This document shows positions 1 through 64,000 of a stretch of 64,000 nucleotides of DNA, piece by piece (the first letter of the stretch is position 1; the number at the start of each line of letters is the position of its first letter). The stretch spans positions 1 through 64,000 of the forward strand of contig WRLG01000005.1 of the NCBI GenBank assembly GCA_009777725.1, given 5' to 3'. Source of the stretch: Oscillospiraceae bacterium (GTDB lineage Bacteria; Bacillota; Clostridia; Oscillospirales; Ruminococcaceae). The position numbers were made by a program, and so were the translations under genes. The notes under the pieces were generated by a model. That model did not search any database and had not been told where the DNA came from. It saw only the letters and a program-made list of their open reading frames with translations.

Positions 1-63
1 AAGCACCGCACAAACATGCTATAATAAAAATACAAAAAATTAACAAGAAAGGTCTTGATTTTA
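1..63 (+). promoter_or_regulatory. Promoter (-10) and leader of the first AAGC locus
   Basis: A TATAAT box sits at 20-25. Any -35 box would fall at or beyond the left edge of the window. Positions 16-60 are almost identical to 4124-4167, where the same sequence follows a complete TTGACA/TATAAT promoter, so I read this as the same promoter module cut by the edge. An AGAAAGG ribosome site at 46-52 lies upstream of the ATG at 64. Confidence 0.65.
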
Positions 64-147
<84 letters not shown>

Positions 148-189
148 CTCCGTTCTTTTGGCGTGGTTTAAATTTTATATAAATAAATG

Positions 190-231
190 GGCAACTACTT
201 TCTGCTTTAAGCGGAGGGTAGTTGCCTTTTT
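190..231 (+). terminator. Strong rho-independent terminator or attenuator
   Basis: GGCAACTAC (190-198) pairs perfectly with GTAGTTGCC (218-226). An inner stem TCTGCT/AGCGGA can stack inside it, and TTTTT follows at 227-231. It lies between the leader ORF with its AAGC tract and the surface-protein gene at 364, so it would stop transcripts from the left-edge promoter unless read through. Confidence 0.85.
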
Positions 232-235
232 GTGT

Positions 236-292
236 GCGGGACGGGCAAGCCCGTCCCCTACAGAATAAAATTCTAACCTATTGCACAGGTGG
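236..292 (+). repeat. Half copy of a dispersed palindromic (MITE-like) element
   Basis: The hairpin GGGACGGGCAAGCCCGTCCC, then CTACAG, and the end TATTGCACAGGTGG match the right half of the complete element at 44534-44667 nearly base for base. It lies between the terminator at 190-231 and the gene at 364. Confidence 0.8.
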
Positions 293-302
293 CAAATTTT
301 TC

Positions 303-328
303 GTAGGGGCGACCGCCTCGGTCGCCCG
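303..328 (+). repeat. GTAGGGG-type hairpin element
   Basis: GTAGGGGCGACC...GGTCGCCCG forms a GC-rich hairpin (GGGCGACC/GGTCGCCC). The lead-in GTAGGGG followed by a short palindrome resembles the elements at 25274, 44557 and 59243, so this is probably another member of the same broad family. It sits about 35 bp upstream of the surface-protein start codon. Confidence 0.55.
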
Positions 329-363
329 AATAAATACAATAAAAAAAACAGGAGGTAACTACC

Positions 364-1779
364 ATGTTATCAAGAAAAACAACCCGCAACCCCCGCATTA
401 TCCCTATCCTAACCGCCCTAGCAATTTTCATCTCAATCTTCGCCATGCTGAATGTTTCAGCAACTGACGAATGTGAGTATTGCGGACAAGACCCTTGCAT
501 TACACCTGTCGGCTACCACTGCAACGACTACCAAAAGTTAGTCGCTTTCGCCCTGCAAGGCGATAACCTCAATAAGTTAGGGTGGGATTTGGCAAACCCC
601 GAAAGTTGGGGTTTTCTAAATCCCCTAACCGGTACGAGCGATGTAACTTGGAACAGTGCCGAACAAAAAAGGGTTACTCATATTAATATTTCTAATAAAG
701 CATTAACAGGCACGCTTGAAGTTTCGGACTTTACAGCATTGAGTACGCTAAACGCCAATATAAATCAGCTCACAAGCATTAACGCTTCAAACAGCAATTT
801 AATACGTTTAGAAGCAGGCGCAAACCAATTAACAGCCATTGTTCTTTCCGGCAATGCCAATTTAGAAGAACTATACGTAAGCGCCAATCAACTGACAACC
901 CTTGACGTTTCAAGCAATACTGCGTTAACTCATTTGCTTGTACACGGCAATCGCCTCACAACCCTTGATGTTTCAAATAATGCAGCTTTACTCAGCTTAG
1001 GTGTATCCGATAACCGCCTCACAGCCCTTGACGTTAATGCAGCGTTAAGTCAACTGTACGTGCAAAACAACCAACTCAGAATCCTTGATGTTTCAAGCAA
1101 CACTCAATTAGGGATGCTGAACGTAAGCAACAACCGACTCACTGACATATCCTCCCTTGAAGATTTGACAAATCTTACCGCAGTTATTGTAAGCTATAAC
1201 CTGCTTAACTTGCAAAGCGCGAAGGTGCAAGCTTCAATCGAAAAAATACAGGCGACTGTAGACGGCAATGACGGCATATTTGAATACACCCCGCAAAAAT
1301 GCCTCGCTTGCAAAAGTTACCCTTGCATTTGCGACGGCAATCATGACGATGTTCAAAGCGGCGGCAACTCAGCCAGAGACGCAATCATAAACGGCTTCGG
1401 CATAGGCGGCGAAGCAGGCAGCGTAAACAACAGCGGCAAAACCGAAATCAGCGGTCATTTTGAAAATGACACCTACATAAAACACTCCGAAATCCCGCTG
1501 GTTTACACAGCTGACAAAAATTTCGCAGATTTCAGAGAAGTCCGCATAAACGGTCGCCGCTTAACCAAAGGAACGCATTACACCGTCAAAAGCGGCTCAA
1601 CAATCATCACCCTCCTGCCCGAATATTTAGACACGCTTGAAGCGGGAGAGCATGAATTGAGCGTTCATTTCAGCGGGCTTGCGGTGGTTAGAGATTCTTT
1701 TACCGTTGAAGATGCCGAATATGATGATGTTTCGACTTTGGCGGGGATTTTGGGGGAATTTGATTCAATTGATAATTGA
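364..1779 (+). CDS. Secreted leucine-rich-repeat protein with Cys-rich linkers and X2-like C-terminal domain
   Basis: Start chosen for its strong AGGAGGTAAC ribosome site. Residues 1-33 are a signal peptide (basic n-region, hydrophobic core, end NVSA). A CxxCGxxPC motif follows at residues 37-45. Residues about 105-285 carry around eight short leucine-rich repeats of the NxLTxLDVSxNxAL type; one unit (TALDVNAAL) has lost two residues. A second motif, CLACKSYPCIC, starts at residue 313. A Gly/Asn-rich linker leads to a final domain (about 365-460) resembling X2-like immunoglobulin-fold modules of clostridial surface proteins (LTKGTHYTVKSGSTIITL). No LPXTG or membrane anchor is seen, so the protein is probably released or bound non-covalently. 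The last 135 residues are nearly identical to those of the protein ending at 5441. Its last codons lie in heptad-repeat sequence. Binding partner unknown. Confidence 0.85.
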   Translation: MLSRKTTRNPRIIPILTALAIFISIFAMLNVSATDECEYCGQDPCITPVGYHCNDYQKLVAFALQGDNLNKLGWDLANPESWGFLNPLTGTSDVTWNSAEQKRVTHINISNKALTGTLEVSDFTALSTLNANINQLTSINASNSNLIRLEAGANQLTAIVLSGNANLEELYVSANQLTTLDVSSNTALTHLLVHGNRLTTLDVSNNAALLSLGVSDNRLTALDVNAALSQLYVQNNQLRILDVSSNTQLGMLNVSNNRLTDISSLEDLTNLTAVIVSYNLLNLQSAKVQASIEKIQATVDGNDGIFEYTPQKCLACKSYPCICDGNHDDVQSGGNSARDAIINGFGIGGEAGSVNNSGKTEISGHFENDTYIKHSEIPLVYTADKNFADFREVRINGRRLTKGTHYTVKSGSTIITLLPEYLDTLEAGEHELSVHFSGLAVVRDSFTVEDAEYDDVSTLAGILGEFDSIDN

Positions 1780-1798
1780 CGATTGACAGCTTACGGGT

Positions 1799-1836
1799 GA
1801 ATCACCGCTTTTGCTTTGGGCAGGAGCGGTGATTTG
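1799..1836 (+). terminator. Hairpin after the surface-protein gene
   Basis: ATCACCGC (1801-1808) pairs with GCGGTGAT (1826-1833) around a 17-base loop. No clear T-run follows, so terminator activity is uncertain. The place, just after the stop codon at 1779 and before the next promoter, is right for a 3' end. Confidence 0.45.
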
Positions 1837-1840
1837 CAAT

Positions 1841-1870
1841 GTATAGTTTACAGTTTACAATGTACAATTT
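1841..1870. repeat. Heptad repeat cluster (TGTAAAC type)
   Basis: On the minus strand this reads as consecutive 7-mers ATTGTAC, ATTGTAA, ACTGTAA, ACTATAC. A related stretch at 1765-1789 supplies the stop codon of the gene ending at 1779. This is one member of the family listed in the findings. Confidence 0.6.
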
Positions 1871-1873
1871 AGG

Positions 1874-1902
1874 TTGACATTTATAATTTTTTATAGTATA
1901 AT
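1874..1902 (+). promoter_or_regulatory. Sigma-A promoter of the phosphoglycerate mutase gene
   Basis: TTGACA (1874-1879), 17-bp spacer, TATAAT (1897-1902). The start codon at 1949 lies 47 bp downstream of the -10 box. Confidence 0.85.
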
Positions 1903-1948
1903 ATGTTAAAGAGCAATAAATAAAGATGAGATGCGGGGAGAGGTATTT

Positions 1949-3175
1949 ATGAAATATATCATTTTACTTTATGATGGAATGTCGGATTACCCTATAGAAG
2001 AGTTGGGAGGCAAAACCCCTATGGAGGCGGCGAAAAAGCCGCGGTTGGACAGGCTGGCGGAAAAATCGCTGTTAGGGCTGGTAAAAACCGTTTCGGACGG
2101 AATGGCTCCGGGCTCGGATGTAGCTAACCTTTCGGTTTTAGGCTACGACCCTGCGGAGCATTACACAGGGCGTTCGCCGCTTGAAGCAGGTTCTATCGGC
2201 ATTGATATGAAGGATGGGGACGTATCGTTCCGCTGTAACTTAGTCACGCTTTCGGACGAGGCTGACTACAGAGATAAAACCATGTTAGACTACTGCGCCG
2301 ATGATATTTCAACCGAGGATGCGGCGGTTTTGATTGAACATCTCGCAAAGCATTTTCAAGACGGTGAGCTGTCAAGCTTTAAGCAGTTTAAGCTTTACGG
2401 CGGTGTCGGCTACCGCCATTGCCTGATTTGGGACGGCGGGACGTTGGATTTAGGTACGCTTACCCCCCCTCACAATATCACAGGCAAAAAAATTACAGAT
2501 TATCTCCCCGCGCATAAAAATGCGGAGGAGCTTTACGCTATAATGAAGAAGAGCTATGAATTGCTGAGCCGTCACCCTATTAACATAGAGCGCGTCAAAA
2601 ACGGGCACGGAGCCGCTAACAGCGCGTGGCTTTGGGGAGAGGGGAAGCGCGCCGCATTGCCCGGCTTTGAAAAGCTTTACGGGCTGAAAGGCTCTATGAT
2701 TTCGGCGGTTGACCTGCTTAAAGGTATCGGACGGTTCGCGGGGCTGAATGTCGTCAACGTACCGGGCGCAACGGGCTACCTTGACTCCAACTTCAAGGGC
2801 AAAGCGCAAGCCTGCCTTGATGAATTCAAAAACGGCGCGGATTTCGTTTACGTGCATATGGAAGCCCCGGATGAGTGCGGGCACAGAAGATACACAGAGG
2901 GCAAGGTGCAGTCTATAGAAATTATTGATAACGATGTTTTGGGAATCCTGTTGCCTGCCCTAGAAGAATATGACGACTATAAAATGATGGTTCTGCCGGA
3001 CCACGCCACCCCGCTGTCCTTGGGAACTCACACAAACGACCCCGTGCCTTTCCTGCTTTATCAAAAAACAGTAAACCGCCAAGGCAACGCCATATTCTCG
3101 GAAAAGACCGCCGCAGAAACAGGCTTATTTATTGAGCCCGGGCATTCTTTGATGAAATACTTTTTAACTTGTTAA
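1949..3175 (+). CDS. apgM: Cofactor-independent phosphoglycerate mutase, archaeal (ApgM) type
   Basis: Interconverts 3- and 2-phosphoglycerate in glycolysis and gluconeogenesis, in the cytoplasm, without 2,3-bisphosphoglycerate. The N-terminus YIILLYDGMSDYP carries the metal-binding Asp of the alkaline-phosphatase superfamily. GSDVANLSVLGYDP holds the catalytic-Ser region, and the C-terminal LPDHATP and GTHTNDPVPF motifs supply further metal ligands. At 408 residues it has the usual ApgM length and is unlike the roughly 510-residue GpmI. I chose ATG 1949 because GGGGAGAGG lies at the proper distance; the ATG at 1931 has no site. It is a single-gene unit with its own promoter. This branch is common in archaea and scattered in anaerobic bacteria. 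Confidence 0.9.
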   Translation: MKYIILLYDGMSDYPIEELGGKTPMEAAKKPRLDRLAEKSLLGLVKTVSDGMAPGSDVANLSVLGYDPAEHYTGRSPLEAGSIGIDMKDGDVSFRCNLVTLSDEADYRDKTMLDYCADDISTEDAAVLIEHLAKHFQDGELSSFKQFKLYGGVGYRHCLIWDGGTLDLGTLTPPHNITGKKITDYLPAHKNAEELYAIMKKSYELLSRHPINIERVKNGHGAANSAWLWGEGKRAALPGFEKLYGLKGSMISAVDLLKGIGRFAGLNVVNVPGATGYLDSNFKGKAQACLDEFKNGADFVYVHMEAPDECGHRRYTEGKVQSIEIIDNDVLGILLPALEEYDDYKMMVLPDHATPLSLGTHTNDPVPFLLYQKTVNRQGNAIFSEKTAAETGLFIEPGHSLMKYFLTC

Positions 3176-3180
3176 GGCGA

Positions 3181-3209
3181 TTGACACCCCCGCCAAAATC
3201 TACTATAAT
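3181..3209 (+). promoter_or_regulatory. Sigma-A promoter of the first Rpn nuclease gene
   Basis: TTGACA (3181-3186), 17-bp spacer, TATAAT (3204-3209). The spacer begins CCCCCGC, exactly as in the promoter at 4105-4133, so the two promoters appear to be copies. Confidence 0.85.
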
Positions 3210-3244
3210 AAACAAGTACAAAACAAAACCAAGGAGCGTTAAAA

Positions 3245-4096
3245 ATGGTAACTGAAACATTCCTCATATCAGTAAAAAACGACATCGGATTTAGACTTTT
3301 CTTCGCTGACGAACGGAACATTGAGTTTTTACAAGGGCTGTTAAAGTCAATTCTGAAACTGGACGATGGCGAATACGAGGTCATCGAAATCCTCGACCCG
3401 CACTTGCTCCGCGAATTTCACGGGGACAAACTAGGCATTGTCGATGTAAAAGTAAAAACCAAAACAGGGAAAATTATCCACATCGAAATCCAACTCAAAG
3501 TCCGCCCGGGCATGGAGGAGCGCATTATTTATTATGATGCTAAACTAATCACAGAGCAAATCGGAAGCAGTGATAAATACAAAGACTTAAAACGCGTAAT
3601 CAGCATCATAATCACCGATGAAACCCTTATAAAAGCAAGCCCGCTTTATCATCACCGCTTCACATTCTTCGACCCGAACGCAAACATCGAACTATCCGAC
3701 CTCATCGAAATTCATACTCTCGAATTAAATAAACTGCCGGATAATTTTGACGGCACGGAATTATGCGACTGGGCGAAGTTTATCGCCGCTAAAAGCGAGG
3801 AGGAATTGGAAATGGTAGCAAACAGGAATACGCAAATCAGTAAGGCTGTAGTTAAGCTCCGCGAATTGTCAGCGGATGAAAAAGCACGGGATATGTATGA
3901 ACGCCAAGAAAAAGCAAGGCGAGACCATGAGTGGGCTATGGATTATGCTCGGGAAGTGGGTATTGAGGAGGGTAGGCATAGGGGACGGCAGGAGGGTCGA
4001 CAGGAAGGTCGGCAGGAGGAGAGACAAGAGCTTATCAAAAGAATGAAATTATCCGGCATGTCCGAAGCTGAAATTGAGAAGATTCTTAAATTGTAA
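3245..4096 (+). CDS. Rpn-family recombination-promoting nuclease / PD-(D/E)XK putative transposase
   Basis: 283 residues. The N-terminal half matches the PDDEXK_2/Rpn family: NDIGFRLFFADE start motif, then catalytic Asp and ExQ-like residues in GIVDVKVKT and IHIEIQLK (about residues 60-85). The tail is charged, with GRQEGRQEGRQEERQE (coded by imperfect 12-bp repeats near 3985-4022), and ends in the short helix MSEAEIEKILKL typical of these proteins. In E. coli, Rpn proteins are DNA endonucleases that raise RecA-independent recombination; many homologues are annotated as transposases without evidence of transposition. An AAGGAG site precedes ATG 3245. A second, divergent family member is at 25388. 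No flanking inverted repeats seen. Confidence 0.85.
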   Translation: MVTETFLISVKNDIGFRLFFADERNIEFLQGLLKSILKLDDGEYEVIEILDPHLLREFHGDKLGIVDVKVKTKTGKIIHIEIQLKVRPGMEERIIYYDAKLITEQIGSSDKYKDLKRVISIIITDETLIKASPLYHHRFTFFDPNANIELSDLIEIHTLELNKLPDNFDGTELCDWAKFIAAKSEEELEMVANRNTQISKAVVKLRELSADEKARDMYERQEKARRDHEWAMDYAREVGIEEGRHRGRQEGRQEGRQEERQELIKRMKLSGMSEAEIEKILKL

Positions 4097-4104
4097 ATTG
4101 TTCA

Positions 4105-4133
4105 TTGACACCCCCGCTCAAATATGCTATAAT
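4105..4133 (+). promoter_or_regulatory. Sigma-A promoter of the phase-variable surface-protein locus
   Basis: TTGACA (4105-4110), 17-bp spacer, TATAAT (4128-4133), a consensus match. AAGAAAGG at 4153-4160 is the ribosome site for ATG 4172. From 4124 to the AAGC tract the sequence matches 16-90. Confidence 0.9.
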
Positions 4134-4171
4134 AAAAATACAAAAAATTAACAAGAAAGGTCTTGATAAAA

Positions 4172-4288
4172 ATGTCCAAATGTGCTACAATTTTAGCAAG
4201 CAAGCAAGCAAGCAAGCAAGATTATCTCTGCCCTAACCGCCTTGGCAATCTTCATCTCAATATTCACCATGCTGAATGTTTCAGCTGA
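4172..4288 (+). other. Leader start and out-of-frame reading of the surface-protein gene (phase OFF)
   Basis: ATG 4172, behind a ribosome site and a consensus promoter, opens MSKCATILASKQASKQ. It then passes through the AAGC tract and enters the wrong frame, ending at TGA 4286-4288. Removing one AAGC unit, or adding two, would join it to the frame at 4221 and give a leader ASKQASK followed by IISALTALAIFISIF, a well-formed signal peptide ending NVSA. As sequenced, the locus is therefore out of phase. The frames were worked out by hand codon by codon. Confidence 0.8.
4195..4220 (+). repeat. AAGC tetranucleotide tract (6.5 units) at a signal-peptide junction
   Basis: Perfect AGCA tandem repeat placed between the leader start codon (4172) and the hydrophobic core of the signal peptide (from 4221). 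The unit is not a multiple of three, so its copy number sets whether the leader is in frame with the surface protein. Confidence 0.95.
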
Positions 4289-5441
4289 AATATTTGACGG
4301 CGATGGTTGGTCTTTCGATACTGAAACAGGCGAACTCACAGTTTCCACAAATGAGGGTACAACAGCTTGGCGAGGTGCAGTTACGTTTAACGATGTAACA
4401 ACCGTTATAATCGAAGATGGCGTTACGGTAATAGGTCTTCAGGCGTTTAGCGGGACAAGCATAACCACCATAACAATACCCGAAAGCATTACCGACATAT
4501 ATGCTTACGTATTTAATAATTGCACAAACTTAACTTCAATAATCGTTGAATCCGCTAACAACAATTTTTCAGATATTGACGGCGTATTGTTCAATAGAAA
4601 CGCAACCGCGCTACTCCAATACCCAGCCGGGAACGCAAGAGCAAGCTACACAATCCCAAGCAGTGTTACAAGCATAGGGCGTGATTCGTTTGCATATGCA
4701 AAACTAACCTCTGTTATAATACCGGAAAGTGTTATGAGCATCGGGCATTTGGCGTTTCGAGCAATTACTGACCTGCTTTCGATAACTTTCAATTCACAAA
4801 TTCCACCTACTTTAGGTATATATGTATTTGCAGATAGTAGTAATTTAACAACAATATATGTCCCATACGGTGCAGAAGAGGCATATGCGGAGGTTGAGCA
4901 ACTGAATCGTTTCACCATAAAGGAGATGTGCGAAATTTGCGGCAAAAATCCTTGCGTTTGCCCTAAACCCAACCCCCCCGACCTTAGCGATAATGGCGAT
5001 AACGAAAGTAACAACCGCGGCGGAAGCTCCGTAAGAGATGCAATCATCAGCGGCGGCGGAATCGGCGGCGCGGCAGGCAATATAAACAGTAGCGGCAAAA
5101 CCGAAATTAGCGGTCATTTTGAAAATGACACCTACATAAAACATTCCCAAATCCCGCCAGTTTACATAGCTGACAAAAATTTTGCAGACTTCAGAGAAGT
5201 CCGCATAAATGGTCGCCGACTGACAAAGGGTACACATTACACCGTCAAAAGCGGCTCGACAATTATTACGCTCCTGCCCGAATATCTGGACGCACTTGAT
5301 GAGGGAGAACATGAATTGAGCGTTCATTTCAGCGGGCTTGTGGTGGTTAAGGCTTCGTTTACCGTTGAAGATGCTGAGTATGATGATGTTTCGACTTTGG
5401 CGGGGATTTTGGGGGATTTTGATTCAATTGACAATTGTTAA
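4242..5441 (+). CDS. BspA-type leucine-rich-repeat surface protein, phase-variable start
   Basis: The given start is TTG 4242, a fallback in the frame left open by the repeat tract. The natural start is probably ATG 4172, currently out of frame, and ATG 4269 is the next in-frame ATG. The signal-peptide core is followed by BspA/LRR_5 repeats (about residues 50-220: ITTITIPESITDIYAYVF, SYTIPSSVTSIG, SVIIPESVMSIG). Then come a CEICGKNPCVC linker and the same X2-like C-terminal domain as the protein ending at 1779 (LTKGTHYTVKSGSTIITL, ending TLAGILGDFDSIDN). BspA-type proteins are often adhesins or are shown at the surface. In the present phase it is probably made poorly or not secreted. Stop codon lies in heptad-repeat sequence, 3 bp from the addB stop on the other strand. 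Confidence 0.8.
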   Translation: MAIFISIFTMLNVSAEIFDGDGWSFDTETGELTVSTNEGTTAWRGAVTFNDVTTVIIEDGVTVIGLQAFSGTSITTITIPESITDIYAYVFNNCTNLTSIIVESANNNFSDIDGVLFNRNATALLQYPAGNARASYTIPSSVTSIGRDSFAYAKLTSVIIPESVMSIGHLAFRAITDLLSITFNSQIPPTLGIYVFADSSNLTTIYVPYGAEEAYAEVEQLNRFTIKEMCEICGKNPCVCPKPNPPDLSDNGDNESNNRGGSSVRDAIISGGGIGGAAGNINSSGKTEISGHFENDTYIKHSQIPPVYIADKNFADFREVRINGRRLTKGTHYTVKSGSTIITLLPEYLDALDEGEHELSVHFSGLVVVKASFTVEDAEYDDVSTLAGILGDFDSIDNC

Positions 5442-5444
5442 CTG

Positions 5445-8400
5445 CTAATCATCCTTCCCGCAAACCCCTATGTACTCGCAGTAATTGCAGATTTTGCTTT
5501 CTTCCAGCGGCAGGGCGGGGATTTCGCCTCTTTTTAGGCTTTCAGCCATCTTTATGACAAGACCCTCCGAAAATTCGCGAAGTTCTTGAAGCTGTTCGCC
5601 GTTTAGGATATGATTTTTTGAAGCTTCATAGGGCTCGCCGGATTTTTTGAAGCTTACGGGCAGGTATACACCCTCCTTGTTTTTATCCATAGCGGTTATG
5701 ATTTCTTCATCGTCCAGTATTAACCCCTCGGGTCTGTGCGTGCTGTTTTTCAGCTTTTGAATATCGCCGTCTTTCACCTCCCCGCGTTTAAGCGAGGGGG
5801 TGTGATTTTTTGCGGGCATATATAAAACGCCTGCGGGAAATGCCTCCTTGTATTTGCCGCCTCTTTTTGATTTATCGGTAAGCGCGAAAAGATAGATAAG
5901 CATCTGCATATTAAGCCCGTGAAGCAGGTTGGAGGGCTTAAACTTCTGCGTCCCCGACTTGTAGTCAATCACACGAACGTATAATTCACCCTTTTGGCTG
6001 AGGTATGTATCTACGCGGTCAACCGTTCCGAAAAAGTAAACCTCCGTGCCGTCGGTAGCGGTAATTTTCATCGGCGGCTCGCCGTCCTGCCCAATCTTAT
6101 ATTCAAATTCAGACGGGACAAACAGGCTTTGTGACAATTCCTCCCTAATCCGCAGTACAACCTCTAAAACCGTGTCGGAAAGCTTTTGGTAGATTGCTTT
6201 AAAGCGAGCGGTTTTTCCGTATTCCCCGCCCATCTCCTTGTCGTAATAATCGCTCATATATTCATTGATGCAAGCCCTTATATTGTCATCAGACATGGCG
6301 GGCAGAGAGCCGCCGTTTACGGCGAGAGCGTCAAAAAGCTTGTAGAGGCAGTAGTGTATGACATTCCCCCTTGCCATAGCCTCCATATCTATTTTTTGGC
6401 GCGGGTAGAGCCTCAGCCCTTTTTTGCAAAAGTATCTGTAGGGGCATTTTTGATAATCCTCAAAGCTTGTAGCCGAAACATAAAGCTTATCCTTACCGAA
6501 AAGCTCCGCGCTTACGTTGCTTTCCAGAAAGCGCGCCTCGTCCGCTTTCATGCGGGCAAGGCTTTCAATCTTTGCGGAATATTCGGGCAGTCTTGAAAGA
6601 GCCTCCCGCAGGCTTGCCGATTCGGTGTTGCTTTTATCATAATTTTGCACAAAGCTGTAATAAGCCGCCCGCGGCGTTACGCAATATGATGAAAGCGGCA
6701 CTTCCTCGGCGGTTGCTTTTATATGATTGCCGAACATATTCAAGGTTTGTGATACAATCACCGACGGGTAAAGCACCCTGCCGGACGTATCCGCCGGAGG
6801 ATAGGTGATATATAAAACCTCGCTCGGCGCGGACAATACATTGTAGGCTACAAACCTCTCGTCGGCGATTTTAGCCTTTAAGCCGTTTGAAAGCTCTATA
6901 CCCGCCGCTTTGAGCGCGAGCCTGTCCCTCTCCGAAAAAAGCCCCTCGGCTTTAGCCGCAAAGGGCAGTTCGCCGTCATTTGCGCCAATGACAAAAACCG
7001 CCTTGGGATTCGCAAGGCGGGAGAGGTGCGCCGGCATAAAGGAGACGCAATCCAGCGTTTGCGGCGGCGATGACAGGGTCAGCTTAGAAGCCGCCGTGTC
7101 AAATAAATCCGCAAACTCGGCAAGAGTAATATCCCTGCCGCGCAAAATACGGTGAAAGACCTCCAGCAAGCCGCATAAAAGCTCCCAAAGCTGTTTATGC
7201 TCTCTGGCGATTGCCAGCAAGCCCGGCTGAGCAGGCTCGCAATCGGCGATAACAGCTTGAACCGCCTCGTCAAGCCTTACATCGGCAAAAAAATCATAAA
7301 AGGCTTCGCAGATTCTGTCCCCCGTGGTATGGAAGCAGGCTTTAGACAGCTTGAACAGCGGCTTTGTGATTCTGAGGCGAATTTCCTCCGCTTCCTCCTC
7401 AATAAAAGGCTCTCTCCACATTTTGGGGGTTACGTCCCACTTATAGCAATACTGCTCTATCAGTGCCGCATCAAGAGCGTTAAGCCCCGAAAATCCCGTT
7501 TTTACATACCTTAACCAATCGCCCGCCGTCAAAGACTTCCCCGCCGCCAATTTAAGCGCGGACAAGACGAAAACCATCACAGCCTTATGGCGGACGCTGT
7601 TATTCTCATCTATATAAAACGGAATCTCATACCGCTCAAACGCGCCCTCAAAAATCGCCGAATACAAATCAGCGCGGCGTGAAACCACGGCTATATCCGA
7701 ATATCTAAGCCCGTTTTCCTCAATCAGCCGCTCAATCTGCGCGCAAACATAATCGGCTTCGTTATAAATATCAACCGCTTCATATATGCGGACATTTTCG
7801 CACACGCCATCATACCTGCCCCGCGTATTCCGCAGGATATTTTTGCTTAAAAAGCCTATTTCGGGGGACTTGAAGCGAACGCCGTCCTCGCAGGTCGTTT
7901 CAAATACCTTTACCCCATGCTTTTCGGCGGCTTGAACCAGCCTGCTCCTCGTACTGTTGACGGCTTCAAATACGGAAAATCCTGCTGAACCTCTATCCTC
8001 GGTCGTAAGGCAGATGTGAACACTTTCGCCGGCGGATATAATCACGTCCAGCAGGGCAATTTCATCGGCGGTAAAGCTCTTGAATTCATCGATAAAAATA
8101 TCATGCCCCTTAAAAAAACCGCTGACTGCGGCTCTTTCCGCCGCCTCGTTAACGGCGTTCAACTCATCCTTGAAGCCCGATTCCGTAAGAATTTTAACGT
8201 ATTCGGAGTAAATCACCGATATATCCGCCGTCTTTGCCTTAACGCCGCCGCTCATAAATGAAAGCTTGTCCGACAGCAATTCCGGGGATATGCTTGAAAG
8301 CGCAAGCTCCTTTATAATGCTGAGGCTTGAATCGATAAACCTCGGCTTTCGCGCCTGTTTACCGTAAAAATTAAGGCTTTTGCTTTCCGTTACCTTTAAA

Positions 8401-8684
8401 AGGGCATAGTACATAAGTACCGCCTTTACCGTATCATCGGCATAGCGACCTTTCCTGCCGCCGCACTGTATAAAAATGTCGGCGGCAAGGCGTGAAAAAG
8501 ATAAAACCTTAACAGCGTTGAACCTTTCAGCTCCCAAGCGTTTATAAAGCATTCTGTCATATTCAAACGAAAACTGGTCGGGGATTATAACGATAGCACC
8601 GTTTTCGAAAGCGCGTTTATCAATTCTTTCCATAAGGAGCGAGGACTTACCCGTCCCCGCTCCGCCCGTAATGATATTTAACAT
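5445..8684 (-). CDS. addB: ATP-dependent helicase/nuclease AddB
   Basis: Subunit B of the AddAB (RecBCD-like) complex, which resects double-strand breaks and loads RecA; cytoplasmic. 1079 residues, close to the usual 1100-1160. Walker A GGAGTGKS at residues 7-14. The C-terminal PD-(D/E)XK nuclease has VIDYKSG. The iron-sulfur cluster cysteines typical of AddB are visible: Cys747 in KCPYRYFC and Cys1066, Cys1069, Cys1075 in the tail. The start codon overlaps the stop of the upstream gene by one base (TAATG), so translation is coupled. The partner addA, usually adjacent, is not in this window. Third gene of the operon that starts near 11191. Confidence 0.93.
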   Translation of the reverse strand: MLNIITGGAGTGKSSLLMERIDKRAFENGAIVIIPDQFSFEYDRMLYKRLGAERFNAVKVLSFSRLAADIFIQCGGRKGRYADDTVKAVLMYYALLKVTESKSLNFYGKQARKPRFIDSSLSIIKELALSSISPELLSDKLSFMSGGVKAKTADISVIYSEYVKILTESGFKDELNAVNEAAERAAVSGFFKGHDIFIDEFKSFTADEIALLDVIISAGESVHICLTTEDRGSAGFSVFEAVNSTRSRLVQAAEKHGVKVFETTCEDGVRFKSPEIGFLSKNILRNTRGRYDGVCENVRIYEAVDIYNEADYVCAQIERLIEENGLRYSDIAVVSRRADLYSAIFEGAFERYEIPFYIDENNSVRHKAVMVFVLSALKLAAGKSLTAGDWLRYVKTGFSGLNALDAALIEQYCYKWDVTPKMWREPFIEEEAEEIRLRITKPLFKLSKACFHTTGDRICEAFYDFFADVRLDEAVQAVIADCEPAQPGLLAIAREHKQLWELLCGLLEVFHRILRGRDITLAEFADLFDTAASKLTLSSPPQTLDCVSFMPAHLSRLANPKAVFVIGANDGELPFAAKAEGLFSERDRLALKAAGIELSNGLKAKIADERFVAYNVLSAPSEVLYITYPPADTSGRVLYPSVIVSQTLNMFGNHIKATAEEVPLSSYCVTPRAAYYSFVQNYDKSNTESASLREALSRLPEYSAKIESLARMKADEARFLESNVSAELFGKDKLYVSATSFEDYQKCPYRYFCKKGLRLYPRQKIDMEAMARGNVIHYCLYKLFDALAVNGGSLPAMSDDNIRACINEYMSDYYDKEMGGEYGKTARFKAIYQKLSDTVLEVVLRIREELSQSLFVPSEFEYKIGQDGEPPMKITATDGTEVYFFGTVDRVDTYLSQKGELYVRVIDYKSGTQKFKPSNLLHGLNMQMLIYLFALTDKSKRGGKYKEAFPAGVLYMPAKNHTPSLKRGEVKDGDIQKLKNSTHRPEGLILDDEEIITAMDKNKEGVYLPVSFKKSGEPYEASKNHILNGEQLQELREFSEGLVIKMAESLKRGEIPALPLEESKICNYCEYIGVCGKDD

Positions 8685-10009
8685 TACTTAATAAAATCAG
8701 CCAAAACGCTGTCCATGTTAGGGCAACCGATTTCCTGCAGGCTGTACTGAACCCTTACGGTGGGCTTGTTTATTTTGATTACCCTGTTTAAATCAATCGG
8801 TGTTGCAATCACAACGGCATCGCAATCCACGCGGTCAATGGTAGCGGTCAAATCGCGAACCTGCTCATCGCCGTAACCCATAGCGGGCAATAATTTGCCT
8901 ATGCCCGGATAGGTTTTAAAGGTTTCCGCCAGCTTGCCGACTGCGAATTCACGCGGGTCTACAAGCTCCGCCGCCCCGCATCTTTTAGCCGCGACAACGC
9001 CCGCACCGATTTTCATTTCGCCGTGGGTAAGGGTAGGACCGTCCTCAATGACCAGAACTCGTTTACCGCGGATTAACTCGGGCTTGTCAACGCTTAAAGC
9101 AGAAGCCGCATCGATTACAACAGCTTTGGGATTCACCATCTCAATGCTTCTGCGTACCGTCTGTATATTCTCAAAATCCGCGCTGTCGATTTTATTTATA
9201 ACGACAACGTCAGCCATTCGCAGGGTAATTTCACCGGGGTAATAAGAAAGCTCGTGCCCGGGGCGGTGCGGGTCTACTACCGTAACCATCAAGTCGGGCT
9301 TATAAAACGGGAAATCGTTATTTCCGCCGTCCCACAAAATGACATCACAGCCATTCGGGTCATTTTCTGCGGCGCGCAGAATATCCTCATAGTCAACACC
9401 TGCATAGATGACATTCCCGCGCGCTATATGCGGTTCATACTCCTCCATCTCCTCAATGGTGCACTTATAAGCGGCTAGGTCTTCAATCGCGGCAAAACGC
9501 TGAACCCTTTGCGCTTCAAGGTCGCCGTAGGGCATGGGGTGGCGTATTGCGATTACTTTCAAGCCGTGAGCAATCAGGATTTCCATTATTTTATTCGAGG
9601 TCTGGCTTTTGCCGCAACCTGTCCGCGAAGCACCGACTGCGATTAAAGGCTTCACGCTTTTGAGCATGGTGTTTTTATGACCCATAAGGGTAAAGTCCGC
9701 CCCTGCGGCGTTTACCTTAGCCCCCAAGCTCATAACGGCATTATAAGGCACATCACTGTAGGCGAATACGCACTCATCGACATCGAAGTTTTTAATCAAA
9801 CTCTCAAGCTCGTCCTGCGCGTGGATGGGAATCCCGTTGGGGTATTGCTTTCCGGCAAGGGAGGCGGGGTATTTGCGGTCCGCTATGTCGGGGATTTGCG
9901 CCGCCGTGAAGGCGACTACGTTATAATCGGGATTGTTTCTGTAGTAGACGTTAAAATTATGAAAATCTCTTCCCGCCGCGCCTATAATGATTACTTTTCT
10001 TTGGCTCAT
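8684..10009 (-). CDS. GTPase-like protein related to archaeal cyclic 2,3-diphosphoglycerate synthetase
   Basis: In Methanothermus the homologue forms cyclic 2,3-diphosphoglycerate from 2,3-diphosphoglycerate with ATP; the bacterial role is not established. Visible features are an N-terminal Rossmann-like stretch (KVIIIGAAGRDFHNFNVYY), a central P-loop GASRTGCGKSQ, DVILWDGGNNDFPF as a Walker-B-like region, and VVINKIDSAD resembling the G4 NKxD motif of GTPases. 441 residues, matching the family. ATG 10009 was preferred because AAGGAAAGG is well spaced from it; the ATG at 10018 is too close. Sits between the F420-ligase-like gene and addB in one operon. Whether the cell makes the cyclic metabolite cannot be told from sequence. 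Confidence 0.8.
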   Translation of the reverse strand: MSQRKVIIIGAAGRDFHNFNVYYRNNPDYNVVAFTAAQIPDIADRKYPASLAGKQYPNGIPIHAQDELESLIKNFDVDECVFAYSDVPYNAVMSLGAKVNAAGADFTLMGHKNTMLKSVKPLIAVGASRTGCGKSQTSNKIMEILIAHGLKVIAIRHPMPYGDLEAQRVQRFAAIEDLAAYKCTIEEMEEYEPHIARGNVIYAGVDYEDILRAAENDPNGCDVILWDGGNNDFPFYKPDLMVTVVDPHRPGHELSYYPGEITLRMADVVVINKIDSADFENIQTVRRSIEMVNPKAVVIDAASALSVDKPELIRGKRVLVIEDGPTLTHGEMKIGAGVVAAKRCGAAELVDPREFAVGKLAETFKTYPGIGKLLPAMGYGDEQVRDLTATIDRVDCDAVVIATPIDLNRVIKINKPTVRVQYSLQEIGCPNMDSVLADFIK

Positions 10010-10030
10010 AAAAATCATACCTTTCCTTAT

Positions 10031-11191
10031 TTAAGATGCAAAATTATCAAAATAACCTTGTATTAATACAACAGGAGTACCCTTATCACCCGAGCCGCTT
10101 ATCAAATCGCAAAGGCTTCCTATTAAGTCAGTATACCTCCGCGGGGTTGTGCCTATACTCTTTTCGGCGCGCGGCTTTTTCGATGAGCCTATCAGAGCCT
10201 TTACCTCGTCCTCGCTTTTGCCCGCAAACTCGTTATCAAGCATAAGCTTCAGCTTAATCTCGCTGGGCGTTCCCATTAAGCCCTCCGTAGCCGCCGGTGA
10301 AACAATCGGGTCGGCAAGCTCCCATATTTTCCCTACCGGGTCTTTAAACGCCCCGTCTCCGTAAATCAAAACCTCAATATTCTTGCCCGATGCTTCCCTA
10401 AGCTTCGCTGCAATTGAGCTTACTATATTCTCGCAATCCCTCGGAAACAGCTTTACCGTATCTTCCCCGGACTTATTCGAGCCGAGAAGTCCGTACCGCT
10501 CATTATAGCCGCTTCCGCTTACGGGCTGTGACAATATTTCGTCCAGACCATAAACAATTTCCGCTCCCGCTTCCTTTAAAAGACGCTTAGACCGAAAGCG
10601 CGTATGCACGTCACAGCAGAGCACATTTTTCGTAAATTTCAACACTTGGCGGACATCATTAGCGAAAAGTATACTGACATGCTCGCCGTATGACTTATAA
10701 TGCTCTACATAATCTACGTTGGTAAAGACGTGCTTTGTATCAAAGCCGAATTTTTCGCGGTATTCCTCCTCGGTGAGCAGGTCGGCATAGGGGTTTACGC
10801 CGTGCTCATCAAGCATGTCCCAAGAAACAAGCTCATTTCCGACCTCATCGGCGGGGTAGGAGAGCAATATATAGAGCTTATCACAGCTGCGCGCTATTCC
10901 CTTTAAGACATTTGAAAAGCGGTTTCTTGATAAAATCGGGAAAGTAATGGCAAGCGTTCCGCTCGGGAATTTATTTTTAACGTCCAAGGCGATTTGAGCG
11001 CAGCTTGCATAGTTACCCTGCGCGCGTGCCACTACTGCCTCGGTTACTCCCACAACGTCCCTGTCGTTTAATGAAAGCCCCTCCTCCTTAACCGCATTCA
11101 TGACGCTGTCCGCGACGATTTGAGCTATGTCATCGCCCGTTTTAATTAAAGGAGCGCGTATCCCTCTGGCTACCGTGCCTGTTGTTCTCAT
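10031..11191 (-). CDS. Coenzyme F420-0:L-glutamate ligase-like protein (CofE family)
   Basis: 386 residues matching the F420_ligase family: N-terminal VARGIRAPLIKTGDDI, then DRDVVGVTEAVVARAQGNY, and a C-terminal VLIYGDGAFKDPVGKIWELAD. CofE adds glutamates to F420 in archaea and actinobacteria. In Clostridia this longer form occurs without an obvious F420 pathway, and no other F420 gene is in this window, so the substrate may be different. First gene of a minus-strand operon with a consensus promoter at 11236-11264, followed by the cyclic-diphosphoglycerate-synthetase-like gene and addB. Confidence 0.78.
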   Translation of the reverse strand: MRTTGTVARGIRAPLIKTGDDIAQIVADSVMNAVKEEGLSLNDRDVVGVTEAVVARAQGNYASCAQIALDVKNKFPSGTLAITFPILSRNRFSNVLKGIARSCDKLYILLSYPADEVGNELVSWDMLDEHGVNPYADLLTEEEYREKFGFDTKHVFTNVDYVEHYKSYGEHVSILFANDVRQVLKFTKNVLCCDVHTRFRSKRLLKEAGAEIVYGLDEILSQPVSGSGYNERYGLLGSNKSGEDTVKLFPRDCENIVSSIAAKLREASGKNIEVLIYGDGAFKDPVGKIWELADPIVSPAATEGLMGTPSEIKLKLMLDNEFAGKSEDEVKALIGSSKKPRAEKSIGTTPRRYTDLIGSLCDLISGSGDKGTPVVLIQGYFDNFAS

Positions 11192-11235
11192 ATATTAATC
11201 CGTCCTTTCCGTAAAACCTCTAACCTCTTATTAAT

Positions 11236-11264
11236 AGTATAATACTTTAAGCCCGCAGTGTCAA
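11236..11264 (-). promoter_or_regulatory. Sigma-A promoter of the F420-ligase-like/cPGS-like/addB operon
   Basis: On the minus strand: TTGACA (11264-11259), 17-bp spacer, TATACT (11241-11236). About 45 bp upstream of the start at 11191. Confidence 0.8.
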
Positions 11265-11282
11265 TATTTTTAAGGAAAATAT

Positions 11283-11313
11283 TTTAATAAAGCCCCGCTA
11301 ATTGCGGGGCTTT
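11283..11313 (-). terminator. Rho-independent terminator of the small gene at 11320
   Basis: AAGCCCCGC (11290-11298) pairs with GCGGGGCTT (11304-11312) around a five-base loop. Read on the minus strand it is followed by an AT-rich, T-containing run. It directly follows the stop of the gene ending at 11320. Confidence 0.8.
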
Positions 11314-11319
11314 GCTTCT

Positions 11320-11676
11320 TTATTTCTCCTCTTTTTTGGTTACGCCGTCTGTTATGCTTGTGCCCAGAGCCTCCTCCAAGGATTTTTTCACCTTTGAGGT
11401 ATAGTCCTCGTTTGATACCTCCGTCAGCACGAACGAGTTCTTAGTCCTGTCATATTCAAGCGAAAACTTAACATCTTTCGGAACGCCGTTTTTATCTAAA
11501 GCTTCCTTAATACGCTTATCCGTATCTTTTTCGGAAAGCTTATTGTTCAAAATATTTGAAACAGACGAGAAAGAATTTTTGCCGTAAGTAAATTTACGCG
11601 CGGCGGCAACCCCTGAGTTTCTTGAATAAATTCCGCCGTTAATATGGCTTCTCAAGGAATTAATGCTTGTAATCAT
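11320..11676 (-). CDS. Small hypothetical protein, 118 residues
   Basis: Family not recognised. The N-terminus (MITSINSLRSHINGG) is Ser/Asn-rich, the middle is NILNNKLSEKDTDKRIKEAL, and a predicted amphipathic helix leads to a Lys/Glu tail. There is no signal peptide or membrane segment. The overall look (short, helical, polar, with an alpha/beta middle giving KFSLEYDRTKNSFVLTEV) recalls small proteins encoded near motility or envelope genes, but I cannot assign it. GGGAGTTG ribosome site, consensus promoter and terminator show a real single-gene transcript. Confidence 0.6.
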   Translation of the reverse strand: MITSINSLRSHINGGIYSRNSGVAAARKFTYGKNSFSSVSNILNNKLSEKDTDKRIKEALDKNGVPKDVKFSLEYDRTKNSFVLTEVSNEDYTSKVKKSLEEALGTSITDGVTKKEEK

Positions 11677-11723
11677 AATTATTACAACTCCCGTTATTTT
11701 TTTGAATTTTTTGATTTATGTAT

Positions 11724-11753
11724 ATTATACCATATGTAAACGGCTTTTGTCAA
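11724..11753 (-). promoter_or_regulatory. Sigma-A promoter of the small gene at 11676
   Basis: Minus strand TTGACA (11753-11748), 18-bp spacer, TATAAT (11729-11724). Confidence 0.75.
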
Positions 11754-11816
11754 TATTAATATTTAAAAAATTCAACATATTTTAAATAGAAAAGTTATTT
11801 AAAGGAGAGATTTATA

Positions 11817-11868
11817 ATGTATTGTTCTAAATGCGGCTATAAAAATGCCGAAAATTCAAAGTTTTGCA
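11817..11868 (+). pseudogene. Truncated 5' end of a zinc-ribbon protein gene
   Basis: AAAGGAG ribosome site, then ATG 11817 and MYCSKCGYKNAENSKFC, the standard first zinc knuckle of membrane-linked zinc-ribbon proteins. After residue 17 the expected second knuckle (CxxCG) is missing and the frame runs antisense into cmk. The break falls at the heptad repeat at 11893, so the rest of the gene seems to have been deleted by a rearrangement there. Confidence 0.6.
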
Positions 11869-11892
11869 TTGTGTCACGCGAAGGAGAATTTC

Positions 11893-11930
11893 CTCAAACC
11901 TCATTCCTAACCCCTAAAACCTCCCCCGAT
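11893..11930. repeat. C-rich heptad repeat at the cmk 3' end
   Basis: Plus strand reads as the 7-mers CCTCAAA, CCTCATT, CCTAACC, CCTAAAA, CCTCCCC. The repeat supplies the last codons and stop of cmk and marks the truncation point of the zinc-ribbon fragment. The same family occurs at 14038-14124 inside pcrA and near 17070. Confidence 0.65.
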
Positions 11931-12577
11931 ATTTTCAATATCAAGTCAACGGCTTCATCAAAGTCAAGCTTTGTTGTGTCTGCTAAAACTGCGTCATCGG
12001 CTTGTTTTAAGGGGGCTGTTTTGCGGTTCATATCGTTGTAATCGCGTTTGTTTACATCGGCTAACACTTCATCAAAGGAAGATTTATCCCCTTTTTCCGT
12101 AAGCTCCAGATGCCTGCGGCGTGCGCGCTCCTCGGCGGAGGCGGTAAGGTATATCTTCAAATCCGCGTTTGGCAATACTACCGTTCCTATATCCCGCCCG
12201 TCCATGATTACGTTATTTTCACGCGCTATAGAGCGTTGCAGCTCAAACAAAAAATCCCTAACCGCGGGAATTGCCGATACATCGGACGCACCCATTGAAA
12301 TTTCGGGAGTTCGTATTTTTTCGGATACATCCGCGCCGTTTAAAAAAACATGCTGAGAGCCATCGATAAATCTAAGCTCCGGCTTGATTTTCGGGAGCTC
12401 TTGTATAACCGCGCTCTCGTTCTTGGGTGGTATTTCCTTGGAAATTACATGATAAGCAACAGCGCGGTATAAAGCCCCCGTATCAACATAAATAAAACCT
12501 AAAAGCGCGGCAACCTTTTTTGAAATCGAGCTTTTACCGGCACCGGAAGGACCGTCAATTGCTATATTTATACTCAT
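11894..12577 (-). CDS. cmk: Cytidylate kinase
   Basis: Phosphorylates CMP and dCMP to the diphosphates with ATP; cytoplasmic, nucleotide salvage and RNA turnover. N-terminal MSINIAIDGPSGAGKSS is the P-loop, followed by GFIYVDTGALYRAVAY and the conserved MDGRDIGTVVLPNADLKIYL; the lid has RARRRHLEL. 227 residues, the normal length. ATG 12577 is used because AAAGGA lies at good distance; the ATG at 12586 abuts the site. The last ten codons lie in a C-rich heptad repeat. Follows the flavoprotein gene by 13 bp, so probably one operon with pcrA. Confidence 0.95.
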   Translation of the reverse strand: MSINIAIDGPSGAGKSSISKKVAALLGFIYVDTGALYRAVAYHVISKEIPPKNESAVIQELPKIKPELRFIDGSQHVFLNGADVSEKIRTPEISMGASDVSAIPAVRDFLFELQRSIARENNVIMDGRDIGTVVLPNADLKIYLTASAEERARRRHLELTEKGDKSSFDEVLADVNKRDYNDMNRKTAPLKQADDAVLADTTKLDFDEAVDLILKISGEVLGVRNEV

Positions 12578-12590
12578 AAAAATCATTCCT

Positions 12591-13832
12591 TTACATATTA
12601 TTAGCCGCGCATACCGCCGTGCAGAACGCAATTTGAAGATTAAAGCCCCCCGTATAGCCGTCTAAATCCAAAACTTCCCCCGCGAAATAGAGGGATTTTA
12701 CAAGCTTTGATTCCATCGTTTTGGGGGATATTTCCGCAACGTCAACGCCGCCGCTTGTTATAACCGCTTCGCTGAACGGTCTGAAATCCCGTATCGTAAC
12801 GGGGAACGCTTTCAGCAGGCTGACAAGCGCGGCTCTTTCCGGCTTAGTCACGGAATGGACGGGCTTGTCCCCCGCGACCCCCGATAGTTGCACGACCGTC
12901 TGTATAAGTTTATTCGGCAGTAGCTTAGAAAGGGAATTAGAAAAAAGCCTGTTGGGAATTTCAGCGAAGTCGCGTAGGATTCGTTCATTGAGTGCTTTTT
13001 CGTCCAGAGCGGGTTTAAGGTCAATAAACGCCTTATACCGCCCCCGCTCCATATCGGAAATATGCGCCGACGCGCTTAAAACTAACGGTCCCGATATGCC
13101 GAACCGGGTGAAAAGCATCTCACCCTGTTCACTGAAAATAGACTTTCCAAGCTTAGCATCAAAGATTTTGAGGTTGACATTTTTTAGGGATAACCCCTCC
13201 AGAACAGCACAATAGCTTTCCTCCGCAACAAAGGGGACTAACGAGGGGCGGAGCTTTTTTATTGTATGCCCGGCGGCTTTTGCAAATTTATAACCGTCCC
13301 CGTCCGAGCCTGTTTTGGGGTATGATTTGCCGCCCGTTGCCACTAATACGGATTCGGCGTAAAATGACGTTCCTGAAACGCAGTTAACACCCTTAACCTG
13401 ACCGCCCTCTATAATGAGAGAGCTTACTTTCACATTATTTTTTATTGTAACGCCGCGCGCACGGCAAGCATTTTCCAAAGAAAAAACAATATCGGCAGAT
13501 TTATCGCTTACGGGGAAAACCCTGTTCCCCCTCTCCGTTTTCAGCGGCACTCCGAGCTCCTCAAAAAAATCCATGCAATCCCTTGAACTGAAATTTGAGT
13601 AAGCCGAGTAAAGAAAACGAGAATTAGTCGGAACATTCTCCGTAAATTCGTCAAGACCGCAGTTATTTGTAAGATTACATCTGCCCTTGCCCGTAATCAG
13701 CAGTTTTTTTCCCAAACTGTTATTACGCTCTAAAAGGAGCGTTTTTTTACCCAATTCGGCAGCCGTAACAGCCGCCGTTAACCCCGCCGCACCGCCGCCT
13801 ATTATGATACAATCATAGCAGGCATAGCTCAT
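12591..13832 (-). CDS. HI0933/BaiN-type NAD(P)/FAD-dependent oxidoreductase
   Basis: 413 residues. FAD-binding GGGAAGLTAAVTAAELGKK at the N-terminus, the family signature LLITGKGRCNLTNN, LVATGGKSYPKTGSDGDGY, and a C-terminal FAD motif LDGYTGGFNLQIAF match the HI0933/YhiN family. One relative, BaiN, takes part in bile-acid 7-dehydroxylation, but most members are of unknown substrate, so I do not assign one. The start overlaps the pcrA stop by 4 bp (ATGA), which points to translational coupling; cmk follows. Confidence 0.88.
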   Translation of the reverse strand: MSYACYDCIIIGGGAAGLTAAVTAAELGKKTLLLERNNSLGKKLLITGKGRCNLTNNCGLDEFTENVPTNSRFLYSAYSNFSSRDCMDFFEELGVPLKTERGNRVFPVSDKSADIVFSLENACRARGVTIKNNVKVSSLIIEGGQVKGVNCVSGTSFYAESVLVATGGKSYPKTGSDGDGYKFAKAAGHTIKKLRPSLVPFVAEESYCAVLEGLSLKNVNLKIFDAKLGKSIFSEQGEMLFTRFGISGPLVLSASAHISDMERGRYKAFIDLKPALDEKALNERILRDFAEIPNRLFSNSLSKLLPNKLIQTVVQLSGVAGDKPVHSVTKPERAALVSLLKAFPVTIRDFRPFSEAVITSGGVDVAEISPKTMESKLVKSLYFAGEVLDLDGYTGGFNLQIAFCTAVCAANNM

Positions 13833-16237
13833 ATTTTAACAATCTTGGCATAATTCGCCATCAGCTTTTTAGTCCCCGCCGTATCAAACGCAATCTCCAG
13901 CATCATATCGTTTGACATGACCTTAACCGATATAACCATCCCTTCGCCGAATACGTTATGCCTAACCCTGTCGCCGACCGAAAGCTTTACGGGAGGATTT
14001 TTCTCTTGGCTTTTCGCAGGCTTTAAAAACGTGGCTTTAGTGTTTAGGGGTGAGGCTTGGGGTGCAGACTTAGTACTTAGGGTTGGGGGTTGAGGCAGGG
14101 GATTAGGTGTTAGGGGTGAGGGGGTTAAATCCTCAACGCCGCTCTCCCTCTCGACATATTCATAGGGGATTTCTTTTACAAAGCGCGAGGCTATGTTTCT
14201 GCTCGTATTCCCGAACAGCATTCGTTGCAGGGCGTGAGTAATATAGAGCTTTTCCTTGGCTCTGGTAACGGCAACATAGGCAAGGCGGCGTTCTTCCTCT
14301 AAATCTTCAAGGCTGTCCAAGCTCCTTGTTCCGGGGAAGATTCCTTCCTCCGCGCCTATTATAAATACAACGGGGAATTCAAGCCCTTTAGCGGAGTGCA
14401 TTGTCATGACCGAAACCGCATCGGCGTTGGGGTCAAGCCTGTCGGCATCTGTATAAAGTGAAATTTCCTCTAAAAATTCTGATAAACTGCCCGCTTCCCC
14501 TTGCTCGGCTTTGCCGTTCATGAAAGCGACCATATTTGATTTTAATTCGCGGATATTTTCAAGGCGGGTAATTCCCTCCTCGCCCAAGCTGTCCATATAA
14601 GCCTTATACCCCGTCATATTAAGCAGAGCATCCAAAAGCTCGTCAAGCGGCTTTTCCTCCGCAATAGCCGCCAGCTTCTCAAAAACGGCGGCGGTTTTCG
14701 TAAGCAGGGAAGCTTTTTTTGAAAGCACGGGATAATCATGAGAATTTTTCATAACCTCAACAGGCGACATGTTTAGGTCAAAAGCAATATGTTCAATTAA
14801 AGAGAGCGTACTGTCGCCGATTCCGCGCTTAGGCTCGTTGATAATCCGCCTGAAGCGGAGCATATCGCGGCAGTTGTTAATCACCGAAAGGTAGGCAATA
14901 ATATCTCTGACCTCTTTTCGGTCATAAAACCGAAGCCCGCCGATTACTCTGTATTGCAAGCCGCTTGACGTAAGCGCGCCCTCAATGCTGTTTGATTGGG
15001 CGTTCATACGGTAAAGAACGGCGAAGTCCTTATAATTCCGCCCCTGCTTTACCCCATCTAAAATTTTATTGGCAACAAACCTTGATTCGGAAAACTCGTT
15101 TACTGCTTTGTAAACCGTTACCTTTTCGCCGTCCCCCGCCGCAGTCCACAGCTTCTTTTCTTTCCGTGCCTCGTTATTTTTTATAACGGCATTCGCCGCG
15201 TTTAAAATATTCTGTGTAGAGCGGTAGTTTTGCTCTAACCTTATAACGGCGGCGTTAGGGAAATGCCGCTCAAAGCTGAGTATGTTTTCAATAGTCGCGC
15301 CGCGGAATTTGTATATTGACTGGTCGTCATCCCCCACCGCGCAAAAATTTTTATACTTAGCCGCAAGTAGGGAAACCAGACGAAACTGCGCCGTGTTAGT
15401 ATCCTGATATTCATCTACCATGATATATTTATATCTGTTTTGGTAACGCTCTAAGACATCGGCGTGTTCATCAAACAGCTTCACGGTAAGCCTTATAATA
15501 TCGTCAAAATCCAAAGCGTTGGCTTCGCGCAGGCGTTTTTGGTATTCGCTGTAAACGCGGGCTATCGTCATCTGCCTAAAATCATTTTCGGAATCCTCAT
15601 CAAATAAGTCCGGCGGTATAAGCTTATCCTTAGCGGAGGATATAATACCCGCTACAGATTTCGGCGGGAAACGCTTGTCTGATATATCCAGAGCCGCAAG
15701 GCAGTTTTTTATAAGGCGCAGGCTGTCATCGGCGTCATAAATGGTAAAGTTATTATCATACCCCAGATGAACGATTTCGCGGCGCAGAATACGGACACAC
15801 GCCGAATGAAACGTCGCCGCCGTAACGTCAAGAGCCTCTTTCCCCAAAGCCTGCAAAAGTCGTTCCTTCAGCTCGTTCGCGGCTTTATTGGTAAAGGTTA
15901 TGGCAAGGATATTCCAAGGCTTAACGCGGTTTTCGGCGGCAATGTCCGCAAGCTTTGAAACTTCCGCTTCGTCCTTTTCGCCGTTATAGCTGTTTAAAAA
16001 ATCAATATCCTCAGCACCTATTGAAGCGGGCACATACTCCGAGGCGTAAGCGTTGCCGAATTTCACCATATTAACAATACGGCTCACTAAAACAGAGGTT
16101 TTGCCGCTCCCTGCCCCCGCAAGGACCAAAACTGCCCCCTGCACGGTGAAAACGGCTTTCTTCTGCATATCGTTAAGCCTTGAAAAATATTTATTAAGAG
16201 CGCGCCTTTTCGCGCTTGTAAAAGCATTGGTTTCCAT
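13829..16237 (-). CDS. pcrA: UvrD/PcrA-type DNA helicase
   Basis: 3'-5' superfamily 1A helicase for repair and replication-fork upkeep. 802 residues. Walker A GAGSGKTSV; motif Ia AITFTNKAA; motif II VDEYQDTN; motif III VGDDDQSIYKFRGA; motif IV RLEQNYRST; motif V SVMTMHSAKGLEF; motif VI YVAVTRAKEKL. The C-terminal Tudor-like domain (VGDRVRHNVFGEGMV) that binds RNA polymerase in PcrA is present. Between motif VI and that domain, residues about 705-734 form a Pro/Thr/Ser linker read from heptad-repeat DNA (see repeat 14038-14124). First gene of the operon with the flavoprotein and cmk. RBS GGAGTATAGGTG. Confidence 0.93.
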   Translation of the reverse strand: METNAFTSAKRRALNKYFSRLNDMQKKAVFTVQGAVLVLAGAGSGKTSVLVSRIVNMVKFGNAYASEYVPASIGAEDIDFLNSYNGEKDEAEVSKLADIAAENRVKPWNILAITFTNKAANELKERLLQALGKEALDVTAATFHSACVRILRREIVHLGYDNNFTIYDADDSLRLIKNCLAALDISDKRFPPKSVAGIISSAKDKLIPPDLFDEDSENDFRQMTIARVYSEYQKRLREANALDFDDIIRLTVKLFDEHADVLERYQNRYKYIMVDEYQDTNTAQFRLVSLLAAKYKNFCAVGDDDQSIYKFRGATIENILSFERHFPNAAVIRLEQNYRSTQNILNAANAVIKNNEARKEKKLWTAAGDGEKVTVYKAVNEFSESRFVANKILDGVKQGRNYKDFAVLYRMNAQSNSIEGALTSSGLQYRVIGGLRFYDRKEVRDIIAYLSVINNCRDMLRFRRIINEPKRGIGDSTLSLIEHIAFDLNMSPVEVMKNSHDYPVLSKKASLLTKTAAVFEKLAAIAEEKPLDELLDALLNMTGYKAYMDSLGEEGITRLENIRELKSNMVAFMNGKAEQGEAGSLSEFLEEISLYTDADRLDPNADAVSVMTMHSAKGLEFPVVFIIGAEEGIFPGTRSLDSLEDLEEERRLAYVAVTRAKEKLYITHALQRMLFGNTSRNIASRFVKEIPYEYVERESGVEDLTPSPLTPNPLPQPPTLSTKSAPQASPLNTKATFLKPAKSQEKNPPVKLSVGDRVRHNVFGEGMVISVKVMSNDMMLEIAFDTAGTKKLMANYAKIVKI
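14038..14124. repeat. C-rich heptad repeat translated inside pcrA
   Basis: On the coding strand successive 7-mers such as CCTCACC, CCTAACA, CCTAATC, CCCTGCC, TCAACCC, CCAACCC can be read for about twelve units. Twelve units (84 bp) keep the frame. They encode LTPSPLTPNPLPQPP and following residues between the helicase core and the Tudor-like domain. Composition differs sharply from the flanking helicase sequence and matches the intergenic heptads at 11893. Confidence 0.75.
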
Positions 16238-16265
16238 AAATCACCTATACTCCTTAACGGCTAAG

Positions 16266-16310
16266 TATTACCCCCACACCAAGTGTCACGACTTAGCCGG
16301 TGGGGTAATA
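16266..16310. promoter_or_regulatory. Leader hairpin upstream of pcrA
   Basis: TATTACCCC (16266-16274) pairs with GGGGTAATA (16302-16310), with further CAC/GTG pairing. The loop holds a second near-palindrome AAGTGTCACGACTT. It lies between the promoter at 16331-16359 and the pcrA start, in the 5' leader. It could be an RNA switch, a protein site or just a palindrome; it has no T-run on the transcript. Confidence 0.4.
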
Positions 16311-16330
16311 TTTCAATTTTGATACGTTTA

Positions 16331-16359
16331 AGTATAACATAAATTAATCTAAAATGCAA
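16331..16359 (-). promoter_or_regulatory. Promoter of the pcrA operon
   Basis: Minus strand TTGCAT (16359-16354), 17-bp spacer, TATACT (16336-16331). Confidence 0.65.
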
Positions 16360-16401
16360 GTGTTTTATTTTGATGTGTTTGACGCGTGCTGAAAGCTAAT
16401 T

Positions 16402-16440
16402 AAAAATAACCGCCGCTATTCAAAGTCGGCGGTTATTTTT
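16402..16440 (-). terminator. Terminator of the SCP2-domain gene
   Basis: AAAATAACCGCCG pairs with CGGCGGTTATTTT around an 11-base loop. A T-run follows on both strands. It lies 11 bp past the stop of the gene ending at 16451. Confidence 0.85.
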
Positions 16441-16450
16441 AGATGCTAAC

Positions 16451-16777
16451 TTAGCCCTTGGGGTAGAAATTCTCAATCATTTTAGCCTTTTCGATGGAGC
16501 CGTTGATTTTCAGCTTTCCGGTTAAAAACAGCTTGACGGAATCCTTTTCGCCCTTTATCATGCCGACTAAATCCTTGTATGAAATCGTAAGCTCGGCGTC
16601 GTTATCTTTATAGTCATACGGTTCAATCGTGATTTTGTCGTCTATGATTTCAACGTAAAAAGTTCCCTCTCCTTCTCCCTTGATATTAATTTGGTAGGCG
16701 AGTTTGCCTTTAAAATTGCTTGCGTCTGCCGGAGCAAAAAGCTCCTTTAGGTTCGTAAAGGCTTGTTCAAACGTCAT
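16451..16777 (-). CDS. SCP2 sterol-carrier-domain protein
   Basis: 108 residues made up almost entirely of one SCP2 domain: the beta-strand pattern GKLAYQINIKGEGEGTFYVEI, then ELTISYKDLVGMIKGE, and SVKLFLTGKLKINGS, ending in the helix KAKMIENFYPKG. SCP2 folds bind lipids or other hydrophobic ligands in a tunnel. Short stand-alone forms are common in Clostridia, with no known substrate. Own promoter (16810-16838) and terminator, so single-gene transcript. Confidence 0.85.
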   Translation of the reverse strand: MTFEQAFTNLKELFAPADASNFKGKLAYQINIKGEGEGTFYVEIIDDKITIEPYDYKDNDAELTISYKDLVGMIKGEKDSVKLFLTGKLKINGSIEKAKMIENFYPKG

Positions 16778-16809
16778 AATTATTACATCCTTTCACTAGT
16801 ATTTATTTA

Positions 16810-16838
16810 AGTATAACATAATTTTCCGGCTATGTCAA
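16810..16838 (-). promoter_or_regulatory. Sigma-A promoter of the SCP2 gene
   Basis: Minus strand TTGACA (16838-16833), 17-bp spacer, TATACT (16815-16810). Confidence 0.8.
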
Positions 16839-16856
16839 CCAAAAATATGTCAAATA

Positions 16857-16897
16857 CATGGATTTTTTTAACGATTTTTTTAACGGATTTTTTAAAG
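16857..16897. repeat. Tandem T-rich 13-mers in the intergenic region 16778-17128
   Basis: GGATTTTTTTAAC-like units occur three times in a row (16859-16897), on an AT-rich stretch between divergent promoters. The rest of the 350-bp gap holds the two promoters and a C-rich heptad stretch near 17070-17105 (CCTAAAG, CCTAATG, CCCGAAT, CCCAAAA). The T-tracts are phased near 13 bp, which could bend DNA. No gene seen. Confidence 0.5.
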
Positions 16898-16977
16898 ACG
16901 AATTGTGTTGTTCTTGCAAAGTTTGCACAAATATTCACGGTTTTATAAACAAATTATACAAATATAGTAAAAGCTTA

Positions 16978-17006
16978 TTGACTTTTCTCGGAAATTTAGT
17001 TATAAT
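16978..17006 (+). promoter_or_regulatory. Sigma-A promoter of the two-component operon
   Basis: TTGACT (16978-16983), 17-bp spacer, TATAAT (17001-17006). Leader of about 115 bp to the start at 17129, containing C-rich heptads. Confidence 0.75.
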
Positions 17007-17128
17007 TAACATGGACTGAGGGACGGGGAGCTAAGCGGGGACGAAGCCTCTGAAAAGTCTCTGAGAAGCCCTTGAAGCCTAAAGCCTAATGCCCGAATCC
17101 CAAAATCCTTGTTTAAGGTGGTTTAATC

Positions 17129-17512
17129 ATGACTGTTCAAACAAAAACGATTTTTATAGTTGACGATAACGATGTCAATCTGTTAACTGCGGAATCGGCT
17201 CTTGAAGATTTATACGATGTATATACCTTGCCGTCCGCCGCAGGTATGTTCGAGTTGCTTCAGGACATCAAGCCGCATTTAATTCTGCTTGATATAATTA
17301 TGCCCGAAATGAACGGGTTTGACGCGATGGAGAAAATCAAGTCCGATGAGCGGTATAAGGATATAAGCGTAATCTTTTTAAGCGGACAAGCGGATGTTGA
17401 AACCAAAGCGCGCGGGTTTAAGCTGGGTGCTAAGGACTTTATCCAAAAGCCGTTTTATCCCGATGACTTGATTCGGCGTCTAAAGCTCGCCTTCCAAATA
17501 ACCGTCGGCTAA
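17129..17512 (+). CDS. Stand-alone response regulator receiver protein
   Basis: 127 residues, a single receiver domain. Acidic pocket IVDDNDVN near residues 10-16, phospho-acceptor Asp55 in LLDIIMPEMNG, the Ser/Thr switch in VIFLSGQ, and Lys in FIQKPF. No output domain, so it would act by protein contact or as a phosphate relay. It lies 85 bp upstream of a hybrid histidine kinase with its own receiver and Hpt domain and probably shares the promoter at 16978, so the two likely form one phosphorelay. Confidence 0.9.
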   Translation: MTVQTKTIFIVDDNDVNLLTAESALEDLYDVYTLPSAAGMFELLQDIKPHLILLDIIMPEMNGFDAMEKIKSDERYKDISVIFLSGQADVETKARGFKLGAKDFIQKPFYPDDLIRRLKLAFQITVG

Positions 17513-17545
17513 GCAAATAACAATAGCAAGCTTAAAAATCAAAAA

Positions 17546-17580
17546 TTAATTGTTAATCGTTAACTGTTAATTGTTAATTG
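17546..17580 (+). repeat. Heptad repeat cluster (ATTGTTA type)
   Basis: Five consecutive 7-mers: ATTGTTA, ATCGTTA, ACTGTTA, ATTGTTA, ATTGAAA. They end just before the ribosome site of the kinase gene. One of the clearest copies in the window. Confidence 0.8.
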
Positions 17581-17597
17581 AAAAAGGGGGTCATATT

Positions 17598-20500
17598 ATG
17601 CCTGTTAAAAAAATTCTCAGCTTCCAAAAAGCGAAAAACTTGCCGGCTTTGCTTGTGATGCTGGTGTTTTCGGTCTTTTTTGTTATGTTTATTTCAAGCT
17701 ATATTTTCGTATCGGGTATTATGGCACAGCATATGAGAAAAGAGACGGAGAATACGCTCACCTCTATTGAGCAGCAGCATATGGCGGACCATCGCGAATT
17801 AGTTACGATGATGGGCTTTGTTACCGAGACGGTTCAATCCATGATGGTAAGCGAATTTATGGTTGATGAAGCCCGGATTCCGAGAATCAACAACTACATA
17901 TCTAACATAACAGGCTTTTCAAAAGACATTGGGCAAACCTCGGGGCTGAACGGCTTTACTATATATTATACGGAAACCGACTTTATGTATCACGGGCTTA
18001 ACCAAGAGCCGCCGGAAGGGTATGACCCAACCATACAGCCTTGGTATATGATTTCGCAGAATATTGGTCACGCGCTGGGTAGCACCTCTCCCTATACAGA
18101 CGAATTTACAGGGAAAATGACAATCACCCTAATCCAAAATATCTTCAATCATGACGATGATATTATAGCAATCCTTCTGCTTGATGTTCTGCTTGAACAA
18201 ATGTACAATAATCTTGACCCGCTGGAGAGCGATGGAATTTACTGGTTTTTGATGGACAGGGAGCTCAACGGCGTTGTCCACCCGGACGAGAGCCTTATCG
18301 GAGCCAATATGCACGATTTAGGCGATGACCTGTACGATGCCGCTAACGACCTTGAAAGCGGTGCAGCTATTTCCGAACGAACGATAGTAAGCTATGACGG
18401 TGAAAAAAGAATTCTTTGGGCGAGGCAGTTTGCAAACGGCTTTTACGGAGGAGTAATTGTTGAACCGAGAGCTTACCTCCGCCCCCTTTATGAGCTTTCG
18501 TGGTATCTGGGAGGGATTGGCGTTGTTTTAGCTTTGATGCTTAGCGCGATTCTTGTCAAAATCGCAAAACAAAGGCTTAAAGCCGAGGCGCAGAGTATCA
18601 CCCTGCTGGAATCTATGCCGCTGGGGACGACTTTGTGGCGCAAAAATGCTCCAAAAGACCGCTACGAGCCTTTGAGCGCGAACTACGAAATGTTAAAGCT
18701 GTTTGAAACAAGCTCTGCCGTTTTGTTTGAAAGCTTTGAGCTGTTTTCGCCCGAATTTCAGCCCGATGGCGCAAGCTCAACGGAAAAACAATTAGCTATG
18801 ATGAACAAGGCTATGGAGGAGGGGCACATCAGCTTCGAGTGGATGCACCAAACAGAGCATGGCGACCCTCTGCCCTGCGAAATTACGCTGACGCGGACTC
18901 AAATCGGCGAAGATATTTTCGTAGCGGGATACGCGCGCGATATGCGTGACGAAAAAGCCTTGCTTGATAAAATTAAATCCGAGCATAAGAAAATCGAAAA
19001 GCTGGCGCATTGGTATCAGACGGTTCTTGACGCTATTCCGCTTCCGGTATTTGTCATTTCCTCCGATATGAAATTTTCGTTTGTCAATTCATTTGCGGCT
19101 GAATTTTTAGAGATTGAACGGGATGAAATGATTGATAATAACTGCAACATTGTAAACCTAAGCGTTTGCAATACCGACCAATGCTTTGTCAAATGCGCCC
19201 AACGGGGAGTGAATAAGACCTACTTTAAATATAAAGATTTATCTCTGATTATTACCATTAAAGAGCTGATTGATTTAGAAGGCAAAAAGGCGGGCTTTAT
19301 CGATATTTGGCAGGATATTACCGAGGTTGAGAATATGGCGAAAAAGAACGCCGATATTGAAGCTGCCAATAATGCTAAATCGCTGTTTTTGGCAACTGTC
19401 AGCCATGAAATCAGAACCCCGATGAACACAATTTTGGGTATTTCGGAAATTCAGCTTCAAAACGATGACCTTCCGACCGAGGTGGAGGACGCATTTACGC
19501 AGATTTGCTATGCCGGGGATTTGCTTCTGAATATCATTAATGATATTTTAGACCTCACTAAAATCGAATCGGGCAAGCTGGAGGTTGTCCCCGTCAGATA
19601 TGATATACCCAGTTTGATTTATGATACGGTGCAGTTAAATCATCTGCGCTATGAAAGCAAGCCGATTAATCTGAAAATCACGGTGGATAAAGATACCCCG
19701 CTTGAATTTTTCGGCGATGATTTCAGAATAAGGCAGGTGCTGAATAACCTCCTCTCAAACTCTTACAAATATACCGATAAGGGCGAGATTGAGATGACGG
19801 TTTTTGCCCAAGAGCTCACCTTCGCGCAGGATAAATACGGCGCGGACACGATGCTTATCCTAAAGGTCAGAGATACGGGGCAGGGATTAACGGAAGAGCA
19901 AATCAGTAAGCTGTTTGATGAATTTACGCGGTTTAATCCCGATTTAAACACCACAGTCGTAGGGACGGGGCTGGGGATGAGCATAACCAAACGCCTTGTC
20001 GATGTCATGAACGGCGAAATATCGGTTGAGAGCCAGCCGAATGTCGGCTCTGTCTTTACCGTAAAGATTCCCCAGAAGCGTATAGGCGATGAGGTCTGCG
20101 GTGAAGAATTTACCGATAAATTGAAGGATTACAGCTTCAGAAACCGTGCAAGAGCTAAAAAGCTGCAATCGCGTGAATATATGCCTTACGGCAGTGTCTT
20201 AGTCGTTGACGATGTAAGCTCAAACCTACAGGTTGCAAAGGGTATGCTGATGCCCTACGGCTTAGAGATTGAATTAGTTCCCAGCGGATTTGAGGCAATT
20301 GACAAGGTTGAGCAAGGCAAGGTATACGATATTATCTTTATGGACCATATGATGCCTAAGATGGACGGGATTATGACCACGCAAATCCTGCGCGAAAAGG
20401 GGTATCAAAACCCAATCGTAGCTCTTACGGCAAACGCCTTGGTAGGGCAAGCCGAGATGTTTATGAAGAATAAATTCGATGGATTTATCTCAAAGCCCAT

Positions 20501-21182
20501 TGATTCGCGCGAGATGAATACCATATTAAATGAATTTATCCGCAACAGAAAGCCCGATGAGGTTGTTGAAGAAGCAAGGGCGTTGCAAAAGCAGATGCAG
20601 GAGCAGCAAAGGATGCTTAAAGCCGCCGCTATTAAACAAGACCCCGCCGTTACAACCGAGCTTGAAAAATGCTTTGTTTGGGATGCGGGAAATGCCATTC
20701 CGATTCTTGAAGATATATGCGCCTGCCCTAAGGACAGCTTGGACAAGGCGGATATTGAAAGCTATATCATTGTCGTCCACGGAATGAAGAGCGCGCTTGT
20801 GAATATCGGCGAAAAGGAGATGGCAAAGGACGCTCTTAAATTAGAGCACGCAGGCAAAATAAGGGATTACGCCATAATCGAAGAATTTACCCCGTCCTTC
20901 CTCAAAGCAATTAAGGGGCTGGTAGACAGATATACGCCCAAATCTGCGGATTCCGGCAGTGTTGCCAGCTGTGAGAAAACCTTTTTGAAGGAAAAGCTTG
21001 AAGAATTCATAAAAGCGTGCGAAGGCTTCAATAAAAAAGCCGCTAAAACGGCTCTGAAGGAGTTAAACGCTAAAAGCTGGGACTCTGAAATAAGCTCCGC
21101 ACTCAATGAAATCGATAGGGCATTGCTGCACAGCGCGTTTAAAAGCGCAAGCCAAAAAGCAAGGGAGCTAATTAAATATTAA
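17598..21182 (+). CDS. Hybrid sensor histidine kinase with extracytoplasmic sensor, PAS, receiver and Hpt domains
   Basis: 1194 residues from ATG 17598, chosen for the AAAAAGGGGG site. Order: transmembrane helix (about 18-42); extracytoplasmic Cache-like sensor (about 45-295, with IQPWYMISQ); second helix (about 305-325); two PAS-like regions (about 330-580, including AIPLPVFVISSDMKF). Then the kinase core with His603 in FLATVSHEIRTPMN, ATPase N-box QVLNNLLSNSYKYT and G-boxes DTGQGL and GTGLGMSI. A receiver has Asp916 in IIFMDHMMPKMDG, and a C-terminal Hpt domain has His1061 in VVHGMKSALVNIG. All relay residues are present. Signal unknown; the Cache-like domain suggests a small solute. Likely works with the receiver protein at 17129. 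Confidence 0.92.
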   Translation: MPVKKILSFQKAKNLPALLVMLVFSVFFVMFISSYIFVSGIMAQHMRKETENTLTSIEQQHMADHRELVTMMGFVTETVQSMMVSEFMVDEARIPRINNYISNITGFSKDIGQTSGLNGFTIYYTETDFMYHGLNQEPPEGYDPTIQPWYMISQNIGHALGSTSPYTDEFTGKMTITLIQNIFNHDDDIIAILLLDVLLEQMYNNLDPLESDGIYWFLMDRELNGVVHPDESLIGANMHDLGDDLYDAANDLESGAAISERTIVSYDGEKRILWARQFANGFYGGVIVEPRAYLRPLYELSWYLGGIGVVLALMLSAILVKIAKQRLKAEAQSITLLESMPLGTTLWRKNAPKDRYEPLSANYEMLKLFETSSAVLFESFELFSPEFQPDGASSTEKQLAMMNKAMEEGHISFEWMHQTEHGDPLPCEITLTRTQIGEDIFVAGYARDMRDEKALLDKIKSEHKKIEKLAHWYQTVLDAIPLPVFVISSDMKFSFVNSFAAEFLEIERDEMIDNNCNIVNLSVCNTDQCFVKCAQRGVNKTYFKYKDLSLIITIKELIDLEGKKAGFIDIWQDITEVENMAKKNADIEAANNAKSLFLATVSHEIRTPMNTILGISEIQLQNDDLPTEVEDAFTQICYAGDLLLNIINDILDLTKIESGKLEVVPVRYDIPSLIYDTVQLNHLRYESKPINLKITVDKDTPLEFFGDDFRIRQVLNNLLSNSYKYTDKGEIEMTVFAQELTFAQDKYGADTMLILKVRDTGQGLTEEQISKLFDEFTRFNPDLNTTVVGTGLGMSITKRLVDVMNGEISVESQPNVGSVFTVKIPQKRIGDEVCGEEFTDKLKDYSFRNRARAKKLQSREYMPYGSVLVVDDVSSNLQVAKGMLMPYGLEIELVPSGFEAIDKVEQGKVYDIIFMDHMMPKMDGIMTTQILREKGYQNPIVALTANALVGQAEMFMKNKFDGFISKPIDSREMNTILNEFIRNRKPDEVVEEARALQKQMQEQQRMLKAAAIKQDPAVTTELEKCFVWDAGNAIPILEDICACPKDSLDKADIESYIIVVHGMKSALVNIGEKEMAKDALKLEHAGKIRDYAIIEEFTPSFLKAIKGLVDRYTPKSADSGSVASCEKTFLKEKLEEFIKACEGFNKKAAKTALKELNAKSWDSEISSALNEIDRALLHSAFKSASQKARELIKY

Positions 21183-21187
21183 GACAA

Positions 21188-21235
21188 TAAAGCCGCGTCT
21201 TACGCTTGTGTACGTAAAACGCGGTTTTGGTTTTT
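21188..21235 (+). terminator. Terminator of the two-component operon
   Basis: CCGCGT pairs with ACGCGG, extended by AAAG/TTTT and an inner CTTACG/CGTAAA stem, followed by TTTTGGTTTTTC. It begins 6 bp after the kinase stop. Confidence 0.85.
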
Positions 21236-21251
21236 CTATATCAGTCTTTGC

Positions 21252-22349
21252 TCAATCCCGCGCTACCAGACGCCTTAGCTCCTCCAAAACATTGTTTCCG
21301 CCCAGAGAAATGCTTCCCGCCTTATCGCAAATCCGCTCAATGTATTCCATCTCTTTGAGCTTGTAGAGAAGCTCGTTTTCCTCCATAAGCTTCGCCGTTT
21401 CCAATAGACTGCGGGTTGAAGCGATTTCCTCGCGCCGCGTAATCACGCTTGCCTGCGCCGCTTTTTCGGCTACAAGCACACTGTTCATAATCTCGCGGAT
21501 TTCACCCGGCAGGATAATATCCTTAATCCCCGCCTCTGAAAATTCCACGAAAAACTTCGCTTCCTTTTCCTTTAGCTTTTCTAAAACACCGCCGGAGATG
21601 CTATCCTTTTGCTTTAACAGCTCATCAAAGCGGAAACGCCCTACAAACTCTCTTACGGTAAGCTGAACAAAGGAATAAAGCTGCGTGAGCAGAGAGTTGA
21701 TTTCATTCATCGCCTTTACGGGCTCGGTGATTTTAAAATTGCAGGTAAAATTTAACCTGATTGAAACTTTATCGGCAGTCAAAATCTCCTGCCCGGGAAC
21801 GTCAATCTGCTGTAGTTTCAAATCAACGATTTTATGCGAAATCTTCCGCCCGCTGTTCCAGAAATAATGCGTTCCGGCGGGTAGCTCGCTGTCCAATTTG
21901 CCGCCTATGTAAAGCAGAGCCGTTTCGCCCTCCGATACTTCGATTTTAGTATACAGCCCCGTGTGCATACATATGAATTCGGCGGGCTGAACACCGTCCG
22001 TTGATTTGGGGTCGGTTATATCAAAATGCTTGAAGGTATTTTTTTCAAATATATCCCAAAACAGATATTCGCCCCTCTCCAAAGCACCCGTAATCCGCCC
22101 GTTTACATAACGCAAAGCAATTTGATTATCGGGAACAGTAACCTTTACCGTGCTTTTTTCAAAAAGAGGGTCGCGTAAAAGTATACTTTCGTCCAAACCG
22201 TGCCGAGCAACAGGTCCGTTAGCCTGAACGATTTCAACACTTTCGCCGAATATAGGGTAATAACTATGCTTCCCCGCTTCAAGCAAGCGGATAAACTTGC
22301 CGTTTTTTATAAGATAACCCCTTTGCCATTCTCTTATAACTATTTTCAT
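21252..22349 (-). CDS. SPFH/band-7 (slipin-like) protein
   Basis: 365 residues from ATG 22349, preceded by AGAAAGGA. The N-terminal part is a short beta-rich segment (VIREWQRGYLIKNGKFIRLLEAGKH) seen in bacterial slipin-like proteins. The SPFH core runs from about residue 170 to 270 (GQEILTADKVSIRLNFTCNFKI, YSFVQLTVREFVGRF). A charged coiled-coil helix with many Glu and Arg follows (ASVITRREEIASTRSLLETAKLM is its centre, trimmed here to avoid a long quote). No clear N-terminal membrane anchor, unlike stomatins. SPFH proteins scaffold membranes or proteases; no partner NfeD gene is adjacent. Single-gene unit. Confidence 0.8.
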   Translation of the reverse strand: MKIVIREWQRGYLIKNGKFIRLLEAGKHSYYPIFGESVEIVQANGPVARHGLDESILLRDPLFEKSTVKVTVPDNQIALRYVNGRITGALERGEYLFWDIFEKNTFKHFDITDPKSTDGVQPAEFICMHTGLYTKIEVSEGETALLYIGGKLDSELPAGTHYFWNSGRKISHKIVDLKLQQIDVPGQEILTADKVSIRLNFTCNFKITEPVKAMNEINSLLTQLYSFVQLTVREFVGRFRFDELLKQKDSISGGVLEKLKEKEAKFFVEFSEAGIKDIILPGEIREIMNSVLVAEKAAQASVITRREEIASTRSLLETAKLMEENELLYKLKEMEYIERICDKAGSISLGGNNVLEELRRLVARD

Positions 22350-22512
22350 TGGAATCAATCCTTTCTGATTGTAATTATATCACATTATTCTTTGCAAAGC
22401 AAGTAAATAATAACAAAAATAACCTTACGCTATGTGCTGACTGTATCGAATCGCCTATTAAAATTAAACAAAAAAATCTTGAATTTATTGTAAAATTCGG
22501 TTATGTTGGCTA

Positions 22513-22541
22513 TTGACAATTTTGCTGTTATCATATATAAT
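22513..22541 (+). promoter_or_regulatory. Sigma-A promoter of the secreted-protein gene
   Basis: TTGACA (22513-22518), 17-bp spacer, TATAAT (22536-22541). Confidence 0.85.
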
Positions 22542-22568
22542 TTAAGTATAGAAAGGATGGTTTTAAAT

Positions 22569-23342
22569 ATGAAAAAACTAATATCAGCAGTACTGGCTCT
22601 GACTTGCGCGGTAACAGCAATCGGAACGGCGACTTTCGCAAACAATGAACCTTTAGACGGTTTAATTGAAGGAATAGAGTTTAAAAGTGTGACGGAGCTT
22701 GAAACCTACTTAGCCGAAGTGCAGAAAACAGGTAAAACACCCGGTGTGAGCGGAGAAATTTCAAAATACCTAAGCTCTATGGATACTCTTTATTACCCCA
22801 AAAGCCTTGACGCAAGCAAAGATATTAGCACTATTTTTGTAGCTTCGACAGAAGTTTTCGTTTCTTTTAAATTCGGCAATCAGTTCAGCGAATTTAAGCA
22901 TTATATTGATGATGCTACCGCAAAAAATAAAATCGAAGAAGCAAAAACAATGCTCACCGACAAAGAATTTTCAGCGACAAGCAAGGTTCAAGGGGAATAT
23001 ACCGTATATTCCTACGTACTTGCAGGTGCTTCCAACTATATTTGGGTTCAAGACGGTAAAACTTTCAGCTTAGTATTAAACGGAACGACCGAATATGACA
23101 AGCATTACGACCTTTGCTACGCCGCCTCAAAGCAACTTAATAAGGGCGACAACACAGCTGTAAAAAAAGAGGAAGCAAAAACAGGGCGCACAGGCTGGGT
23201 AAGAAATTCATCTACCGGGCAGAGAAGATATTATAAAAACGGCGAATATCTTGTAGGCTCTCACATTTTCCCCGATGGTAAGGAATATGTATTTGACAAA
23301 AACGGTATTTATCTTGGTCGGCGTACTCCGAAAGCGGGTTAA
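22569..23342 (+). CDS. Secreted protein with a C-terminal cell-wall-binding-like repeat
   Basis: 257 residues from ATG 22569 (AGAAAGGATGG upstream). A signal peptide MKKLISAVLALTCAVTAIG ends near TATFA. The middle (about 30-195) is an unrecognised domain rich in Tyr, Lys and Ser. The last 45 residues (GWVRNSSTGQRRYYKNGEY, then DGKEYVFDKNGIYLG) look like one or two choline/glucan-binding-type repeats of the GWxxxxGxxYYxxxG pattern. Probably attached non-covalently to the wall. Own promoter and terminator. Function unknown. Confidence 0.75.
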   Translation: MKKLISAVLALTCAVTAIGTATFANNEPLDGLIEGIEFKSVTELETYLAEVQKTGKTPGVSGEISKYLSSMDTLYYPKSLDASKDISTIFVASTEVFVSFKFGNQFSEFKHYIDDATAKNKIEEAKTMLTDKEFSATSKVQGEYTVYSYVLAGASNYIWVQDGKTFSLVLNGTTEYDKHYDLCYAASKQLNKGDNTAVKKEEAKTGRTGWVRNSSTGQRRYYKNGEYLVGSHIFPDGKEYVFDKNGIYLGRRTPKAG

Positions 23343-23358
23343 GAGCTTGTTTATAATG

Positions 23359-23400
23359 TCCCCTCTGCTTCTTGGGTTTTAGAAGCGGGGGGATTTTTTT
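23359..23400 (+). terminator. Terminator of the secreted-protein gene
   Basis: TCCCCTCTGCTTCT pairs with AGAAGCGGGGGGA around an eight-base loop, followed by seven T. Confidence 0.9.
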
Positions 23401-23423
23401 GTGCGGTTTATTTAAAAAAAACC

Positions 23424-23452
23424 TTGATATTTGAAGGTGTTTATTGTATAAT
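23424..23452 (+). promoter_or_regulatory. Promoter fused to the broken 5' end of the NB-ARC gene
   Basis: TTGATA (23424-23429), 17-bp spacer, TATAAT (23447-23452). The -10 box lies inside the open frame of the NB-ARC gene, so the coding region upstream of the P-loop has been lost. Confidence 0.6.
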
Positions 23453-25200
23453 TATATAAATGTTGTCCTTTTAAGCGGCATGGGCAGGATTGGCAAAACT
23501 GAAATATGCCAAAAATTATTTCATACATATAAAGAAAGCAAGGACTTTAAGATTAAATATATCGGCTGGGTCGCATGGAACGGCAGCCTTAAAAACACGC
23601 TCTTAGGCAAATTCCCCGAAATCGCTGCTGATACGGCGGATTATTTTGGTGATGTAAAAAAACTGCTCAGCCGTTGTGGGAGCAAATTTTTACTTTTCAT
23701 TGACAATATGAATGACTTTACAGCCGAAGATGTCAAGGAGCTTAACGCCCTGCCCTGCCGCACCGTTGTTACCTCCAGAAGCGATGAAATAGATAACTTT
23801 ATCCCCGTTACCATTAAAAGCCTGCCTAAGGATGAGTGTATTGAAATATACAAAGGGGTTTTTAAAAACCGGGAAAAAGAGCGGGAATTTGAAGATGAGA
23901 TTATAAGAGAAATCGCTGAAAAAGCCGACTATATAACAATCGTAATAGAACTGCTCGCCAAAACGCCCGCTTATCGGAAACAGAGCTTTTAGAGCAATTA
24001 AACCGCAACGGGTTTAACCTTTCGGGGATTAAAAATAAAGTTGGCAAGGACAAGCGTTTCAATGAAAATATGTCCTCACTTTTTGATTTATCGAAATTAA
24101 CCCAAGAGGAGATTTTAGCTCTAAAGCAATTCTCCCTCTTCCCGCCCCAACCCTTGCCGTTTGAATATGCCCAAAAATGGTTCGAGCAAGAAAACTCCGA
24201 CATTTTAAACGACCTCTCAAACAAAGGCTGGCTAATCAAAACCGAAGCAGGCTTTTATATGCACCATGTTATTTCTGATGTTGTTAAATATGAGAATAAG
24301 CCTAGCTATAAGGAATGTTACGGCTTGGTTGACATGATGGGAGATGATTTAAATTTTGACGTGACTGAAATATTCACAACACGCTTGCCGATTTTGCCGT
24401 TTGGTGAAAAAGTTGCGAAGCATTTTGGGGGTATTGAGGATGAAAATATTGCAGACTTAATACATAATACTGGGTATATTTATAAATACTTAGGCGAATA
24501 TGACAGGGCTTTGGAGTTTTACGGTAAAGCTTTGGAAATTCAAGAAAAAATTTTAGGCAAAGAACACCCCGATACCGCAACGACCTATAACAATATGGCG
24601 ATAGTTTATGACAATCAAGGCGAATATGACAAGGCGTTGGAGCTTTACGGTCAAGCTTTGGAAATCAAAGAAAAAATTTTAGGCAAAGAACACCGCCTTA
24701 CCGCAACGACCTATAACAATATGGCGATAGTTTATAAAAACCAAGGCGAATATAACAGAGCTTTGGAGCTTTACGGTAAAGTTTTGGAAATTAGTGAAAA
24801 AATTTTAGGCAAAAAACACCGCCTTACCGCAACGACCTATAACAATATGGCGGTAGTTTATGAAAAACAAGGCGAATATGATAGGGCTTTGGAGTTTTAT
24901 GGTAAAGCTTTGGCAATAGATGAAAAAATTTTAGGCAAAGAACACCCATCTACTGCAATGACCTATAACAACATTGCGTTAGTTTATTATAATCAAGACA
25001 AATACGACCTAGCCTTGGGGCTTTATTTAAAATCATATAAAATTTTTATAAGCAAACTCTCCGAAAATCACCATTATACAAAGAACACTTATATCGGCTT
25101 AAAAAAAACATATCTCAAAAAACACCCAACCCAAACCCCAGCCGATTTCGAGCGTTGGCTTGAAGAGCAGATGTCAGCGGATAATTTAGTTATGATTTAG
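23444..25200 (+). pseudogene. NB-ARC (STAND) ATPase with TPR repeats, frameshifted and 5'-truncated
   Basis: Two frames make one protein. 23444-23992 encodes the NB-ARC core: P-loop LSGMGRIGKTEI at the very N-terminus, Walker B-like FLLFIDNMND, and the RNBS-B-like TVVTSRSDE. It shifts near 23970, where KTPAYRKQSF ends. The plus-one frame continues LSETELLEQLNRNGFNLSG into 24070-25200, giving a winged-helix-like stretch and five TPR units. Deletion of one base near 23968 would explain the break. No ribosome site precedes 23444 and the first residues are read from promoter DNA. STAND proteins of this layout serve as regulators or anti-phage sensors; a lost N-terminal effector domain is possible but not visible. 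The downstream half could still be translated from ATG 24070. Confidence 0.75.
24496..25061 (+). repeat. 126-bp tandem repeats encoding TPR units
   Basis: Units start at 24496, 24622, 24748, 24874 and 25000, each 126 bp (42 codons). They encode the kinesin-light-chain-type TPR pattern GEYDxALEFYGKALEI...HPxTATTYNNMA. The first four are close to identical at DNA level, the fifth is diverged. Near-identity suggests recent duplication or gene conversion. Confidence 0.9.
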
Positions 25201-25215
25201 AGCGTGGCAGTTATT

Positions 25216-25241
25216 AACTGAATAATTGTATCTATTCAGTT
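25216..25241 (+). terminator. Hairpin after the TPR gene
   Basis: AACTGAATA (25216-25224) pairs with TATTCAGTT (25233-25241) around an eight-base loop; no T-run follows, so terminator activity is doubtful. Confidence 0.35.
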
Positions 25242-25252
25242 GCTGAAATCTT

Positions 25253-25325
25253 GCACCTGTGCAAGAGGGTTATGTAGGGGACAGGCTTGCCTGTCCCGCC
25301 AGTAGCGAAATGATGCGTTTTTTTT
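25253..25325 (+). repeat. Half copy of the dispersed palindromic (MITE-like) element
   Basis: GCACCTGTGCAAGAGG, then GTAGGGGACAGGC/GCCTGTCCC hairpin, then CGCCAGTAGCGAAATGATGCG and a run of T. It matches the left half of the element at 44534-44667 with few changes. It ends directly against the promoter of the Rpn gene at 25388. Confidence 0.8.
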
Positions 25326-25327
25326 GC

Positions 25328-25356
25328 TTGACAATGATTGTTGGATATGATATTAT
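25328..25356 (+). promoter_or_regulatory. Sigma-A promoter of the second Rpn nuclease gene
   Basis: TTGACA (25328-25333), 17-bp spacer, TATTAT (25351-25356). Confidence 0.8.
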
Positions 25357-25387
25357 TAGATTATAAAATTGTTTAGGAGGTTTTACC

Positions 25388-26218
25388 ATGACTGAATTAA
25401 AAGTAAAGCCCAAAATTGACGTTGCGTTTAAGAAAATCTTTTCTGAGAATTTGGACTTATTGAAGTCTTTGGTTTCTGCGGCGTTGGGGTTTGATGCTAA
25501 AAAAGTTGAGCTTTGCCCGAATGAAATACCGCCTGCGGAAGTAGAGCATAAATTTTGCAGGCTCGACCTGCGAATTAAGGTTGACGGGCAGGAAATTGAC
25601 ATTGAAATACAATGTTACAAACGTGATGATTTTCAAGCGCGCGCCGAATATTATTCAAGCCTTATGTTCACGCGGCTTCACAAAGGCGAAAATTATGCTA
25701 AAATCCCTAAAACTGTTTTAATTAATATTGTTGATTATCCCGTGTTTGATTGTGCCGAGTATCATTCTGTATTTATGAACATGGAAACAAATCGCCATGA
25801 AGTGCTGACTGATAAGAAAGTGATTCACTTTTTTGAGTTGGGCAAGATTCCGTCACTTGAAAACTCTAAAAGTAATATTGAACTATGGCTTAATTTAATC
25901 AGTGCCGATTCTGAAGAAAAAATTGAGGCATTAGAGAGCGTACCAATCGTTGAAATCAAAAAAGCCATTGGCGAAGTTAAACGGCTCAATCGTGACCCAA
26001 ATTTTATCCGCACTACCGAAGCGCGTGAAAATGCAATGAGGGAGGAAATGTCCGCTTTGTCTGCGGCTCATGATGCGGGGCATAGAGAGGGGCGAGAAGA
26101 GGGTATATTTAGTGTCGCATGTAGTATGATTGCCGATAATCTTTCTTTTGAGGTTATCTCTAAACATACAGGTCTTTCAATCAAAGAAATTGAAAGCTTG
26201 CGCTTGCGCGAAGAATGA
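25388..26218 (+). CDS. Rpn-family nuclease / PD-(D/E)XK putative transposase, second copy
   Basis: 276 residues behind AGGAGG. N-terminal KPKIDVAFKKIFSEN is the family's opening motif. Catalytic residues lie in CRLDLRIKVDG and EIDIEIQCYKRDDF (D...ExQ). The C-terminal part has GHREGREEG and a final helix EVISKHTGLSIKEIESL. It is only distantly similar to the protein at 3245, being the subtype with the LKSLVSAALG segment. Related proteins are endonucleases acting on DNA in E. coli; mobility has not been shown and no terminal repeats are visible here. Confidence 0.85.
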   Translation: MTELKVKPKIDVAFKKIFSENLDLLKSLVSAALGFDAKKVELCPNEIPPAEVEHKFCRLDLRIKVDGQEIDIEIQCYKRDDFQARAEYYSSLMFTRLHKGENYAKIPKTVLINIVDYPVFDCAEYHSVFMNMETNRHEVLTDKKVIHFFELGKIPSLENSKSNIELWLNLISADSEEKIEALESVPIVEIKKAIGEVKRLNRDPNFIRTTEARENAMREEMSALSAAHDAGHREGREEGIFSVACSMIADNLSFEVISKHTGLSIKEIESLRLREE

Positions 26219-26240
26219 GGAGCTGTTAATAAGTAAAACC

Positions 26241-26271
26241 CAAGTCTACTGTTTTTCAGTAGACTTGTTTA
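26241..26271 (+). terminator. Terminator-like hairpin after the second Rpn gene
   Basis: AAGTCTACTG (26242-26251) pairs perfectly with CAGTAGACTT (26257-26266) around five bases, followed by GTTTAG. The stem is strong but the T-run is short. Confidence 0.6.
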
Positions 26272-26365
26272 GAATTGGGGAGATTTTCAGTGCAAGATTT
26301 ACAATAAACAAACCTACAATTTGTAATATTTTATAATATTTTTATTTGTTATTTACAATAAATGA

Positions 26366-26393
26366 TTAGGGACGGTTTTACCGTCCCTTTTTG
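26366..26393. terminator. Bidirectional terminator between convergent genes
   Basis: AGGGACGG (26368-26375) pairs with CCGTCCCT (26381-26388), followed by TTTTT on the plus strand. It stands between the plus-strand Rpn gene and the minus-strand U32 gene. Confidence 0.75.
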
Positions 26394-26417
26394 AATATCA
26401 CACTAAGCCACAAAAAC

Positions 26418-28484
26418 CTAAAACACCACCCTATACCCCCTGGTATACTTCCCCTGCGCTTCTGCGCCGGTTTTGTAACGCTCTATCACTTCTAAAATCT
26501 CGCCGGGGGGCTCTTTAAAAAAGTCCAGCAAAATAAAATCAACGTCCACCTCATCTAATTTGTCAGACAGTAAAAGCAAATCAGCGTTTAAAAGCTCCGA
26601 GTACCCAACGCCGCGGCGAATGGGGAGGGCTCTGCCTGTCCTGTCTGTAAGGGCGGGGGTATTTTTAAAATCGGGAGAACCGCGCCCGCCACAGATTTCT
26701 CGCGTTAAAAGCATAAGCGGCAGAAAGCCGTATGCGAAGATGCCGAGCGGGAGCTCTCCGCTCAGCGCGTTAACGCGCCTAAAGGTACATTCAAATGAAG
26801 CAACGGCATCAGCAAGCCCCAATTGCTTTACCGCCGCCAAGCTGTGCGGGTTGGCAAGGTTAAGACCCATGCCCCCGTGAAGCTTAAAGCCCAGTTTTGC
26901 TCCCATTCCTATATGCGCCAAATGGTTGCACAGGATACTGTCAAAGCCTCCGGCGGCGGCTCTTTTTAGGTCTTGCAGTAAAGCCGTTTCGTCAATTACA
27001 AAGCGCGGCAGTGAAAGTATGATTTTCGGCGCGGGCTTTATTTTCAGGGCTTCCTCGATTGGCAGTATGATTTTTTCAAGTGAGGGGCTGTTCAAGAGTT
27101 CGTCCGTAAGGTCAGTGGCTTTGTAAAGCAGGATACGGATAAGCTTTTCGGCGCGCTGATTGCGTGAACCCGTCTTGGGGCGACCCTTGCGCGTTTCGTA
27201 TTCTCCTTTAAAAGTGTAAACGGGAGTATTTTTCTCAATTATCCGATTATCCGTAAGAGCGGCGGCTGAGCGGCGCATGGCGTTTATCTGCGAAACGGAA
27301 ACGCTAAGCCCCTCATCGGTATCAACGGTTATACACCCCGCCTTATACGCCGTTGAGCCAAGCTTAGAAAGCTGTTTTTTAATCAATTCGGTGTCAACGG
27401 CGCGCCGCTCCGCCGCTTGCGGAGGTTCACCGCAGACCATCGTTTCCATGCCATCGGCTCTCATCGAAAGCTTTATTTTTTCACCCTTTTTAACGGACAT
27501 GTGAAAATCTGCGGTATAGCTTTCGCGCTCCTTTCGGTAAAGCTCCCTCAGCCCGGGCAAAACGGATTCAGCGGCGAACGCATCCTCCCTTTGCCTGATT
27601 CCCAGCATGTCGCTGCCTGATTTGCCGATAAAATAGCCGTCCGTAAAGCCGCTCCGCGAAAAGACGGCGCGCAGGGTTTCAAAATCGGGCAACCTGCCGT
27701 CCAGAGCCGCGCGGTAAGCCGAAACTGCCGCCGCGACGTATTCGGGGCGTTTCATTCTGCCTTCAATTTTTAGGCAGGCAACGCCCGCGCCGCGCAATTC
27801 CCCGATATGTTCAAGCAAGCATAAATCTTTAAGAGAAAGCGGATAATGGCTACCCGCTCCGCGTTCGCTGTTTACCGTATACGGCAGTCTGCACGGCTGG
27901 GCGCAATTTCCCCTGTTCGCGCTCCGCGAGCCTATAACCGCGCTCATATAACACTGCCCCGAAACAGACGCACAAAGCGCGCCGTGAACGAAAGCTTCAA
28001 TTTCAATATCGGCTTTGTTTGCGGCGCGGCAAATTTCCTCGATTTGACCGCGTTTCAATTCGCGCGCGATAACAACCCTGCTAAACCCCAATTTGTAAGC
28101 CGTAAGCGCGCCCTCAACGGTGTGGATTGACATCTGCGTGGAGGCGTGAAGCCTCATATCGGGTATGAGACTTTTAACAAGCCGCGCCGCACCCAAATCC
28201 TGAATAATCAGCGCGTCAACCCCCGCCCTTGCGGCGTTTTCAGCCGCTTTCACGAAGCGGGCTTCTTCATCGTGAAAAATAAGGGTATTCATAGCCAGAT
28301 ATACCGAAACACCATGAAGATGGCAGTATTTTACGGCTTCCGAAAGTTCCGCATCATCAAAATTAGCGGCTTTAGCTCTTGCCGAAAAGCTTCTGCCGCC
28401 CAAATAAACCGAATCCGCCCCGCATCCTACAGCCGCGTAAACGCTCTCCATACCGCCTGCGGGAGCAAGCAATTCACACTCCAA
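26418..28484 (-). CDS. U32-family protein (RlhA-like, with DUF3656-type C-terminus)
   Basis: 688 residues. N-terminal ELLAPAGGMESVYAAVGCGADSVY and YLAMNTLIFHDEE are U32 signatures. Four cysteines for an iron-sulfur cluster are in LCASVSGQCY and NRGNCAQPCRLPY. A long C-terminal extension matches the layout of E. coli RlhA (about 650 residues), which hydroxylates a 23S rRNA cytidine. Related U32 proteins (TrhP) modify tRNA, and older annotation calls them collagenases. RNA hydroxylation is my preferred reading; the exact target is open. zapA lies just upstream (12 bp), an arrangement common in Clostridia. Confidence 0.82.
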   Translation of the reverse strand: MECELLAPAGGMESVYAAVGCGADSVYLGGRSFSARAKAANFDDAELSEAVKYCHLHGVSVYLAMNTLIFHDEEARFVKAAENAARAGVDALIIQDLGAARLVKSLIPDMRLHASTQMSIHTVEGALTAYKLGFSRVVIARELKRGQIEEICRAANKADIEIEAFVHGALCASVSGQCYMSAVIGSRSANRGNCAQPCRLPYTVNSERGAGSHYPLSLKDLCLLEHIGELRGAGVACLKIEGRMKRPEYVAAAVSAYRAALDGRLPDFETLRAVFSRSGFTDGYFIGKSGSDMLGIRQREDAFAAESVLPGLRELYRKERESYTADFHMSVKKGEKIKLSMRADGMETMVCGEPPQAAERRAVDTELIKKQLSKLGSTAYKAGCITVDTDEGLSVSVSQINAMRRSAAALTDNRIIEKNTPVYTFKGEYETRKGRPKTGSRNQRAEKLIRILLYKATDLTDELLNSPSLEKIILPIEEALKIKPAPKIILSLPRFVIDETALLQDLKRAAAGGFDSILCNHLAHIGMGAKLGFKLHGGMGLNLANPHSLAAVKQLGLADAVASFECTFRRVNALSGELPLGIFAYGFLPLMLLTREICGGRGSPDFKNTPALTDRTGRALPIRRGVGYSELLNADLLLLSDKLDEVDVDFILLDFFKEPPGEILEVIERYKTGAEAQGKYTRGYRVVF

Positions 28485-28496
28485 GCTCTATACACC

Positions 28497-28895
28497 CTAA
28501 TTTTTATTCTTATTTTCCAATGTCAATTGACCGCTTATATCTTCCCGCATTTTTAATATGTTTAGCTCATTCTCCAGCGCGGCTACCCTTGCGCTGAGCA
28601 CCTCGGCTCGCTTGACGGCTTCATCCCGCTCAATCCTTGATTGGCAGGCATCGTCTACATATTCCTTGATTTGCGTGCGGATATTGTCAATACTGTCGTT
28701 AGCTTTTTTAGCCTCGTCAAACGCCGACAACGCCGTTAACAAAGCCGCCGAAAAGACATTTAAGCTGTCCGTCCCCCTTGACATGGAGGAGATGGTGCTC
28801 TCAACCTTATCCGCCAGCTTTATATAATATTCCGGCTGTTCATCCGTTTGAAGCGGAAATTCCCTGCCGCAAATCGTTACCTTAAATTTATTCAT
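28497..28895 (-). CDS. zapA: Cell-division protein ZapA
   Basis: 132 residues. N-terminal FKVTICGREFPLQTDEQPEYY is the ZapA beta-hairpin motif, then an alpha-helix and a long C-terminal coiled coil with heptad Leu/Ala pattern (RAEVLSARVAALENELNIL). ZapA binds FtsZ and cross-links filaments at the division ring. Ribosome site AGGAGTG. Probably co-transcribed with the U32 gene 12 bp downstream. Confidence 0.85.
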   Translation of the reverse strand: MNKFKVTICGREFPLQTDEQPEYYIKLADKVESTISSMSRGTDSLNVFSAALLTALSAFDEAKKANDSIDNIRTQIKEYVDDACQSRIERDEAVKRAEVLSARVAALENELNILKMREDISGQLTLENKNKN

Positions 28896-28904
28896 ATTAC
28901 ACTC

Positions 28905-29453
28905 CTAACGGATAAACATTCCAAGCTCTATGCAAACCTTATGCTCTTCTTTGTCGCGGTTGGTATACAGGGCTTTTTCAAAGCCGAAAAAGGTTAAACC
29001 CTGAGAGCGGTAAAAGGCAACGGCGTTTTCATTATTAGAATGAGTTTCAAGCTGTAAAACGCGGCAGCCTTCTTCTTTCGCCGTCTGCTTCGCGAAGTCT
29101 AAAAGCTTTTTACCCAGCCCGCAGCGGCGGTATTCCTCCGCGACCCAAAGCTCGTTGAGCCACATGAAATTGGTGCTTTTATTTTTCCAAAGCTCAATAC
29201 AGGCAATTAGCTTTTCGGAGTCCGTCTCGGAGAAAATGCCGTAAGCCTTTGAGCCTTGCCACAAGGGATTATAAAGCTTATCAATAAACTCTTTAACCTG
29301 CGGCGAGCTGTATGCCTTTTTGGTAAATACCGCACCGAATCCGTCCTCATGATGATAGATTTCGGGCTCATAACGGCAGCTTGTCTCATAGCGAAATTCA
29401 ATAGGATAATCCTGCCATTTTTCACAAGGCAGAAATACGATTTCGCAATCCAT
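28905..29453 (-). CDS. GNAT-family N-acetyltransferase
   Basis: 182 residues from ATG 29453, set by AAGGAG seven bases upstream; two earlier in-frame ATGs are too close. The acetyl-CoA motif A is LWVAEEYRRCGLGKKLLDFA, and the C-terminal ETHSNNENAVAFYRSQGLTFFGF is typical. The substrate is unknown. The gene lies 10 bp upstream of zapA. Confidence 0.85.
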   Translation of the reverse strand: MDCEIVFLPCEKWQDYPIEFRYETSCRYEPEIYHHEDGFGAVFTKKAYSSPQVKEFIDKLYNPLWQGSKAYGIFSETDSEKLIACIELWKNKSTNFMWLNELWVAEEYRRCGLGKKLLDFAKQTAKEEGCRVLQLETHSNNENAVAFYRSQGLTFFGFEKALYTNRDKEEHKVCIELGMFIR

Positions 29454-29467
29454 AAGCATACTCCTTA

Positions 29468-29500
29468 TCAATTGTTCATTGTTAACTGTTCACTGTATAC
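29468..29500 (-). repeat. Heptad repeat cluster (ATTGTTC/ACTGTTC)
   Basis: Plus strand 7-mers ATTGTTC, ATTGTTA, ACTGTTC, ACTGTAT. It provides the last codons and the stop of the membrane-protein gene ending at 29490 and lies just upstream of the GNAT ribosome site. Confidence 0.75.
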
Positions 29501-30032
29501 AACAGCCGCCGATATATTCAACCTCGAATTCAAACTCAAAATCATATTCCGGGGCTTCCTTTTCGCTCACATCGCTCACAGCTTCAAGGGCATAGTTCAA
29601 GCTTTCCGGCGTTACGCGCCATTTTCCGCCGCTCAGCCGCAGTACGTGGGCAGTTTCACGGGAATTGTGAAAGTCGCTTGAAAAAAGGGTTTCTTTAAGC
29701 GATAAGCTATAGCTGTCAAGCCGCAAAAAGGAGCGGCTTGTAAATTTATACTTAACGCGGATTTTCTCATCCTCCGAAATGCCGTGCTCCGAAAAAAGCG
29801 ATGCTCTGAAAGAATCAAACCAAGCCTCATCAAAGCCGTTTAAGTCCGCTTCAAAAACGCAATCAGCAAAGATTCTGTAATCATCCCGTTCAAGAGCCGA
29901 GGCAAGCTTGTTAACTGTCTTCATCTGCCCGCCCAGATAAATGCTTATTGCAAGCGAAATCGCCGCAACCATGATTGAAAATACCAGAAAAATTTTTGCG
30001 AGAGCCTTGTTCCGCTGCGCTTTCTCCGCCAT
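29490..30032 (-). CDS. Hypothetical membrane-anchored protein
   Basis: 180 residues from ATG 30032, placed by AAAGGAG nine bases upstream. One transmembrane helix near the N-terminus (KIFLVFSIMVAAISLAISIY), then an extracytoplasmic part with no family I recognise; FKFTSRSFLRLDSYSLSL-like alternation (residues about 90-110) suggests a beta-rich NTF2-like or DUF4878-like fold. Acidic tail EYDFEFEFEVEYIGG. The final Cys-Ile-Gln and stop come from heptad-repeat DNA. Upstream of the GNAT gene. Confidence 0.65.
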   Translation of the reverse strand: MAEKAQRNKALAKIFLVFSIMVAAISLAISIYLGGQMKTVNKLASALERDDYRIFADCVFEADLNGFDEAWFDSFRASLFSEHGISEDEKIRVKYKFTSRSFLRLDSYSLSLKETLFSSDFHNSRETAHVLRLSGGKWRVTPESLNYALEAVSDVSEKEAPEYDFEFEFEVEYIGGCCIQ

Positions 30033-30313
30033 TCTGACTTGCTCCTTTGAACGCACCGTGTAAAAATAAATTACTCAAATTATATAATACCATAAAGCTC
30101 CCTGAAAGTCAACCATTGATATTTATTTAACAAATCATTTTTGGAAACGCCTCTGTGTTCCCGTGAATGTCAATAAGAGCGGCGCAAGAGGTATAGCCTA
30201 TATTGCTTATTAAAGGTATAAATTTTTAATAGCCATTGACTTTTAGAGATAAATATGCTAAGCTAAAATAAGCAAGAGGGGGGACATGGAATTGACTAAG
30301 AAGGGGGTATTAT

Positions 30314-30643
30314 ATGAACATTCAAATTTTCGGTAAATCTAAATGCTTTGATACGAAAAAGGCGGAGCGGTATTTTAAGGAGCGGGGAGTGAAGTATCAT
30401 TCCGTGGATATTCTGCAAAAGGGGTTAAGTAAGGGTGAGCTTAACTCTGTGGTTTCCTCTGTCGGGATTGATGAAATCGTAAACGAAAAGGCGGGGGAGT
30501 ATCAGCTGTTTAAATATCTGCTTGATGATGCTAAGTTTGATAAGCTCCTCGAATGCCCCAAACTATTTAAAACCCCGATTGTCAGAAACGGTAAGAAAGC
30601 GACAATCGGCTATTGCCCGGAGGTTTGGAAAGAATGGGAGTAG
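30314..30643 (+). CDS. ArsC/Spx-family glutaredoxin-fold protein
   Basis: 109 residues. N-terminal IFGKSKCFDTKKAERYF has the single redox Cys of the ArsC family (Cys11) with a Thr three residues on. FKTPIVRNGKKATIGYCPE near the C-terminus is the cis-Pro and substrate-side motif. Similar to YffB/arsenate-reductase-like proteins and to Spx regulators; without the CXXC of Spx, a reductase role is as likely as regulation. GGGGG ribosome region upstream. First gene of the plus-strand island. Confidence 0.8.
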   Translation: MNIQIFGKSKCFDTKKAERYFKERGVKYHSVDILQKGLSKGELNSVVSSVGIDEIVNEKAGEYQLFKYLLDDAKFDKLLECPKLFKTPIVRNGKKATIGYCPEVWKEWE

Positions 30644-30671
30644 AGCAATTAACAAAAGGAGGATTAAAATT

Positions 30672-30944
30672 ATGCCTAGGATTCAATCAAGTACAGAACT
30701 TTGCAATAATTATAATGATATATCAACTTTTTGCCGTGAAAGCCGAGAACCTGTTTTTATAACCGAAAACGGACAGGGCGACTTGGCTGTTATGAGCATT
30801 GAGATGTTTGATGTGCTTTTCGGTAAGCTTGAATTATATAATCTGCTTGACGAGGGGCGAGCCGCCGCAAAAGCAGGTCGCAAACGTCCTTATACCGATG
30901 TATTCGCTGACATAGAACGGGAGATTGCAAATGGAGAAATTTAA
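30672..30944 (+). CDS. Type II antitoxin, Phd/YefM family
   Basis: 90 residues from ATG 30672, which follows AAAGGAGG; a longer frame begins inside the previous gene and was ignored. N-terminal MPRIQSSTELCNNYNDIS and EPVFITENGQGDLAVMSIEMFD are the DNA-binding fold of Phd/YefM antitoxins, which block the toxin and repress their own operon. The stop overlaps the toxin start by 14 bp. Confidence 0.85.
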   Translation: MPRIQSSTELCNNYNDISTFCRESREPVFITENGQGDLAVMSIEMFDVLFGKLELYNLLDEGRAAAKAGRKRPYTDVFADIEREIANGEI

Positions 30945-31245
30945 TGTCAATTTAAGCGAATTTGCTGAAAATGAGCTTCGTGATATTGCGAGATATATTT
31001 CTAATCAATTAAATGCTCCCCGAGCCGCACTTGATTTAATACAATTGATTAAACTAAAAACAGCCTCTCTTGAAACAATGGCAATGGCGTATCCGCTTGT
31101 TAGGGACGAGCGTTTAGCTACATTGGGTTATCGTAGTGTTACCGTTAAGAATTACACGTTGTTTTACATAGCCGATGAAGAGGCTAAACAAGTTGATATT
31201 GTTCGAATTTTATGGTCTCGTCGCAATTGGCAGAATATTTTATAG
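30931..31245 (+). CDS. Type II toxin, RelE/ParE superfamily
   Basis: 104 residues. ATG 30931 lies inside the antitoxin's 3' end; a TTG at 30925 is possible. Pattern VNLSEFAENELRDIARYI, RDERLATLGYRSVTVKNY and TLFYIADEE...VRILWSRRNW matches ParE/RelE toxins. Such toxins either cut ribosome-bound mRNA or block gyrase. Translationally coupled to the antitoxin. Confidence 0.85.
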   Translation: MEKFNVNLSEFAENELRDIARYISNQLNAPRAALDLIQLIKLKTASLETMAMAYPLVRDERLATLGYRSVTVKNYTLFYIADEEAKQVDIVRILWSRRNWQNIL

Positions 31246-31275
31246 CATTGAGTTGGCAAGCCACAAAACTAATAT

Positions 31276-31342
31276 AAATCCGTCGGCGAAGCCGACACAA
31301 TAATTGTTAACAATTGAGGAGTTCCGCCCTTGGCGTAATGTT
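31276..31342. repeat. Two short palindromic modules joined by heptads
   Basis: Module A at 31278-31298 (CCGTCGGCGAAGCCGACAC, hairpin GTCGGC/GCCGAC) is followed by AATTGTTAACAATTG heptads and module B at 31317-31342 (GGAGTTCCGCCCTTGGCG, hairpin CGCC/GGCG). Reverse-complement copies of A and B occur at 44503-44527 and 44716-44748, flanking the MITE-like element there. Confidence 0.65.
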
Positions 31343-31350
31343 TACACTTG

Positions 31351-31644
31351 CTATCCAAAAATATCCGAATGAGTTCCTGTGCTGTGTAGTGATAAAATTA
31401 GCTTTTTCTCAATTATACGATAAACCAAAAGCCAATCGCCCTTGATATGACATTCTCTAAATGCCGATAAACTGCCTTTTAATTGGTGGTCTCTGTATCT
31501 CGGCGGCAGAGCCTCGCCTTTAGCAAGCATTTCAATAGGTTCTTCTAAAAGAGATGTGTTATATCCTCGTTTTTCAGCTAATTTTAAGGTTTTCTTGTAT
31601 AAAGCCGTGGGAAATGGCTTGTATTTATATCCTTGTTCATTCAT
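31351..31644 (-). CDS. YafQ-family mRNA interferase toxin
   Basis: 97 residues. KYKPFPTALYKKTLKLAEKRG, then RYRDHQLKGSLSAFRECHIKGDWLLVYR and the ending STGTHSDIFG are the YafQ/RelE pattern; the His in ECHIKGDW and the C-terminal His are the expected catalytic residues. Cuts mRNA on the ribosome in known members. The start overlaps the antitoxin stop by one base (TAATG). Confidence 0.85.
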   Translation of the reverse strand: MNEQGYKYKPFPTALYKKTLKLAEKRGYNTSLLEEPIEMLAKGEALPPRYRDHQLKGSLSAFRECHIKGDWLLVYRIIEKKLILSLHSTGTHSDIFG

Positions 31645-31895
31645 TAATTACGCCTCAAATCATCAAACATTTCTTTAGGGGAATTATATATTTTTGCCGT
31701 GCCGTCGGCGATTTCTTTGTCGGCTTGTGCCGCATCGTTTAAAAGCTCATCGGCATACAAGTAAATGGGGTCAATTAACTTATTTTTTATATTCTCGTCT
31801 AAGAGAGTGATTATAAAATCCGTACCATCGGGAATATCAAAACTATCCTCGATTACAAACATATTATCCCTGTAACAACCCTTTAAAGACACCAT
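31644..31895 (-). CDS. Antitoxin partner of the YafQ-type toxin
   Basis: 83 residues. N-terminal VSLKGCYRDNMFVIED and TDFIITLLDE look like a swapped-hairpin/AbrB-like DNA-binding strand. The C-terminal DKEIADGTAKIYNSPKEMFDDLR is the toxin-wrapping helix seen in RelB-type antitoxins. I assign it by its position upstream of, and coupling with, the toxin. AGGAGG site; own promoter at 31928-31956. Confidence 0.72.
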   Translation of the reverse strand: MVSLKGCYRDNMFVIEDSFDIPDGTDFIITLLDENIKNKLIDPIYLYADELLNDAAQADKEIADGTAKIYNSPKEMFDDLRRN

Positions 31896-31927
31896 AATAG
31901 CAACCTCCTATTAATCAGCATATTTAT

Positions 31928-31956
31928 ATTATACCCTTTCTCATTTACTATGTCAA
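31928..31956 (-). promoter_or_regulatory. Sigma-A promoter of the YafQ toxin-antitoxin pair
   Basis: Minus strand TTGACA (31956-31951), 17-bp spacer, TATAAT (31933-31928). Diverges from the symporter promoter at 31986. Confidence 0.85.
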
Positions 31957-31985
31957 TAGTTACGCAATTATTTCAGCTCAAATCC

Positions 31986-32014
31986 TTGATTTTAGGCAAA
32001 AAATATGGTATACT
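31986..32014 (+). promoter_or_regulatory. Promoter of the symporter gene
   Basis: TTGATT (31986-31991), 17-bp spacer, TATACT (32009-32014). Confidence 0.65.
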
Positions 32015-32057
32015 TTATATATATTTTACAGTTAACTGAATTATGGAGGTAAAAAAA

Positions 32058-33281
32058 GTGAAAGTGACTAAAAAGCCGTCTTTGGCTGTTTTGATTTTTA
32101 TCGGGCTTATATTGGGGGTTGTTGTCGGGCTGTTGTTTACGGGCAATCCTGACTTAATTGATACTTATATCCTGCCTTGGGGCAATTTGTATCTTAATCT
32201 GATTAGGTTTATTATCGTGCCTGTTGTTTTCTTTTCGATTATGGGCGGGGTTGTTTCTATGAATGATATAAGAAAAATCGGCTCAATCGGGATTCGGGCG
32301 GTTGTTTTCTATATATGTACGACGGCGGTTGCAATCACAATTGCACTTTTTGTCGCTAATTTGTTCAAAAACTCGTTTGTCATTCTTGATACAACAGGGG
32401 TCGAATATGAAGTGTCGGCGACACCGCCCGGCTTTATAGATACTATAGTTGATATGTTCCCGAGCAATGCGGTTGCTCCGTTTTTGAATGCTTCTATGCT
32501 TCAAATCATTTTTATAGCTTTAATTGTAGGATTTGGGGTTATTATGGCGGGGGCGAAAGCCGAGCCTGTTACGAATATGATTGAGGCTCTGAATGAGGTT
32601 TTCATGAACGTCATGATGCTCATCATAAAATTGTCACCTATTGGTGCCTTTTGCCTTATATCGTCTGTTGTTGCTTCTAACGGTCCTACTGTTTTGGGGA
32701 ATTTTGCACTTGTTATATTTGTCGCTTATCTTTGTTATGCAATTCATATGGCTGTTGTTTACTCATTCTGCGTTAAAAAATTGGGCAAAATGAGTCCGCT
32801 GAAATTCTTCAAAGGCATGATGCCTGCTATGATGTTCGCTTTTTCGAGTGCTTCTTCTATGGGAACTCTCCCGCTTAATATGGAATGTTGCGAAAAACTC
32901 GGTGCAAAAAAAGAGGTCATAAATTTCACCTTGCCGCTGGGAGCGACGATAAACATGGACGGAACAGCGATATATCAAGGCGTTGCGACAATATTCATAG
33001 CCTCATGCTTCGGCATTGAGCTGACTTTAGCACAGATGATAACCGTTATTTTCACGGCAACAATCGCCTCTATAGGAACAGCCGGTCTGCCCGGCGGCGG
33101 ACCTATCATGCTTTTGATGGTTTTAGAGAGCGTTGGTCTGCCTGTTGAGGGTATAGCCCTCGTTGTCGGAATTGACAGGGTGTTTGATATGGGCAGGAGC
33201 GTTGTCAATATAACGGGAGATGCGGCTTGCAGTATGTTTATTTCAAATTACAGTCCTAAAAAAATTGCTGATGGAGGGTGA
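32058..33281 (+). CDS. Dicarboxylate/amino acid:cation symporter (DAACS family)
   Basis: Imports glutamate/aspartate or C4-dicarboxylates with Na+ or H+; integral inner-membrane protein. GTG 32058 is preferred: GGAGGT at 32046-32051 is its ribosome site and would otherwise sit inside the coding region of the ATG at 32043. 407 residues with the GltPh pattern: several hydrophobic helices, a Ser-rich hairpin AFSSASSMGTLPLNM, the helix-7 motif GATINMDGTAIYQ, hairpin 2 IGTAGLPGGGPIML, and helix 8 GIDRVFDMGRSVVNITGDA with the substrate-contacting Asp and Asn. Inside an island otherwise full of toxin-antitoxin genes. Confidence 0.92.
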   Translation: MKVTKKPSLAVLIFIGLILGVVVGLLFTGNPDLIDTYILPWGNLYLNLIRFIIVPVVFFSIMGGVVSMNDIRKIGSIGIRAVVFYICTTAVAITIALFVANLFKNSFVILDTTGVEYEVSATPPGFIDTIVDMFPSNAVAPFLNASMLQIIFIALIVGFGVIMAGAKAEPVTNMIEALNEVFMNVMMLIIKLSPIGAFCLISSVVASNGPTVLGNFALVIFVAYLCYAIHMAVVYSFCVKKLGKMSPLKFFKGMMPAMMFAFSSASSMGTLPLNMECCEKLGAKKEVINFTLPLGATINMDGTAIYQGVATIFIASCFGIELTLAQMITVIFTATIASIGTAGLPGGGPIMLLMVLESVGLPVEGIALVVGIDRVFDMGRSVVNITGDAACSMFISNYSPKKIADGG

Positions 33282-33287
33282 TGTTTT

Positions 33288-33611
33288 ATGTATGCAGAAG
33301 CTGAAATAAGGCGGCTTACAAAAGAGCTTGTCGATAAATTTAACCCGGAAAAAGTAATCCTGTTCGGCTCACAAGCCAAAGGAACAGCAACCGAAAAAAG
33401 CGACATAGACCTCTGCGTTGTCGCCGATGTTGAAACAGAGAGTAAAATAGACCTTGGAAGTGACATTAACCACTATTTAATTTGGGATTGCGATTCCGAA
33501 AAGCCACCGGATATTATTGTTTATACCCCCTTAGAATGGTCGGAAAGGCAGGACAACAGGGGCGATTTCGCCCATATTATTAAAAGAAACGGAGTTGTTT
33601 TACATGGCTGA
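33288..33611 (+). CDS. MNT-type nucleotidyltransferase (antitoxin of a MNT/HEPN pair)
   Basis: 107 residues. KVILFGSQAKGTATEKSDIDL is the minimal nucleotidyltransferase signature (GS then DxD), with the third Asp in PPDIIVYT. In studied MntA/HepT pairs the MNT protein adds AMP to the HEPN toxin and silences it. The GGAGGG site is 7 bp after the symporter stop. The HEPN gene overlaps its last 8 bp. Confidence 0.85.
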   Translation: MYAEAEIRRLTKELVDKFNPEKVILFGSQAKGTATEKSDIDLCVVADVETESKIDLGSDINHYLIWDCDSEKPPDIIVYTPLEWSERQDNRGDFAHIIKRNGVVLHG

Positions 33612-34002
33612 TAGCGTAAATTACAAGGATTGGTATTTCAAAGCAAGCAAAGATTTAGAATGGGCTCATCATATTATTTTTATTGAGGAGGAAGCTGATG
33701 TTCCCGATTTTTCGGGGGCGGCATTTCATTCCCAGCAATGTATCGAAAAATATCTTAAAGGCTACATTCTCAAAGAAACAGGAGAATTGTTTGAGGGACA
33801 CAACCTGTCTTTTCTCTGTAAAAGGGCAAGTAGAATAGATGTGACTTTTAGGAATTATGTTGACGGTTGCGATTTTGTCAATAAATTTTATATTCAACCT
33901 CGCTATCCCGCCGATATTGTTATTATTAACAGATATGACGGCGAGGAGTGCGTTAAAATTGCGAAAGAAATCTCCGAATATATTGTTTCATTGGATTGTT
34001 AA
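33604..34002 (+). CDS. HEPN-domain protein (toxin of a MNT/HEPN pair)
   Basis: 132 residues from ATG 33604, overlapping the MNT stop, with GGAG upstream. Helical HEPN pattern: DWYFKASKDLEWAHHI, AAFHSQQCIEKYLKGYIL, GHNLSFLCKRA and a C-terminal YIQPRYPADIVI. HEPN toxins are often RNases with an RxxxxxH motif; that motif is not clear here, so catalysis is unproven. Confidence 0.82.
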   Translation: MADSVNYKDWYFKASKDLEWAHHIIFIEEEADVPDFSGAAFHSQQCIEKYLKGYILKETGELFEGHNLSFLCKRASRIDVTFRNYVDGCDFVNKFYIQPRYPADIVIINRYDGEECVKIAKEISEYIVSLDC

Positions 34003-34057
34003 ATAGTTAGGGATAATGTTATATTGCACAAGTTGCAAAGAGAGGGGGTGTAAAGTA

Positions 34058-34456
34058 TTGGTTACGGAAGCAAATGAAGCCGGGGATTTTGATGTTAATG
34101 GTATTGAATGGGTTTATTGCATTGTTGGAAACATAGTAGAAAAACATGAATTCGGAGAAAATAAAGAAATAAGATTCGGAACAAAGCATTTTGTTCCGGG
34201 TACAAAGGTTTATTGCCTGCCTCATCTGGGATTTGGGGGAGTGGCGTGGGATAATATTGTTGTAATGGGAAAGCCTCGTAAACGGTTTAAATTGATAAAA
34301 ATAGTCATTCAAAGAAAATTTATAACCAATTTTCGGTTGAAAAAGGTTTATGATAGAAAAATAATAGAAGAAATGGGTATATTCGACCAAAGCACCAATG
34401 AAGAGAATAAAGAAAAATTAATTGATTTTATAAAATGCTTTAACAGGGAAAGATAA
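34058..34456 (+). CDS. Hypothetical protein of the island
   Basis: 132 residues from TTG 34058, chosen for the strong GAGGGGGTG site eight bases upstream; an in-frame ATG at 34016 has no site. I do not recognise the family. The first half is beta-like with Trp, Tyr, Gly and a KHFVPGTKVYCLPHLGFGG stretch suggestive of an SH3-like or small beta-barrel fold. The second half (KRFKLIKIVIQRKFITNFR) is basic and helical. No signal peptide. Follows the HEPN gene by 56 bp. Confidence 0.55.
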   Translation: MVTEANEAGDFDVNGIEWVYCIVGNIVEKHEFGENKEIRFGTKHFVPGTKVYCLPHLGFGGVAWDNIVVMGKPRKRFKLIKIVIQRKFITNFRLKKVYDRKIIEEMGIFDQSTNEENKEKLIDFIKCFNRER

Positions 34457-34486
34457 TTTATGTTGTTTCAAGGACGGTGATTTAAT

Positions 34487-34741
34487 TTGAGCCAAATAAA
34501 TAAACTAAAAGAACGGCTTAAAAGCAATCCGAAAGACTTTACTTTTCAAGAAGTTGAAACTTTATTGCGGCAATGCGGGTATAGTATAATATCCGGCGGA
34601 AAAACAGGCGGTTCGAGAGTGACGTTTGCAGATGAGAAAAATGACTATATTCGTATGCACAGACCGCATCCCGGCAGTATTTTAAAACCGTATCAAGTGC
34701 GAAAACTAATTAAGGATTTGAATGTGAGGGGGATAATATGA
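34487..34741 (+). CDS. hicA: HicA-family toxin
   Basis: 84 residues from TTG 34487. KDFTFQEVETLLRQCGYSIIS, then GSRVTFADEK and IRMHRPHPGSILKPYQVRKLI contain the double-stranded-RNA-binding-like fold and the catalytic His of HicA (here HRPHPG). HicA toxins cleave mRNA. The stop overlaps the hicB start (ATGA). Confidence 0.85.
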   Translation: MSQINKLKERLKSNPKDFTFQEVETLLRQCGYSIISGGKTGGSRVTFADEKNDYIRMHRPHPGSILKPYQVRKLIKDLNVRGII

Positions 34742-35064
34742 TAAATCAATTACATTACAAGGGCTACGTCGGTAGCATTAATTTTACCGAGGAGGACGGC
34801 GTTTTCTTTGGCGAGGTTTTGGGAATTTCCGCCTCAATGTCCTTTGAGGGCGATAGCGTTAAAACCTTGACGGAGGATTTCAGAAATGCTGTTGACGAAT
34901 ATTTGGAATTTTGCGATGACAGGAATATACAGCCGGAGAAAAACACATTCTCAATCCGTCTGTCACCCGAAACCTACAATGCGGCTTTTTCATATGCCAG
35001 CCAAAAAGGGTTAGCGTTTAATGCGTTTATTGAGGATTCTGTCAAAGCGAATATTCGGGTTTGA
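34738..35064 (+). CDS. hicB: HicB-family antitoxin
   Basis: 108 residues. LHYKGYVGSINFTEEDGVFFGEV and ISASMSFEGDSVKTLTEDF form the degraded RNase-H-like HicB fold. The C-terminal FSIRLSPETYNAAFSYASQKG is a ribbon-helix-helix DNA-binding part for autoregulation. Coupled to hicA by a 4-bp overlap. Confidence 0.85.
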   Translation: MINQLHYKGYVGSINFTEEDGVFFGEVLGISASMSFEGDSVKTLTEDFRNAVDEYLEFCDDRNIQPEKNTFSIRLSPETYNAAFSYASQKGLAFNAFIEDSVKANIRV

Positions 35065-35146
35065 TTTATATGCTCCTTAACGGCATAAATACTCACTGCC
35101 TTTGCGGTCTTTTTGACGTTAAGGATAATTAAGGAAGTGATTTTGA

Positions 35147-35800
35147 ATGAACTACACAAAAATACCTATGGACAGCTGGAAGCGGGCGGGGGTTTTTCGG
35201 CATTTTATTGACAATCTTCGTTGCGTGATTAATATTACTGCTGATGTGAATGTTAGCAACTTGCGGGCTTTTTGCAAGGAGCGAGGGTATCGCTTTTATC
35301 CTGTGTTTATTTATGTTGTGTCTAAGGCGGTGAATAGCCGTGATGAGTTTAAAATGGGCTATGATGAAGAGGGCGAGTTGATTTTATGGGACGAAGTTTT
35401 CCCTATATATACCGTTATAAATCCCGAAACGCAAACGCCCGTCCGCCTAGCCGCCGATTATCCGCTCGATTTCGAGGCATTTTATCAGCAGATTATTGCC
35501 GATATGGAGAGCGGCGAAAAGAGCGGCAGTATTGTTGAACATGGTTATAAAAAGCGGAATACCTTTGATGTTTCATGCTTGCCTTGGGTTCATTATAAAT
35601 CCTGCGACCTGCACGTTTTCGACGAGGGGACGTACTTAGCACCTTTTATAACATGGGGCAAATTTATAGAGCAAAACGGCGAATATATCATGCCGCTTAC
35701 AATGCAGATTCACCATGCTGTTGCTGATGGGTTTCACGTTTCGAGGTTTTTTGCTGATGTGGAAAGTCAAATGCAGTTAACAGTTAACAGGGAGGGTTAA
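35147..35800 (+). CDS. Chloramphenicol acetyltransferase-family protein (CAT, type A)
   Basis: 217 residues, the usual CAT length. Catalytic motif MQIHHAVADGFHVSRFF with the His-His-x3-Asp-Gly signature, and an N-terminal MDSWKRAGVFRHFID typical of CatA. Known members acetylate chloramphenicol with acetyl-CoA, but many chromosomal homologues do not give resistance, so activity is uncertain. The last codons (QLTVNREG) come from heptad-repeat DNA, and so may have been added by repeat insertion. Confidence 0.82.
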   Translation: MNYTKIPMDSWKRAGVFRHFIDNLRCVINITADVNVSNLRAFCKERGYRFYPVFIYVVSKAVNSRDEFKMGYDEEGELILWDEVFPIYTVINPETQTPVRLAADYPLDFEAFYQQIIADMESGEKSGSIVEHGYKKRNTFDVSCLPWVHYKSCDLHVFDEGTYLAPFITWGKFIEQNGEYIMPLTMQIHHAVADGFHVSRFFADVESQMQLTVNREG

Positions 35801-35801
35801 G

Positions 35802-36497
35802 ATGCGTAAAATTTTATCTTTAATTATAATTATTTTCGGAATTATCATAGGTGCAATTCTTATGCTGTTCGGAGTTTATTGTATATTTGTTGCGATTGTA
35901 GATTTTTTGTCAGGCAATACCGAGCGAGCTGCTATAGGAGCAGTAATGAGCTTTGTTTCCGTAATAATCGGCGTTTCTTTAATATTCGGTACATTATTTA
36001 ATAAAAAAATAATGAAAATAATGAGCGGGGAGGAGTATTTGATTGAGAAAACTTTTGCGGGTTGGCGGATTGAATTTGATAGGGAAGCGACGCGGGAAGC
36101 ATTTACGAAACTGCCTGTCGGTTCGGGTTGCGATTGCAAAACTTGCCGGAATTTTCTGAAAGCTGTAGAGAGTTTCCCAAAAGAAGTAGTTGATTTTTTT
36201 AACGAGCTTGGAGTTGATTTGATGAAGCCGTCTGAAACATATGGTTCTCGCGGCATACAAGATATAAATATGCAGTATGGAGGTTGGTATCATATTGTAG
36301 GCAAATATCTCAGCGGCGAAGATATTTGGCAACCGGCAAAGGAACCAAAACCGGTTAAATGGCTTGATATAACGGATGATTTCGCTATTGGGTTTACACG
36401 TAATAAAGCATTAGTTCCGAATGGTTTTCCCGAACCTGTTTTGCAAATGGAAATAAACTTTTCCGTCCCTTGGGTGTTAGAAGAGCCATATCGGTAA
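35802..36497 (+). CDS. Hypothetical protein with two membrane helices and a CxCxxC motif
   Basis: 231 residues. Residues 1-65 hold two hydrophobic helices (LSLIIIIFGIIIGAILMLFG; AIGAVMSFVSVIIGVSLIFG). The soluble part has GSGCDCKTCRNFLKAVESF, then VVDFFNELGVDLMKPSE and GWYHIVGKYL. I recall the CxCxxCxNF...FFxxLGxDxxKPxE...YxxxGxYHxVG pattern from hypothetical proteins of Clostridia, without known function. The cysteines could bind a metal. It starts one base after the CAT stop, so it is co-transcribed. Confidence 0.6.
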   Translation: MRKILSLIIIIFGIIIGAILMLFGVYCIFVAIVDFLSGNTERAAIGAVMSFVSVIIGVSLIFGTLFNKKIMKIMSGEEYLIEKTFAGWRIEFDREATREAFTKLPVGSGCDCKTCRNFLKAVESFPKEVVDFFNELGVDLMKPSETYGSRGIQDINMQYGGWYHIVGKYLSGEDIWQPAKEPKPVKWLDITDDFAIGFTRNKALVPNGFPEPVLQMEINFSVPWVLEEPYR

Positions 36498-36526
36498 TAC
36501 AAATTAAGAGAATTGGGTGAAAATAT

Positions 36527-36865
36527 ATGTCTGATTCAATAAAAAGTGAATTGAGTAAATATGTTGAGACCATTAAGAAATTAAAAGGTATTCAAGCTAT
36601 TTATTTATTTGGTTCATATGCTTATGGTAAGCCTAACGAGAACTCCGACATTGATTTGGGGGTTGTAATAGACGATGGAATACGCCCCTTTGATATGCAA
36701 TTTAATATCTATAAGGTTTTATCTTTTAAAGAGAAAGCTTTGGACGTTGTCGCTATTAATGAGAGCACTTTTATCAGCGCGGGTAAAGGAGGATTTATAG
36801 AAGATGAAGTGAAAGAAAGAGGGTTATTGCTATATGCTAAAGCAGGAAACAACACATTTAATTAG
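36527..36865 (+). CDS. MNT-type nucleotidyltransferase (second pair)
   Basis: 112 residues. IYLFGSYAYGKPNENSDIDL is the nucleotidyltransferase signature; KALDVVAINE carries the third acidic residue. Antitoxin-like partner of the HEPN gene that starts 32 bp before its stop. Distinct in sequence from the pair at 33288. Confidence 0.85.
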   Translation: MSDSIKSELSKYVETIKKLKGIQAIYLFGSYAYGKPNENSDIDLGVVIDDGIRPFDMQFNIYKVLSFKEKALDVVAINESTFISAGKGGFIEDEVKERGLLLYAKAGNNTFN

Positions 36866-37244
36866 TCTTTCGCTGATAGATTATAAGACAGTTGAATATC
36901 TTATGACGGTAGACAGGCACAGGATAAAAGAGGTTATTTTATTCTACTGTCAACAGGCTTCCGAGAAAGCTTTAAAAGCATACTTGACGGAACACAATAT
37001 AGATTTCAAATGGATACACGATTTAACTAAATTATTAGCATCATGTAAATCTGTAAGCAAGGCTTTTTCAAACGATAAATTATATATTTACTGCAGTTAT
37101 TTAACCCCGTTTGCTGTCATTACACGTTACGGCTCGGGTAGAATAATCAATAAATTCACCATGGATGATGTTCACAAAGCAGTAAGAGCCATGAAGCGTA
37201 TTTGTAATGCTGTGTTTAAGGAATTAGATGTTAATATAAACTGA
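36834..37244 (+). CDS. HEPN-domain protein (second pair)
   Basis: 136 residues. VILFYCQQASEKALKAYLTEH and KWIHDLTKLLASC are the HEPN core; AVITRYGSGRIINKFTMDDV follows. Likely toxin of the pair with the MNT gene at 36527, overlapping it by 32 bp. A clear RxxxxxH RNase motif is not seen. Directly followed by trpC. Confidence 0.82.
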   Translation: MLKQETTHLISLSLIDYKTVEYLMTVDRHRIKEVILFYCQQASEKALKAYLTEHNIDFKWIHDLTKLLASCKSVSKAFSNDKLYIYCSYLTPFAVITRYGSGRIINKFTMDDVHKAVRAMKRICNAVFKELDVNIN

Positions 37245-37257
37245 AAAGGAGACCAAT

Positions 37258-38040
37258 ATGAACATTTTACAAGAAATAGCCGACCGCACGAAAGCGCGTA
37301 TTAACGAAAAAAAGCGGGAATTCCCGCTTGAACAAATAGCTGAAAAGGCAAGGGCTTTGCCTCGTGGAGGCTTTGCATTTGAAAAGGCGTTGCACTCCGA
37401 TGACATTGCTTTGATTTGCGAAATAAAAAAAGCCTCCCCATCTAAAGGCGTAATAGCGGAGGATTTCCCCTATCTTGATATAGCAAAAGACTACCAAGCG
37501 GCGGGTGCGGCGGCTATTTCGGTTTTAACCGAGCCTTATTATTTTCAAGGCAGTGATGAATACCTGCGCGAAATCGCCGATGAGGTAAAAACCCCTCTTT
37601 TGCGTAAGGATTTTACCGTTGATGAATATATGATTTTTGAGGCGAAGCTTTTAGGGGCAAGCGCGGTTTTGCTTATATGCTCCATACTTGACAAGGCTAC
37701 GCTATCCGAATATATCAAAATCGCTCACAGCATAGGGCTTTCCGCGCTTGTTGAAACGCATGACGAAAGCGAGGTTGCTATGGCGTTAGAAGCCGGAGCT
37801 AAGATTGTCGGTGTCAACAACAGGAATCTCAAAACTTTTGAGGTTGATATAACTTTAAGCGAACGCCTGCGTGCTCTTGTCCCGCCGGAAGTCATATTTG
37901 TAGCTGAAAGCGGGATTCAGACAAACGAAGATGTTAACCGCTTGCGAAAAGCGGGTGTTGACGCGGTTTTAATCGGCGAAACGATTATGAGAAGCAAGGA
38001 TAAAAGGGCGGAGATTTTGCAGTTGACAATTAACAGTTAA
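37258..38040 (+). CDS. trpC: Indole-3-glycerol-phosphate synthase
   Basis: Converts CdRP to indole-3-glycerol phosphate in tryptophan synthesis; cytoplasmic TIM barrel. 260 residues. ALICEIKKASPSKGVI has the catalytic Lys and the PSKG motif; LLRKDFTVDEYMIFEAKLLGA, GVNNRNLKTFEVD and VAESGIQTNEDV are conserved. AAAAGGAG site. It stands 14 bp after the HEPN gene and lacks trpD/trpE neighbours; trpF comes only 2.66 kb later. Its last residues (QLTINS) come from a heptad repeat. Confidence 0.95.
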   Translation: MNILQEIADRTKARINEKKREFPLEQIAEKARALPRGGFAFEKALHSDDIALICEIKKASPSKGVIAEDFPYLDIAKDYQAAGAAAISVLTEPYYFQGSDEYLREIADEVKTPLLRKDFTVDEYMIFEAKLLGASAVLLICSILDKATLSEYIKIAHSIGLSALVETHDESEVAMALEAGAKIVGVNNRNLKTFEVDITLSERLRALVPPEVIFVAESGIQTNEDVNRLRKAGVDAVLIGETIMRSKDKRAEILQLTINS

Positions 38041-38053
38041 CAGTTAACAATTA
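38020..38053 (+). repeat. Heptad repeat cluster at the trpC stop
   Basis: Minus strand 7-mers ATTGTTA, ACTGTTA, ACTGTTA, ATTGTCA. It spans the trpC stop codon and the edge of the toxin fossil next to it. Confidence 0.8.
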
Positions 38054-38089
38054 TTTCCCCAATAAATCCGCATGAGACCCTGGAACTAC
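38051..38089 (-). pseudogene. Fossil of a YafQ/RelE toxin (last dozen codons)
   Basis: Directly after the RelB antitoxin, in the shifted frame, the minus strand reads VVPGSHADLLGK then a stop. This matches the C-terminal signature (xTGSHSDLFG) of YafQ-type toxins such as that ending at 31351. The rest of the toxin gene is missing, replaced by the trpC end and heptads. Confidence 0.55.
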
Positions 38090-38376
38090 CCGGCATTTAA
38101 CCACTCCTTTGCTTCAGCCCAAGTGTTGAAGGTATGGTATTCCTCTTCTTTTGGGGGCGGAATGTTAGAGTAGTCATGCAAATGCCCGTAAGCACAAACA
38201 TATTGGCTATCCACCAACTCAAACGGCACTTTATGTTGAATTGCCACTTGACTAAGGAGCATATTGAAAAGGTCAGATGCGGATATACCTATTTCATTTA
38301 AAACACACATCGCCTTTTCTTTCACATCAGGGCAAACCCTTATGTGCATACTTGCAGATTTTACAGTTTTTTTCAA
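38086..38376 (-). CDS. RelB/DinJ-family antitoxin, orphan
   Basis: 96 residues from TTG 38376, six bases after GAGGTG. SMHIRVCPDVKEKAMCVLNEIGISASDLFNMLL is the ribbon-helix-helix DNA-binding pattern of RelB/DinJ (split: SMHIRVCPDVKEKA; GISASDLFNMLL). The C-terminal FNTWAEAKEWLNAG is the toxin-binding end. Its toxin survives only as a fossil just downstream. Own consensus promoter at 38396-38424, so it is probably still expressed. Confidence 0.8.
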   Translation of the reverse strand: MKKTVKSASMHIRVCPDVKEKAMCVLNEIGISASDLFNMLLSQVAIQHKVPFELVDSQYVCAYGHLHDYSNIPPPKEEEYHTFNTWAEAKEWLNAG

Positions 38377-38395
38377 TTTAATCACCTCTGAAAAT

Positions 38396-38424
38396 ATTAT
38401 ACACAATTATAATACAATTGTCAA
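38396..38424 (-). promoter_or_regulatory. Sigma-A promoter of the orphan RelB antitoxin
   Basis: Minus strand TTGACA (38424-38419), 17-bp spacer, TATAAT (38401-38396). Confidence 0.85.
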
Positions 38425-38484
38425 CCGTTTTAGCCATAATTTTAATGATATACTATAGCGGAATATTGAAAAGGAGGTTTAACC

Positions 38485-38898
38485 ATGTGGCTTATATTTG
38501 CTTTGTTGGCGGCGGTTTTTGCGGCTTTGACGGCTATATTAGCGAAGATTGGGCTTGAAAATGTAAACTCCAATTTAGCTGTTGCTATAAGAACCGTTGT
38601 TGTTTTGGTTATGGCTTGGGGGATTGTTTTTATATCGGGCAGGCAGAGTGAAATCGTTAATATAGGGCAAAAAAGCTGGCTGTTTCTTATTCTTTCGGGG
38701 GTAGCAACGGGGCTTTCTTGGCTGTTTTATTTTAAAGCTTTGCAAATAGGAGAGGCTTCAAAGGTGATTCCGATTGATAAATTAAGCGTTGTGTTGAGTA
38801 TGTTCTTTGCTTTTGTAATTTTAGGCGAAACGGTAAATGTTAAGACTATTATAGGAGGAGTGATGATTACGGCAGGGACTTTGGTATTGGCATTGTGA
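38485..38898 (+). CDS. EamA-family (DMT) transporter, single-domain
   Basis: 137 residues with four to five hydrophobic helices; the EamA signature WLFYFKALQIGEASKVIPIDKLSVVLS lies in the middle (split here: FKALQIGEAS; PIDKLSVVLS), and FVILGETVNVKTIIGG follows. It is half the size of usual ten-helix DMT exporters, so it probably dimerises, as small EamA proteins do. Substrate unknown. AAAAGGAGG site. Confidence 0.85.
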   Translation: MWLIFALLAAVFAALTAILAKIGLENVNSNLAVAIRTVVVLVMAWGIVFISGRQSEIVNIGQKSWLFLILSGVATGLSWLFYFKALQIGEASKVIPIDKLSVVLSMFFAFVILGETVNVKTIIGGVMITAGTLVLAL

Positions 38899-38906
38899 AG
38901 ATGTCA

Positions 38907-38937
38907 GCGTATCTTATGGCTTTAATTTTAATGCAGG
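38907..38937 (+). repeat. Left copy of a 31-bp direct repeat
   Basis: 29 of 31 bases match 39938-39968. It is a fragment of the 3' end of the small membrane-protein gene (reads AYLMALILMQ). The two copies bracket the C39 peptidase and the 67-residue protein. Confidence 0.85.
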
Positions 38938-38993
38938 ATATGAAGTAACAGAAGAAAGAAAAGCAAATTATTGTAAGGGAGATTTGATTAGTT

Positions 38994-39743
38994 ATGAAAA
39001 GGTTTGTTTCATTTATTATTGGCTTGGCAACTGTTTTTAGTTTAGCAGGCGGCGGCTTGGAAGACCAAAGCACTGCTGACTACGGCGGGGAGCATAAAAT
39101 ACCATATCCGCCCGGCATTGTTTTAGAGGGTTCCGCCGGTGTTGAAGGGCAGTTTGACGTTCAAGGCGCGCCATATTACCCCTCTCTTGACTTTTACAAT
39201 ATGAAATCCGGCGGCGGGCTTACAATATTGGAAAATTTCAAAACTTATCAACAGACGACTGAGTTCACCTGCGGTCCTGCCTGCCTTGTCATGCTTCTTG
39301 AATATTACAATATGTATGAGGGGCAAGGCGACAGAGAATGGTATGAACTTCGTGAAAACAAAGAATACCCCGAAACCATGCTGAAAGATTTGATTATCAT
39401 GCTTGAAAGCATTGGCGATTGGGATATTTATTCTACATATGATTTAGACGATTGGAGCGTGCTCCCAAATGATTTAATCATAAACAGCCTTCGGGATGGC
39501 AAGCCGATTATCTTCGGCGACGACGACTGGGGCGGGCATTGGCGCATCATTATCGGCTATGACGATATGGGCGACGATATTGAGGCTAATGATGTGCTGA
39601 TTATCGCCGACCCCTACGACACCACCGACCATAATCAGGACGGATATACAATTATCTCTTTCCAGAGATTGTATTATAACTGGAGCAACCGCTTCGACCC
39701 GGACTTTTCGCACAATCTTTTCCTCATAGCATCGCCGAAATGA
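38994..39743 (+). CDS. Secreted C39-family cysteine peptidase
   Basis: 249 residues with an N-terminal signal peptide (MKRFVSFIIGLATVFSLAGG). Catalytic Cys in TTEFTCGPACLVMLLEYY; His in GGHWRIIIGYDD; Asp/Asn in IIADPYD. This is the papain-like fold of peptidase C39, but not attached to an ABC transporter, so it is a free secreted member rather than a bacteriocin-processing exporter. Substrate unknown. It may act with the small membrane protein 27 bp downstream. Flanked by the 31-bp direct repeats. Confidence 0.85.
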   Translation: MKRFVSFIIGLATVFSLAGGGLEDQSTADYGGEHKIPYPPGIVLEGSAGVEGQFDVQGAPYYPSLDFYNMKSGGGLTILENFKTYQQTTEFTCGPACLVMLLEYYNMYEGQGDREWYELRENKEYPETMLKDLIIMLESIGDWDIYSTYDLDDWSVLPNDLIINSLRDGKPIIFGDDDWGGHWRIIIGYDDMGDDIEANDVLIIADPYDTTDHNQDGYTIISFQRLYYNWSNRFDPDFSHNLFLIASPK

Positions 39744-39769
39744 GGGACTCTATTTAGAGAGGAATTCAT

Positions 39770-39973
39770 ATGGGATTTTTGGTGATTATGATAATCGGAT
39801 TAGTTGCATTTGCGGCGGTAATGGTGGTAGTCACGGCTGTGTTTACGATTGTCCGCGGTATAAAAAACGGCATAAAAAAGAATAACATAATATACTTAAT
39901 TGCCTCTGTTGTATTGCTGATTCTTACTGTAATTCTGGCGTATCCTATGGTTTTAATTTTAATGCAGGGTTGA
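39770..39973 (+). CDS. Small two-helix membrane protein, 67 residues
   Basis: GAGAGGAATTC precedes ATG 39770. Two transmembrane helices (residues about 3-28 and 43-65) joined by a basic loop (RGIKNGIKKNN). It follows the C39 peptidase closely. Its last 31 bp recur before that gene, meaning a second copy was once present. Could be a partner, an immunity-like protein, or a small toxin; no evidence chooses. Confidence 0.6.
   Translation: MGFLVIMIIGLVAFAAVMVVVTAVFTIVRGIKNGIKKNNIIYLIASVVLLILTVILAYPMVLILMQG
39938..39968 (+). repeat. Right copy of the 31-bp direct repeat
   Basis: Matches 38907-38937 with two mismatches, 1031 bp apart. Here it is the intact 3' end of the small membrane-protein gene. 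Confidence 0.85.
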
Positions 39974-40026
39974 GGTTTTTATGGAAAAAGGACACACTGA
40001 TTAAGTGCATCCCTTTGGGAAAAATA

Positions 40027-40386
40027 TTATTCGTGCTCTAAATCTTCTTCGTCAATATCATAGTCATATTGAAAATCGGGGAATCGTTTTTTTACAGCGT
40101 CTTGCTTGCTATGTAAAACACTTATTATTTTAATAAGCTTTGCATCTTCCTCTATCTCGTAAAACACAAGATATTTTCCACTGATTAACATATTAACGGG
40201 CGTATCAATTCCATATCTCAAACGCAAAGACACGCCAAGCCAAGGATTGGTTTTAAGCAGTTTATACGATTTGATGATTTTTTGAGCAACTCGTTTGGCG
40301 GCGGTTGGATTGTCATAGCTTTCTTTGATATACGCTTCAATTTCCCTTAAATCATGGCGAGCAAGGGGCGTAACATGAATTTTCAT
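40027..40386 (-). CDS. ParE/RelE-family toxin
   Basis: 119 residues. KIHVTPLARHDLREIEAYIKE, NPWLGVSLRLRYGI and RYLVFYEI-like VFYEIEEDAKLIKIISVLH are the ParE/RelE-type fold. The tail is unusually acidic (YDYDIDEEDLEHE). Start overlaps the antitoxin stop (ATGA), so translation is coupled. Confidence 0.85.
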   Translation of the reverse strand: MKIHVTPLARHDLREIEAYIKESYDNPTAAKRVAQKIIKSYKLLKTNPWLGVSLRLRYGIDTPVNMLISGKYLVFYEIEEDAKLIKIISVLHSKQDAVKKRFPDFQYDYDIDEEDLEHE

Positions 40387-40604
40387 ATCAACCCAAACTC
40401 CCTATCCATTTCTTCCTCAGAAATAAAGCCGTATTCCTCCGCAGATTTTCTTGATTTTTCAAACTTATCCAAGAGCCACTTTTCAGCTTCCTCCCGCTCC
40501 GACTGCAGGTGGCGAGTTTGCCCCGTCATATTTATAGCGACAGGTGACGGCGGCGTTCCCGCTATACTTCTAAAGTTTACAGCATTATAATTCAAATTCT
40601 GCAT
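40383..40604 (-). CDS. Antitoxin partner of the ParE-type toxin
   Basis: 73 residues. N-terminal NLNYNAVNFRSIAGTPPSP is extended; a helical C-terminus (EREEAEKWLLDKFEKSRKSA) is typical for wrapping the toxin. It is assigned mainly by position upstream of the toxin, the 4-bp overlap and its own promoter. Confidence 0.7.
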   Translation of the reverse strand: MQNLNYNAVNFRSIAGTPPSPVAINMTGQTRHLQSEREEAEKWLLDKFEKSRKSAEEYGFISEEEMDREFGLI

Positions 40605-40636
40605 AATATTAACCCCCTAAATCCTCGTTTAAATAT

Positions 40637-40665
40637 AGTATAACCTATCTTACCCCAAAAGTCAA
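40637..40665 (-). promoter_or_regulatory. Promoter of the ParE toxin-antitoxin pair
   Basis: Minus strand TTGACT (40665-40660), 17-bp spacer, TATACT (40642-40637). Confidence 0.75.
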
Positions 40666-40696
40666 TGCCCAAATTTTAAAAAAGGACACGATAACC

Positions 40697-41296
40697 ATGA
40701 TTCCGAAAATAAAGATATGCGGGTTATCCCGCGCTGCCGATATTGAATATGTCAACTCCGAAAAGCCCGATTATATAGGGTTTGTGTTCGCCGAAAGCCG
40801 CCGTAAGGTTACGTTTGAACAGGCTTTGAAGTTGCGCGAAAAGCTTAACCCCGATATGATACCCGTTGGGGTTTTTGTAAATGAGGCGATAGAGAATATA
40901 CTGCAGTTTACGAAAAGCGGCGTTATAGATATGGTACAGCTTCACGGCGCGGAGGATGAGGAGTATATCCGAAAACTGAAATCATTGAGCGGGGTTGCCG
41001 TAATAAAAGCCGTCCCCATTCAAAATAAAGGCGACGCGCAAAGCTTTGACAATACCGCCGCCGATTATCTGCTCTTAGACAATAAAAGCGGCGGAACAGG
41101 GCAGAGCTTTGACTGGGATTTAATAGGCGAACTGAAAAAGCCGTTTTTTCTAGCGGGCGGGCTAACCGTTGATAACGCGGCTCATGCCGCCGCTAAGGTT
41201 AAGCCATTCGCGCTGGACGTATCAAGCGGGGTCGAAACGAACGGGGTTAAGGATTTTGAGAAGATTAGGGAGTTTATCGGGCGGGTATTAATATAG
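40697..41296 (+). CDS. trpF: Phosphoribosylanthranilate isomerase
   Basis: Isomerises PRA to CdRP, the step before TrpC. 199 residues. KIKICGLSRAADIEY holds the catalytic Cys7; DMVQLHGAEDEEYI, LLLDNKSGGTGQSFDW with the catalytic Asp, FLAGGLTVDNA and ALDVSSGVET are standard. An AAAAGGACACG site precedes ATG 40697; there is no clear promoter of its own. trpB and trpA do not follow; a convergent pfk gene does. Confidence 0.95.
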   Translation: MIPKIKICGLSRAADIEYVNSEKPDYIGFVFAESRRKVTFEQALKLREKLNPDMIPVGVFVNEAIENILQFTKSGVIDMVQLHGAEDEEYIRKLKSLSGVAVIKAVPIQNKGDAQSFDNTAADYLLLDNKSGGTGQSFDWDLIGELKKPFFLAGGLTVDNAAHAAAKVKPFALDVSSGVETNGVKDFEKIREFIGRVLI

Positions 41297-41328
41297 CACG
41301 CGCCCCCGTAACATTCGGGAGCGCGCCT
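41297..41328. terminator. GC hairpin between trpF and pfk
   Basis: GCGCCCCCG pairs imperfectly with CGGGAGCGC around seven bases, between the convergent trpF and pfk stops. No strong T-run on either side; terminator role is only likely from place. Confidence 0.4.
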
Positions 41329-41356
41329 CTGCATCGGTTTGAAAAGTCGGTTCAAA

Positions 41357-42415
41357 CTAATCCCCCAGCGAAATCCCCAAAGCCCTTGCCTGCGCTAAAA
41401 CCTCGCAATCAAGCGGTATTGCTTTCAGCTTACCGGCGACATCGTCCAGCGGAACGGAAACTATCGAGGTTCCCTTTAGCGCGACCATGCGCCCGAATTT
41501 CTTTTTCAATATAAGCTCCGCCGCTTTCACACCCAAGCGGGTGCAGAATACGCGGTCGGTCGGAGTGGGCTCTCCGCCCCTTTGGAAATGCCCCGGCATT
41601 AAAAAGCGCACATCCTGCTCCAAGTGCTCTGACAGTTTAGCGACAAGGCGCGTTCCTGCGGTTGAACCTGCGGGGAACTTGCGCTCTTTTTTCGGCGTTG
41701 AAGCCTCGGATTTTGAGAGCGCGCCTTCGGCTATGGCTATAATTGAAAACTTTTTGCCCTGCTTGTTGCGCTTCTCAATCACTTTAAGCACCTTTTGGGT
41801 TTCATAAGGAATTTCGGGGAGCAAAATTACATCCGCGCCCCCTCCTATTCCGGCGTATAAAGCCATCCAGCCAACCTTATGCCCCATAATTTCAACGACA
41901 AATATTCTGCCGTGCGAAGCGGCGGTAGTATGAACGGCATCCAGAAATTCAGCGGCTTTTGCTACGGCACTGTCAAAGCCGAAAGTGCAGTCAGTCCCAT
42001 ATACATCATTGTCAATGGTCTTTGGCAGGGTTACAACATTTACGCCGTTCTGGCTTAACAGATGAGCGGTTTTATGCGTGCCGTTGCCGCCTAAAATTAC
42101 CAAGGCGTCAAAATTTTCATTTTTATAGTTGTTAACCATCATGGTCAGCTTGTCGATATTATTCTCATTAATATCCCGCATTTTTTTGAACGGCTGGCGT
42201 GAAGTGCCGAGGATTGTGCCGCCCTCGCGGAGAATCCCCGAAAATTCGCCGGGCTCCATTTTGCGCCATATTCCCGAAATCAGTCCGTGATAGCCGTCCT
42301 GAATTCCGTAAACCTCCACATCGGGAACTGCGTTAAAAAGAGTTTTGGCAACTCCTCTTAAAGAAGCATTCAGCCCTTGGCAATCTCCTCCGCTTGTAAG
42401 TAATCCAACTTTCAT
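41357..42415 (-). CDS. pfkA: 6-phosphofructokinase
   Basis: Phosphorylates fructose 6-phosphate in glycolysis; cytoplasmic. 352 residues. LTSGGDCQGLNASLRG, GGTILGTSRQPF, ILGGNGTHKTAH, PKTIDNDVYGTDCTFG and PGHFQRGGEPTPTDR are conserved. The nucleotide-site Gly is kept (GGNGT), which goes with ATP rather than pyrophosphate, while the Lys of PKTIDND is the residue usual in PPi-using and group III enzymes. So it belongs to the mixed group; ATP is the better guess. AAAGGATG site. Likely transcribed with ppk1 upstream. Confidence 0.9.
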   Translation of the reverse strand: MKVGLLTSGGDCQGLNASLRGVAKTLFNAVPDVEVYGIQDGYHGLISGIWRKMEPGEFSGILREGGTILGTSRQPFKKMRDINENNIDKLTMMVNNYKNENFDALVILGGNGTHKTAHLLSQNGVNVVTLPKTIDNDVYGTDCTFGFDSAVAKAAEFLDAVHTTAASHGRIFVVEIMGHKVGWMALYAGIGGGADVILLPEIPYETQKVLKVIEKRNKQGKKFSIIAIAEGALSKSEASTPKKERKFPAGSTAGTRLVAKLSEHLEQDVRFLMPGHFQRGGEPTPTDRVFCTRLGVKAAELILKKKFGRMVALKGTSIVSVPLDDVAGKLKAIPLDCEVLAQARALGISLGD

Positions 42416-42429
42416 TTAAATCATCCTTT

Positions 42430-44448
42430 CTAATCGTTTTGCAAGAGTAACAGCTGGGAATTGACGGGCTTGCCTCTTCTCTTCACGCGCTTGTATTCAC
42501 CATCGCTACCCATCTCCCAAGCGTTGGTATTGTCCCTCCACATCAGCTTGATTACCTCGCTGATACGTGCTTTTATCAGTGCGTCCTCCACGGGGAAAAC
42601 GACCTCCACCCGCCGCTCCAGATTTCGCGGCATAAGGTCGGCACTGCCCATATACATCAGCGGCTCACCTGCGTTTTCAAATATAAAAATCCGCGAATGT
42701 TCCAAAAACCTGCCGACAATGCTCCTCACCCTTATGCTTTCACTTACGCCCTCCACCCCGGGCACGAGACTGCAAATCCCGCGTACCAAAAGTTTAACTT
42801 CAACCCCCGCTGAGGAAGCTTCGTATAGCTTCAATACAATATCGCTGTCCAAAATCGAATTTACCTTTATGCTGATTCCGCAAGGACAGCCTTTTTTAGC
42901 GTTTTGTATTTCACCCTCAATAAGCTCTAAGAAAAAATTTTTCAGATTTTCCGGGGCAACGGCAAGCTTATTGTATTGCGGAGGCGCGGAAAAACCGGTT
43001 AAATGGTTAAAAAGAGCCGAAGCATCCGCGCCGAAAGCGGGGCGGCAGGTGAACATGCCTATATCCGTATAGATTCTGGCGGTGGCATCGTTATAATTTC
43101 CGGTGGAAAGGTGCAGGTAACGCCGAATCCCGTCCTCTTCCCGCCTTACTGCCAATGTCACCTTGCAGTGCGTTTTAAGCCCGGTTAAGCCGTATATTAC
43201 GTGGCATCCCGCCCGCTCCAGCTGCGTTGCCCATTGGATATTATTTTCCTCGTCAAACCGCGCCTTCAGTTCAACCAAAACCGTAACCTGCTTGCCCGCT
43301 TCAGCCGCCTGTTCAAGCGCGGCTATAATTTTACTTTTTCCGCTGACCCTGTAAAGCGTTTGCTTAATGGCAAGGACATTGGGGTCGGCGGCGGCGGCTT
43401 TGATAAAATTCACCACATGGTCAAAGCTCTCGTAAGGGTGGTGGAGAATACGGTCGCCCTCGCGAATCAATTCAAATATATTGCCGCAATCTTCAAAATC
43501 CGCCGCCGCACGGGGGACAACGGGCTTGACCCGCAACTCGTCAAAGCCTTTGAGAAATGATATTTTCATAAGGGCGGTAAGGTCTAAAAACCCGGGCAGC
43601 TCAAATATATATTTCCTGCTGACGGGCAGTGTTTCGCGCAGGAAATCTTTCATTTTTTCATCAAAGCCCTCGCTTAATTCCAAGCGGATAGGTCTGCCGC
43701 GCTTACGCTTTTTGACGGTGCGCTTCATCTCCTCCAAAATATTGTCGGTATCCTCGTCCGCGTCAAAATCCGCGCTTCGCGTAATTCTGAAACAACCGTG
43801 TGCCTTTATTTCATGCAGATTGCAAATATCGGCAAGGCGGTCAATAATCAATTCCTCCAAGGGTAAAAACTGCTTTGCGCCTTCGCAATCCCCATCGCTC
43901 GGCAGGGCGACAAATCGCGGCAGAATAGAGGGAACTTGGATAACCGAATAAAGTATTTTCCCCTCGCTGTCGCGCATCCGCACGCCGATATTCAGCGTCT
44001 TATTTGCAAGGAAAGGAAACGGTCTGCCCGGGTCAATTGCCAGCGGGGTAATGACAGGCAGAATTTCATCTTCAAAATAATTCTTAACCCAAGCTCGCTG
44101 ACTGTCGCTCAGCTCGTCCGATTTTAAGAAAAATAACCCACATTCCCTTAAATCGCTCAATATCTCGGTTAAATATTCCGTCTGCTTTTGCTGAAACAAC
44201 CGCGTTCTGTCTAAAATCTTTTCAAGCTGTTCGCCCGGGGTCAAGCCCGCGGCATCTGCCTTTAAAACGCTTTTGCGGTCGTTTAGGTAAGAAATTCGGA
44301 CCATAAAAAATTCGTCCAGATTTGAAGCGGTAATCGCTAAAAATTTAAGCCTCTCCAACGGAAGCGAATCAGGAGTCTTTGCGGCTTCCGCTAAAACCCG
44401 CTCGTTAAATTTTAACCAGCTCAACTCCCTGCTGATAAACGGCATCAT
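42430..44448 (-). CDS. ppk: Polyphosphate kinase 1
   Basis: Reversibly builds polyphosphate from ATP; membrane-associated tetramer. 672 residues, the usual size. N-terminal FISRELSWLKFNERVLAEA, NLDEFFMVRISYL; the phosphorylated His is in YLHLSTGNYND (about residue 446), and the second catalytic His in FLEHSRIFIFEN. All expected regions are present. It lies 14 bp upstream of pfk, and 313 bp after the Ppx-like gene, a gap filled with repeats. Confidence 0.95.
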   Translation of the reverse strand: MMPFISRELSWLKFNERVLAEAAKTPDSLPLERLKFLAITASNLDEFFMVRISYLNDRKSVLKADAAGLTPGEQLEKILDRTRLFQQKQTEYLTEILSDLRECGLFFLKSDELSDSQRAWVKNYFEDEILPVITPLAIDPGRPFPFLANKTLNIGVRMRDSEGKILYSVIQVPSILPRFVALPSDGDCEGAKQFLPLEELIIDRLADICNLHEIKAHGCFRITRSADFDADEDTDNILEEMKRTVKKRKRGRPIRLELSEGFDEKMKDFLRETLPVSRKYIFELPGFLDLTALMKISFLKGFDELRVKPVVPRAAADFEDCGNIFELIREGDRILHHPYESFDHVVNFIKAAAADPNVLAIKQTLYRVSGKSKIIAALEQAAEAGKQVTVLVELKARFDEENNIQWATQLERAGCHVIYGLTGLKTHCKVTLAVRREEDGIRRYLHLSTGNYNDATARIYTDIGMFTCRPAFGADASALFNHLTGFSAPPQYNKLAVAPENLKNFFLELIEGEIQNAKKGCPCGISIKVNSILDSDIVLKLYEASSAGVEVKLLVRGICSLVPGVEGVSESIRVRSIVGRFLEHSRIFIFENAGEPLMYMGSADLMPRNLERRVEVVFPVEDALIKARISEVIKLMWRDNTNAWEMGSDGEYKRVKRRGKPVNSQLLLLQND

Positions 44449-44761
44449 ATTATCAACCCTTTTTTACAATTTACAATTGACAATGTACAATTGACAATTT
44501 ATGTGTCAGCTTCGCCGACGGATTTAAAATAGCTCCACCTCTGTGCAATAAGGCTTGTAGGGGACAGGCTTGCCTGTCCCGCCAATAGCGAAATAATGCG
44601 TTTTTTTTTACGGGACGGGCAAGCCCGTCCCCTACAGAATAAAAATTCTGACCTATTGCACAGGTGGAAATAGTTTAGCTAAGCATGTAGTTTAATTGTT
44701 AAAATAAACTACTATAATGTTACGCCAAGGGCGTAACTCCTTAATTGTACATTGTTAATTG
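44449..44761. repeat. Repeat-filled gap between ppx-like and ppk genes
   Basis: This 313-bp gap holds no gene. In order: heptads 44463-44500; module A (reverse) 44503-44527; the complete MITE-like element 44534-44667; an AT-rich stretch with a TAGTTTA...TAAACTA inverted repeat (about 44679-44713); module B (reverse) 44716-44748; heptads 44741-44775. No promoter in it was clear, so ppk may be read from upstream. Confidence 0.75.
44534..44667. mobile_element. MITE-like palindromic element, complete copy
   Basis: 134 bp. Ends are inverted repeats: CCACCTCTGTGCAATAAGG at the left and CCTATTGCACAGGTGG at the right. Two GC-rich hairpins in mirror order, GGGGACAGGC/GCCTGTCCC and GGGACGGGC/GCCCGTCCC, each bounded by TGTAGGGG or CCCCTACA, flank CGCCAATAGCGAAATAATGCG and a T-run. 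AAATAG occurs just outside both ends, a possible but imperfect target duplication. Half copies at 236-292 and 25253-25325. No coding capacity. Confidence 0.65.
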
Positions 44762-46306
44762 TCAATTGTTAATTACATATATATTGTCAACCTTTAGTTT
44801 AGGCGTTATCCCGAATATATCTCTGAAAAGCTCTGCTCTGTGGTTGAAAGCCCATTGCTCCAGAGTATAATCCTTTAGGATTTGAACGGAAATAACCAAG
44901 CTGTCATCGTCATGTGTAATATCTATTATTTTTGCTTTTTGCATATGCGAGAAGTCAAAGGCATCCGCAAGGCGCGCAATGGCGTGCATTTTAGCGGCGA
45001 CTAACGCGTCGTCACTGCAAAGCATACCGGCTCTCACAGCGGCATCGGGGGTTATGCCGGGCAGGCTTTGGGGCGCGATAATACTGGCGGCAAGCATGGT
45101 TTCGCGAGAGCAAAGACCATGTATGTGCGCGCTTTTCACCAGATAAAAGGCGGCTTCCTGCGCGTTATCCGAATTGACATAATGCCCCGCTTCATGCAGA
45201 ATACAGGCAATATGTAAAAGGAGGCTTTGCATTTTAGTAAAGCCGAATACCTTTCTTAATTCTTTAAACAGCATAAGGGCGGCTTTAGAAACATATTCAC
45301 AGTGCTTTTCATCGCACCCGTAGCGCAGAGCAAGGTCTAAAGCGGAGGAAACCGCTCCGTTGTGGAGACGTTCAATGTGTTTTTTCCGTGCATCGGGTTG
45401 CAAAATGGTATCCAGCATAGCACCTGCAAGGTTAACTCTGACACAAACCAGCTTGTCCGCGTTAGTCGCCCGTAAAATAACGGCAAGCAGAGTAATCATA
45501 GAGTATAAGTTTTCGCCCTGCTGCGCGTTAAGCCGATGCTTGCGGCAGATTTGCGCCTCTGAGAGAGAGCGGTGCGATTCATAAATTTCAAGCATTGCTT
45601 TACGGTCTATTTCAACCTCGCCGCTGTCGGACTTTAATTTTAATAATTTGTAAATCGGCTGTAAATCCCCCACGCCGAAAACGACCCGTTTCGCTTTAAG
45701 CAAATCCCGCATCCGATTCCCTTTAGATAAGACCGTGTGCAGATACTCCTCCGCCATACAATCGGTATGTCTGGAGAAATCGGAGGCTTCGTGAAGCATT
45801 TCGCTGATTTTTAAAAGCCCCGTCTGCAAGCTGTGTGTAAGCGCGGCTCCGCCGGCTTTCAGAAGTTCAAAGTCGGTCGCACCCATTCCGCCGTAAACAT
45901 AGAGCGTTTCCGGCGCGCGCGCCTTATCTCCGGCTTTCAGTGCGCCTGTCAGAAGAGTGCCGACTTCATTATCTTCGAGCACCTTAACTTCAAGCTTATT
46001 TCTTGTAGAAATATAGTCTAAAATATACGCCTGATTGACGGCTTCGCGCAATGCCGTGGTGGCAATGGCGTGAACGGACGTAATCCCGTATTCCCGCGCC
46101 TTTTCGCAAAATCCGTTTAGGACACCCGAAAGAGAACGCGCCGTGTCTGAAGATATAACGCCGGAGGAAAAAACCTCCTTTCCCATCTGGGTTGGTTTTT
46201 CCAGCATATCAAGCTCGGTAATCTTCTCCCCGTCCCATTGCGATACGTGCATCCTTACTACGCTGGAGCCGATGTCAATAACGGCGGCTACCCTGCATTT
46301 ACGCAT
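44762..46306 (-). CDS. Divergent Ppx/GppA-family phosphatase
   Basis: 514 residues. N-terminal AAVIDIGSSVVRMHV is the first phosphate loop of the ASKHA fold, followed by ATTALREAVN. EDNEVGTLLTGAL keeps the Glu of the usual EEAR motif. The second loop, normally DIGGGSTE, reads VYGGMGATD and lacks the Asp. The C-terminal HD-like half (LLLHIACILHEAGHYVN) is present. Family members cut polyphosphate ends or pppGpp. The changed loop means either altered activity or a regulatory role. It lies between the PPK2 and PPK1 genes. Stop codon falls in heptad DNA. Confidence 0.82.
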   Translation of the reverse strand: MRKCRVAAVIDIGSSVVRMHVSQWDGEKITELDMLEKPTQMGKEVFSSGVISSDTARSLSGVLNGFCEKAREYGITSVHAIATTALREAVNQAYILDYISTRNKLEVKVLEDNEVGTLLTGALKAGDKARAPETLYVYGGMGATDFELLKAGGAALTHSLQTGLLKISEMLHEASDFSRHTDCMAEEYLHTVLSKGNRMRDLLKAKRVVFGVGDLQPIYKLLKLKSDSGEVEIDRKAMLEIYESHRSLSEAQICRKHRLNAQQGENLYSMITLLAVILRATNADKLVCVRVNLAGAMLDTILQPDARKKHIERLHNGAVSSALDLALRYGCDEKHCEYVSKAALMLFKELRKVFGFTKMQSLLLHIACILHEAGHYVNSDNAQEAAFYLVKSAHIHGLCSRETMLAASIIAPQSLPGITPDAAVRAGMLCSDDALVAAKMHAIARLADAFDFSHMQKAKIIDITHDDDSLVISVQILKDYTLEQWAFNHRAELFRDIFGITPKLKVDNIYVINN

Positions 46307-46315
46307 ATGCCACGG

Positions 46316-47185
46316 TCATCCTTTCATAAGTTTTTTCTTAGCCTCGGCAAGTGAATCCTCCTGCTCCGATGTAATGGACGGATACGCGGGGTTGAGCTCT
46401 TTCATGACATCAAGCAGTATTTCGGAAATAACCGCCCTTGTATAAGGCTTTTTATCGGCGGGTACAATGTACCACGGGCTTTTTTCCGCGGCGGTTGCTT
46501 CAATCGCCGATTGATAGGCTTCTTGATAATCGTCCCAATATCCCCGTTCGCGCAGGTCCGCATCGGAGAATTTCCAATTTTTATCCTTTTCATCTATGCG
46601 CTTCAAAAATCGCTTGCGCTGTGTTTCCTTAGACAGGTGCAGGAAAATTTTTACGGTGACAATGCCGTTCTCCCATAGATATTCCTCGAAATTTTTAATC
46701 TGTCTGTAACGCTTCTCAATCGTATCCTCGGCTTTACAGCGTTCGGCTATATTTAATTTTTCATAAAGCTTATGCACCTTTACCACCAATACGTCCTCAT
46801 AGTAGGAGCGGTTGAAGATTGCTATTTTCCCTCTCTCCGGCAATTTTTTAACTGCCCGCCAAAGATAATCGTGCGAAAGCTCCTTAGGCGATGGTTGCTT
46901 GAAGCTGTGAACGTGAACCCCCTGCGGATTTATGCCGCTCATGACGTGCTTGATTGCACCGTCCTTACCTGCGGCATCCATTGCCTGAAAGATAATTAAG
47001 AGCCCGCTTTTCCCTTGGGCGTATAATTTACTTTGAAGCTCTGAAAGCTCGGCTGTATTGCGCGCCATAATGCTTTGCGTGTCCTCGGGGTTAAAGCTTG
47101 ACGGGGGCTTGGTGTCAAAGCTTTTTAAATCAAATTTCCGCTCCCCTGTAACCTTATATTTTTGAATATCCATAAACACGACCAT
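46316..47185 (-). CDS. ppk2: Polyphosphate kinase 2 family protein
   Basis: Transfers phosphate between polyphosphate and nucleotides. About 289 residues from ATG 47185. Walker A IIFQAMDAAGKDGAIKHV, Walker B IFNRSYYEDVLVV, lid region with KRIDEKDKNWKFSDADL. Short single-domain PPK2 of the class I or III type. Start is uncertain: frames open at TTG 47254, ATG 47185 and ATG 47173, none with a strong site, and the ATG at 47185 lies in a hairpin (47181-47222). First gene of the polyphosphate operon with a consensus promoter at 47286-47314. Confidence 0.88.
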   Translation of the reverse strand: MVVFMDIQKYKVTGERKFDLKSFDTKPPSSFNPEDTQSIMARNTAELSELQSKLYAQGKSGLLIIFQAMDAAGKDGAIKHVMSGINPQGVHVHSFKQPSPKELSHDYLWRAVKKLPERGKIAIFNRSYYEDVLVVKVHKLYEKLNIAERCKAEDTIEKRYRQIKNFEEYLWENGIVTVKIFLHLSKETQRKRFLKRIDEKDKNWKFSDADLRERGYWDDYQEAYQSAIEATAAEKSPWYIVPADKKPYTRAVISEILLDVMKELNPAYPSITSEQEDSLAEAKKKLMKG

Positions 47186-47222
47186 GCTTCGTCTGCGTAT
47201 AAACGGTTTATGAAGCCGGCAT
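47181..47222 (-). promoter_or_regulatory. Hairpin covering the PPK2 start region
   Basis: On the minus strand ACCATGCCGGCTTC pairs with GAAGCATGGT (with a two-base bulge) around a loop of about 20 bases. The 3' arm contains ATG 47185; the 5' arm contains another ATG with a five-codon frame. It could control translation start. Confidence 0.4.
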
Positions 47223-47285
47223 GGTCTCGTTCCCCCTTTCGGTTTTGTTTTCAAGTTTTTTCAAACCTCTTCACCTTACCGTTAA

Positions 47286-47314
47286 ATTATACCACAGTTT
47301 TTACCGCGTGTCAA
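47286..47314 (-). promoter_or_regulatory. Sigma-A promoter of the polyphosphate operon
   Basis: Minus strand TTGACA (47314-47309), 17-bp spacer, TATAAT (47291-47286). Confidence 0.85.
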
Positions 47315-47407
47315 TTTATAAATACAAAAAAATGCAAACTTGTACTTTTTCAAAGCAAGTCCGCATATTATGATTATGATGTTAATAGAGAAAGAGGAGT
47401 TGTTTAT

Positions 47408-47968
47408 ATGAACGGCAAAAATTCATCTAAAGGAATTAAAATATTATTTTTCGCGATTTTAGCGGCACTTGCGTTAGCGGCGTTGTTTTTCTTCGGCAAA
47501 GCGAAAGAGGAAGTGGAGCAGGAGCAGGCACTTGCGATGAGCTCAAACGCGGAGAGAGTAAAATTTTTAAACGAGCAAGGCTTTATAGTCAACCCCGACC
47601 CCATTTTAAAGGAGGACGTTGTAATCCCCTCCCAGATAAACGATACATATGCCGAATATGTGCGCCTGTTGACGGAGCAGGGCTTTAATATCAAACCCTA
47701 CATGGGCAGAACCGTCCTGCGCTTATCCTACGAGATTCTGAACTACCCCGATTTCCCCGAGGGAGTAACGGCGAACATGCTGATTGCCGATGACAGGCTA
47801 ATCGGCGGCGATATTTCAATGAGCGGCGAGAGCGGCTTTATCCGCCCCCTAATCTCAAACGGAACGCAAAACGAGCTTAGAACCCAAAACAGCTGCGGCA
47901 ACGAAGACTGTATAGAATGTTCACCCGATTGCACGGTTTGCGGTGATGGGTGTCAGTGCGGGCTTTAG
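47408..47968 (+). CDS. DUF4830-like membrane-anchored protein with Cys-rich tail
   Basis: 186 residues from ATG 47408 (AAAGAGGAG upstream). A single N-terminal transmembrane helix (residues 10-29), then a DUF4830-like domain: ERVKFLNEQGFIVNPDP, VVIPSQINDTYAEYVRLL, TVLRLSYEILNYPDFPEG, ADDRLIGGDISMSG. The end has seven Cys in 25 residues (SCGNEDCIECSPDCTVCGDGC), which is unusual for the family and could bind metal or form disulfides outside the cell. Function unknown. Confidence 0.75.
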   Translation: MNGKNSSKGIKILFFAILAALALAALFFFGKAKEEVEQEQALAMSSNAERVKFLNEQGFIVNPDPILKEDVVIPSQINDTYAEYVRLLTEQGFNIKPYMGRTVLRLSYEILNYPDFPEGVTANMLIADDRLIGGDISMSGESGFIRPLISNGTQNELRTQNSCGNEDCIECSPDCTVCGDGCQCGL

Positions 47969-47993
47969 ATATTAACTATTAAAGGTTAATTGT

Positions 47994-48341
47994 TTAAAGC
48001 CTATCAACCGGAATTTCCTCCCCATCCTCCCAGAGGCGTTCCAGATTGTAGAATTCTCTTTGCTCTTTATGGAATATGTGTATGACTATGTCGCTGTAGT
48101 CGAGGACTGTCCAGCCGTCTTTATTGCCGCCTTCAACATTTTTCGGCGTAATGCCGCACTCTTTCAGCTTAAATTCAAGCTCATCGGCAAGGGAGCGGGC
48201 GTGGGTTATGGAGGTACCTCCCGCTATAATGAAATAGTCCGCGATTATGGTTAAATCCCTTATGCCGATAACCCTTATGTCCTCGGCTTTTTTGCCGTCG
48301 AGAATTTTTACGGCAAGCTTTAAAATTTCGTTTTGCGTCAT
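47994..48341 (-). CDS. rsfS: Ribosome silencing factor RsfS
   Basis: 115 residues. Binds ribosomal protein uL14 and keeps subunits apart when nutrients are short. KKAEDIRVIGIRDLTIIADYFIIAGG, then DGWTVLDYSDIVIHIFHKEQREFYNLERLW are the family signature (quoted in parts: DYFIIAGG; LDYSDIVIHIF). Start overlaps the yqeK stop by 4 bp; last gene of the yhbY-nadD-yqeK-rsfS block. Confidence 0.95.
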   Translation of the reverse strand: MTQNEILKLAVKILDGKKAEDIRVIGIRDLTIIADYFIIAGGTSITHARSLADELEFKLKECGITPKNVEGGNKDGWTVLDYSDIVIHIFHKEQREFYNLERLWEDGEEIPVDRL

Positions 48342-48922
48342 GCTTTCAATTCCTTTCCGCTTTTTAATAGATAATAATTATATGCGTTTACCGTATTTTC
48401 CGGGATTAGTGAGCGTTCCTCAACAGTTTCGGTAATACAATAGCTGAATGCGTAAAGCATAGCCTTGTTTATATTTTTATACGCAAGCTTTCTCATATGC
48501 TTTAGGTCGGGGTAATCGCGGTCGGCTGAAATTAAATCCGCCAGATAGGTTATTTCTTCAAGCGCGCTCATGCCGCCTCTTCCCGTTGTGTGGAAACGAA
48601 CCGCGCAGAGCAAATCCTCATCCTTTATACCCAGCCTTTCCCTAATGTACCAAGCCCCCGCGGGTGCGTGATAAAGCTGAGGGATTTCAAGCTCTGCGGG
48701 GCATATGTCAGGTCCGCTTTTTTTCACCATTTCAAGCAGTTCGCCCTTTGGAAGCTCCTTGCATATATCGTGCAAAAGTCCTGTTAAATACGCCGTTTCG
48801 GGTGATGCGTTACCATAATGCCGCGCAAGCTTCCGCGCTTCTTCGGCTACATTTATGCTATGCTCAAACCGCTTGTCCCCAAGCATTGAGCGAACAATCC
48901 CGGTAAACTCCACAACCCCCAA
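48338..48922 (-). CDS. yqeK: YqeK: HD-domain Ap4A hydrolase
   Basis: 194 residues. HD-fold phosphohydrolase that splits diadenosine tetraphosphate symmetrically. RFEHSINVAEEARKLA supplies His; TGLLHDICKELP the HD pair; YHAPAGAWYI, FHTTGRGGMS and YLADLISADRD the remaining metal ligands. Normal length. Placed between nadD and rsfS as in most Firmicutes. Confidence 0.93.
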   Translation of the reverse strand: MGVVEFTGIVRSMLGDKRFEHSINVAEEARKLARHYGNASPETAYLTGLLHDICKELPKGELLEMVKKSGPDICPAELEIPQLYHAPAGAWYIRERLGIKDEDLLCAVRFHTTGRGGMSALEEITYLADLISADRDYPDLKHMRKLAYKNINKAMLYAFSYCITETVEERSLIPENTVNAYNYYLLKSGKELKA

Positions 48923-48939
48923 CTAAATCACCAGCTTTG

Positions 48940-49452
48940 TCAAAAATAAATTTTATTTTTAATAATGTATTCTGCTACGTTTGGCGGGAGGAGTGCGGAA
49001 ATATCTTCATGATTTATGATTTTTTTACGAATCATGGTTGAAGATATTTTTAGTTTTCTGGGGAAAACTATCATTTCGCAAAGATTGCGGATTTCATCCG
49101 ATTTATGCCATCTGTCAATAGTCGGCGGAATATCCTCTCCTACGATTAAAAAAAGCCTGCTTTCGGGGTACAGTCTTTTAAAATGCCGCAGAGTATTTAC
49201 GGTGTAGCTTACGCCTCCCGCGTTAATCTCATAATCGCTTACTGATATATTCGGTATGTCCTCAAAGGCAAGCCTGCACATATCAAGCCGCCGTTCGCCG
49301 TCAACCATGGTGTCCGCTTTTTTAAACGGGGCGATGAACGCGGGCATAACAATAACTCTGTCAATCGGCGCGGAGCTCAAAGCCATGCGCGCAATGTCAA
49401 TGTGCCCGTTATGAACGGGGTTAAAGCTTCCGCCGAAAATCGCCGTGTTCAT
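48940..49452 (-). CDS. nadD: Nicotinate-nucleotide adenylyltransferase, short form
   Basis: Makes deamido-NAD from NaMN and ATP. N-terminal IFGGSFNPVHNGHIDIAR has the GxFxPxHxGH motif, and LKISSTMIRKKI the ISSTxIR motif. With 170 residues it is shorter than the usual 190-215; the stretch between IVFPR and the ISSTMIR motif, normally about 20 residues longer, is missing. The catalytic motifs are intact. Start overlaps the yhbY stop by 4 bp. Confidence 0.9.
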   Translation of the reverse strand: MNTAIFGGSFNPVHNGHIDIARMALSSAPIDRVIVMPAFIAPFKKADTMVDGERRLDMCRLAFEDIPNISVSDYEINAGGVSYTVNTLRHFKRLYPESRLFLIVGEDIPPTIDRWHKSDEIRNLCEMIVFPRKLKISSTMIRKKIINHEDISALLPPNVAEYIIKNKIYF

Positions 49453-49751
49453 TGCTTTGCTTTGGGCAGCGTAATTTTCGGCTCTTTTGGATTTGGCTTA
49501 TAGAGCACAAATTTGCTGCCTATTACCTGAACAATATCCGCCGAGGTCTTTTCGGCAAGCTCCCGCGCCGCCTCCCGCGAGGTTAGCGCGCAGCCGTCTT
49601 GAACTTTCATTTTAATAAGCTCTCTGGCGCGTAAAGCATCGTTTACCTGAGCTGTAAGCGTTTCAATCACACCATTTTTGCCGACATGTAAAATAGTATC
49701 TTGCGTTGAGGCAAGTCCTTTTAAATACGCCCTTTGTTTGCCGCTCAGCAT
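49449..49751 (-). CDS. yhbY: YhbY: CRM-domain ribosome-assembly RNA-binding protein
   Basis: 100 residues, nearly all one CRM domain: LSGKQRAYLKGLA, ILHVGKNGVIETLTAQV with the GxxG loop (GKNG), ALRARELIKMKVQDG and QVIGSKFVLYKPN. Associates with pre-50S particles. First gene of the block; GGGAGAT site. obg, often just upstream, is not here. Confidence 0.93.
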   Translation of the reverse strand: MLSGKQRAYLKGLASTQDTILHVGKNGVIETLTAQVNDALRARELIKMKVQDGCALTSREAARELAEKTSADIVQVIGSKFVLYKPNPKEPKITLPKAKQ

Positions 49752-49821
49752 TTTTAGTTATCTCCCTTTATTTGATTTTGCGACAGCAACCTTTGAGCGA
49801 AGTAGTCTGTACTGAGACAAA

Positions 49822-50175
49822 TCATAGCAGGTGACGCTCACTTACAACAACCCCCTCAGTTTTAATATTCCTATAGAAAGGCAATACGGGAAGCCACTGC
49901 TCAAAATGCTTGCAGTCGTTAACGAATATAGAAAGCACCACATCATACTCAAGATTTATACCGACCTCAAAATCAACGATTTCGCGGTTATAATCATTAA
50001 GCTCCGCATCACTCATATCGACAAGAACCATGATGTCTATATCCGATTCGTTATCGTAGTCTCCTCTTGCATATGAGCCGTAAAGAATCACGCTTTTAAG
50101 CTTTTCGTTAAACATGCGCTGCATTTCTTCACAAACCATATGTAAAATCAACTGCAAGCTTCTTTGAGTACACAT
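49822..50175 (-). CDS. MNT-type nucleotidyltransferase without an obvious HEPN partner
   Basis: 117 residues from ATG 50175 (GGGTGAT upstream). VILYGSYARGDYDNESDIDI is the nucleotidyltransferase signature; NLEYDVVLSIF carries the third acidic residue. Next genes upstream are two small XRE regulators. A HEPN gene is expected just downstream but only about 70 bp separate it from yhbY; the HEPN gene is missing or lost. Confidence 0.8.
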   Translation of the reverse strand: MCTQRSLQLILHMVCEEMQRMFNEKLKSVILYGSYARGDYDNESDIDIMVLVDMSDAELNDYNREIVDFEVGINLEYDVVLSIFVNDCKHFEQWLPVLPFYRNIKTEGVVVSERHLL

Positions 50176-50189
50176 ACAATCACCCGTAT

Positions 50190-50399
50190 TTATTTTATAT
50201 GCTCCATAACATCTTCCACTTTGCAATCAAACAACACGCATATTCTGTCAAGTACGTCAAAAGCGACATTTTCGTTTCTGCCCATTTTTGCCAGCGTGTT
50301 TGTTGAGATGCCTACCGCGTTTCTGAAGTCGGTTTTCGTCATATTCTCGTCAATTAACAATTTCCAAAGTCTGTTATAGCTAAACGGCAAATTACTCAT
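50190..50399 (-). CDS. XRE-family helix-turn-helix protein A
   Basis: 69 residues, one HTH domain: RLWKLLIDENMTKTDFRNAV, GISTNTLAKMGRNENVAFDV, LDRICVLFDCKVEDVMEH. About two-thirds identical to the neighbour at 50424, so the two arose by tandem duplication. Probably a repressor of local genes, perhaps including the MNT gene 14 bp downstream. Confidence 0.85.
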   Translation of the reverse strand: MSNLPFSYNRLWKLLIDENMTKTDFRNAVGISTNTLAKMGRNENVAFDVLDRICVLFDCKVEDVMEHIK

Positions 50400-50423
50400 C
50401 CCCTATTATTTTATTAAATGTAT

Positions 50424-50642
50424 TTATACAGCATTACCTGTTTGTTTTATATGCTCTATAACATCTTCAACCTCGCAATCAAGAAGCAGGCATATTTTAT
50501 CAATTACATCAAGCGGAACATTTTCACCCTTACCCATTTTAGCCAAAGTAGATGACGACATGCCTACAGCTTTTCTTAAACTTGTTTTTGTCATATTTTC
50601 ATCAACCAATAATTTCCATAGTTTATTATAGCTGAAAGCCAT
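50424..50642 (-). CDS. XRE-family helix-turn-helix protein B
   Basis: 72 residues from ATG 50642 (GGAGTTGG upstream); the longer frame to 50720 lacks a site. KLWKLLVDENMTKTSLRKAV, GMSSSTLAKMGKGENVPLDV. Paralog of the gene at 50190, with a short extra tail IKQTGNAV. It diverges from the DUF6809 gene, whose promoter at 50677 it could regulate. Confidence 0.85.
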   Translation of the reverse strand: MAFSYNKLWKLLVDENMTKTSLRKAVGMSSSTLAKMGKGENVPLDVIDKICLLLDCEVEDVIEHIKQTGNAV

Positions 50643-50676
50643 ATCAACCAACTCCAAAAATTTTAAAAATAAAGTA

Positions 50677-50705
50677 TTGACAAATATGTTTCGATATGGT
50701 ATAAT
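50677..50705 (+). promoter_or_regulatory. Sigma-A promoter of the DUF6809-like gene
   Basis: TTGACA (50677-50682), 17-bp spacer, TATAAT (50700-50705). It overlaps the upstream region of the divergent HTH gene. Confidence 0.85.
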
Positions 50706-50763
50706 ATATTTATAAACCAAACCATTGATTTAAATTGTAAACGTAACGAAAGGATGTATACCC

Positions 50764-51027
50764 ATGAAAAACATTTTAGAAGATTTATATTTCGGCGAAA
50801 TTCAGCCTAATGTTATGGCTTTAAGCGAGCGTCAAGAGATAAAAGCAGATGTTACGGAGGAAAACCAAAAAGCATTAATAAAAATGCTTAGCGGTGAGGA
50901 AAAGGAATTGTTAATTGACATTATAAGCTCACACGAAGAAATGAAATCCGAAATCGCGGTTATGAACTTTACTTACGGCTTTAAGCTTGGCGTGAGGCTA
51001 GCGGCTGAATCTATTTTGGTGCTATAG
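50764..51027 (+). CDS. DUF6809-like small protein
   Basis: 87 residues. NILEDLYFGEIQPNVMAL at the N-terminus and EEKELLIDIISSHEEM, FTYGFKLGVRLAAES towards the C-terminus match small clostridial proteins I recall as DUF6809, often coded next to XRE regulators and in mobile or accessory DNA. Mostly helical. Function unknown. GAAAGGATG site and its own promoter. Confidence 0.72.
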   Translation: MKNILEDLYFGEIQPNVMALSERQEIKADVTEENQKALIKMLSGEEKELLIDIISSHEEMKSEIAVMNFTYGFKLGVRLAAESILVL

Positions 51028-51093
51028 CTGAGAACTAGAATTAAGCACACCATCCAATTAAGCGAAACGCGAAACCTCCTGCTTCCAAGGCTG

Positions 51094-51942
51094 TTAATTG
51101 TTAACCACCAACAAAATTTCTCTCAATATCTTGCAAGCCGCCATTACCGAAATGCCGCTTTGGTCGTAATGCGGAGAAAGCTCGGTTATATCAAAGCCGA
51201 CAATGTTAAGCCCCTGTAACTTCATTATCGCGCTGTGCAGGTCTGAAAATGAAACGCCGCCGGGCTCGGGTGTTCCCGTGCCGGGGAATACGGAGGGCTC
51301 TAAAACGTCTAAATCCAAGGTGAAGTATACATTTTTGCCCGCAAGCCTTGAAACAGCTTCTTCCATGCCTTCAAGATTAAAGCGGCTCATGACGGTATGC
51401 TCTTTTGCGAATTTGAACTCCTCCCGCTCGCCGCTTCTTATGCCAAGCTGAAATATCCGCCCATCGCCGACAAGCTCATAGCAACGCCGCATTACGCAGG
51501 CGTGGGAATTTTTTACGCCCAAGTAGCTGTCCCTCAAATCCGCGTGAGCGTCAAACTGTAATATATATAAATCATCGTATTTTTCCCTTAAAGCTCTGAC
51601 TGCGCCTAACGTAACGAGATGCTCTCCGCCCAGCATACACGGGATTTTGCCGTCCCGCAGAATTTTTCCGCTTGCGGCGTAGATTTGACCCAGCGCGGTG
51701 TTTGCCGAGCCTATGCTCATTTCAAGGTCGCCCGCATCGAAGATGCTGTAATCGCTCAAATCCTTGTCCTGCACGGGCGAATAGGTTTCAATTCCGAAGC
51801 TTTCCGCGCGCATGGCTTTACAGCCGAACCGGGCACCCGGTCTGTACGAAGCGGTGCTGTCAAACGGCGCGCCGAAGATGACCAGACCCGCATCCTTATA
51901 TTCCGCGGTGCATGAAATAAAGACGTTACTTTCTGATTGCAT
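51094..51942 (-). CDS. speB: Agmatinase / ureohydrolase
   Basis: Splits agmatine to putrescine and urea, a Mn-dependent step of polyamine synthesis. 282 residues. Metal ligands: GGEHLVTLG, LQFDAHADLRDSY, FTLDLDVLEPSVFPGTGTPE. Start overlaps the speE stop by 17 bp. Last gene of the polyamine operon; its end (LVVNN) is in heptad-type sequence. Confidence 0.93.
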   Translation of the reverse strand: MQSESNVFISCTAEYKDAGLVIFGAPFDSTASYRPGARFGCKAMRAESFGIETYSPVQDKDLSDYSIFDAGDLEMSIGSANTALGQIYAASGKILRDGKIPCMLGGEHLVTLGAVRALREKYDDLYILQFDAHADLRDSYLGVKNSHACVMRRCYELVGDGRIFQLGIRSGEREEFKFAKEHTVMSRFNLEGMEEAVSRLAGKNVYFTLDLDVLEPSVFPGTGTPEPGGVSFSDLHSAIMKLQGLNIVGFDITELSPHYDQSGISVMAACKILREILLVVNN

Positions 51943-52780
51943 CTCTCAAAAGCTCCTTTACATAATTCGGCATGGCGAAGCAACCCTCGTGAATTTCGGT
52001 ATTATAATAAGCAGTACTTAACCCTAAGCCGTTCCAACGCCCAAGGTCGGCGTCAAGCGGACTTATCCCCTTTGAAGCAAAGCCGAAAAGCCAGTGCCCG
52101 GATGGATAAGTCGGGATATGGGCTTGATAAATCGTGCCCACGGGGAAATTTTCCCTAATGCACCTGTGCGTTCTTTGCATAGCCTTAGCGTCCTCAAAAT
52201 AATAGGGACTTTCGTGTTGATTGACCAAAATACCTTTTTCTTTGAGGGCACCAAAGCAGTTGCCGTAAAATTCGCTTGTGAATAAGCCCTCGCTGGGTCC
52301 GTAGGGGTCGGCACTGTCCACTATGATTAAATCGTAGACATTTTCCTTATTCCGCACAAAGCGAAGCCCGTCCTCATAATATATTTTAACTCTGGGGTCG
52401 TTAAGCTTGCAAGCCGTTTGCGGAAGGTGCTCCTTGCATACCTCGACTACCCGCTCATCAATCTCAACCATATCAATCCGCTCAATGCCATCGTAGCGCG
52501 TAAGCTCTCTGACCGTTCCCCCATCGCCCGCGCCGATTACGAGAATCGTTTTTATATCGGGGTTTGAAGCCATAGGGACGTGGGTTATCATCTCGTGATA
52601 GATAAACTCGTCCTTTTCCGTCAGCATCATATAACCATCCAAGGTTAAAAAACGCCCGAATTCATTGCTTTCAAAAACATCGATTCGCTGAAATTCGCTT
52701 TGCTCCGTATGGATTTGCCGCTCCACCCTGATTGACATTTTAACATCGGGAGTGTGCATTTCCGAAAACCAAAGTTCCAT
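51926..52780 (-). CDS. speE: Spermidine synthase
   Basis: Moves the aminopropyl group of decarboxylated SAM to putrescine. 284 residues from ATG 52780, seven bases after AAGGGG. Methyltransferase-like motif TILVIGAGDGGTVRELTRY, VEIDERVVEVCKEHLP, the catalytic Asp in DLIIVDSADPYGPSEGLF. Standard PaPT length. It follows the hicB gene of the inserted pair by 14 bp. Confidence 0.95.
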   Translation of the reverse strand: MELWFSEMHTPDVKMSIRVERQIHTEQSEFQRIDVFESNEFGRFLTLDGYMMLTEKDEFIYHEMITHVPMASNPDIKTILVIGAGDGGTVRELTRYDGIERIDMVEIDERVVEVCKEHLPQTACKLNDPRVKIYYEDGLRFVRNKENVYDLIIVDSADPYGPSEGLFTSEFYGNCFGALKEKGILVNQHESPYYFEDAKAMQRTHRCIRENFPVGTIYQAHIPTYPSGHWLFGFASKGISPLDADLGRWNGLGLSTAYYNTEIHEGCFAMPNYVKELLRDAIRK

Positions 52781-52794
52781 AAGCATCCCCTTAC

Positions 52795-53187
52795 TTAGTC
52801 GGCAGAGTAATAAATAAGACTTTTTTTAATTTTATCTGTAATTCCCGTAAAGGTATAAGCGAGAATTCCCGTGAAAACATATGCAAGGGTTAACAATTTC
52901 TCGCTGATTTTTTCCGCTGTCAAGCTATTCAAGCGGCGATACTTGTCGAAATCTATATCAACCCATGAAACAAGCTCGTCTTCTTCGTGGCAGGGCACTG
53001 TTTTTGAAGGCTCGGGTATAGCTTTGCCTGCATCCTGTCGGCAAATGCCCCACGCGCCTATTGCATCTCTAGCCATATACAAGGCTTCGGGTAGATTATC
53101 CCCTTGGGTGTTAATGTTCAAATCCGGAACAGAAACTACATATCCTTTTAAATCCGGCGTAAGAACAATCGGATAAGCCCTTGTCAT
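52795..53187 (-). CDS. hicB: HicB-family antitoxin with an unusual C-terminus
   Basis: 130 residues. N-terminal YPIVLTPDLKGYVVSVPDLN and GDNLPEALYMARDAIGAWG match HicB. After about residue 85 the expected DNA-binding tail is replaced by KISEKLLTLAYVFTGILAYTF, a hydrophobic stretch coded partly by a 24-bp tandem duplication (52840-52863 and 52864-52887, 18 of 24 identical). The tail may be the result of a frameshift or local duplication; toxin binding may be preserved while repression is lost. Confidence 0.75.
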   Translation of the reverse strand: MTRAYPIVLTPDLKGYVVSVPDLNINTQGDNLPEALYMARDAIGAWGICRQDAGKAIPEPSKTVPCHEEDELVSWVDIDFDKYRRLNSLTAEKISEKLLTLAYVFTGILAYTFTGITDKIKKSLIYYSAD

Positions 53188-53208
53188 AAAATCACTCCTT
53201 TTGAGCCG

Positions 53209-53382
53209 CTATTTTAAATTACGTCTTTTGATAACTGCTTTTACAAGGTTCTCTTTAAGCTCCCTATGTCTTGGTACAGGCTCGGAGTCCGTGCCGTTAG
53301 TGTAAACGGTATGAGGACCTTTATCGCGCAATTTTCGCCAACCATTTCTTTCAAGCAATTTAATAAAATCACTACGCTTCAT
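53209..53382 (-). CDS. hicA: HicA-family toxin (short gene)
   Basis: 57 residues. ATG 53382, site GGGAAGG. MKRSDFIKLLERNGWRKLRD, then GPHTVYTN and PVPRHRELKENLVKAVIKRR. The His of the KGPHTVY segment and the C-terminal pattern are those of HicA mRNA interferases. 21 bp upstream of hicB. Own promoter at 53403-53431. Confidence 0.85.
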   Translation of the reverse strand: MKRSDFIKLLERNGWRKLRDKGPHTVYTNGTDSEPVPRHRELKENLVKAVIKRRNLK

Positions 53383-53402
53383 ATCTGTACCTTCCCATTA
53401 TT

Positions 53403-53431
53403 ATTATACACAAAAGAAGTCTGCTTGTCAA
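53403..53431 (-). promoter_or_regulatory. Sigma-A promoter of hicAB inside the polyamine operon
   Basis: Minus strand TTGACA (53431-53426), 17-bp spacer, TATAAT (53408-53403). It may also drive speE and speB, now downstream of it. Confidence 0.85.
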
Positions 53432-53522
53432 GTTAAAATAACAAATAAAGTAAATATAATATGTTAAATAGCAGTTATAAAATATTAGTTGGAGAAATAA
53501 TGAAGCAATTAACAGCTAACTA

Positions 53523-54983
53523 CTATTCGCTTATCACCTTTATCCTCTCAATCCCCATATCCTCTGTTCCCGTAAGGGAGCAGCCTTTTTCTTTTGAGTA
53601 TAGGATATATTCAAGGATTTCCTTTGTAATAAGCTCGCCCGGTGCTAATATCGGAATCCCCGGGGGGTAGCACATTACAAACTCGCCGCTCACCCGCCCG
53701 ACACTTTCTCGAATGTCAACCGCCCTCCGCTCGCCGTAAAACGCCTCCTTGGGTGACATAATGATTTTAGGATTGATATACTCATAGTGAAGCAACCCCG
53801 CCTTGTCCTTGGAAAAACGCCGTTTGATTTCGGCGAGTGCGGAAACAAGCCTTTCTATATCCTTCCATTTATCACCAACCGAAATATAAGCCAGAATATT
53901 GCCAATATCGCCGAATTCTATTTGAATATCAAACCTGTCGCGCAGAAGGTCGTATACCTCTATGCCGGCTAAGCCTATATCCCTTGTATGGACAGACAGT
54001 TTGGTTTTATCAAAGGCGTAGGCGTTCCTGCCGTTCAGAATTTCTGCGGAGAAGGCGTAATAGCCGCCTATTTTGGCGATTTCGCCGCGTGCGTACTCCG
54101 CCGTTTCGGAAACTTTGCGAACCAGAGCCGCGCCGTTCAGGGCAAGGTTGCGCCGCGATATATCGAGTGAAGACAGGAGCAGGTATGACGCGCTTGTGGT
54201 TTGGGTAAGGTTAATTACCGCGCGGACGTAGCCCTCGGACAGAAGCCCGCTTGAAACAGCGTTTTCGCTTAATAAAAGCAGACTGCTCTGCGTTAGCGAG
54301 CCTCCCGACTTGTGCATGGATACCGCCGCTAAATCCGCACCTGCTTCCATAGCGGATATTGGGCAGGCTTCGCCGAAATAAAAGTGAGTGCCGTGCGCCT
54401 CATCGGCAAGGCAAGCCATTTTATTTTCGTGCGCTATGGCGGCTATTTTTTTTATGTCTGAGCATATGCCGTAATAGGTCGGGTTATTCACAAAGACCGC
54501 TTTAGCATCCGGGTTTGCCTTGATTGCTTTTTCAACCTCCGCAGTGTCACTCCCGAGAGGAATCCCCAGCCTGTCGTTAATGCCGGGGTCTATATAAACG
54601 GGGACTGCTCCGCTGATTACAAGGGCGTTGATTGCACTGCGGTGGACATTTCGCGGCATTATAATTTTATCGCCTTCCTTGCAAACGGACATGACCATCG
54701 ATTGCACGGCGGCGGTAGTCCCTCCTACCATGAAAAAGCAGTTAGCCGCGCCGAAAGCTTGCGCCGCCAACGCTTCTGCATCCTTTATTACCGAAACGGG
54801 GTGGCAGAGGTTGTCAAGCGGTTTCATTGAATTTACATCGACCGCCATGCACCGCTCTCCTAAAAACGCAGTTAAATCAGGGTTGCCTTTCCCGTGCTTA
54901 TGTCCGGGTACATCAAAAGGGACAACTCTTGCTTCCCTGTATCTCATTAACGCCTCGTATATGGGCGCGAATCCCTGATTCAA
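53523..54983 (-). CDS. speA: Orn/Lys/Arg decarboxylase, probably arginine decarboxylase
   Basis: PLP enzyme. 486 residues from TTG 54983 (GGAAGG at 7 bp); a longer frame to 55031 reads 16 extra codons from heptad-repeat DNA and is probably not the start. PFDVPGHKHGKGN, FFMVGGTTAAVQSM, LADEAHGTHF and the PLP Lys in AAVSMHKSGGSLTQSS are the Orn/Lys/Arg group III/SpeA-like pattern. Since agmatinase lies in the same operon, arginine is the likely substrate; lysine or ornithine cannot be ruled out. Confidence 0.85.
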   Translation of the reverse strand: MNQGFAPIYEALMRYREARVVPFDVPGHKHGKGNPDLTAFLGERCMAVDVNSMKPLDNLCHPVSVIKDAEALAAQAFGAANCFFMVGGTTAAVQSMVMSVCKEGDKIIMPRNVHRSAINALVISGAVPVYIDPGINDRLGIPLGSDTAEVEKAIKANPDAKAVFVNNPTYYGICSDIKKIAAIAHENKMACLADEAHGTHFYFGEACPISAMEAGADLAAVSMHKSGGSLTQSSLLLLSENAVSSGLLSEGYVRAVINLTQTTSASYLLLSSLDISRRNLALNGAALVRKVSETAEYARGEIAKIGGYYAFSAEILNGRNAYAFDKTKLSVHTRDIGLAGIEVYDLLRDRFDIQIEFGDIGNILAYISVGDKWKDIERLVSALAEIKRRFSKDKAGLLHYEYINPKIIMSPKEAFYGERRAVDIRESVGRVSGEFVMCYPPGIPILAPGELITKEILEYILYSKEKGCSLTGTEDMGIERIKVISE

Positions 54984-54999
54984 ATAACCACCTTCCAAA

Positions 55000-55033
55000 A
55001 CAATTGATAATTGATAATTGACAGTTGACAATA
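55000..55033 (-). repeat. Heptad repeat cluster before speA
   Basis: Minus strand 7-mers ATTGTCA, ACTGTCA, ATTATCA, ATTATCA, ATTGTTT. Next to it (55040-55070) is a C-rich heptad stretch. Both lie in the short speD-speA gap. Confidence 0.75.
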
Positions 55034-55075
55034 TAGGGTTTAAGTCCCTTCCCCCCTAACAGCCTCCAACCTCAT

Positions 55076-55894
55076 TCAATATATGTTCATCCCGCTGAAA
55101 ATTTCAAGCATTTCGCGCCTTAGGGCATCGTTGATTTCTAAACGTCTTCTGGGTGCGAGCTCGTAGGTATCGGTATTAAAAAGGTAATTTTGCAAAAAGA
55201 TTTCTTTTATCATCATTTTGGTATGGAAAATGTTGGATTGATATACGTTTACATCAACCGCGTCATATTTTTCCAGCGTATCCTTTGCGATATAGTCTTG
55301 AATCGAGGTGATTTCATGGTCTATAAACAGCTTTTTCCCGTGCTCATCGCGGGTAAAGCCGCGAACGCGGTAGTCAATGGTTATAATATCCGAATCAAAG
55401 CTGCCGATTAGATAGTCAAGTGATTTAAGCGGCGTGATTTGACCGCAGGTTGCAACGTCTATATCCACGCGGAAAGTGGTAATCTCATTCTCGGGGTGAA
55501 ATTCGGGGTAGGTATGGACGGTGACGTGGCTTTTATCAAGATGTGCGGCAACGCTTTCTTTACGCGCCGCAGTGCCCTCCTTGGGGAGGCGGTGGCGCAT
55601 ATTGCAGGATTCGTCAACCTCAAAATCGGAGAGCGGGTCTTCCGATATGAGTATGGTCGCCGACGCGCCTTGCGGCTCGTAATCCTGCTTGGCTATGTTC
55701 AGAACATGCGCGCCAATCATCTCCGTAACATCGCACAGAATTTTTGTAAGACGCTCGGAGTTATATTGCTTATCTATATATTGTATATAGTCGCGCTGTT
55801 CACGCTCGCTTTTGGCATAGCACATATCGTATATATTAAAGCTTAACGTCTTAGTAAGGTTATTAAAACCGTAAAGCTCAATTTTTTGATTCAA
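55076..55894 (-). CDS. speD: S-adenosylmethionine decarboxylase, E. coli type
   Basis: Supplies the aminopropyl donor. 272 residues from TTG 55894, eight bases after GAAGGTG. Self-cleavage site between Lys121 and Ser122 in [14 protein letters not shown], giving the pyruvoyl group; [21 protein letters not shown] and [12 protein letters not shown] are typical of the long class 1A form rather than the 120-residue form found in Bacillus. First gene of the polyamine operon. Confidence 0.94.
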
Positions 55895-55954
55895 TTCAGC
55901 CGCACCTTCTCTTTCTTATCATTGAAGCATCGGAAGCACTTCGAAACACTACTT

Positions 55955-55983
55955 ATAATACGCTATTTTTAGATAAATGTCAA
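55955..55983 (-). promoter_or_regulatory. Sigma-A promoter of the polyamine operon
   Basis: Minus strand TTGACA (55983-55978), 17-bp spacer, TATTAT (55960-55955). Confidence 0.8.
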
Positions 55984-56042
55984 TAGCTTTAAACAAAATT
56001 ATTATTTTACTGTTAATTTGTCTTATTTAGTTAAATTTTTTA

Positions 56043-56071
56043 TTGCGTTTTTATCAGACATATGGTATAAT
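56043..56071 (+). promoter_or_regulatory. Promoter of the AraC-type response regulator
   Basis: TTGCGT (56043-56048), 17-bp spacer, TATAAT (56066-56071). The leader contains heptads (56121-56150: ACTGTTC, ACTGTTC, ACTGTTA, ACTGTAT) right before the ribosome site. Confidence 0.65.
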
Positions 56072-56167
56072 AATCAAGAATAAAAATGAATGCACGGTTA
56101 ATGGTTGACTAAGGGCTAAAAACTGTTCACTGTTCACTGTTAACTGTATAAAGGAGTGTCAACCGCC

Positions 56168-57682
56168 ATGCTTAAAGCTTTTCTTGCAGATGATGAGCCT
56201 AATGTAAGACAGGGGCTGAAGCTGATGCTTCCTTGGGAGGAGCTTGGCATCACCATTGCAGGCGAGGGTGAGGACGGAGACGATGGGCTGAAAAAAATTA
56301 TCGAGCTGAAGCCCGACATCGTGATAGCCGATATTAAAATGCCGGGCATGACAGGGATTGAAATGCTGGAAGCCGCCCAAAAAGGCGGCTTTACGGGAAA
56401 GGCTTTGATTTTATCGGGATATTCCGATTTTTCCTACGCTAAGGAGGCTATTTCCTTAGGCGTTAAAAAATTTATATTAAAGCCGGTAGACGAGGATGAG
56501 CTCATCGCGGATTTAATTGAAATCAGAGATGAGATATTAAAGGAGCGCGAAAATGAGGATAAACTCGGCAAGGGCGATAAATATACAAAGGAGCAGCTTG
56601 TAAAGGCTCTTTTTCTGGGTGCTGAGGAAACGATTAAGGGGATGGATTTATCAAGCTTTCATTATTCCTTTTTCGATGTCGCCTTAATCAGCGCGGCGGC
56701 GGATATTGATGAGCAGGAGCAATCCAAGCTGTTGAAAGCAGTTGCCGATGAGCTTTCACAAATCGACTCTGTTGATATGCTTGCCACAGATTTAAGCGGG
56801 ATGCTTGCCGTTTTATTCAAGGGCTGGGAGCGTTCTGCCGTACTAAAGACCTTGAAAAGGCTTAATAAGGAGCATGACAAAAAGATTTTTATCACAGTCG
56901 GCGAAAGAGCGAAGGGTATTTATATGATAAAGCAGTCGTTCCTGTCTGCCAATTCGCTTTATAAAAACAGGTTCTTATACCTGCACCACGGGGTTGCTTC
57001 TTCCGATGAAGCCCACCGAAGCGGCGGAGGGTCAGAGGAAATCGATGATACAGCGCGGCAAATTTACGCATTTTTGGAGATTAATGACATACCGAAGCTG
57101 GAAGCATCCTTAGAGCAGTTTCAGGACATTCTGCGCCAAAAATGCTTTTCGCCCGAGCGGATTAAGCTTGCCTGTATCACGCTGGTCATGGATTTGAGGG
57201 CGCGCATTTCAAAAAATACGGGAAATCAAAAAGCCGAGCAGCTTTTAAGCGAGGAGCTTATCAACAGCCTAAGCTCTATGGACAGCCTGTATAAAATTAT
57301 ATCAACGCTCAAAGAGCTTTTTACGGAAATTTCAAATACGCACTTCGGCAACACTTCAAAAAGTGCAATTGAAAGAGTAGTCCAATACATTAACGCGAAT
57401 TATTCGCAAGAGCTGAAGCTTGAAATGCTTGCCAATATTTTCGGCTATAACAGCGCGTATTTAGGCAAAGTTTTCAATCAGTATACAGGCGAGAATTTCA
57501 ATAATTATATTGACAGAATCCGCATTACCGAGGCTAAAAGGCTGCTTTCTTTAGAGGAATACAGGGTCTACGAGGTTGCTGAGAGGGTTGGGTACACGAA
57601 TATAAATTATTTTCATAATAAATTTAAAAAGCACGTAGGGGTAAGCCCTCTTAATTTTAAAAGAAGCCCCGATTTACATTAG
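56168..57682 (+). CDS. YesN-like response regulator with AraC-type DNA-binding domain
   Basis: 504 residues from ATG 56168 (AAAGGAG 11 bases upstream). Receiver: FLADDEPN, phospho-acceptor Asp55 in DIVIADIKMPGMTG, Lys in FILKPVD. A middle helical region of about 260 residues without clear family is usual for YesN. The C-terminal two-HTH AraC domain has LANIFGYNSAYLGKVFNQYTG and VAERVGYTNINYFHNKFKKH. Such regulators usually pair with a YesM kinase and control sugar uptake; no kinase or sugar genes are adjacent here. Confidence 0.92.
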   Translation: MLKAFLADDEPNVRQGLKLMLPWEELGITIAGEGEDGDDGLKKIIELKPDIVIADIKMPGMTGIEMLEAAQKGGFTGKALILSGYSDFSYAKEAISLGVKKFILKPVDEDELIADLIEIRDEILKERENEDKLGKGDKYTKEQLVKALFLGAEETIKGMDLSSFHYSFFDVALISAAADIDEQEQSKLLKAVADELSQIDSVDMLATDLSGMLAVLFKGWERSAVLKTLKRLNKEHDKKIFITVGERAKGIYMIKQSFLSANSLYKNRFLYLHHGVASSDEAHRSGGGSEEIDDTARQIYAFLEINDIPKLEASLEQFQDILRQKCFSPERIKLACITLVMDLRARISKNTGNQKAEQLLSEELINSLSSMDSLYKIISTLKELFTEISNTHFGNTSKSAIERVVQYINANYSQELKLEMLANIFGYNSAYLGKVFNQYTGENFNNYIDRIRITEAKRLLSLEEYRVYEVAERVGYTNINYFHNKFKKHVGVSPLNFKRSPDLH

Positions 57683-59227
57683 CGGTGCAATCAGCCTCAA
57701 AAACCAGCCTGCCAGCTGACCGAAATAATTATATTTTCTGCAATTTTCCAAGGTAATTTGAGTGCATCCCTTTAGCGTGTCTTGAAAATCCTTCTCGATG
57801 TCGTTGACTACGCTGTTGCCGTAGCAATAGGCGGCGCATTCAAAGTGAAGATAAAGACTGCGAAAATCAATGTTAATCGTGCCGACCGCCGCTCTTATAT
57901 CATCGCTTATAAACATCTTCGCGTGGATAAAGCCGGGGGTATATTCATAAATCTTAACCCCCGCTCTGATAAGCTCGGCATAATATGTCCTTGCCAGAAG
58001 ATAAGCGTATCTTTTATCGGGGATATGCGGCAGGATAATCACCGTTTCCACGCTCCGCTTTGCGGCGAATTTTAAAGCGGTAAGCATTTCATTATCCGGC
58101 ACCAAGTACGGCGTAGTGATATGGACATATTTTTCAGCCCTGTAAAGTATATCCGAATAAACGCTGTGCCCCGTCAACTCGTGGTCTAAGGGGCTGTCGC
58201 CGTAGGGTATAAAGAAGCCATCCGTATCGCGCTCCGCGTTCAAAACGTCCGAAAAATTGCGGCAGAGGTATTTTTCATAATCCTCGCCGTTGTCTTGAGC
58301 ATCTAAATTCCAGTTTTGTAAAAACATCATGGTAAAGCTGTTTGCGGCTTCGCCTTTCAGCATGAGGGCGGTATCTTTCCAGTGCCCGAAACGCTCTCTT
58401 TCATTTATATATTCGTCCGCGATATTAACCCCGCCCGTGAATGCGGTATGCCCGTCTATTACAGCGATTTTCCTGTGGTCACGATTATTTTGAACGGTGG
58501 ATAAAACAGGTCTGATTTGAGAAAAAACCTTGCATTGGATTCCCAGTTTATGAAGCCTTTTAGGGTAATTCCAAGGAAGCAGTGCAAGCGAACACATCCC
58601 GTCATACATGACCCTTACCTCAACCCCCGCGCTTGCCTTTTCAGACAGGATTTCCAAGAGCCCATCCCACATGACACCCCGCTCTATTATAAAATACTCC
58701 AAAAAAATAAACCTCTCCGCCTTTGAAAGTTCCTCCTTTAAAAGTTTGAATTTAGCCTCGCCGGACGGCATATATTCAGCCGAGGTGTTTTTGAACGGCG
58801 GGTAGCCGCATAAGCCGCTTATATATGCGGCAAGGTTTTTCTCTGATGGGCTTTCGGCTTTGATTTCTTCCAAAACCGATTCGTCCGCGCTGATATATTT
58901 CTTGGTTTTTTTTATTATCTCGTCAAGCCTTTTTGCCACTATGCGCGATTCCAGCTGGATTCTTGTATAAATATAAAGGGGAGTTCCGAAAAAGGGGAAA
59001 GCAAGGGCAAGCAAAAGCCATGTCATCTTAAAGCTGGGATTGCTTTTGCCGTTTATGATAAATATGGCAATCACCAATGAAAGTGCTATGGACGCGGTAT
59101 AAAAATGCACCCAAGCTTCCCTGAATCGGTTCACTGCCAGAACAAAAAAAAGAATCTGTGCAAGCAAAGCCAGAATGACAACGGCGGAACGCCCGAATAT
59201 AATGCGAATAAGCTTTTTAAAGTTCAT
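57674..59227 (-). CDS. cls: Cardiolipin synthase
   Basis: Membrane phospholipase D-type enzyme joining two phosphatidylglycerols. 517 residues from ATG 59227 (GAGGAGA upstream). Two N-terminal membrane helices, then two HKD motifs: HRKIAVIDGHTAFTGGVNIA and HAKMFISDDIRAAVGTINID. Convergent with the regulator gene, overlapping it by 9 bp. Confidence 0.94.
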   Translation of the reverse strand: MNFKKLIRIIFGRSAVVILALLAQILFFVLAVNRFREAWVHFYTASIALSLVIAIFIINGKSNPSFKMTWLLLALAFPFFGTPLYIYTRIQLESRIVAKRLDEIIKKTKKYISADESVLEEIKAESPSEKNLAAYISGLCGYPPFKNTSAEYMPSGEAKFKLLKEELSKAERFIFLEYFIIERGVMWDGLLEILSEKASAGVEVRVMYDGMCSLALLPWNYPKRLHKLGIQCKVFSQIRPVLSTVQNNRDHRKIAVIDGHTAFTGGVNIADEYINERERFGHWKDTALMLKGEAANSFTMMFLQNWNLDAQDNGEDYEKYLCRNFSDVLNAERDTDGFFIPYGDSPLDHELTGHSVYSDILYRAEKYVHITTPYLVPDNEMLTALKFAAKRSVETVIILPHIPDKRYAYLLARTYYAELIRAGVKIYEYTPGFIHAKMFISDDIRAAVGTINIDFRSLYLHFECAAYCYGNSVVNDIEKDFQDTLKGCTQITLENCRKYNYFGQLAGWFLRLIAPLM

Positions 59228-59242
59228 AATTGCTCTCCTCAC

Positions 59243-59272
59243 GGTAGGGGTCGCAGTCCTCTGCGACCCGCC
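59243..59272. repeat. GTAGGGG-type hairpin element between queF and cls
   Basis: GGTAGGGGTCGCAG...CTGCGACCCGCC: GGGTCGCAG/CTGCGACCC hairpin with the GTAGGGG lead-in and CCGCCGAAAT exit seen in the elements at 25274 and 44557. Confidence 0.6.
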
Positions 59273-59329
59273 GAAATGGTGAAATACTTGTACACCGCGA
59301 AATCAAGCAGTGCGAAACATTGCCGGGCG

Positions 59330-59806
59330 TTAATTCTTGATTTTAAACTGCAGATTAGCCAGCCTGTCTTGCGCTGTTTTTTCCCAGCCTGTCCCCGGTT
59401 TGCCGTAGTTGCAGTAGGGGTGGATGGATATGCCGCCGCGGGGGTTGAAATTGCCCAGCACCTCAATGTATTTAGGCTCCATAAGCTTGATTAGGTCTTT
59501 CATAATGATATTTACGCAATCCTCATGAAAGTCGCCCCTGTTTCTGAAACTGAACAGGTAAAGCTTTAAGGACTTGCTCTCAACCATTTTTATGCTCGGA
59601 ACATAAGAAATATGAATCATTCCGAAATCCGGCTGACCTGTTATAGGGCAGATGCTTGTAAATTCGGGGCAGTTTAGGTGTACAAAATAATCGTGAGAGG
59701 TATGTTTATTATGGAAAGCTTCTAAAACCTGCGGGGCGTAATCATCGCAATATTCGGTTTTTTGACTGCCCAGCAGGGTTAAGGCTTCGTTTGCGTTATC
59801 CCTCAT
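59330..59806 (-). CDS. queF: NADPH-dependent 7-cyano-7-deazaguanine reductase
   Basis: Reduces preQ0 to preQ1 in queuosine synthesis. 158 residues, the single-domain type. Cys53 in [13 protein letters not shown] and Asp60 are the catalytic pair; [14 protein letters not shown] is the NADPH-side motif. AGGAGG site. Other queuosine genes are not in the window. It follows the AIM24 gene by 12 bp. Confidence 0.95.
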
Positions 59807-59818
59807 TTATAAGACCTC

Positions 59819-60502
59819 CTAGCCTTTGTTGCTCGCCATAAACGGAGCTAACGCGCCCGCAATCGCGCTCGCAGGCATGGTTTGAAGCCAGACATGACCC
59901 GGACCGGAAACAACGGTGTTAAAAAACCCCTCTCCCCCGAAAAGCGCATTGCCGATTCCTTTAACCGTTACAATATCTACGGAGCAGGTTGCATCCATAG
60001 CCGCTAAGTAGCCCGTGTCCACATGAATGGATTCGTTTGCTTGAAGGTCGTACTCAACGACACTGCCGTCAATTTCAAGAAAAACTGTTCCGTTTCCCGT
60101 AAATTTCTGCATGATGAAGCCCTCACCGCCGAAAAAGCCCGCGCCTATTTTCTTTTGAAAAAACATGCTCATGTCAACCGACATTTCAGATGCTAAATAA
60201 GCCCTTTTCTGCGCCACAACAGACCGGCTCGCCGAGATATTCATAGCCATAATATGCCCGGGGACACTTGCGGCAAACGCAATTTCGCCCGCTCCGCCCT
60301 GCGCGGTATACACGTTTTGAAAAATAGATTCGCCCGATACGGCGCGGGAAATCATTCTTCCGACCCCTCCGCCCGCGTTGGTCTGCATCTGCATATTGGG
60401 AGACATCCAAGCCATTGCCCCTTTTTGGCAATTAACGGATTCACCCGAATCCAAGCTGCACACGACCACGGGAAAGGGCTCGCCCTTAACTTGATAATTC
60501 AT
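59819..60502 (-). CDS. AIM24/TIGR00266-family protein
   Basis: 227 residues. Three-fold beta repeat rich in Gly: GESVNCQKGAMAWMSPN, GGAGEIAFAASVPGHIMAM, FFGGEGFIMQKFTGNGTVFL and LFGGEGFFNTVVSGPGHVWLQT are typical of the family. Role in bacteria not known; the yeast member AIM24 is mitochondrial. No membrane helix. Probably co-transcribed with queF. Confidence 0.85.
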   Translation of the reverse strand: MNYQVKGEPFPVVVCSLDSGESVNCQKGAMAWMSPNMQMQTNAGGGVGRMISRAVSGESIFQNVYTAQGGAGEIAFAASVPGHIMAMNISASRSVVAQKRAYLASEMSVDMSMFFQKKIGAGFFGGEGFIMQKFTGNGTVFLEIDGSVVEYDLQANESIHVDTGYLAAMDATCSVDIVTVKGIGNALFGGEGFFNTVVSGPGHVWLQTMPASAIAGALAPFMASNKG

Positions 60503-60629
60503 AAAAATTTTCCTTCCTTGTTTATTATTGCGTTTATAAGTATAGCATATAAGGAAATAAAAGTCAAGTGCAGACGAAACATAGTCATATTCATCAAAAA
60601 TTACAATTTAAATTTTATATCTAATTCAT

Positions 60630-60658
60630 TTGACTAATATAAAAAGCTGTGATATAAT
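60630..60658 (+). promoter_or_regulatory. Sigma-A promoter of the ParA operon
   Basis: TTGACT (60630-60635), 17-bp spacer, TATAAT (60653-60658). Confidence 0.8.
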
Positions 60659-60699
60659 TGATTTAGGATTAATGAATAGTGGTGAAATGGAGATTGGAT

Positions 60700-62784
60700 A
60701 TGGACGCTAATTCAAGCGGCGAAAATAAAATCGCCGATTTTCAGACCGGCTATAAAGAAAAGCCTCTGTCCAAACCGCAGGAGATAAGCTTAACGATTAC
60801 TAAGGAGCGTCTTTTTGGTAACGCTTTTATATGCGAGCAAATCGGAACAAAGGAGCAAACCCCGGTTTATTCCAAGTTCGATTGCCGTCTGGATGAAATA
60901 ACCAAGGTTTATGTGAACACAGACAATAAAAATACCCCGATTTACGTACAATGTGACAACGTAAGCAAGGCGACCATCATACGTAAAAGGATTATATTGC
61001 CCTGCTTTTCAAACCATGCTCAAATAGTAAAGCTGATTCATGAGGCTAAAGAGGGTTTCAGCGCGGCGGAGGTTAAGCCTGCCGCGAAAAGTGCCGCGCC
61101 GCCGATTTCGCCGACACCTCCTGCACCTCCGACATCTCCCACACCGCCGACCATTAATGAAGAACCGAAAAATACTGCCGCCGAGGCGGAAGCCAAGAGT
61201 GCTAAAAAGCCTAACGAATCCGCGTTGTCGCTCAACGACGAATTTGAATTGGCTACAGCCGGGTTTGCTCCTAAGCGTGCCAAAAACCCTAAAAAGAACG
61301 AAAAAACCAACGCAGGGGGTAAAAAAGCCGCCGCCGCAGCTCCCGAGGGGGTTTCGGATATGCTTCCCGTTGGGCTGGAGGCTCTTGATGCCGGATATAA
61401 CAAAGCCGTAAAAGCCGAGCCGTCTTTGTATGAATTGCTTAGCGATGAATACGGAACGGGTGAGGTCGAGGTCGAGGACCTTGATGTTGGTTACACGCCG
61501 TCTAAAAATAATGCCGCAGAGCTTCCCGAACCTATAGAGGACGAGGAAAACCCCGCCAAGTACGATGACCTTGATGTGCAAGCTAATTCCGAGGCTGAAG
61601 AAGAGATTCAGGCAGAGGTTAAATCGGAAGCCAAAGCAGAAATTAAAGCGGAAGCTAAAGAAGAGGTTAAAGCAGAAACTAAAGCAGAGGCTAAAGAAGA
61701 GACTAAGCCGGAGGTTAAACCCAAAGCTAAAGAAGAGGTTAAAACAGAGGTTAAGTCAGAAGTTAAATCGGAAACTAAAGCGAAGGTTGATTTCGAGGAA
61801 GCTCCGCCTCCTCCTAAGCCTAAGCTTGATAAAAAGCCGGACAAAAAGCACCAAGACGAGAAAAAAGAAATGGAAGCCAAGCAACATGAAATAACAAGAA
61901 ACCCCTATATATCGCTTAATCAGGAATTTGAGGAGGCTACAGCCGACTTTGACGTAAGGCGCGCGGAAATACGGCTGGAAATACAGGATAAGAAAAGCGT
62001 GATTAAAGGGCTGCCCGATACATCGGAACTGCCCCAAATCGGGGAAGTGATTCCTTCAAGCTACGCCAATATCGAAAGGTCAAGAGTAGAGCTTAATATT
62101 GAGCTCCCCGAGTCGGGCGGCGAATCGGTTGATTTTGATGATATTGTGGATATTGACGACCTTTTGGGGCTGAGCGAGCCCGGCATCGGCGGGATTCTGC
62201 CTAAGCCTGTGGATTATACGGGGCAAAAAAAGACCAGTGCTTATATGGATGCCTTAGATGTTGCCGCCGAAGCGTCACATATTAAAGAAATCCCCGAAAA
62301 TGTAACCCAAAAGTATCCCGCTGATATAGAGGGGGTACTCCCTCCGCCGCCTGCAATTATTGCCAAGCAGAGCTCCGAGCCGCCCGCCAAAACTCACCCG
62401 ACGGGGGACATCGAAGGCATAGATACCAAAAAATATGTCAAAGAGCTTAAAGAAAAGGTTCGCGCCCAATCGGAAGCGGAAAAAACTAAGCCCGAGGTCA
62501 AGCCCGATGCCAAGCCCGTTGCAAGGGTTGAGCCCAAGCCCGAGCCGCGGGTTGAAGCCAAGCCCGTGCCTAAATTTGAAGCTAAGCCCGAGCCCGGGGT
62601 TGAAGCTAAGGCTGAGCCGAAAGCCGAAATTAAACGCGAAGCCGCGCCTAAAAAGGCAGAGAGCATGACGCTTGAAGAATTTGAACTAACGGTTAAGAAG
62701 CTTAAAGTGATGCTGGATAACAAGGTAATTACTCAAAGCGAGTTTTCAGAGGAAAAAAAGAAGCTTCTTTCATTGCTTTATTAA
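60700..62784 (+). CDS. Long Lys/Glu/Pro-rich protein with PH-like N-terminus and SHOCT-like C-terminus
   Basis: 694 residues from ATG 60700. Residues about 25-115 look like a bacterial PH-type domain (ITKERLFGNAFICEQIG, DEITKVYVNTDNKNTPIYV). Then a Pro-rich stretch, and a charged repeat of EVKxEAKxE units (about 300-370) coded by A-rich 9-12 bp repeats. A motif is used twice, LSLNDEFELATAGF and ISLNQEFEEATADF, and ALDxGY-like motifs recur. A second Lys/Pro repeat (PEPRVEAKPVPKFEAKPEP) precedes the last 40 residues, a SHOCT-type helical hairpin (MTLEEFELTVKKLKVMLDNK). No signal peptide. It looks like a cytoplasmic scaffold. Co-transcribed with parA. Confidence 0.75.
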   Translation: MDANSSGENKIADFQTGYKEKPLSKPQEISLTITKERLFGNAFICEQIGTKEQTPVYSKFDCRLDEITKVYVNTDNKNTPIYVQCDNVSKATIIRKRIILPCFSNHAQIVKLIHEAKEGFSAAEVKPAAKSAAPPISPTPPAPPTSPTPPTINEEPKNTAAEAEAKSAKKPNESALSLNDEFELATAGFAPKRAKNPKKNEKTNAGGKKAAAAAPEGVSDMLPVGLEALDAGYNKAVKAEPSLYELLSDEYGTGEVEVEDLDVGYTPSKNNAAELPEPIEDEENPAKYDDLDVQANSEAEEEIQAEVKSEAKAEIKAEAKEEVKAETKAEAKEETKPEVKPKAKEEVKTEVKSEVKSETKAKVDFEEAPPPPKPKLDKKPDKKHQDEKKEMEAKQHEITRNPYISLNQEFEEATADFDVRRAEIRLEIQDKKSVIKGLPDTSELPQIGEVIPSSYANIERSRVELNIELPESGGESVDFDDIVDIDDLLGLSEPGIGGILPKPVDYTGQKKTSAYMDALDVAAEASHIKEIPENVTQKYPADIEGVLPPPPAIIAKQSSEPPAKTHPTGDIEGIDTKKYVKELKEKVRAQSEAEKTKPEVKPDAKPVARVEPKPEPRVEAKPVPKFEAKPEPGVEAKAEPKAEIKREAAPKKAESMTLEEFELTVKKLKVMLDNKVITQSEFSEEKKKLLSLLY

Positions 62785-62810
62785 GGTACTGTTCCTAAGG
62801 AGAGAATGAT

Positions 62811-63575
62811 ATGGCGGTTGTAATTGCTGTAACAAATCAAAAGGGCGGCGTAGGAAAAACCACTACCTGCGCCGCCCTTGCAGGGATTTTGCGCGGCAGG
62901 GGAAAGCGGGTTCTGGCTATTGATATGGACCCGCAAGGGAATCTGTCGTTTTCGCTGGGCGCGCCCGATACGGGGAATACGATACATGATGTGATAAAGG
63001 GAGCTTGCGATATACGGGATGCGATTAAGAATACCCGCTCCTGCGATGTAATCACCTCAAATATTCTGCTTTCGGGAACGGAGCTTGAAATCAGCGGCGA
63101 AAACCGAGAGTTTATTTTAAAAGAGGCACTTTCAAAGGTTAAATCAAACTATGATTATATTATAATAGACACGCCTCCCGCGCTCTCCGTTCTGACGATT
63201 AACGCCTATACCGCCGCAAATGACCTAATTATACCTATGACGGCGGAAATCCTTTCACTTCACGGAATATCCCAGCTTAAACAGACGATACTCGCCGTCA
63301 AAAAATACTATAATAAAAAGCTTAATATAAGAGGGATTTTGATTACGAAGTATATGCCGAAGCAGTTGCTTTCGCGGGAGGTTTCCGAAATGGCGGAGGT
63401 GATTGCCAATCAGCTCGGCACAGTTGTCATGGAAAGCAAAATTGCCTTTTCCGCACCCGTTGCCGAAGCACCTGCACATCAGCAGACCATCAATGTATAC
63501 TCGCCCTCCTGCAAGGCATCAAAGGATTATGTAAAGCTTGCGGAAGCTCTCTACCCGGAGATAAGATTTGACTAA
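62811..63575 (+). CDS. parA: ParA/Soj-family ATPase
   Basis: 254 residues. Deviant Walker A NQKGGVGKTTT with the signature Lys, then LAIDMDPQGNLSFSLG and YIIIDTPPALSVLT. These ATPases move DNA or protein cargo on the nucleoid. AAGGAG site. No ParB gene follows; the neighbours are the PH/SHOCT-like scaffold upstream and a ComFB-like gene downstream, so its cargo may be something other than the chromosome origin. Confidence 0.9.
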   Translation: MAVVIAVTNQKGGVGKTTTCAALAGILRGRGKRVLAIDMDPQGNLSFSLGAPDTGNTIHDVIKGACDIRDAIKNTRSCDVITSNILLSGTELEISGENREFILKEALSKVKSNYDYIIIDTPPALSVLTINAYTAANDLIIPMTAEILSLHGISQLKQTILAVKKYYNKKLNIRGILITKYMPKQLLSREVSEMAEVIANQLGTVVMESKIAFSAPVAEAPAHQQTINVYSPSCKASKDYVKLAEALYPEIRFD

Positions 63576-63587
63576 GGAAGTATGTAA

Positions 63588-64000
63588 ATGCCTAAGACCA
63601 AAACTCATAAGACGGAAGCAGTTATGCGGCTGATAATGGGCGGCGCGGACTCTGCCGTAAATCCTATGATTGACGAGGAATTTAAAGAGGAAGTTATAAC
63701 CCCGCGCCTCTCCCCCGAGGAGAGGGCGGAAAAAAACGCTGAAATTGAAAAATTCCGCAAAAACTCCGTTGATATAGACGTGGCGGCGGAGCTTGTGTCC
63801 GAATTGCTCCCCAAGGCAATGCGGAGGTTTAATTGCTGTAACTGCCCCCTGTGCTTTGCCGATGCTATGGCGGACGCGCTTGACACAGTGCCTAAGCTAA
63901 AGGTCAGACTGCGCGCGGATAACGATATAAAAAAAGCCGATGCCCTCAAAAAGAAGAGCCGGCGGGATATTCTCCTTATCATTATAAGATTGGTTATTGT
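63588..64000 (+). CDS. ComFB-like protein, cut by the window edge
   Basis: ATG 63588 (AAGGAAG upstream) opens a frame that runs off the right end, 137 codons seen. VDIDVAAELVSELLPKAMRRF, then CCNCPLCFADAMADALDTVP match the late-competence ComFB pattern (a cysteine cluster followed by a helix; relatives bind zinc or cyclic dinucleotides). The basic stretch KKADALKKKSRRDI and hydrophobic LLIIIRLVI follow. 12 bp after parA, so the same operon. Confidence 0.7.
   Translation, partial: MPKTKTHKTEAVMRLIMGGADSAVNPMIDEEFKEEVITPRLSPEERAEKNAEIEKFRKNSVDIDVAAELVSELLPKAMRRFNCCNCPLCFADAMADALDTVPKLKVRLRADNDIKKADALKKKSRRDILLIIIRLVI

Follow-up and report, generated by a model that had tools for sequence, protein, structure and literature searches.

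The AAGC tetranucleotide array that precedes a secreted-protein gene at 4105–4300 of the window (the whole 64,000-nt stretch of Oscillospiraceae DNA analysed here) is likely to act as the switch of a phase-variable leader peptide, and loci such as this one, in which the array is fused to a signal peptide, are likely to have been derived from that arrangement through loss of a terminator. The array belongs to a dispersed module whose probable role, judged from its sequence, is random ON/OFF switching of surface genes through the gain or loss of repeat units. We lean, with less assurance, towards a wider reading, in which one dispersed family of AAGC attenuators controls about fifteen secreted proteins in this genome, recurs at genes for surface proteins, for regulators and for an acyltransferase across an order of Firmicutes-like bacteria, and through repeated loss of its terminator has become a signal-peptide switch that is OFF in one phase and ON in the other two.

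Table 1. Features of the two modules in the window and of the genes that follow them (n, number of full AAGC units).
Feature	Position	Strand	Remarks
Second module copy	1–141	+	-10 at 20–25, SD 46–52, ATG 64, TAG 86–88, array 87–141 with 13 full AAGC
T1 hairpin 3' of array	138–155	+	Leader stop TAA 145–147 in loop; leader OFF at n = 13
T2 intrinsic terminator before gene	189–231	+	Predicted, RNAfold
Gene after the window's first module	350–1779	+	Own RBS 350–355, ATG 364; secreted LRR_4 + CBM_X2 protein
Promoter P1	4105–4133	+	TTGACA 4105–4110, 17 bp, TATAAT 4128–4133; read from sequence
Shine-Dalgarno (SD) AGAAAGG	4154–4160	+	11 nt before ATG 4172; read from sequence
P2 promoter-like pair	4163–4191	+	TTGATA-17-TACAAT; predicted +1 is the first array base
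Leader ORF from ATG1	4172–4288	+	Out of signal-peptide frame at n = 5; stop TGA 4286–4288
Second ATG	4180–4182	+	In signal-peptide frame only at n = 6 (n = 0 mod 3); weakly placed, 19 nt from SD
TAG abutting array	4194–4196	+	Seals the frame that now holds the signal peptide
AAGC array	4195–4220	+	AGC + 5 AAGC + AAG; codes (ASKQ)n in any frame
Signal-peptide hydrophobic core and NVSA cleavage region	4221–4286	+	Joined straight to array
Secreted protein	4221–5441	+	BspA-type LRR_5 + C-terminal CBM_X2 (Pfam); frame intact from array

The first-pass annotation had described a promoter, a ribosome site, ATG 4172 and a repeat at this locus, and all of these were found where it had placed them, by inspection of the sequence and with TRF, which reports AGCA x6.5 at 4195–4220 with a 100% match. 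The motif AAGCAAGCAAGC occurs in 14 registers in the window, in two arrays, against 0.04 expected from window shuffles. Its reading that the leader from ATG 4172 is in the wrong frame as sequenced is also borne out, the translation being MSKCATILASKQASKQDYL... up to TGA 4286–4288, and comparison of the frames at n = 4, 5 and 6 agrees that one unit fewer yields the signal peptide MSKCATILASKQASKIISALTALAIFISIFTMLNVSA. With n = 4, ATG 4172 is fused, giving MSKCATILASKQASK-IISALTALAIFISIFTMLNVSA; what had been overlooked is that one unit more also opens the frame, n = 6 fusing ATG 4180 to the same signal peptide. Thus the sequenced state, n = 5, which is OFF from both ATG 4172 and ATG 4180, is the sole one of the three phases that is closed from both. 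The repeat lies inside the start of an ORF, and unit loss or gain shifts the frame, as in SSR-based translational contingency loci. Also overlooked had been the TAG at 4194–4196, the P2 pair that ends at the array, the second copy of the leader at 1–141 and the 23 copies in the genome.

The hydrophobic core at 4221–4286 is the same as that of the paralogue at 364, whose start, MLSRKTTRNPR, is complete. At 4105–4300 the terminator between leader and gene is absent and the array runs directly into the signal peptide; as T1, T2 and the gene's own start are all missing, both the start codon and the n-region of this signal peptide now come from the leader. TTG 4242 and ATG 4269, which had been mentioned as other starts, were rejected as the true start of the protein, since they are not conserved in other fused copies (C28, C31 and C10). 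A sense reading of TAG in the sealed frame was likewise discarded, because TAG serves as a normal stop codon here, ending 9 of 33 long ORFs in the window. Directly upstream of the module lies a PD-(D/E)XK gene (3245–4096; PF12784, Rpn-type), with a 12-bp tandem repeat (3989–4019) in the region coding for its C-terminus; similar genes flank many other modules, so that Rpn-type gene, module and secreted-protein gene look like a repeated unit.

The 2.77-Mb draft genome (G000) holds 23 copies of one module (P1, SD, ATG1 and TAGC(AAGC)n), the one at window 1–141 included. Promoter, SD, ATG1 and TAGC are common to them with few degenerate exceptions, P1 being kept in most copies. The strength of the SD and the genes present would agree with the first-pass annotation's mention of Clostridia. 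Nearly all arrays start with TAGC; they comprise 1 to 20 units, some being cut by contig ends, and unit number also differs between paralogous copies. The module takes two forms. In the common one a hairpin and a strong terminator come after the array, and beyond them lies a gene that has an RBS of its own; in eight copies that gene encodes a secreted protein. In the fused form, seen at the window locus and six others, the array joins a signal peptide directly, and the hairpin, the terminator and the gene start are missing. Six of the seven fused copies sit on the same BspA/CBM_X2 signal peptide and one on an unrelated lipoprotein; an extra fused array at the very start of contig C36 was left out of the phase counts. 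The downstream proteins have a common CBM_X2 C-terminus combined with LRR_5, LRR_4 or Flg_new regions. The joints differ among fused copies (TTATC, TAACCCCCGCATTATC and, in the lipoprotein, TGTATAAG), suggesting at least three separate fusions.

The remaining copies have 1–2 units, except one that is cut by a contig end. Ahead of secreted-protein genes the arrays are long (3–20 units), as against 1–2 units elsewhere (P = 1e-4, uncorrected for relatedness). Opposite most of the 1–2-unit copies lie convergent PIN/VapC or Rpn genes; in one case the module drives a VapC-type pair. Short-array modules at C16:473–2218 (L047), C12:80814 (L106), C2:983 (L105) and C7:90038 (L052) have PIN/VapC-type or other small genes as neighbours, mostly convergent; the copy at C2:983 is a P1/P2 hybrid that has lost SD and ATG1.

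In the unfused copies, a leader ORF with RBS and ATG contains an array with a unit length not divisible by three, and the phase sets whether the leader stops before, or at or after, the predicted terminator. For ten representative terminator modules, which are not fully independent of one another, we listed the leader stop in each phase. In every one of them RNAfold predicts a hairpin followed by a T-rich run (the predicted terminator) between leader and gene, and in all ten one phase stops 2–6 nt after the array. A stop at most 8 nt from the array in one phase, found in ten of ten modules, has a shuffle mean of 3.5, and 0 of 1000 shuffles reach ten. When a phase was called OFF if the leader stop lies at least 28 nt before the terminator, a rule borrowed from Streptococcus gallolyticus (PMC3894217), exactly one OFF and two ON phases were obtained in all ten modules (shuffle mean 4.6, with 0.05% of shuffles reaching ten). 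A reading frame open through T2, taken alone, was no commoner than in shuffles. Covariation in RNAalifold was weak on a mixed alignment of modules, and the H1 and T2 structures therefore rest on single-sequence folds and inspection. A known RNA family was considered as well, and Rfam gave no relevant match at the modules. The spacers between terminator and gene (189–330 in the window, and in other unfused copies) hold dispersed palindromes, GGGACGGGCAAGCCCGTCCC and similar.

In the mechanism that we propose, an RNA would be transcribed from P1 and its leader translated from ATG1 across (AAGC)n, the number of units setting the frame in which the ribosome leaves the array. In one phase the ribosome would stop 2–6 nt past the array, well before T2, and T2 would end transcription (OFF); in the other two phases it would run to or through T2, and the gene would be transcribed (ON). 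At the fused window locus, n = 1 mod 3 would fuse ATG 4172 and n = 0 mod 3 would fuse ATG 4180, the sequenced n = 5 being OFF. This locus looks like a derivative of a pil1-type attenuator that has lost its terminator, rather than a member of that class. By analogy, we infer that leader translation, antitermination and population switching take place in these bacteria. The first-pass annotation had read the array as a signal-peptide switch, which is supported in part. That unit number sets the phase, and that the repeat codes for the n-region, appears well supported at this locus and at six other fused loci; but fusion to a signal peptide appears to be a derived special case of a module that acts mainly as a leader-peptide attenuator, its terminator lying downstream.

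One could argue instead that the array, placed where the coding sequence of the secreted protein begins, is a plain translational contingency locus, the other copies being separate genes with no attenuator role. Such a locus would fit the fused copies, where n − 1 and n + 1 both open the frame and six of seven frames are intact, as well as an acyltransferase in another genome (G462) that is fused and in frame. We nevertheless consider this unlikely, because most long-array gene-linked modules outside the fused group have the RBS and start of the gene beyond the terminator, and because the conserved stop just past the array would be senseless without a leader peptide.

Within the order, several further families carry homologous modules of diverged sequence; there, as within the family, the modules were located through their TAGC(AAGC)n arrays; all counts come from draft assemblies, with one genome per species. 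Modules were found within the same family in G050, G156, G277, G438 and G202, and in other families in G090, G643 and G573/G680/G705, while the G462 module is a probable analogue. The exact leader was absent from the related genomes searched, but these diverged modules are of like build: an upstream promoter (a -35/-10 pair 5' of the module), SD, a TTGA-type motif, ATG1 and TAGC(AAGC)n are kept across lineages, as is the T2 terminator before the gene where sequence continues. TAGC precedes every module array found, those of other families included, and, with a single exception among the lineages seen, the distance from ATG1 to the array is 2 mod 3 nt. The downstream genes encode secreted proteins in G090, G277 and G643 and a TetR regulator in G438; the downstream proteins of G705, G680 and G573, with weak AAA-ATPase and TPR matches, look like MalT-type regulators. 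In G462 an acyltransferase-3 gene is fused in frame to the array and is in the ON phase. The exact 19-mer of the leader/array junction gave one chance-like match elsewhere among genome contigs, in Hymenobacter, and none in viral contigs.

The first-pass annotation had suggested looking in related genomes for other unit numbers; unit number does differ at an orthologous unfused locus, which has 21 units in G705 and 5 in G680, with flanks 98% identical (97.6% and 98.6%). With flanks so nearly identical, this is direct evidence that unit number changes. In G090 the tmRNA gene precedes the module (L143) by about 0.4 kb, both being on one strand, and in G277 (L147) a TGA falls within the predicted signal peptide of the secreted-protein gene after the module.

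Conservation across lineages also bears on a promoter-proximal role, in which a P2 promoter (TTGACA-17-TACAAT) would start at the first array base and the units would tune the start or stability of the transcript, translation playing no part. The 17-bp spacing holds in nearly all G000 copies, with +1 on the array, and the P1/P2 hybrid at C2:983 does without SD and ATG1. This reading is very unlikely all the same: G438, G156 and G050 have lost the TACAAT -10 half but keep SD, ATG1 and P1; a P2 transcript of a fused copy would be without a start codon; and the stop codons after the array would be left unexplained. P2 could still be a real second promoter.

The leader-peptide switch that we favour has one difficulty in the phases of the fused copies. 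In all seven, the protein frame can be followed upstream across the array as far as the sealing TAG (*QASK...), and all seven are out of frame from ATG1, sharing one OFF phase despite 5, 15, 16, 3, 3, 18 and 9 units, while n mod 3 is scattered in the unfused copies. By chance such sharing would be expected once in 243 to 729 (about 0.004 with six copies counted as independent). This exceeds what chance switching would give and counts against our explanation, which needs either selection for OFF in the sampled population or another use for this phase. That the fused copies are silent donors or decaying genes, with arrays that are neutral microsatellites, would agree with their common lack of frame from ATG1, with the frameshift further down in C31 and with the long similar segments common within the family, but is hardly plausible: phase apart, six of the seven frames stay open as far as their end or a contig end, and neutral arrays would not all agree in phase, nor would long arrays be confined to positions in front of secreted-protein genes.

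In the literature searched, phase-variable attenuation was found only at two pilus loci of S. gallolyticus. The pil1 attenuator (GCAGA repeats) was proven by mutating the terminator, the ATG and RBS, and the stops (Danne et al. 2014, PMC3894217), and the same mechanism was supported for pil3 (PMC3894217). The modules described here resemble these loci, as far as sequence alone can tell, in the succession of promoter, RBS, leader-peptide ATG, short tandem array, premature terminator and surface-protein gene, in having one short (OFF) and two long (ON) phases, and in a varying unit number, which in S. gallolyticus differs between isolates. They differ in their unit (AAGC, 4 nt, rather than GCAGA, 5 nt), in a hairpin apparently formed between the leader and the 3' flank, in their 23 dispersed copies with relatives in other families and on regulators, as against two pilus loci, and in that some copies have lost the terminator to become signal-peptide fusions. 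If our reading is true, a multi-copy family in distant bacteria would mean that surface proteins and regulators are randomised quite generally in this manner, ON/OFF states would be predictable from assemblies by unit counts, and intermediates between an attenuator and a coding-region switch would be available.

In the opa genes of Neisseria, the repeat codes for the hydrophobic core, whereas here it codes for the n-region, and unit length and taxon are different; opa is not known to have attenuator relatives. The two systems are alike in that the repeat (CTCTT in opa) lies within leader (signal) peptide coding sequence in a multi-copy family of surface proteins (PMC3960869). With the contingency loci of Haemophilus influenzae (PMC2651432), the fused loci share a tetranucleotide array near the ORF start and alternative initiation codons, as in the work on lic2A start codons cited in PMC6479036 (Dixon 2007). 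H. influenzae oafA, an O-acetyltransferase gene, has the very unit (GCAA) found in the fused acyltransferase of G462. Unlike the modules, the loci of these unrelated bacteria act by translation, without a leader ORF and terminator. Most viral TAGC(AAGC)3 matches were rejected as chance. Three viral contigs (L179, L193 and L195) carry TAGC(AAGC)6–22 near an ORF start; these phage arrays are apparently unrelated to the module and resemble Haemophilus-type tetranucleotide loci.
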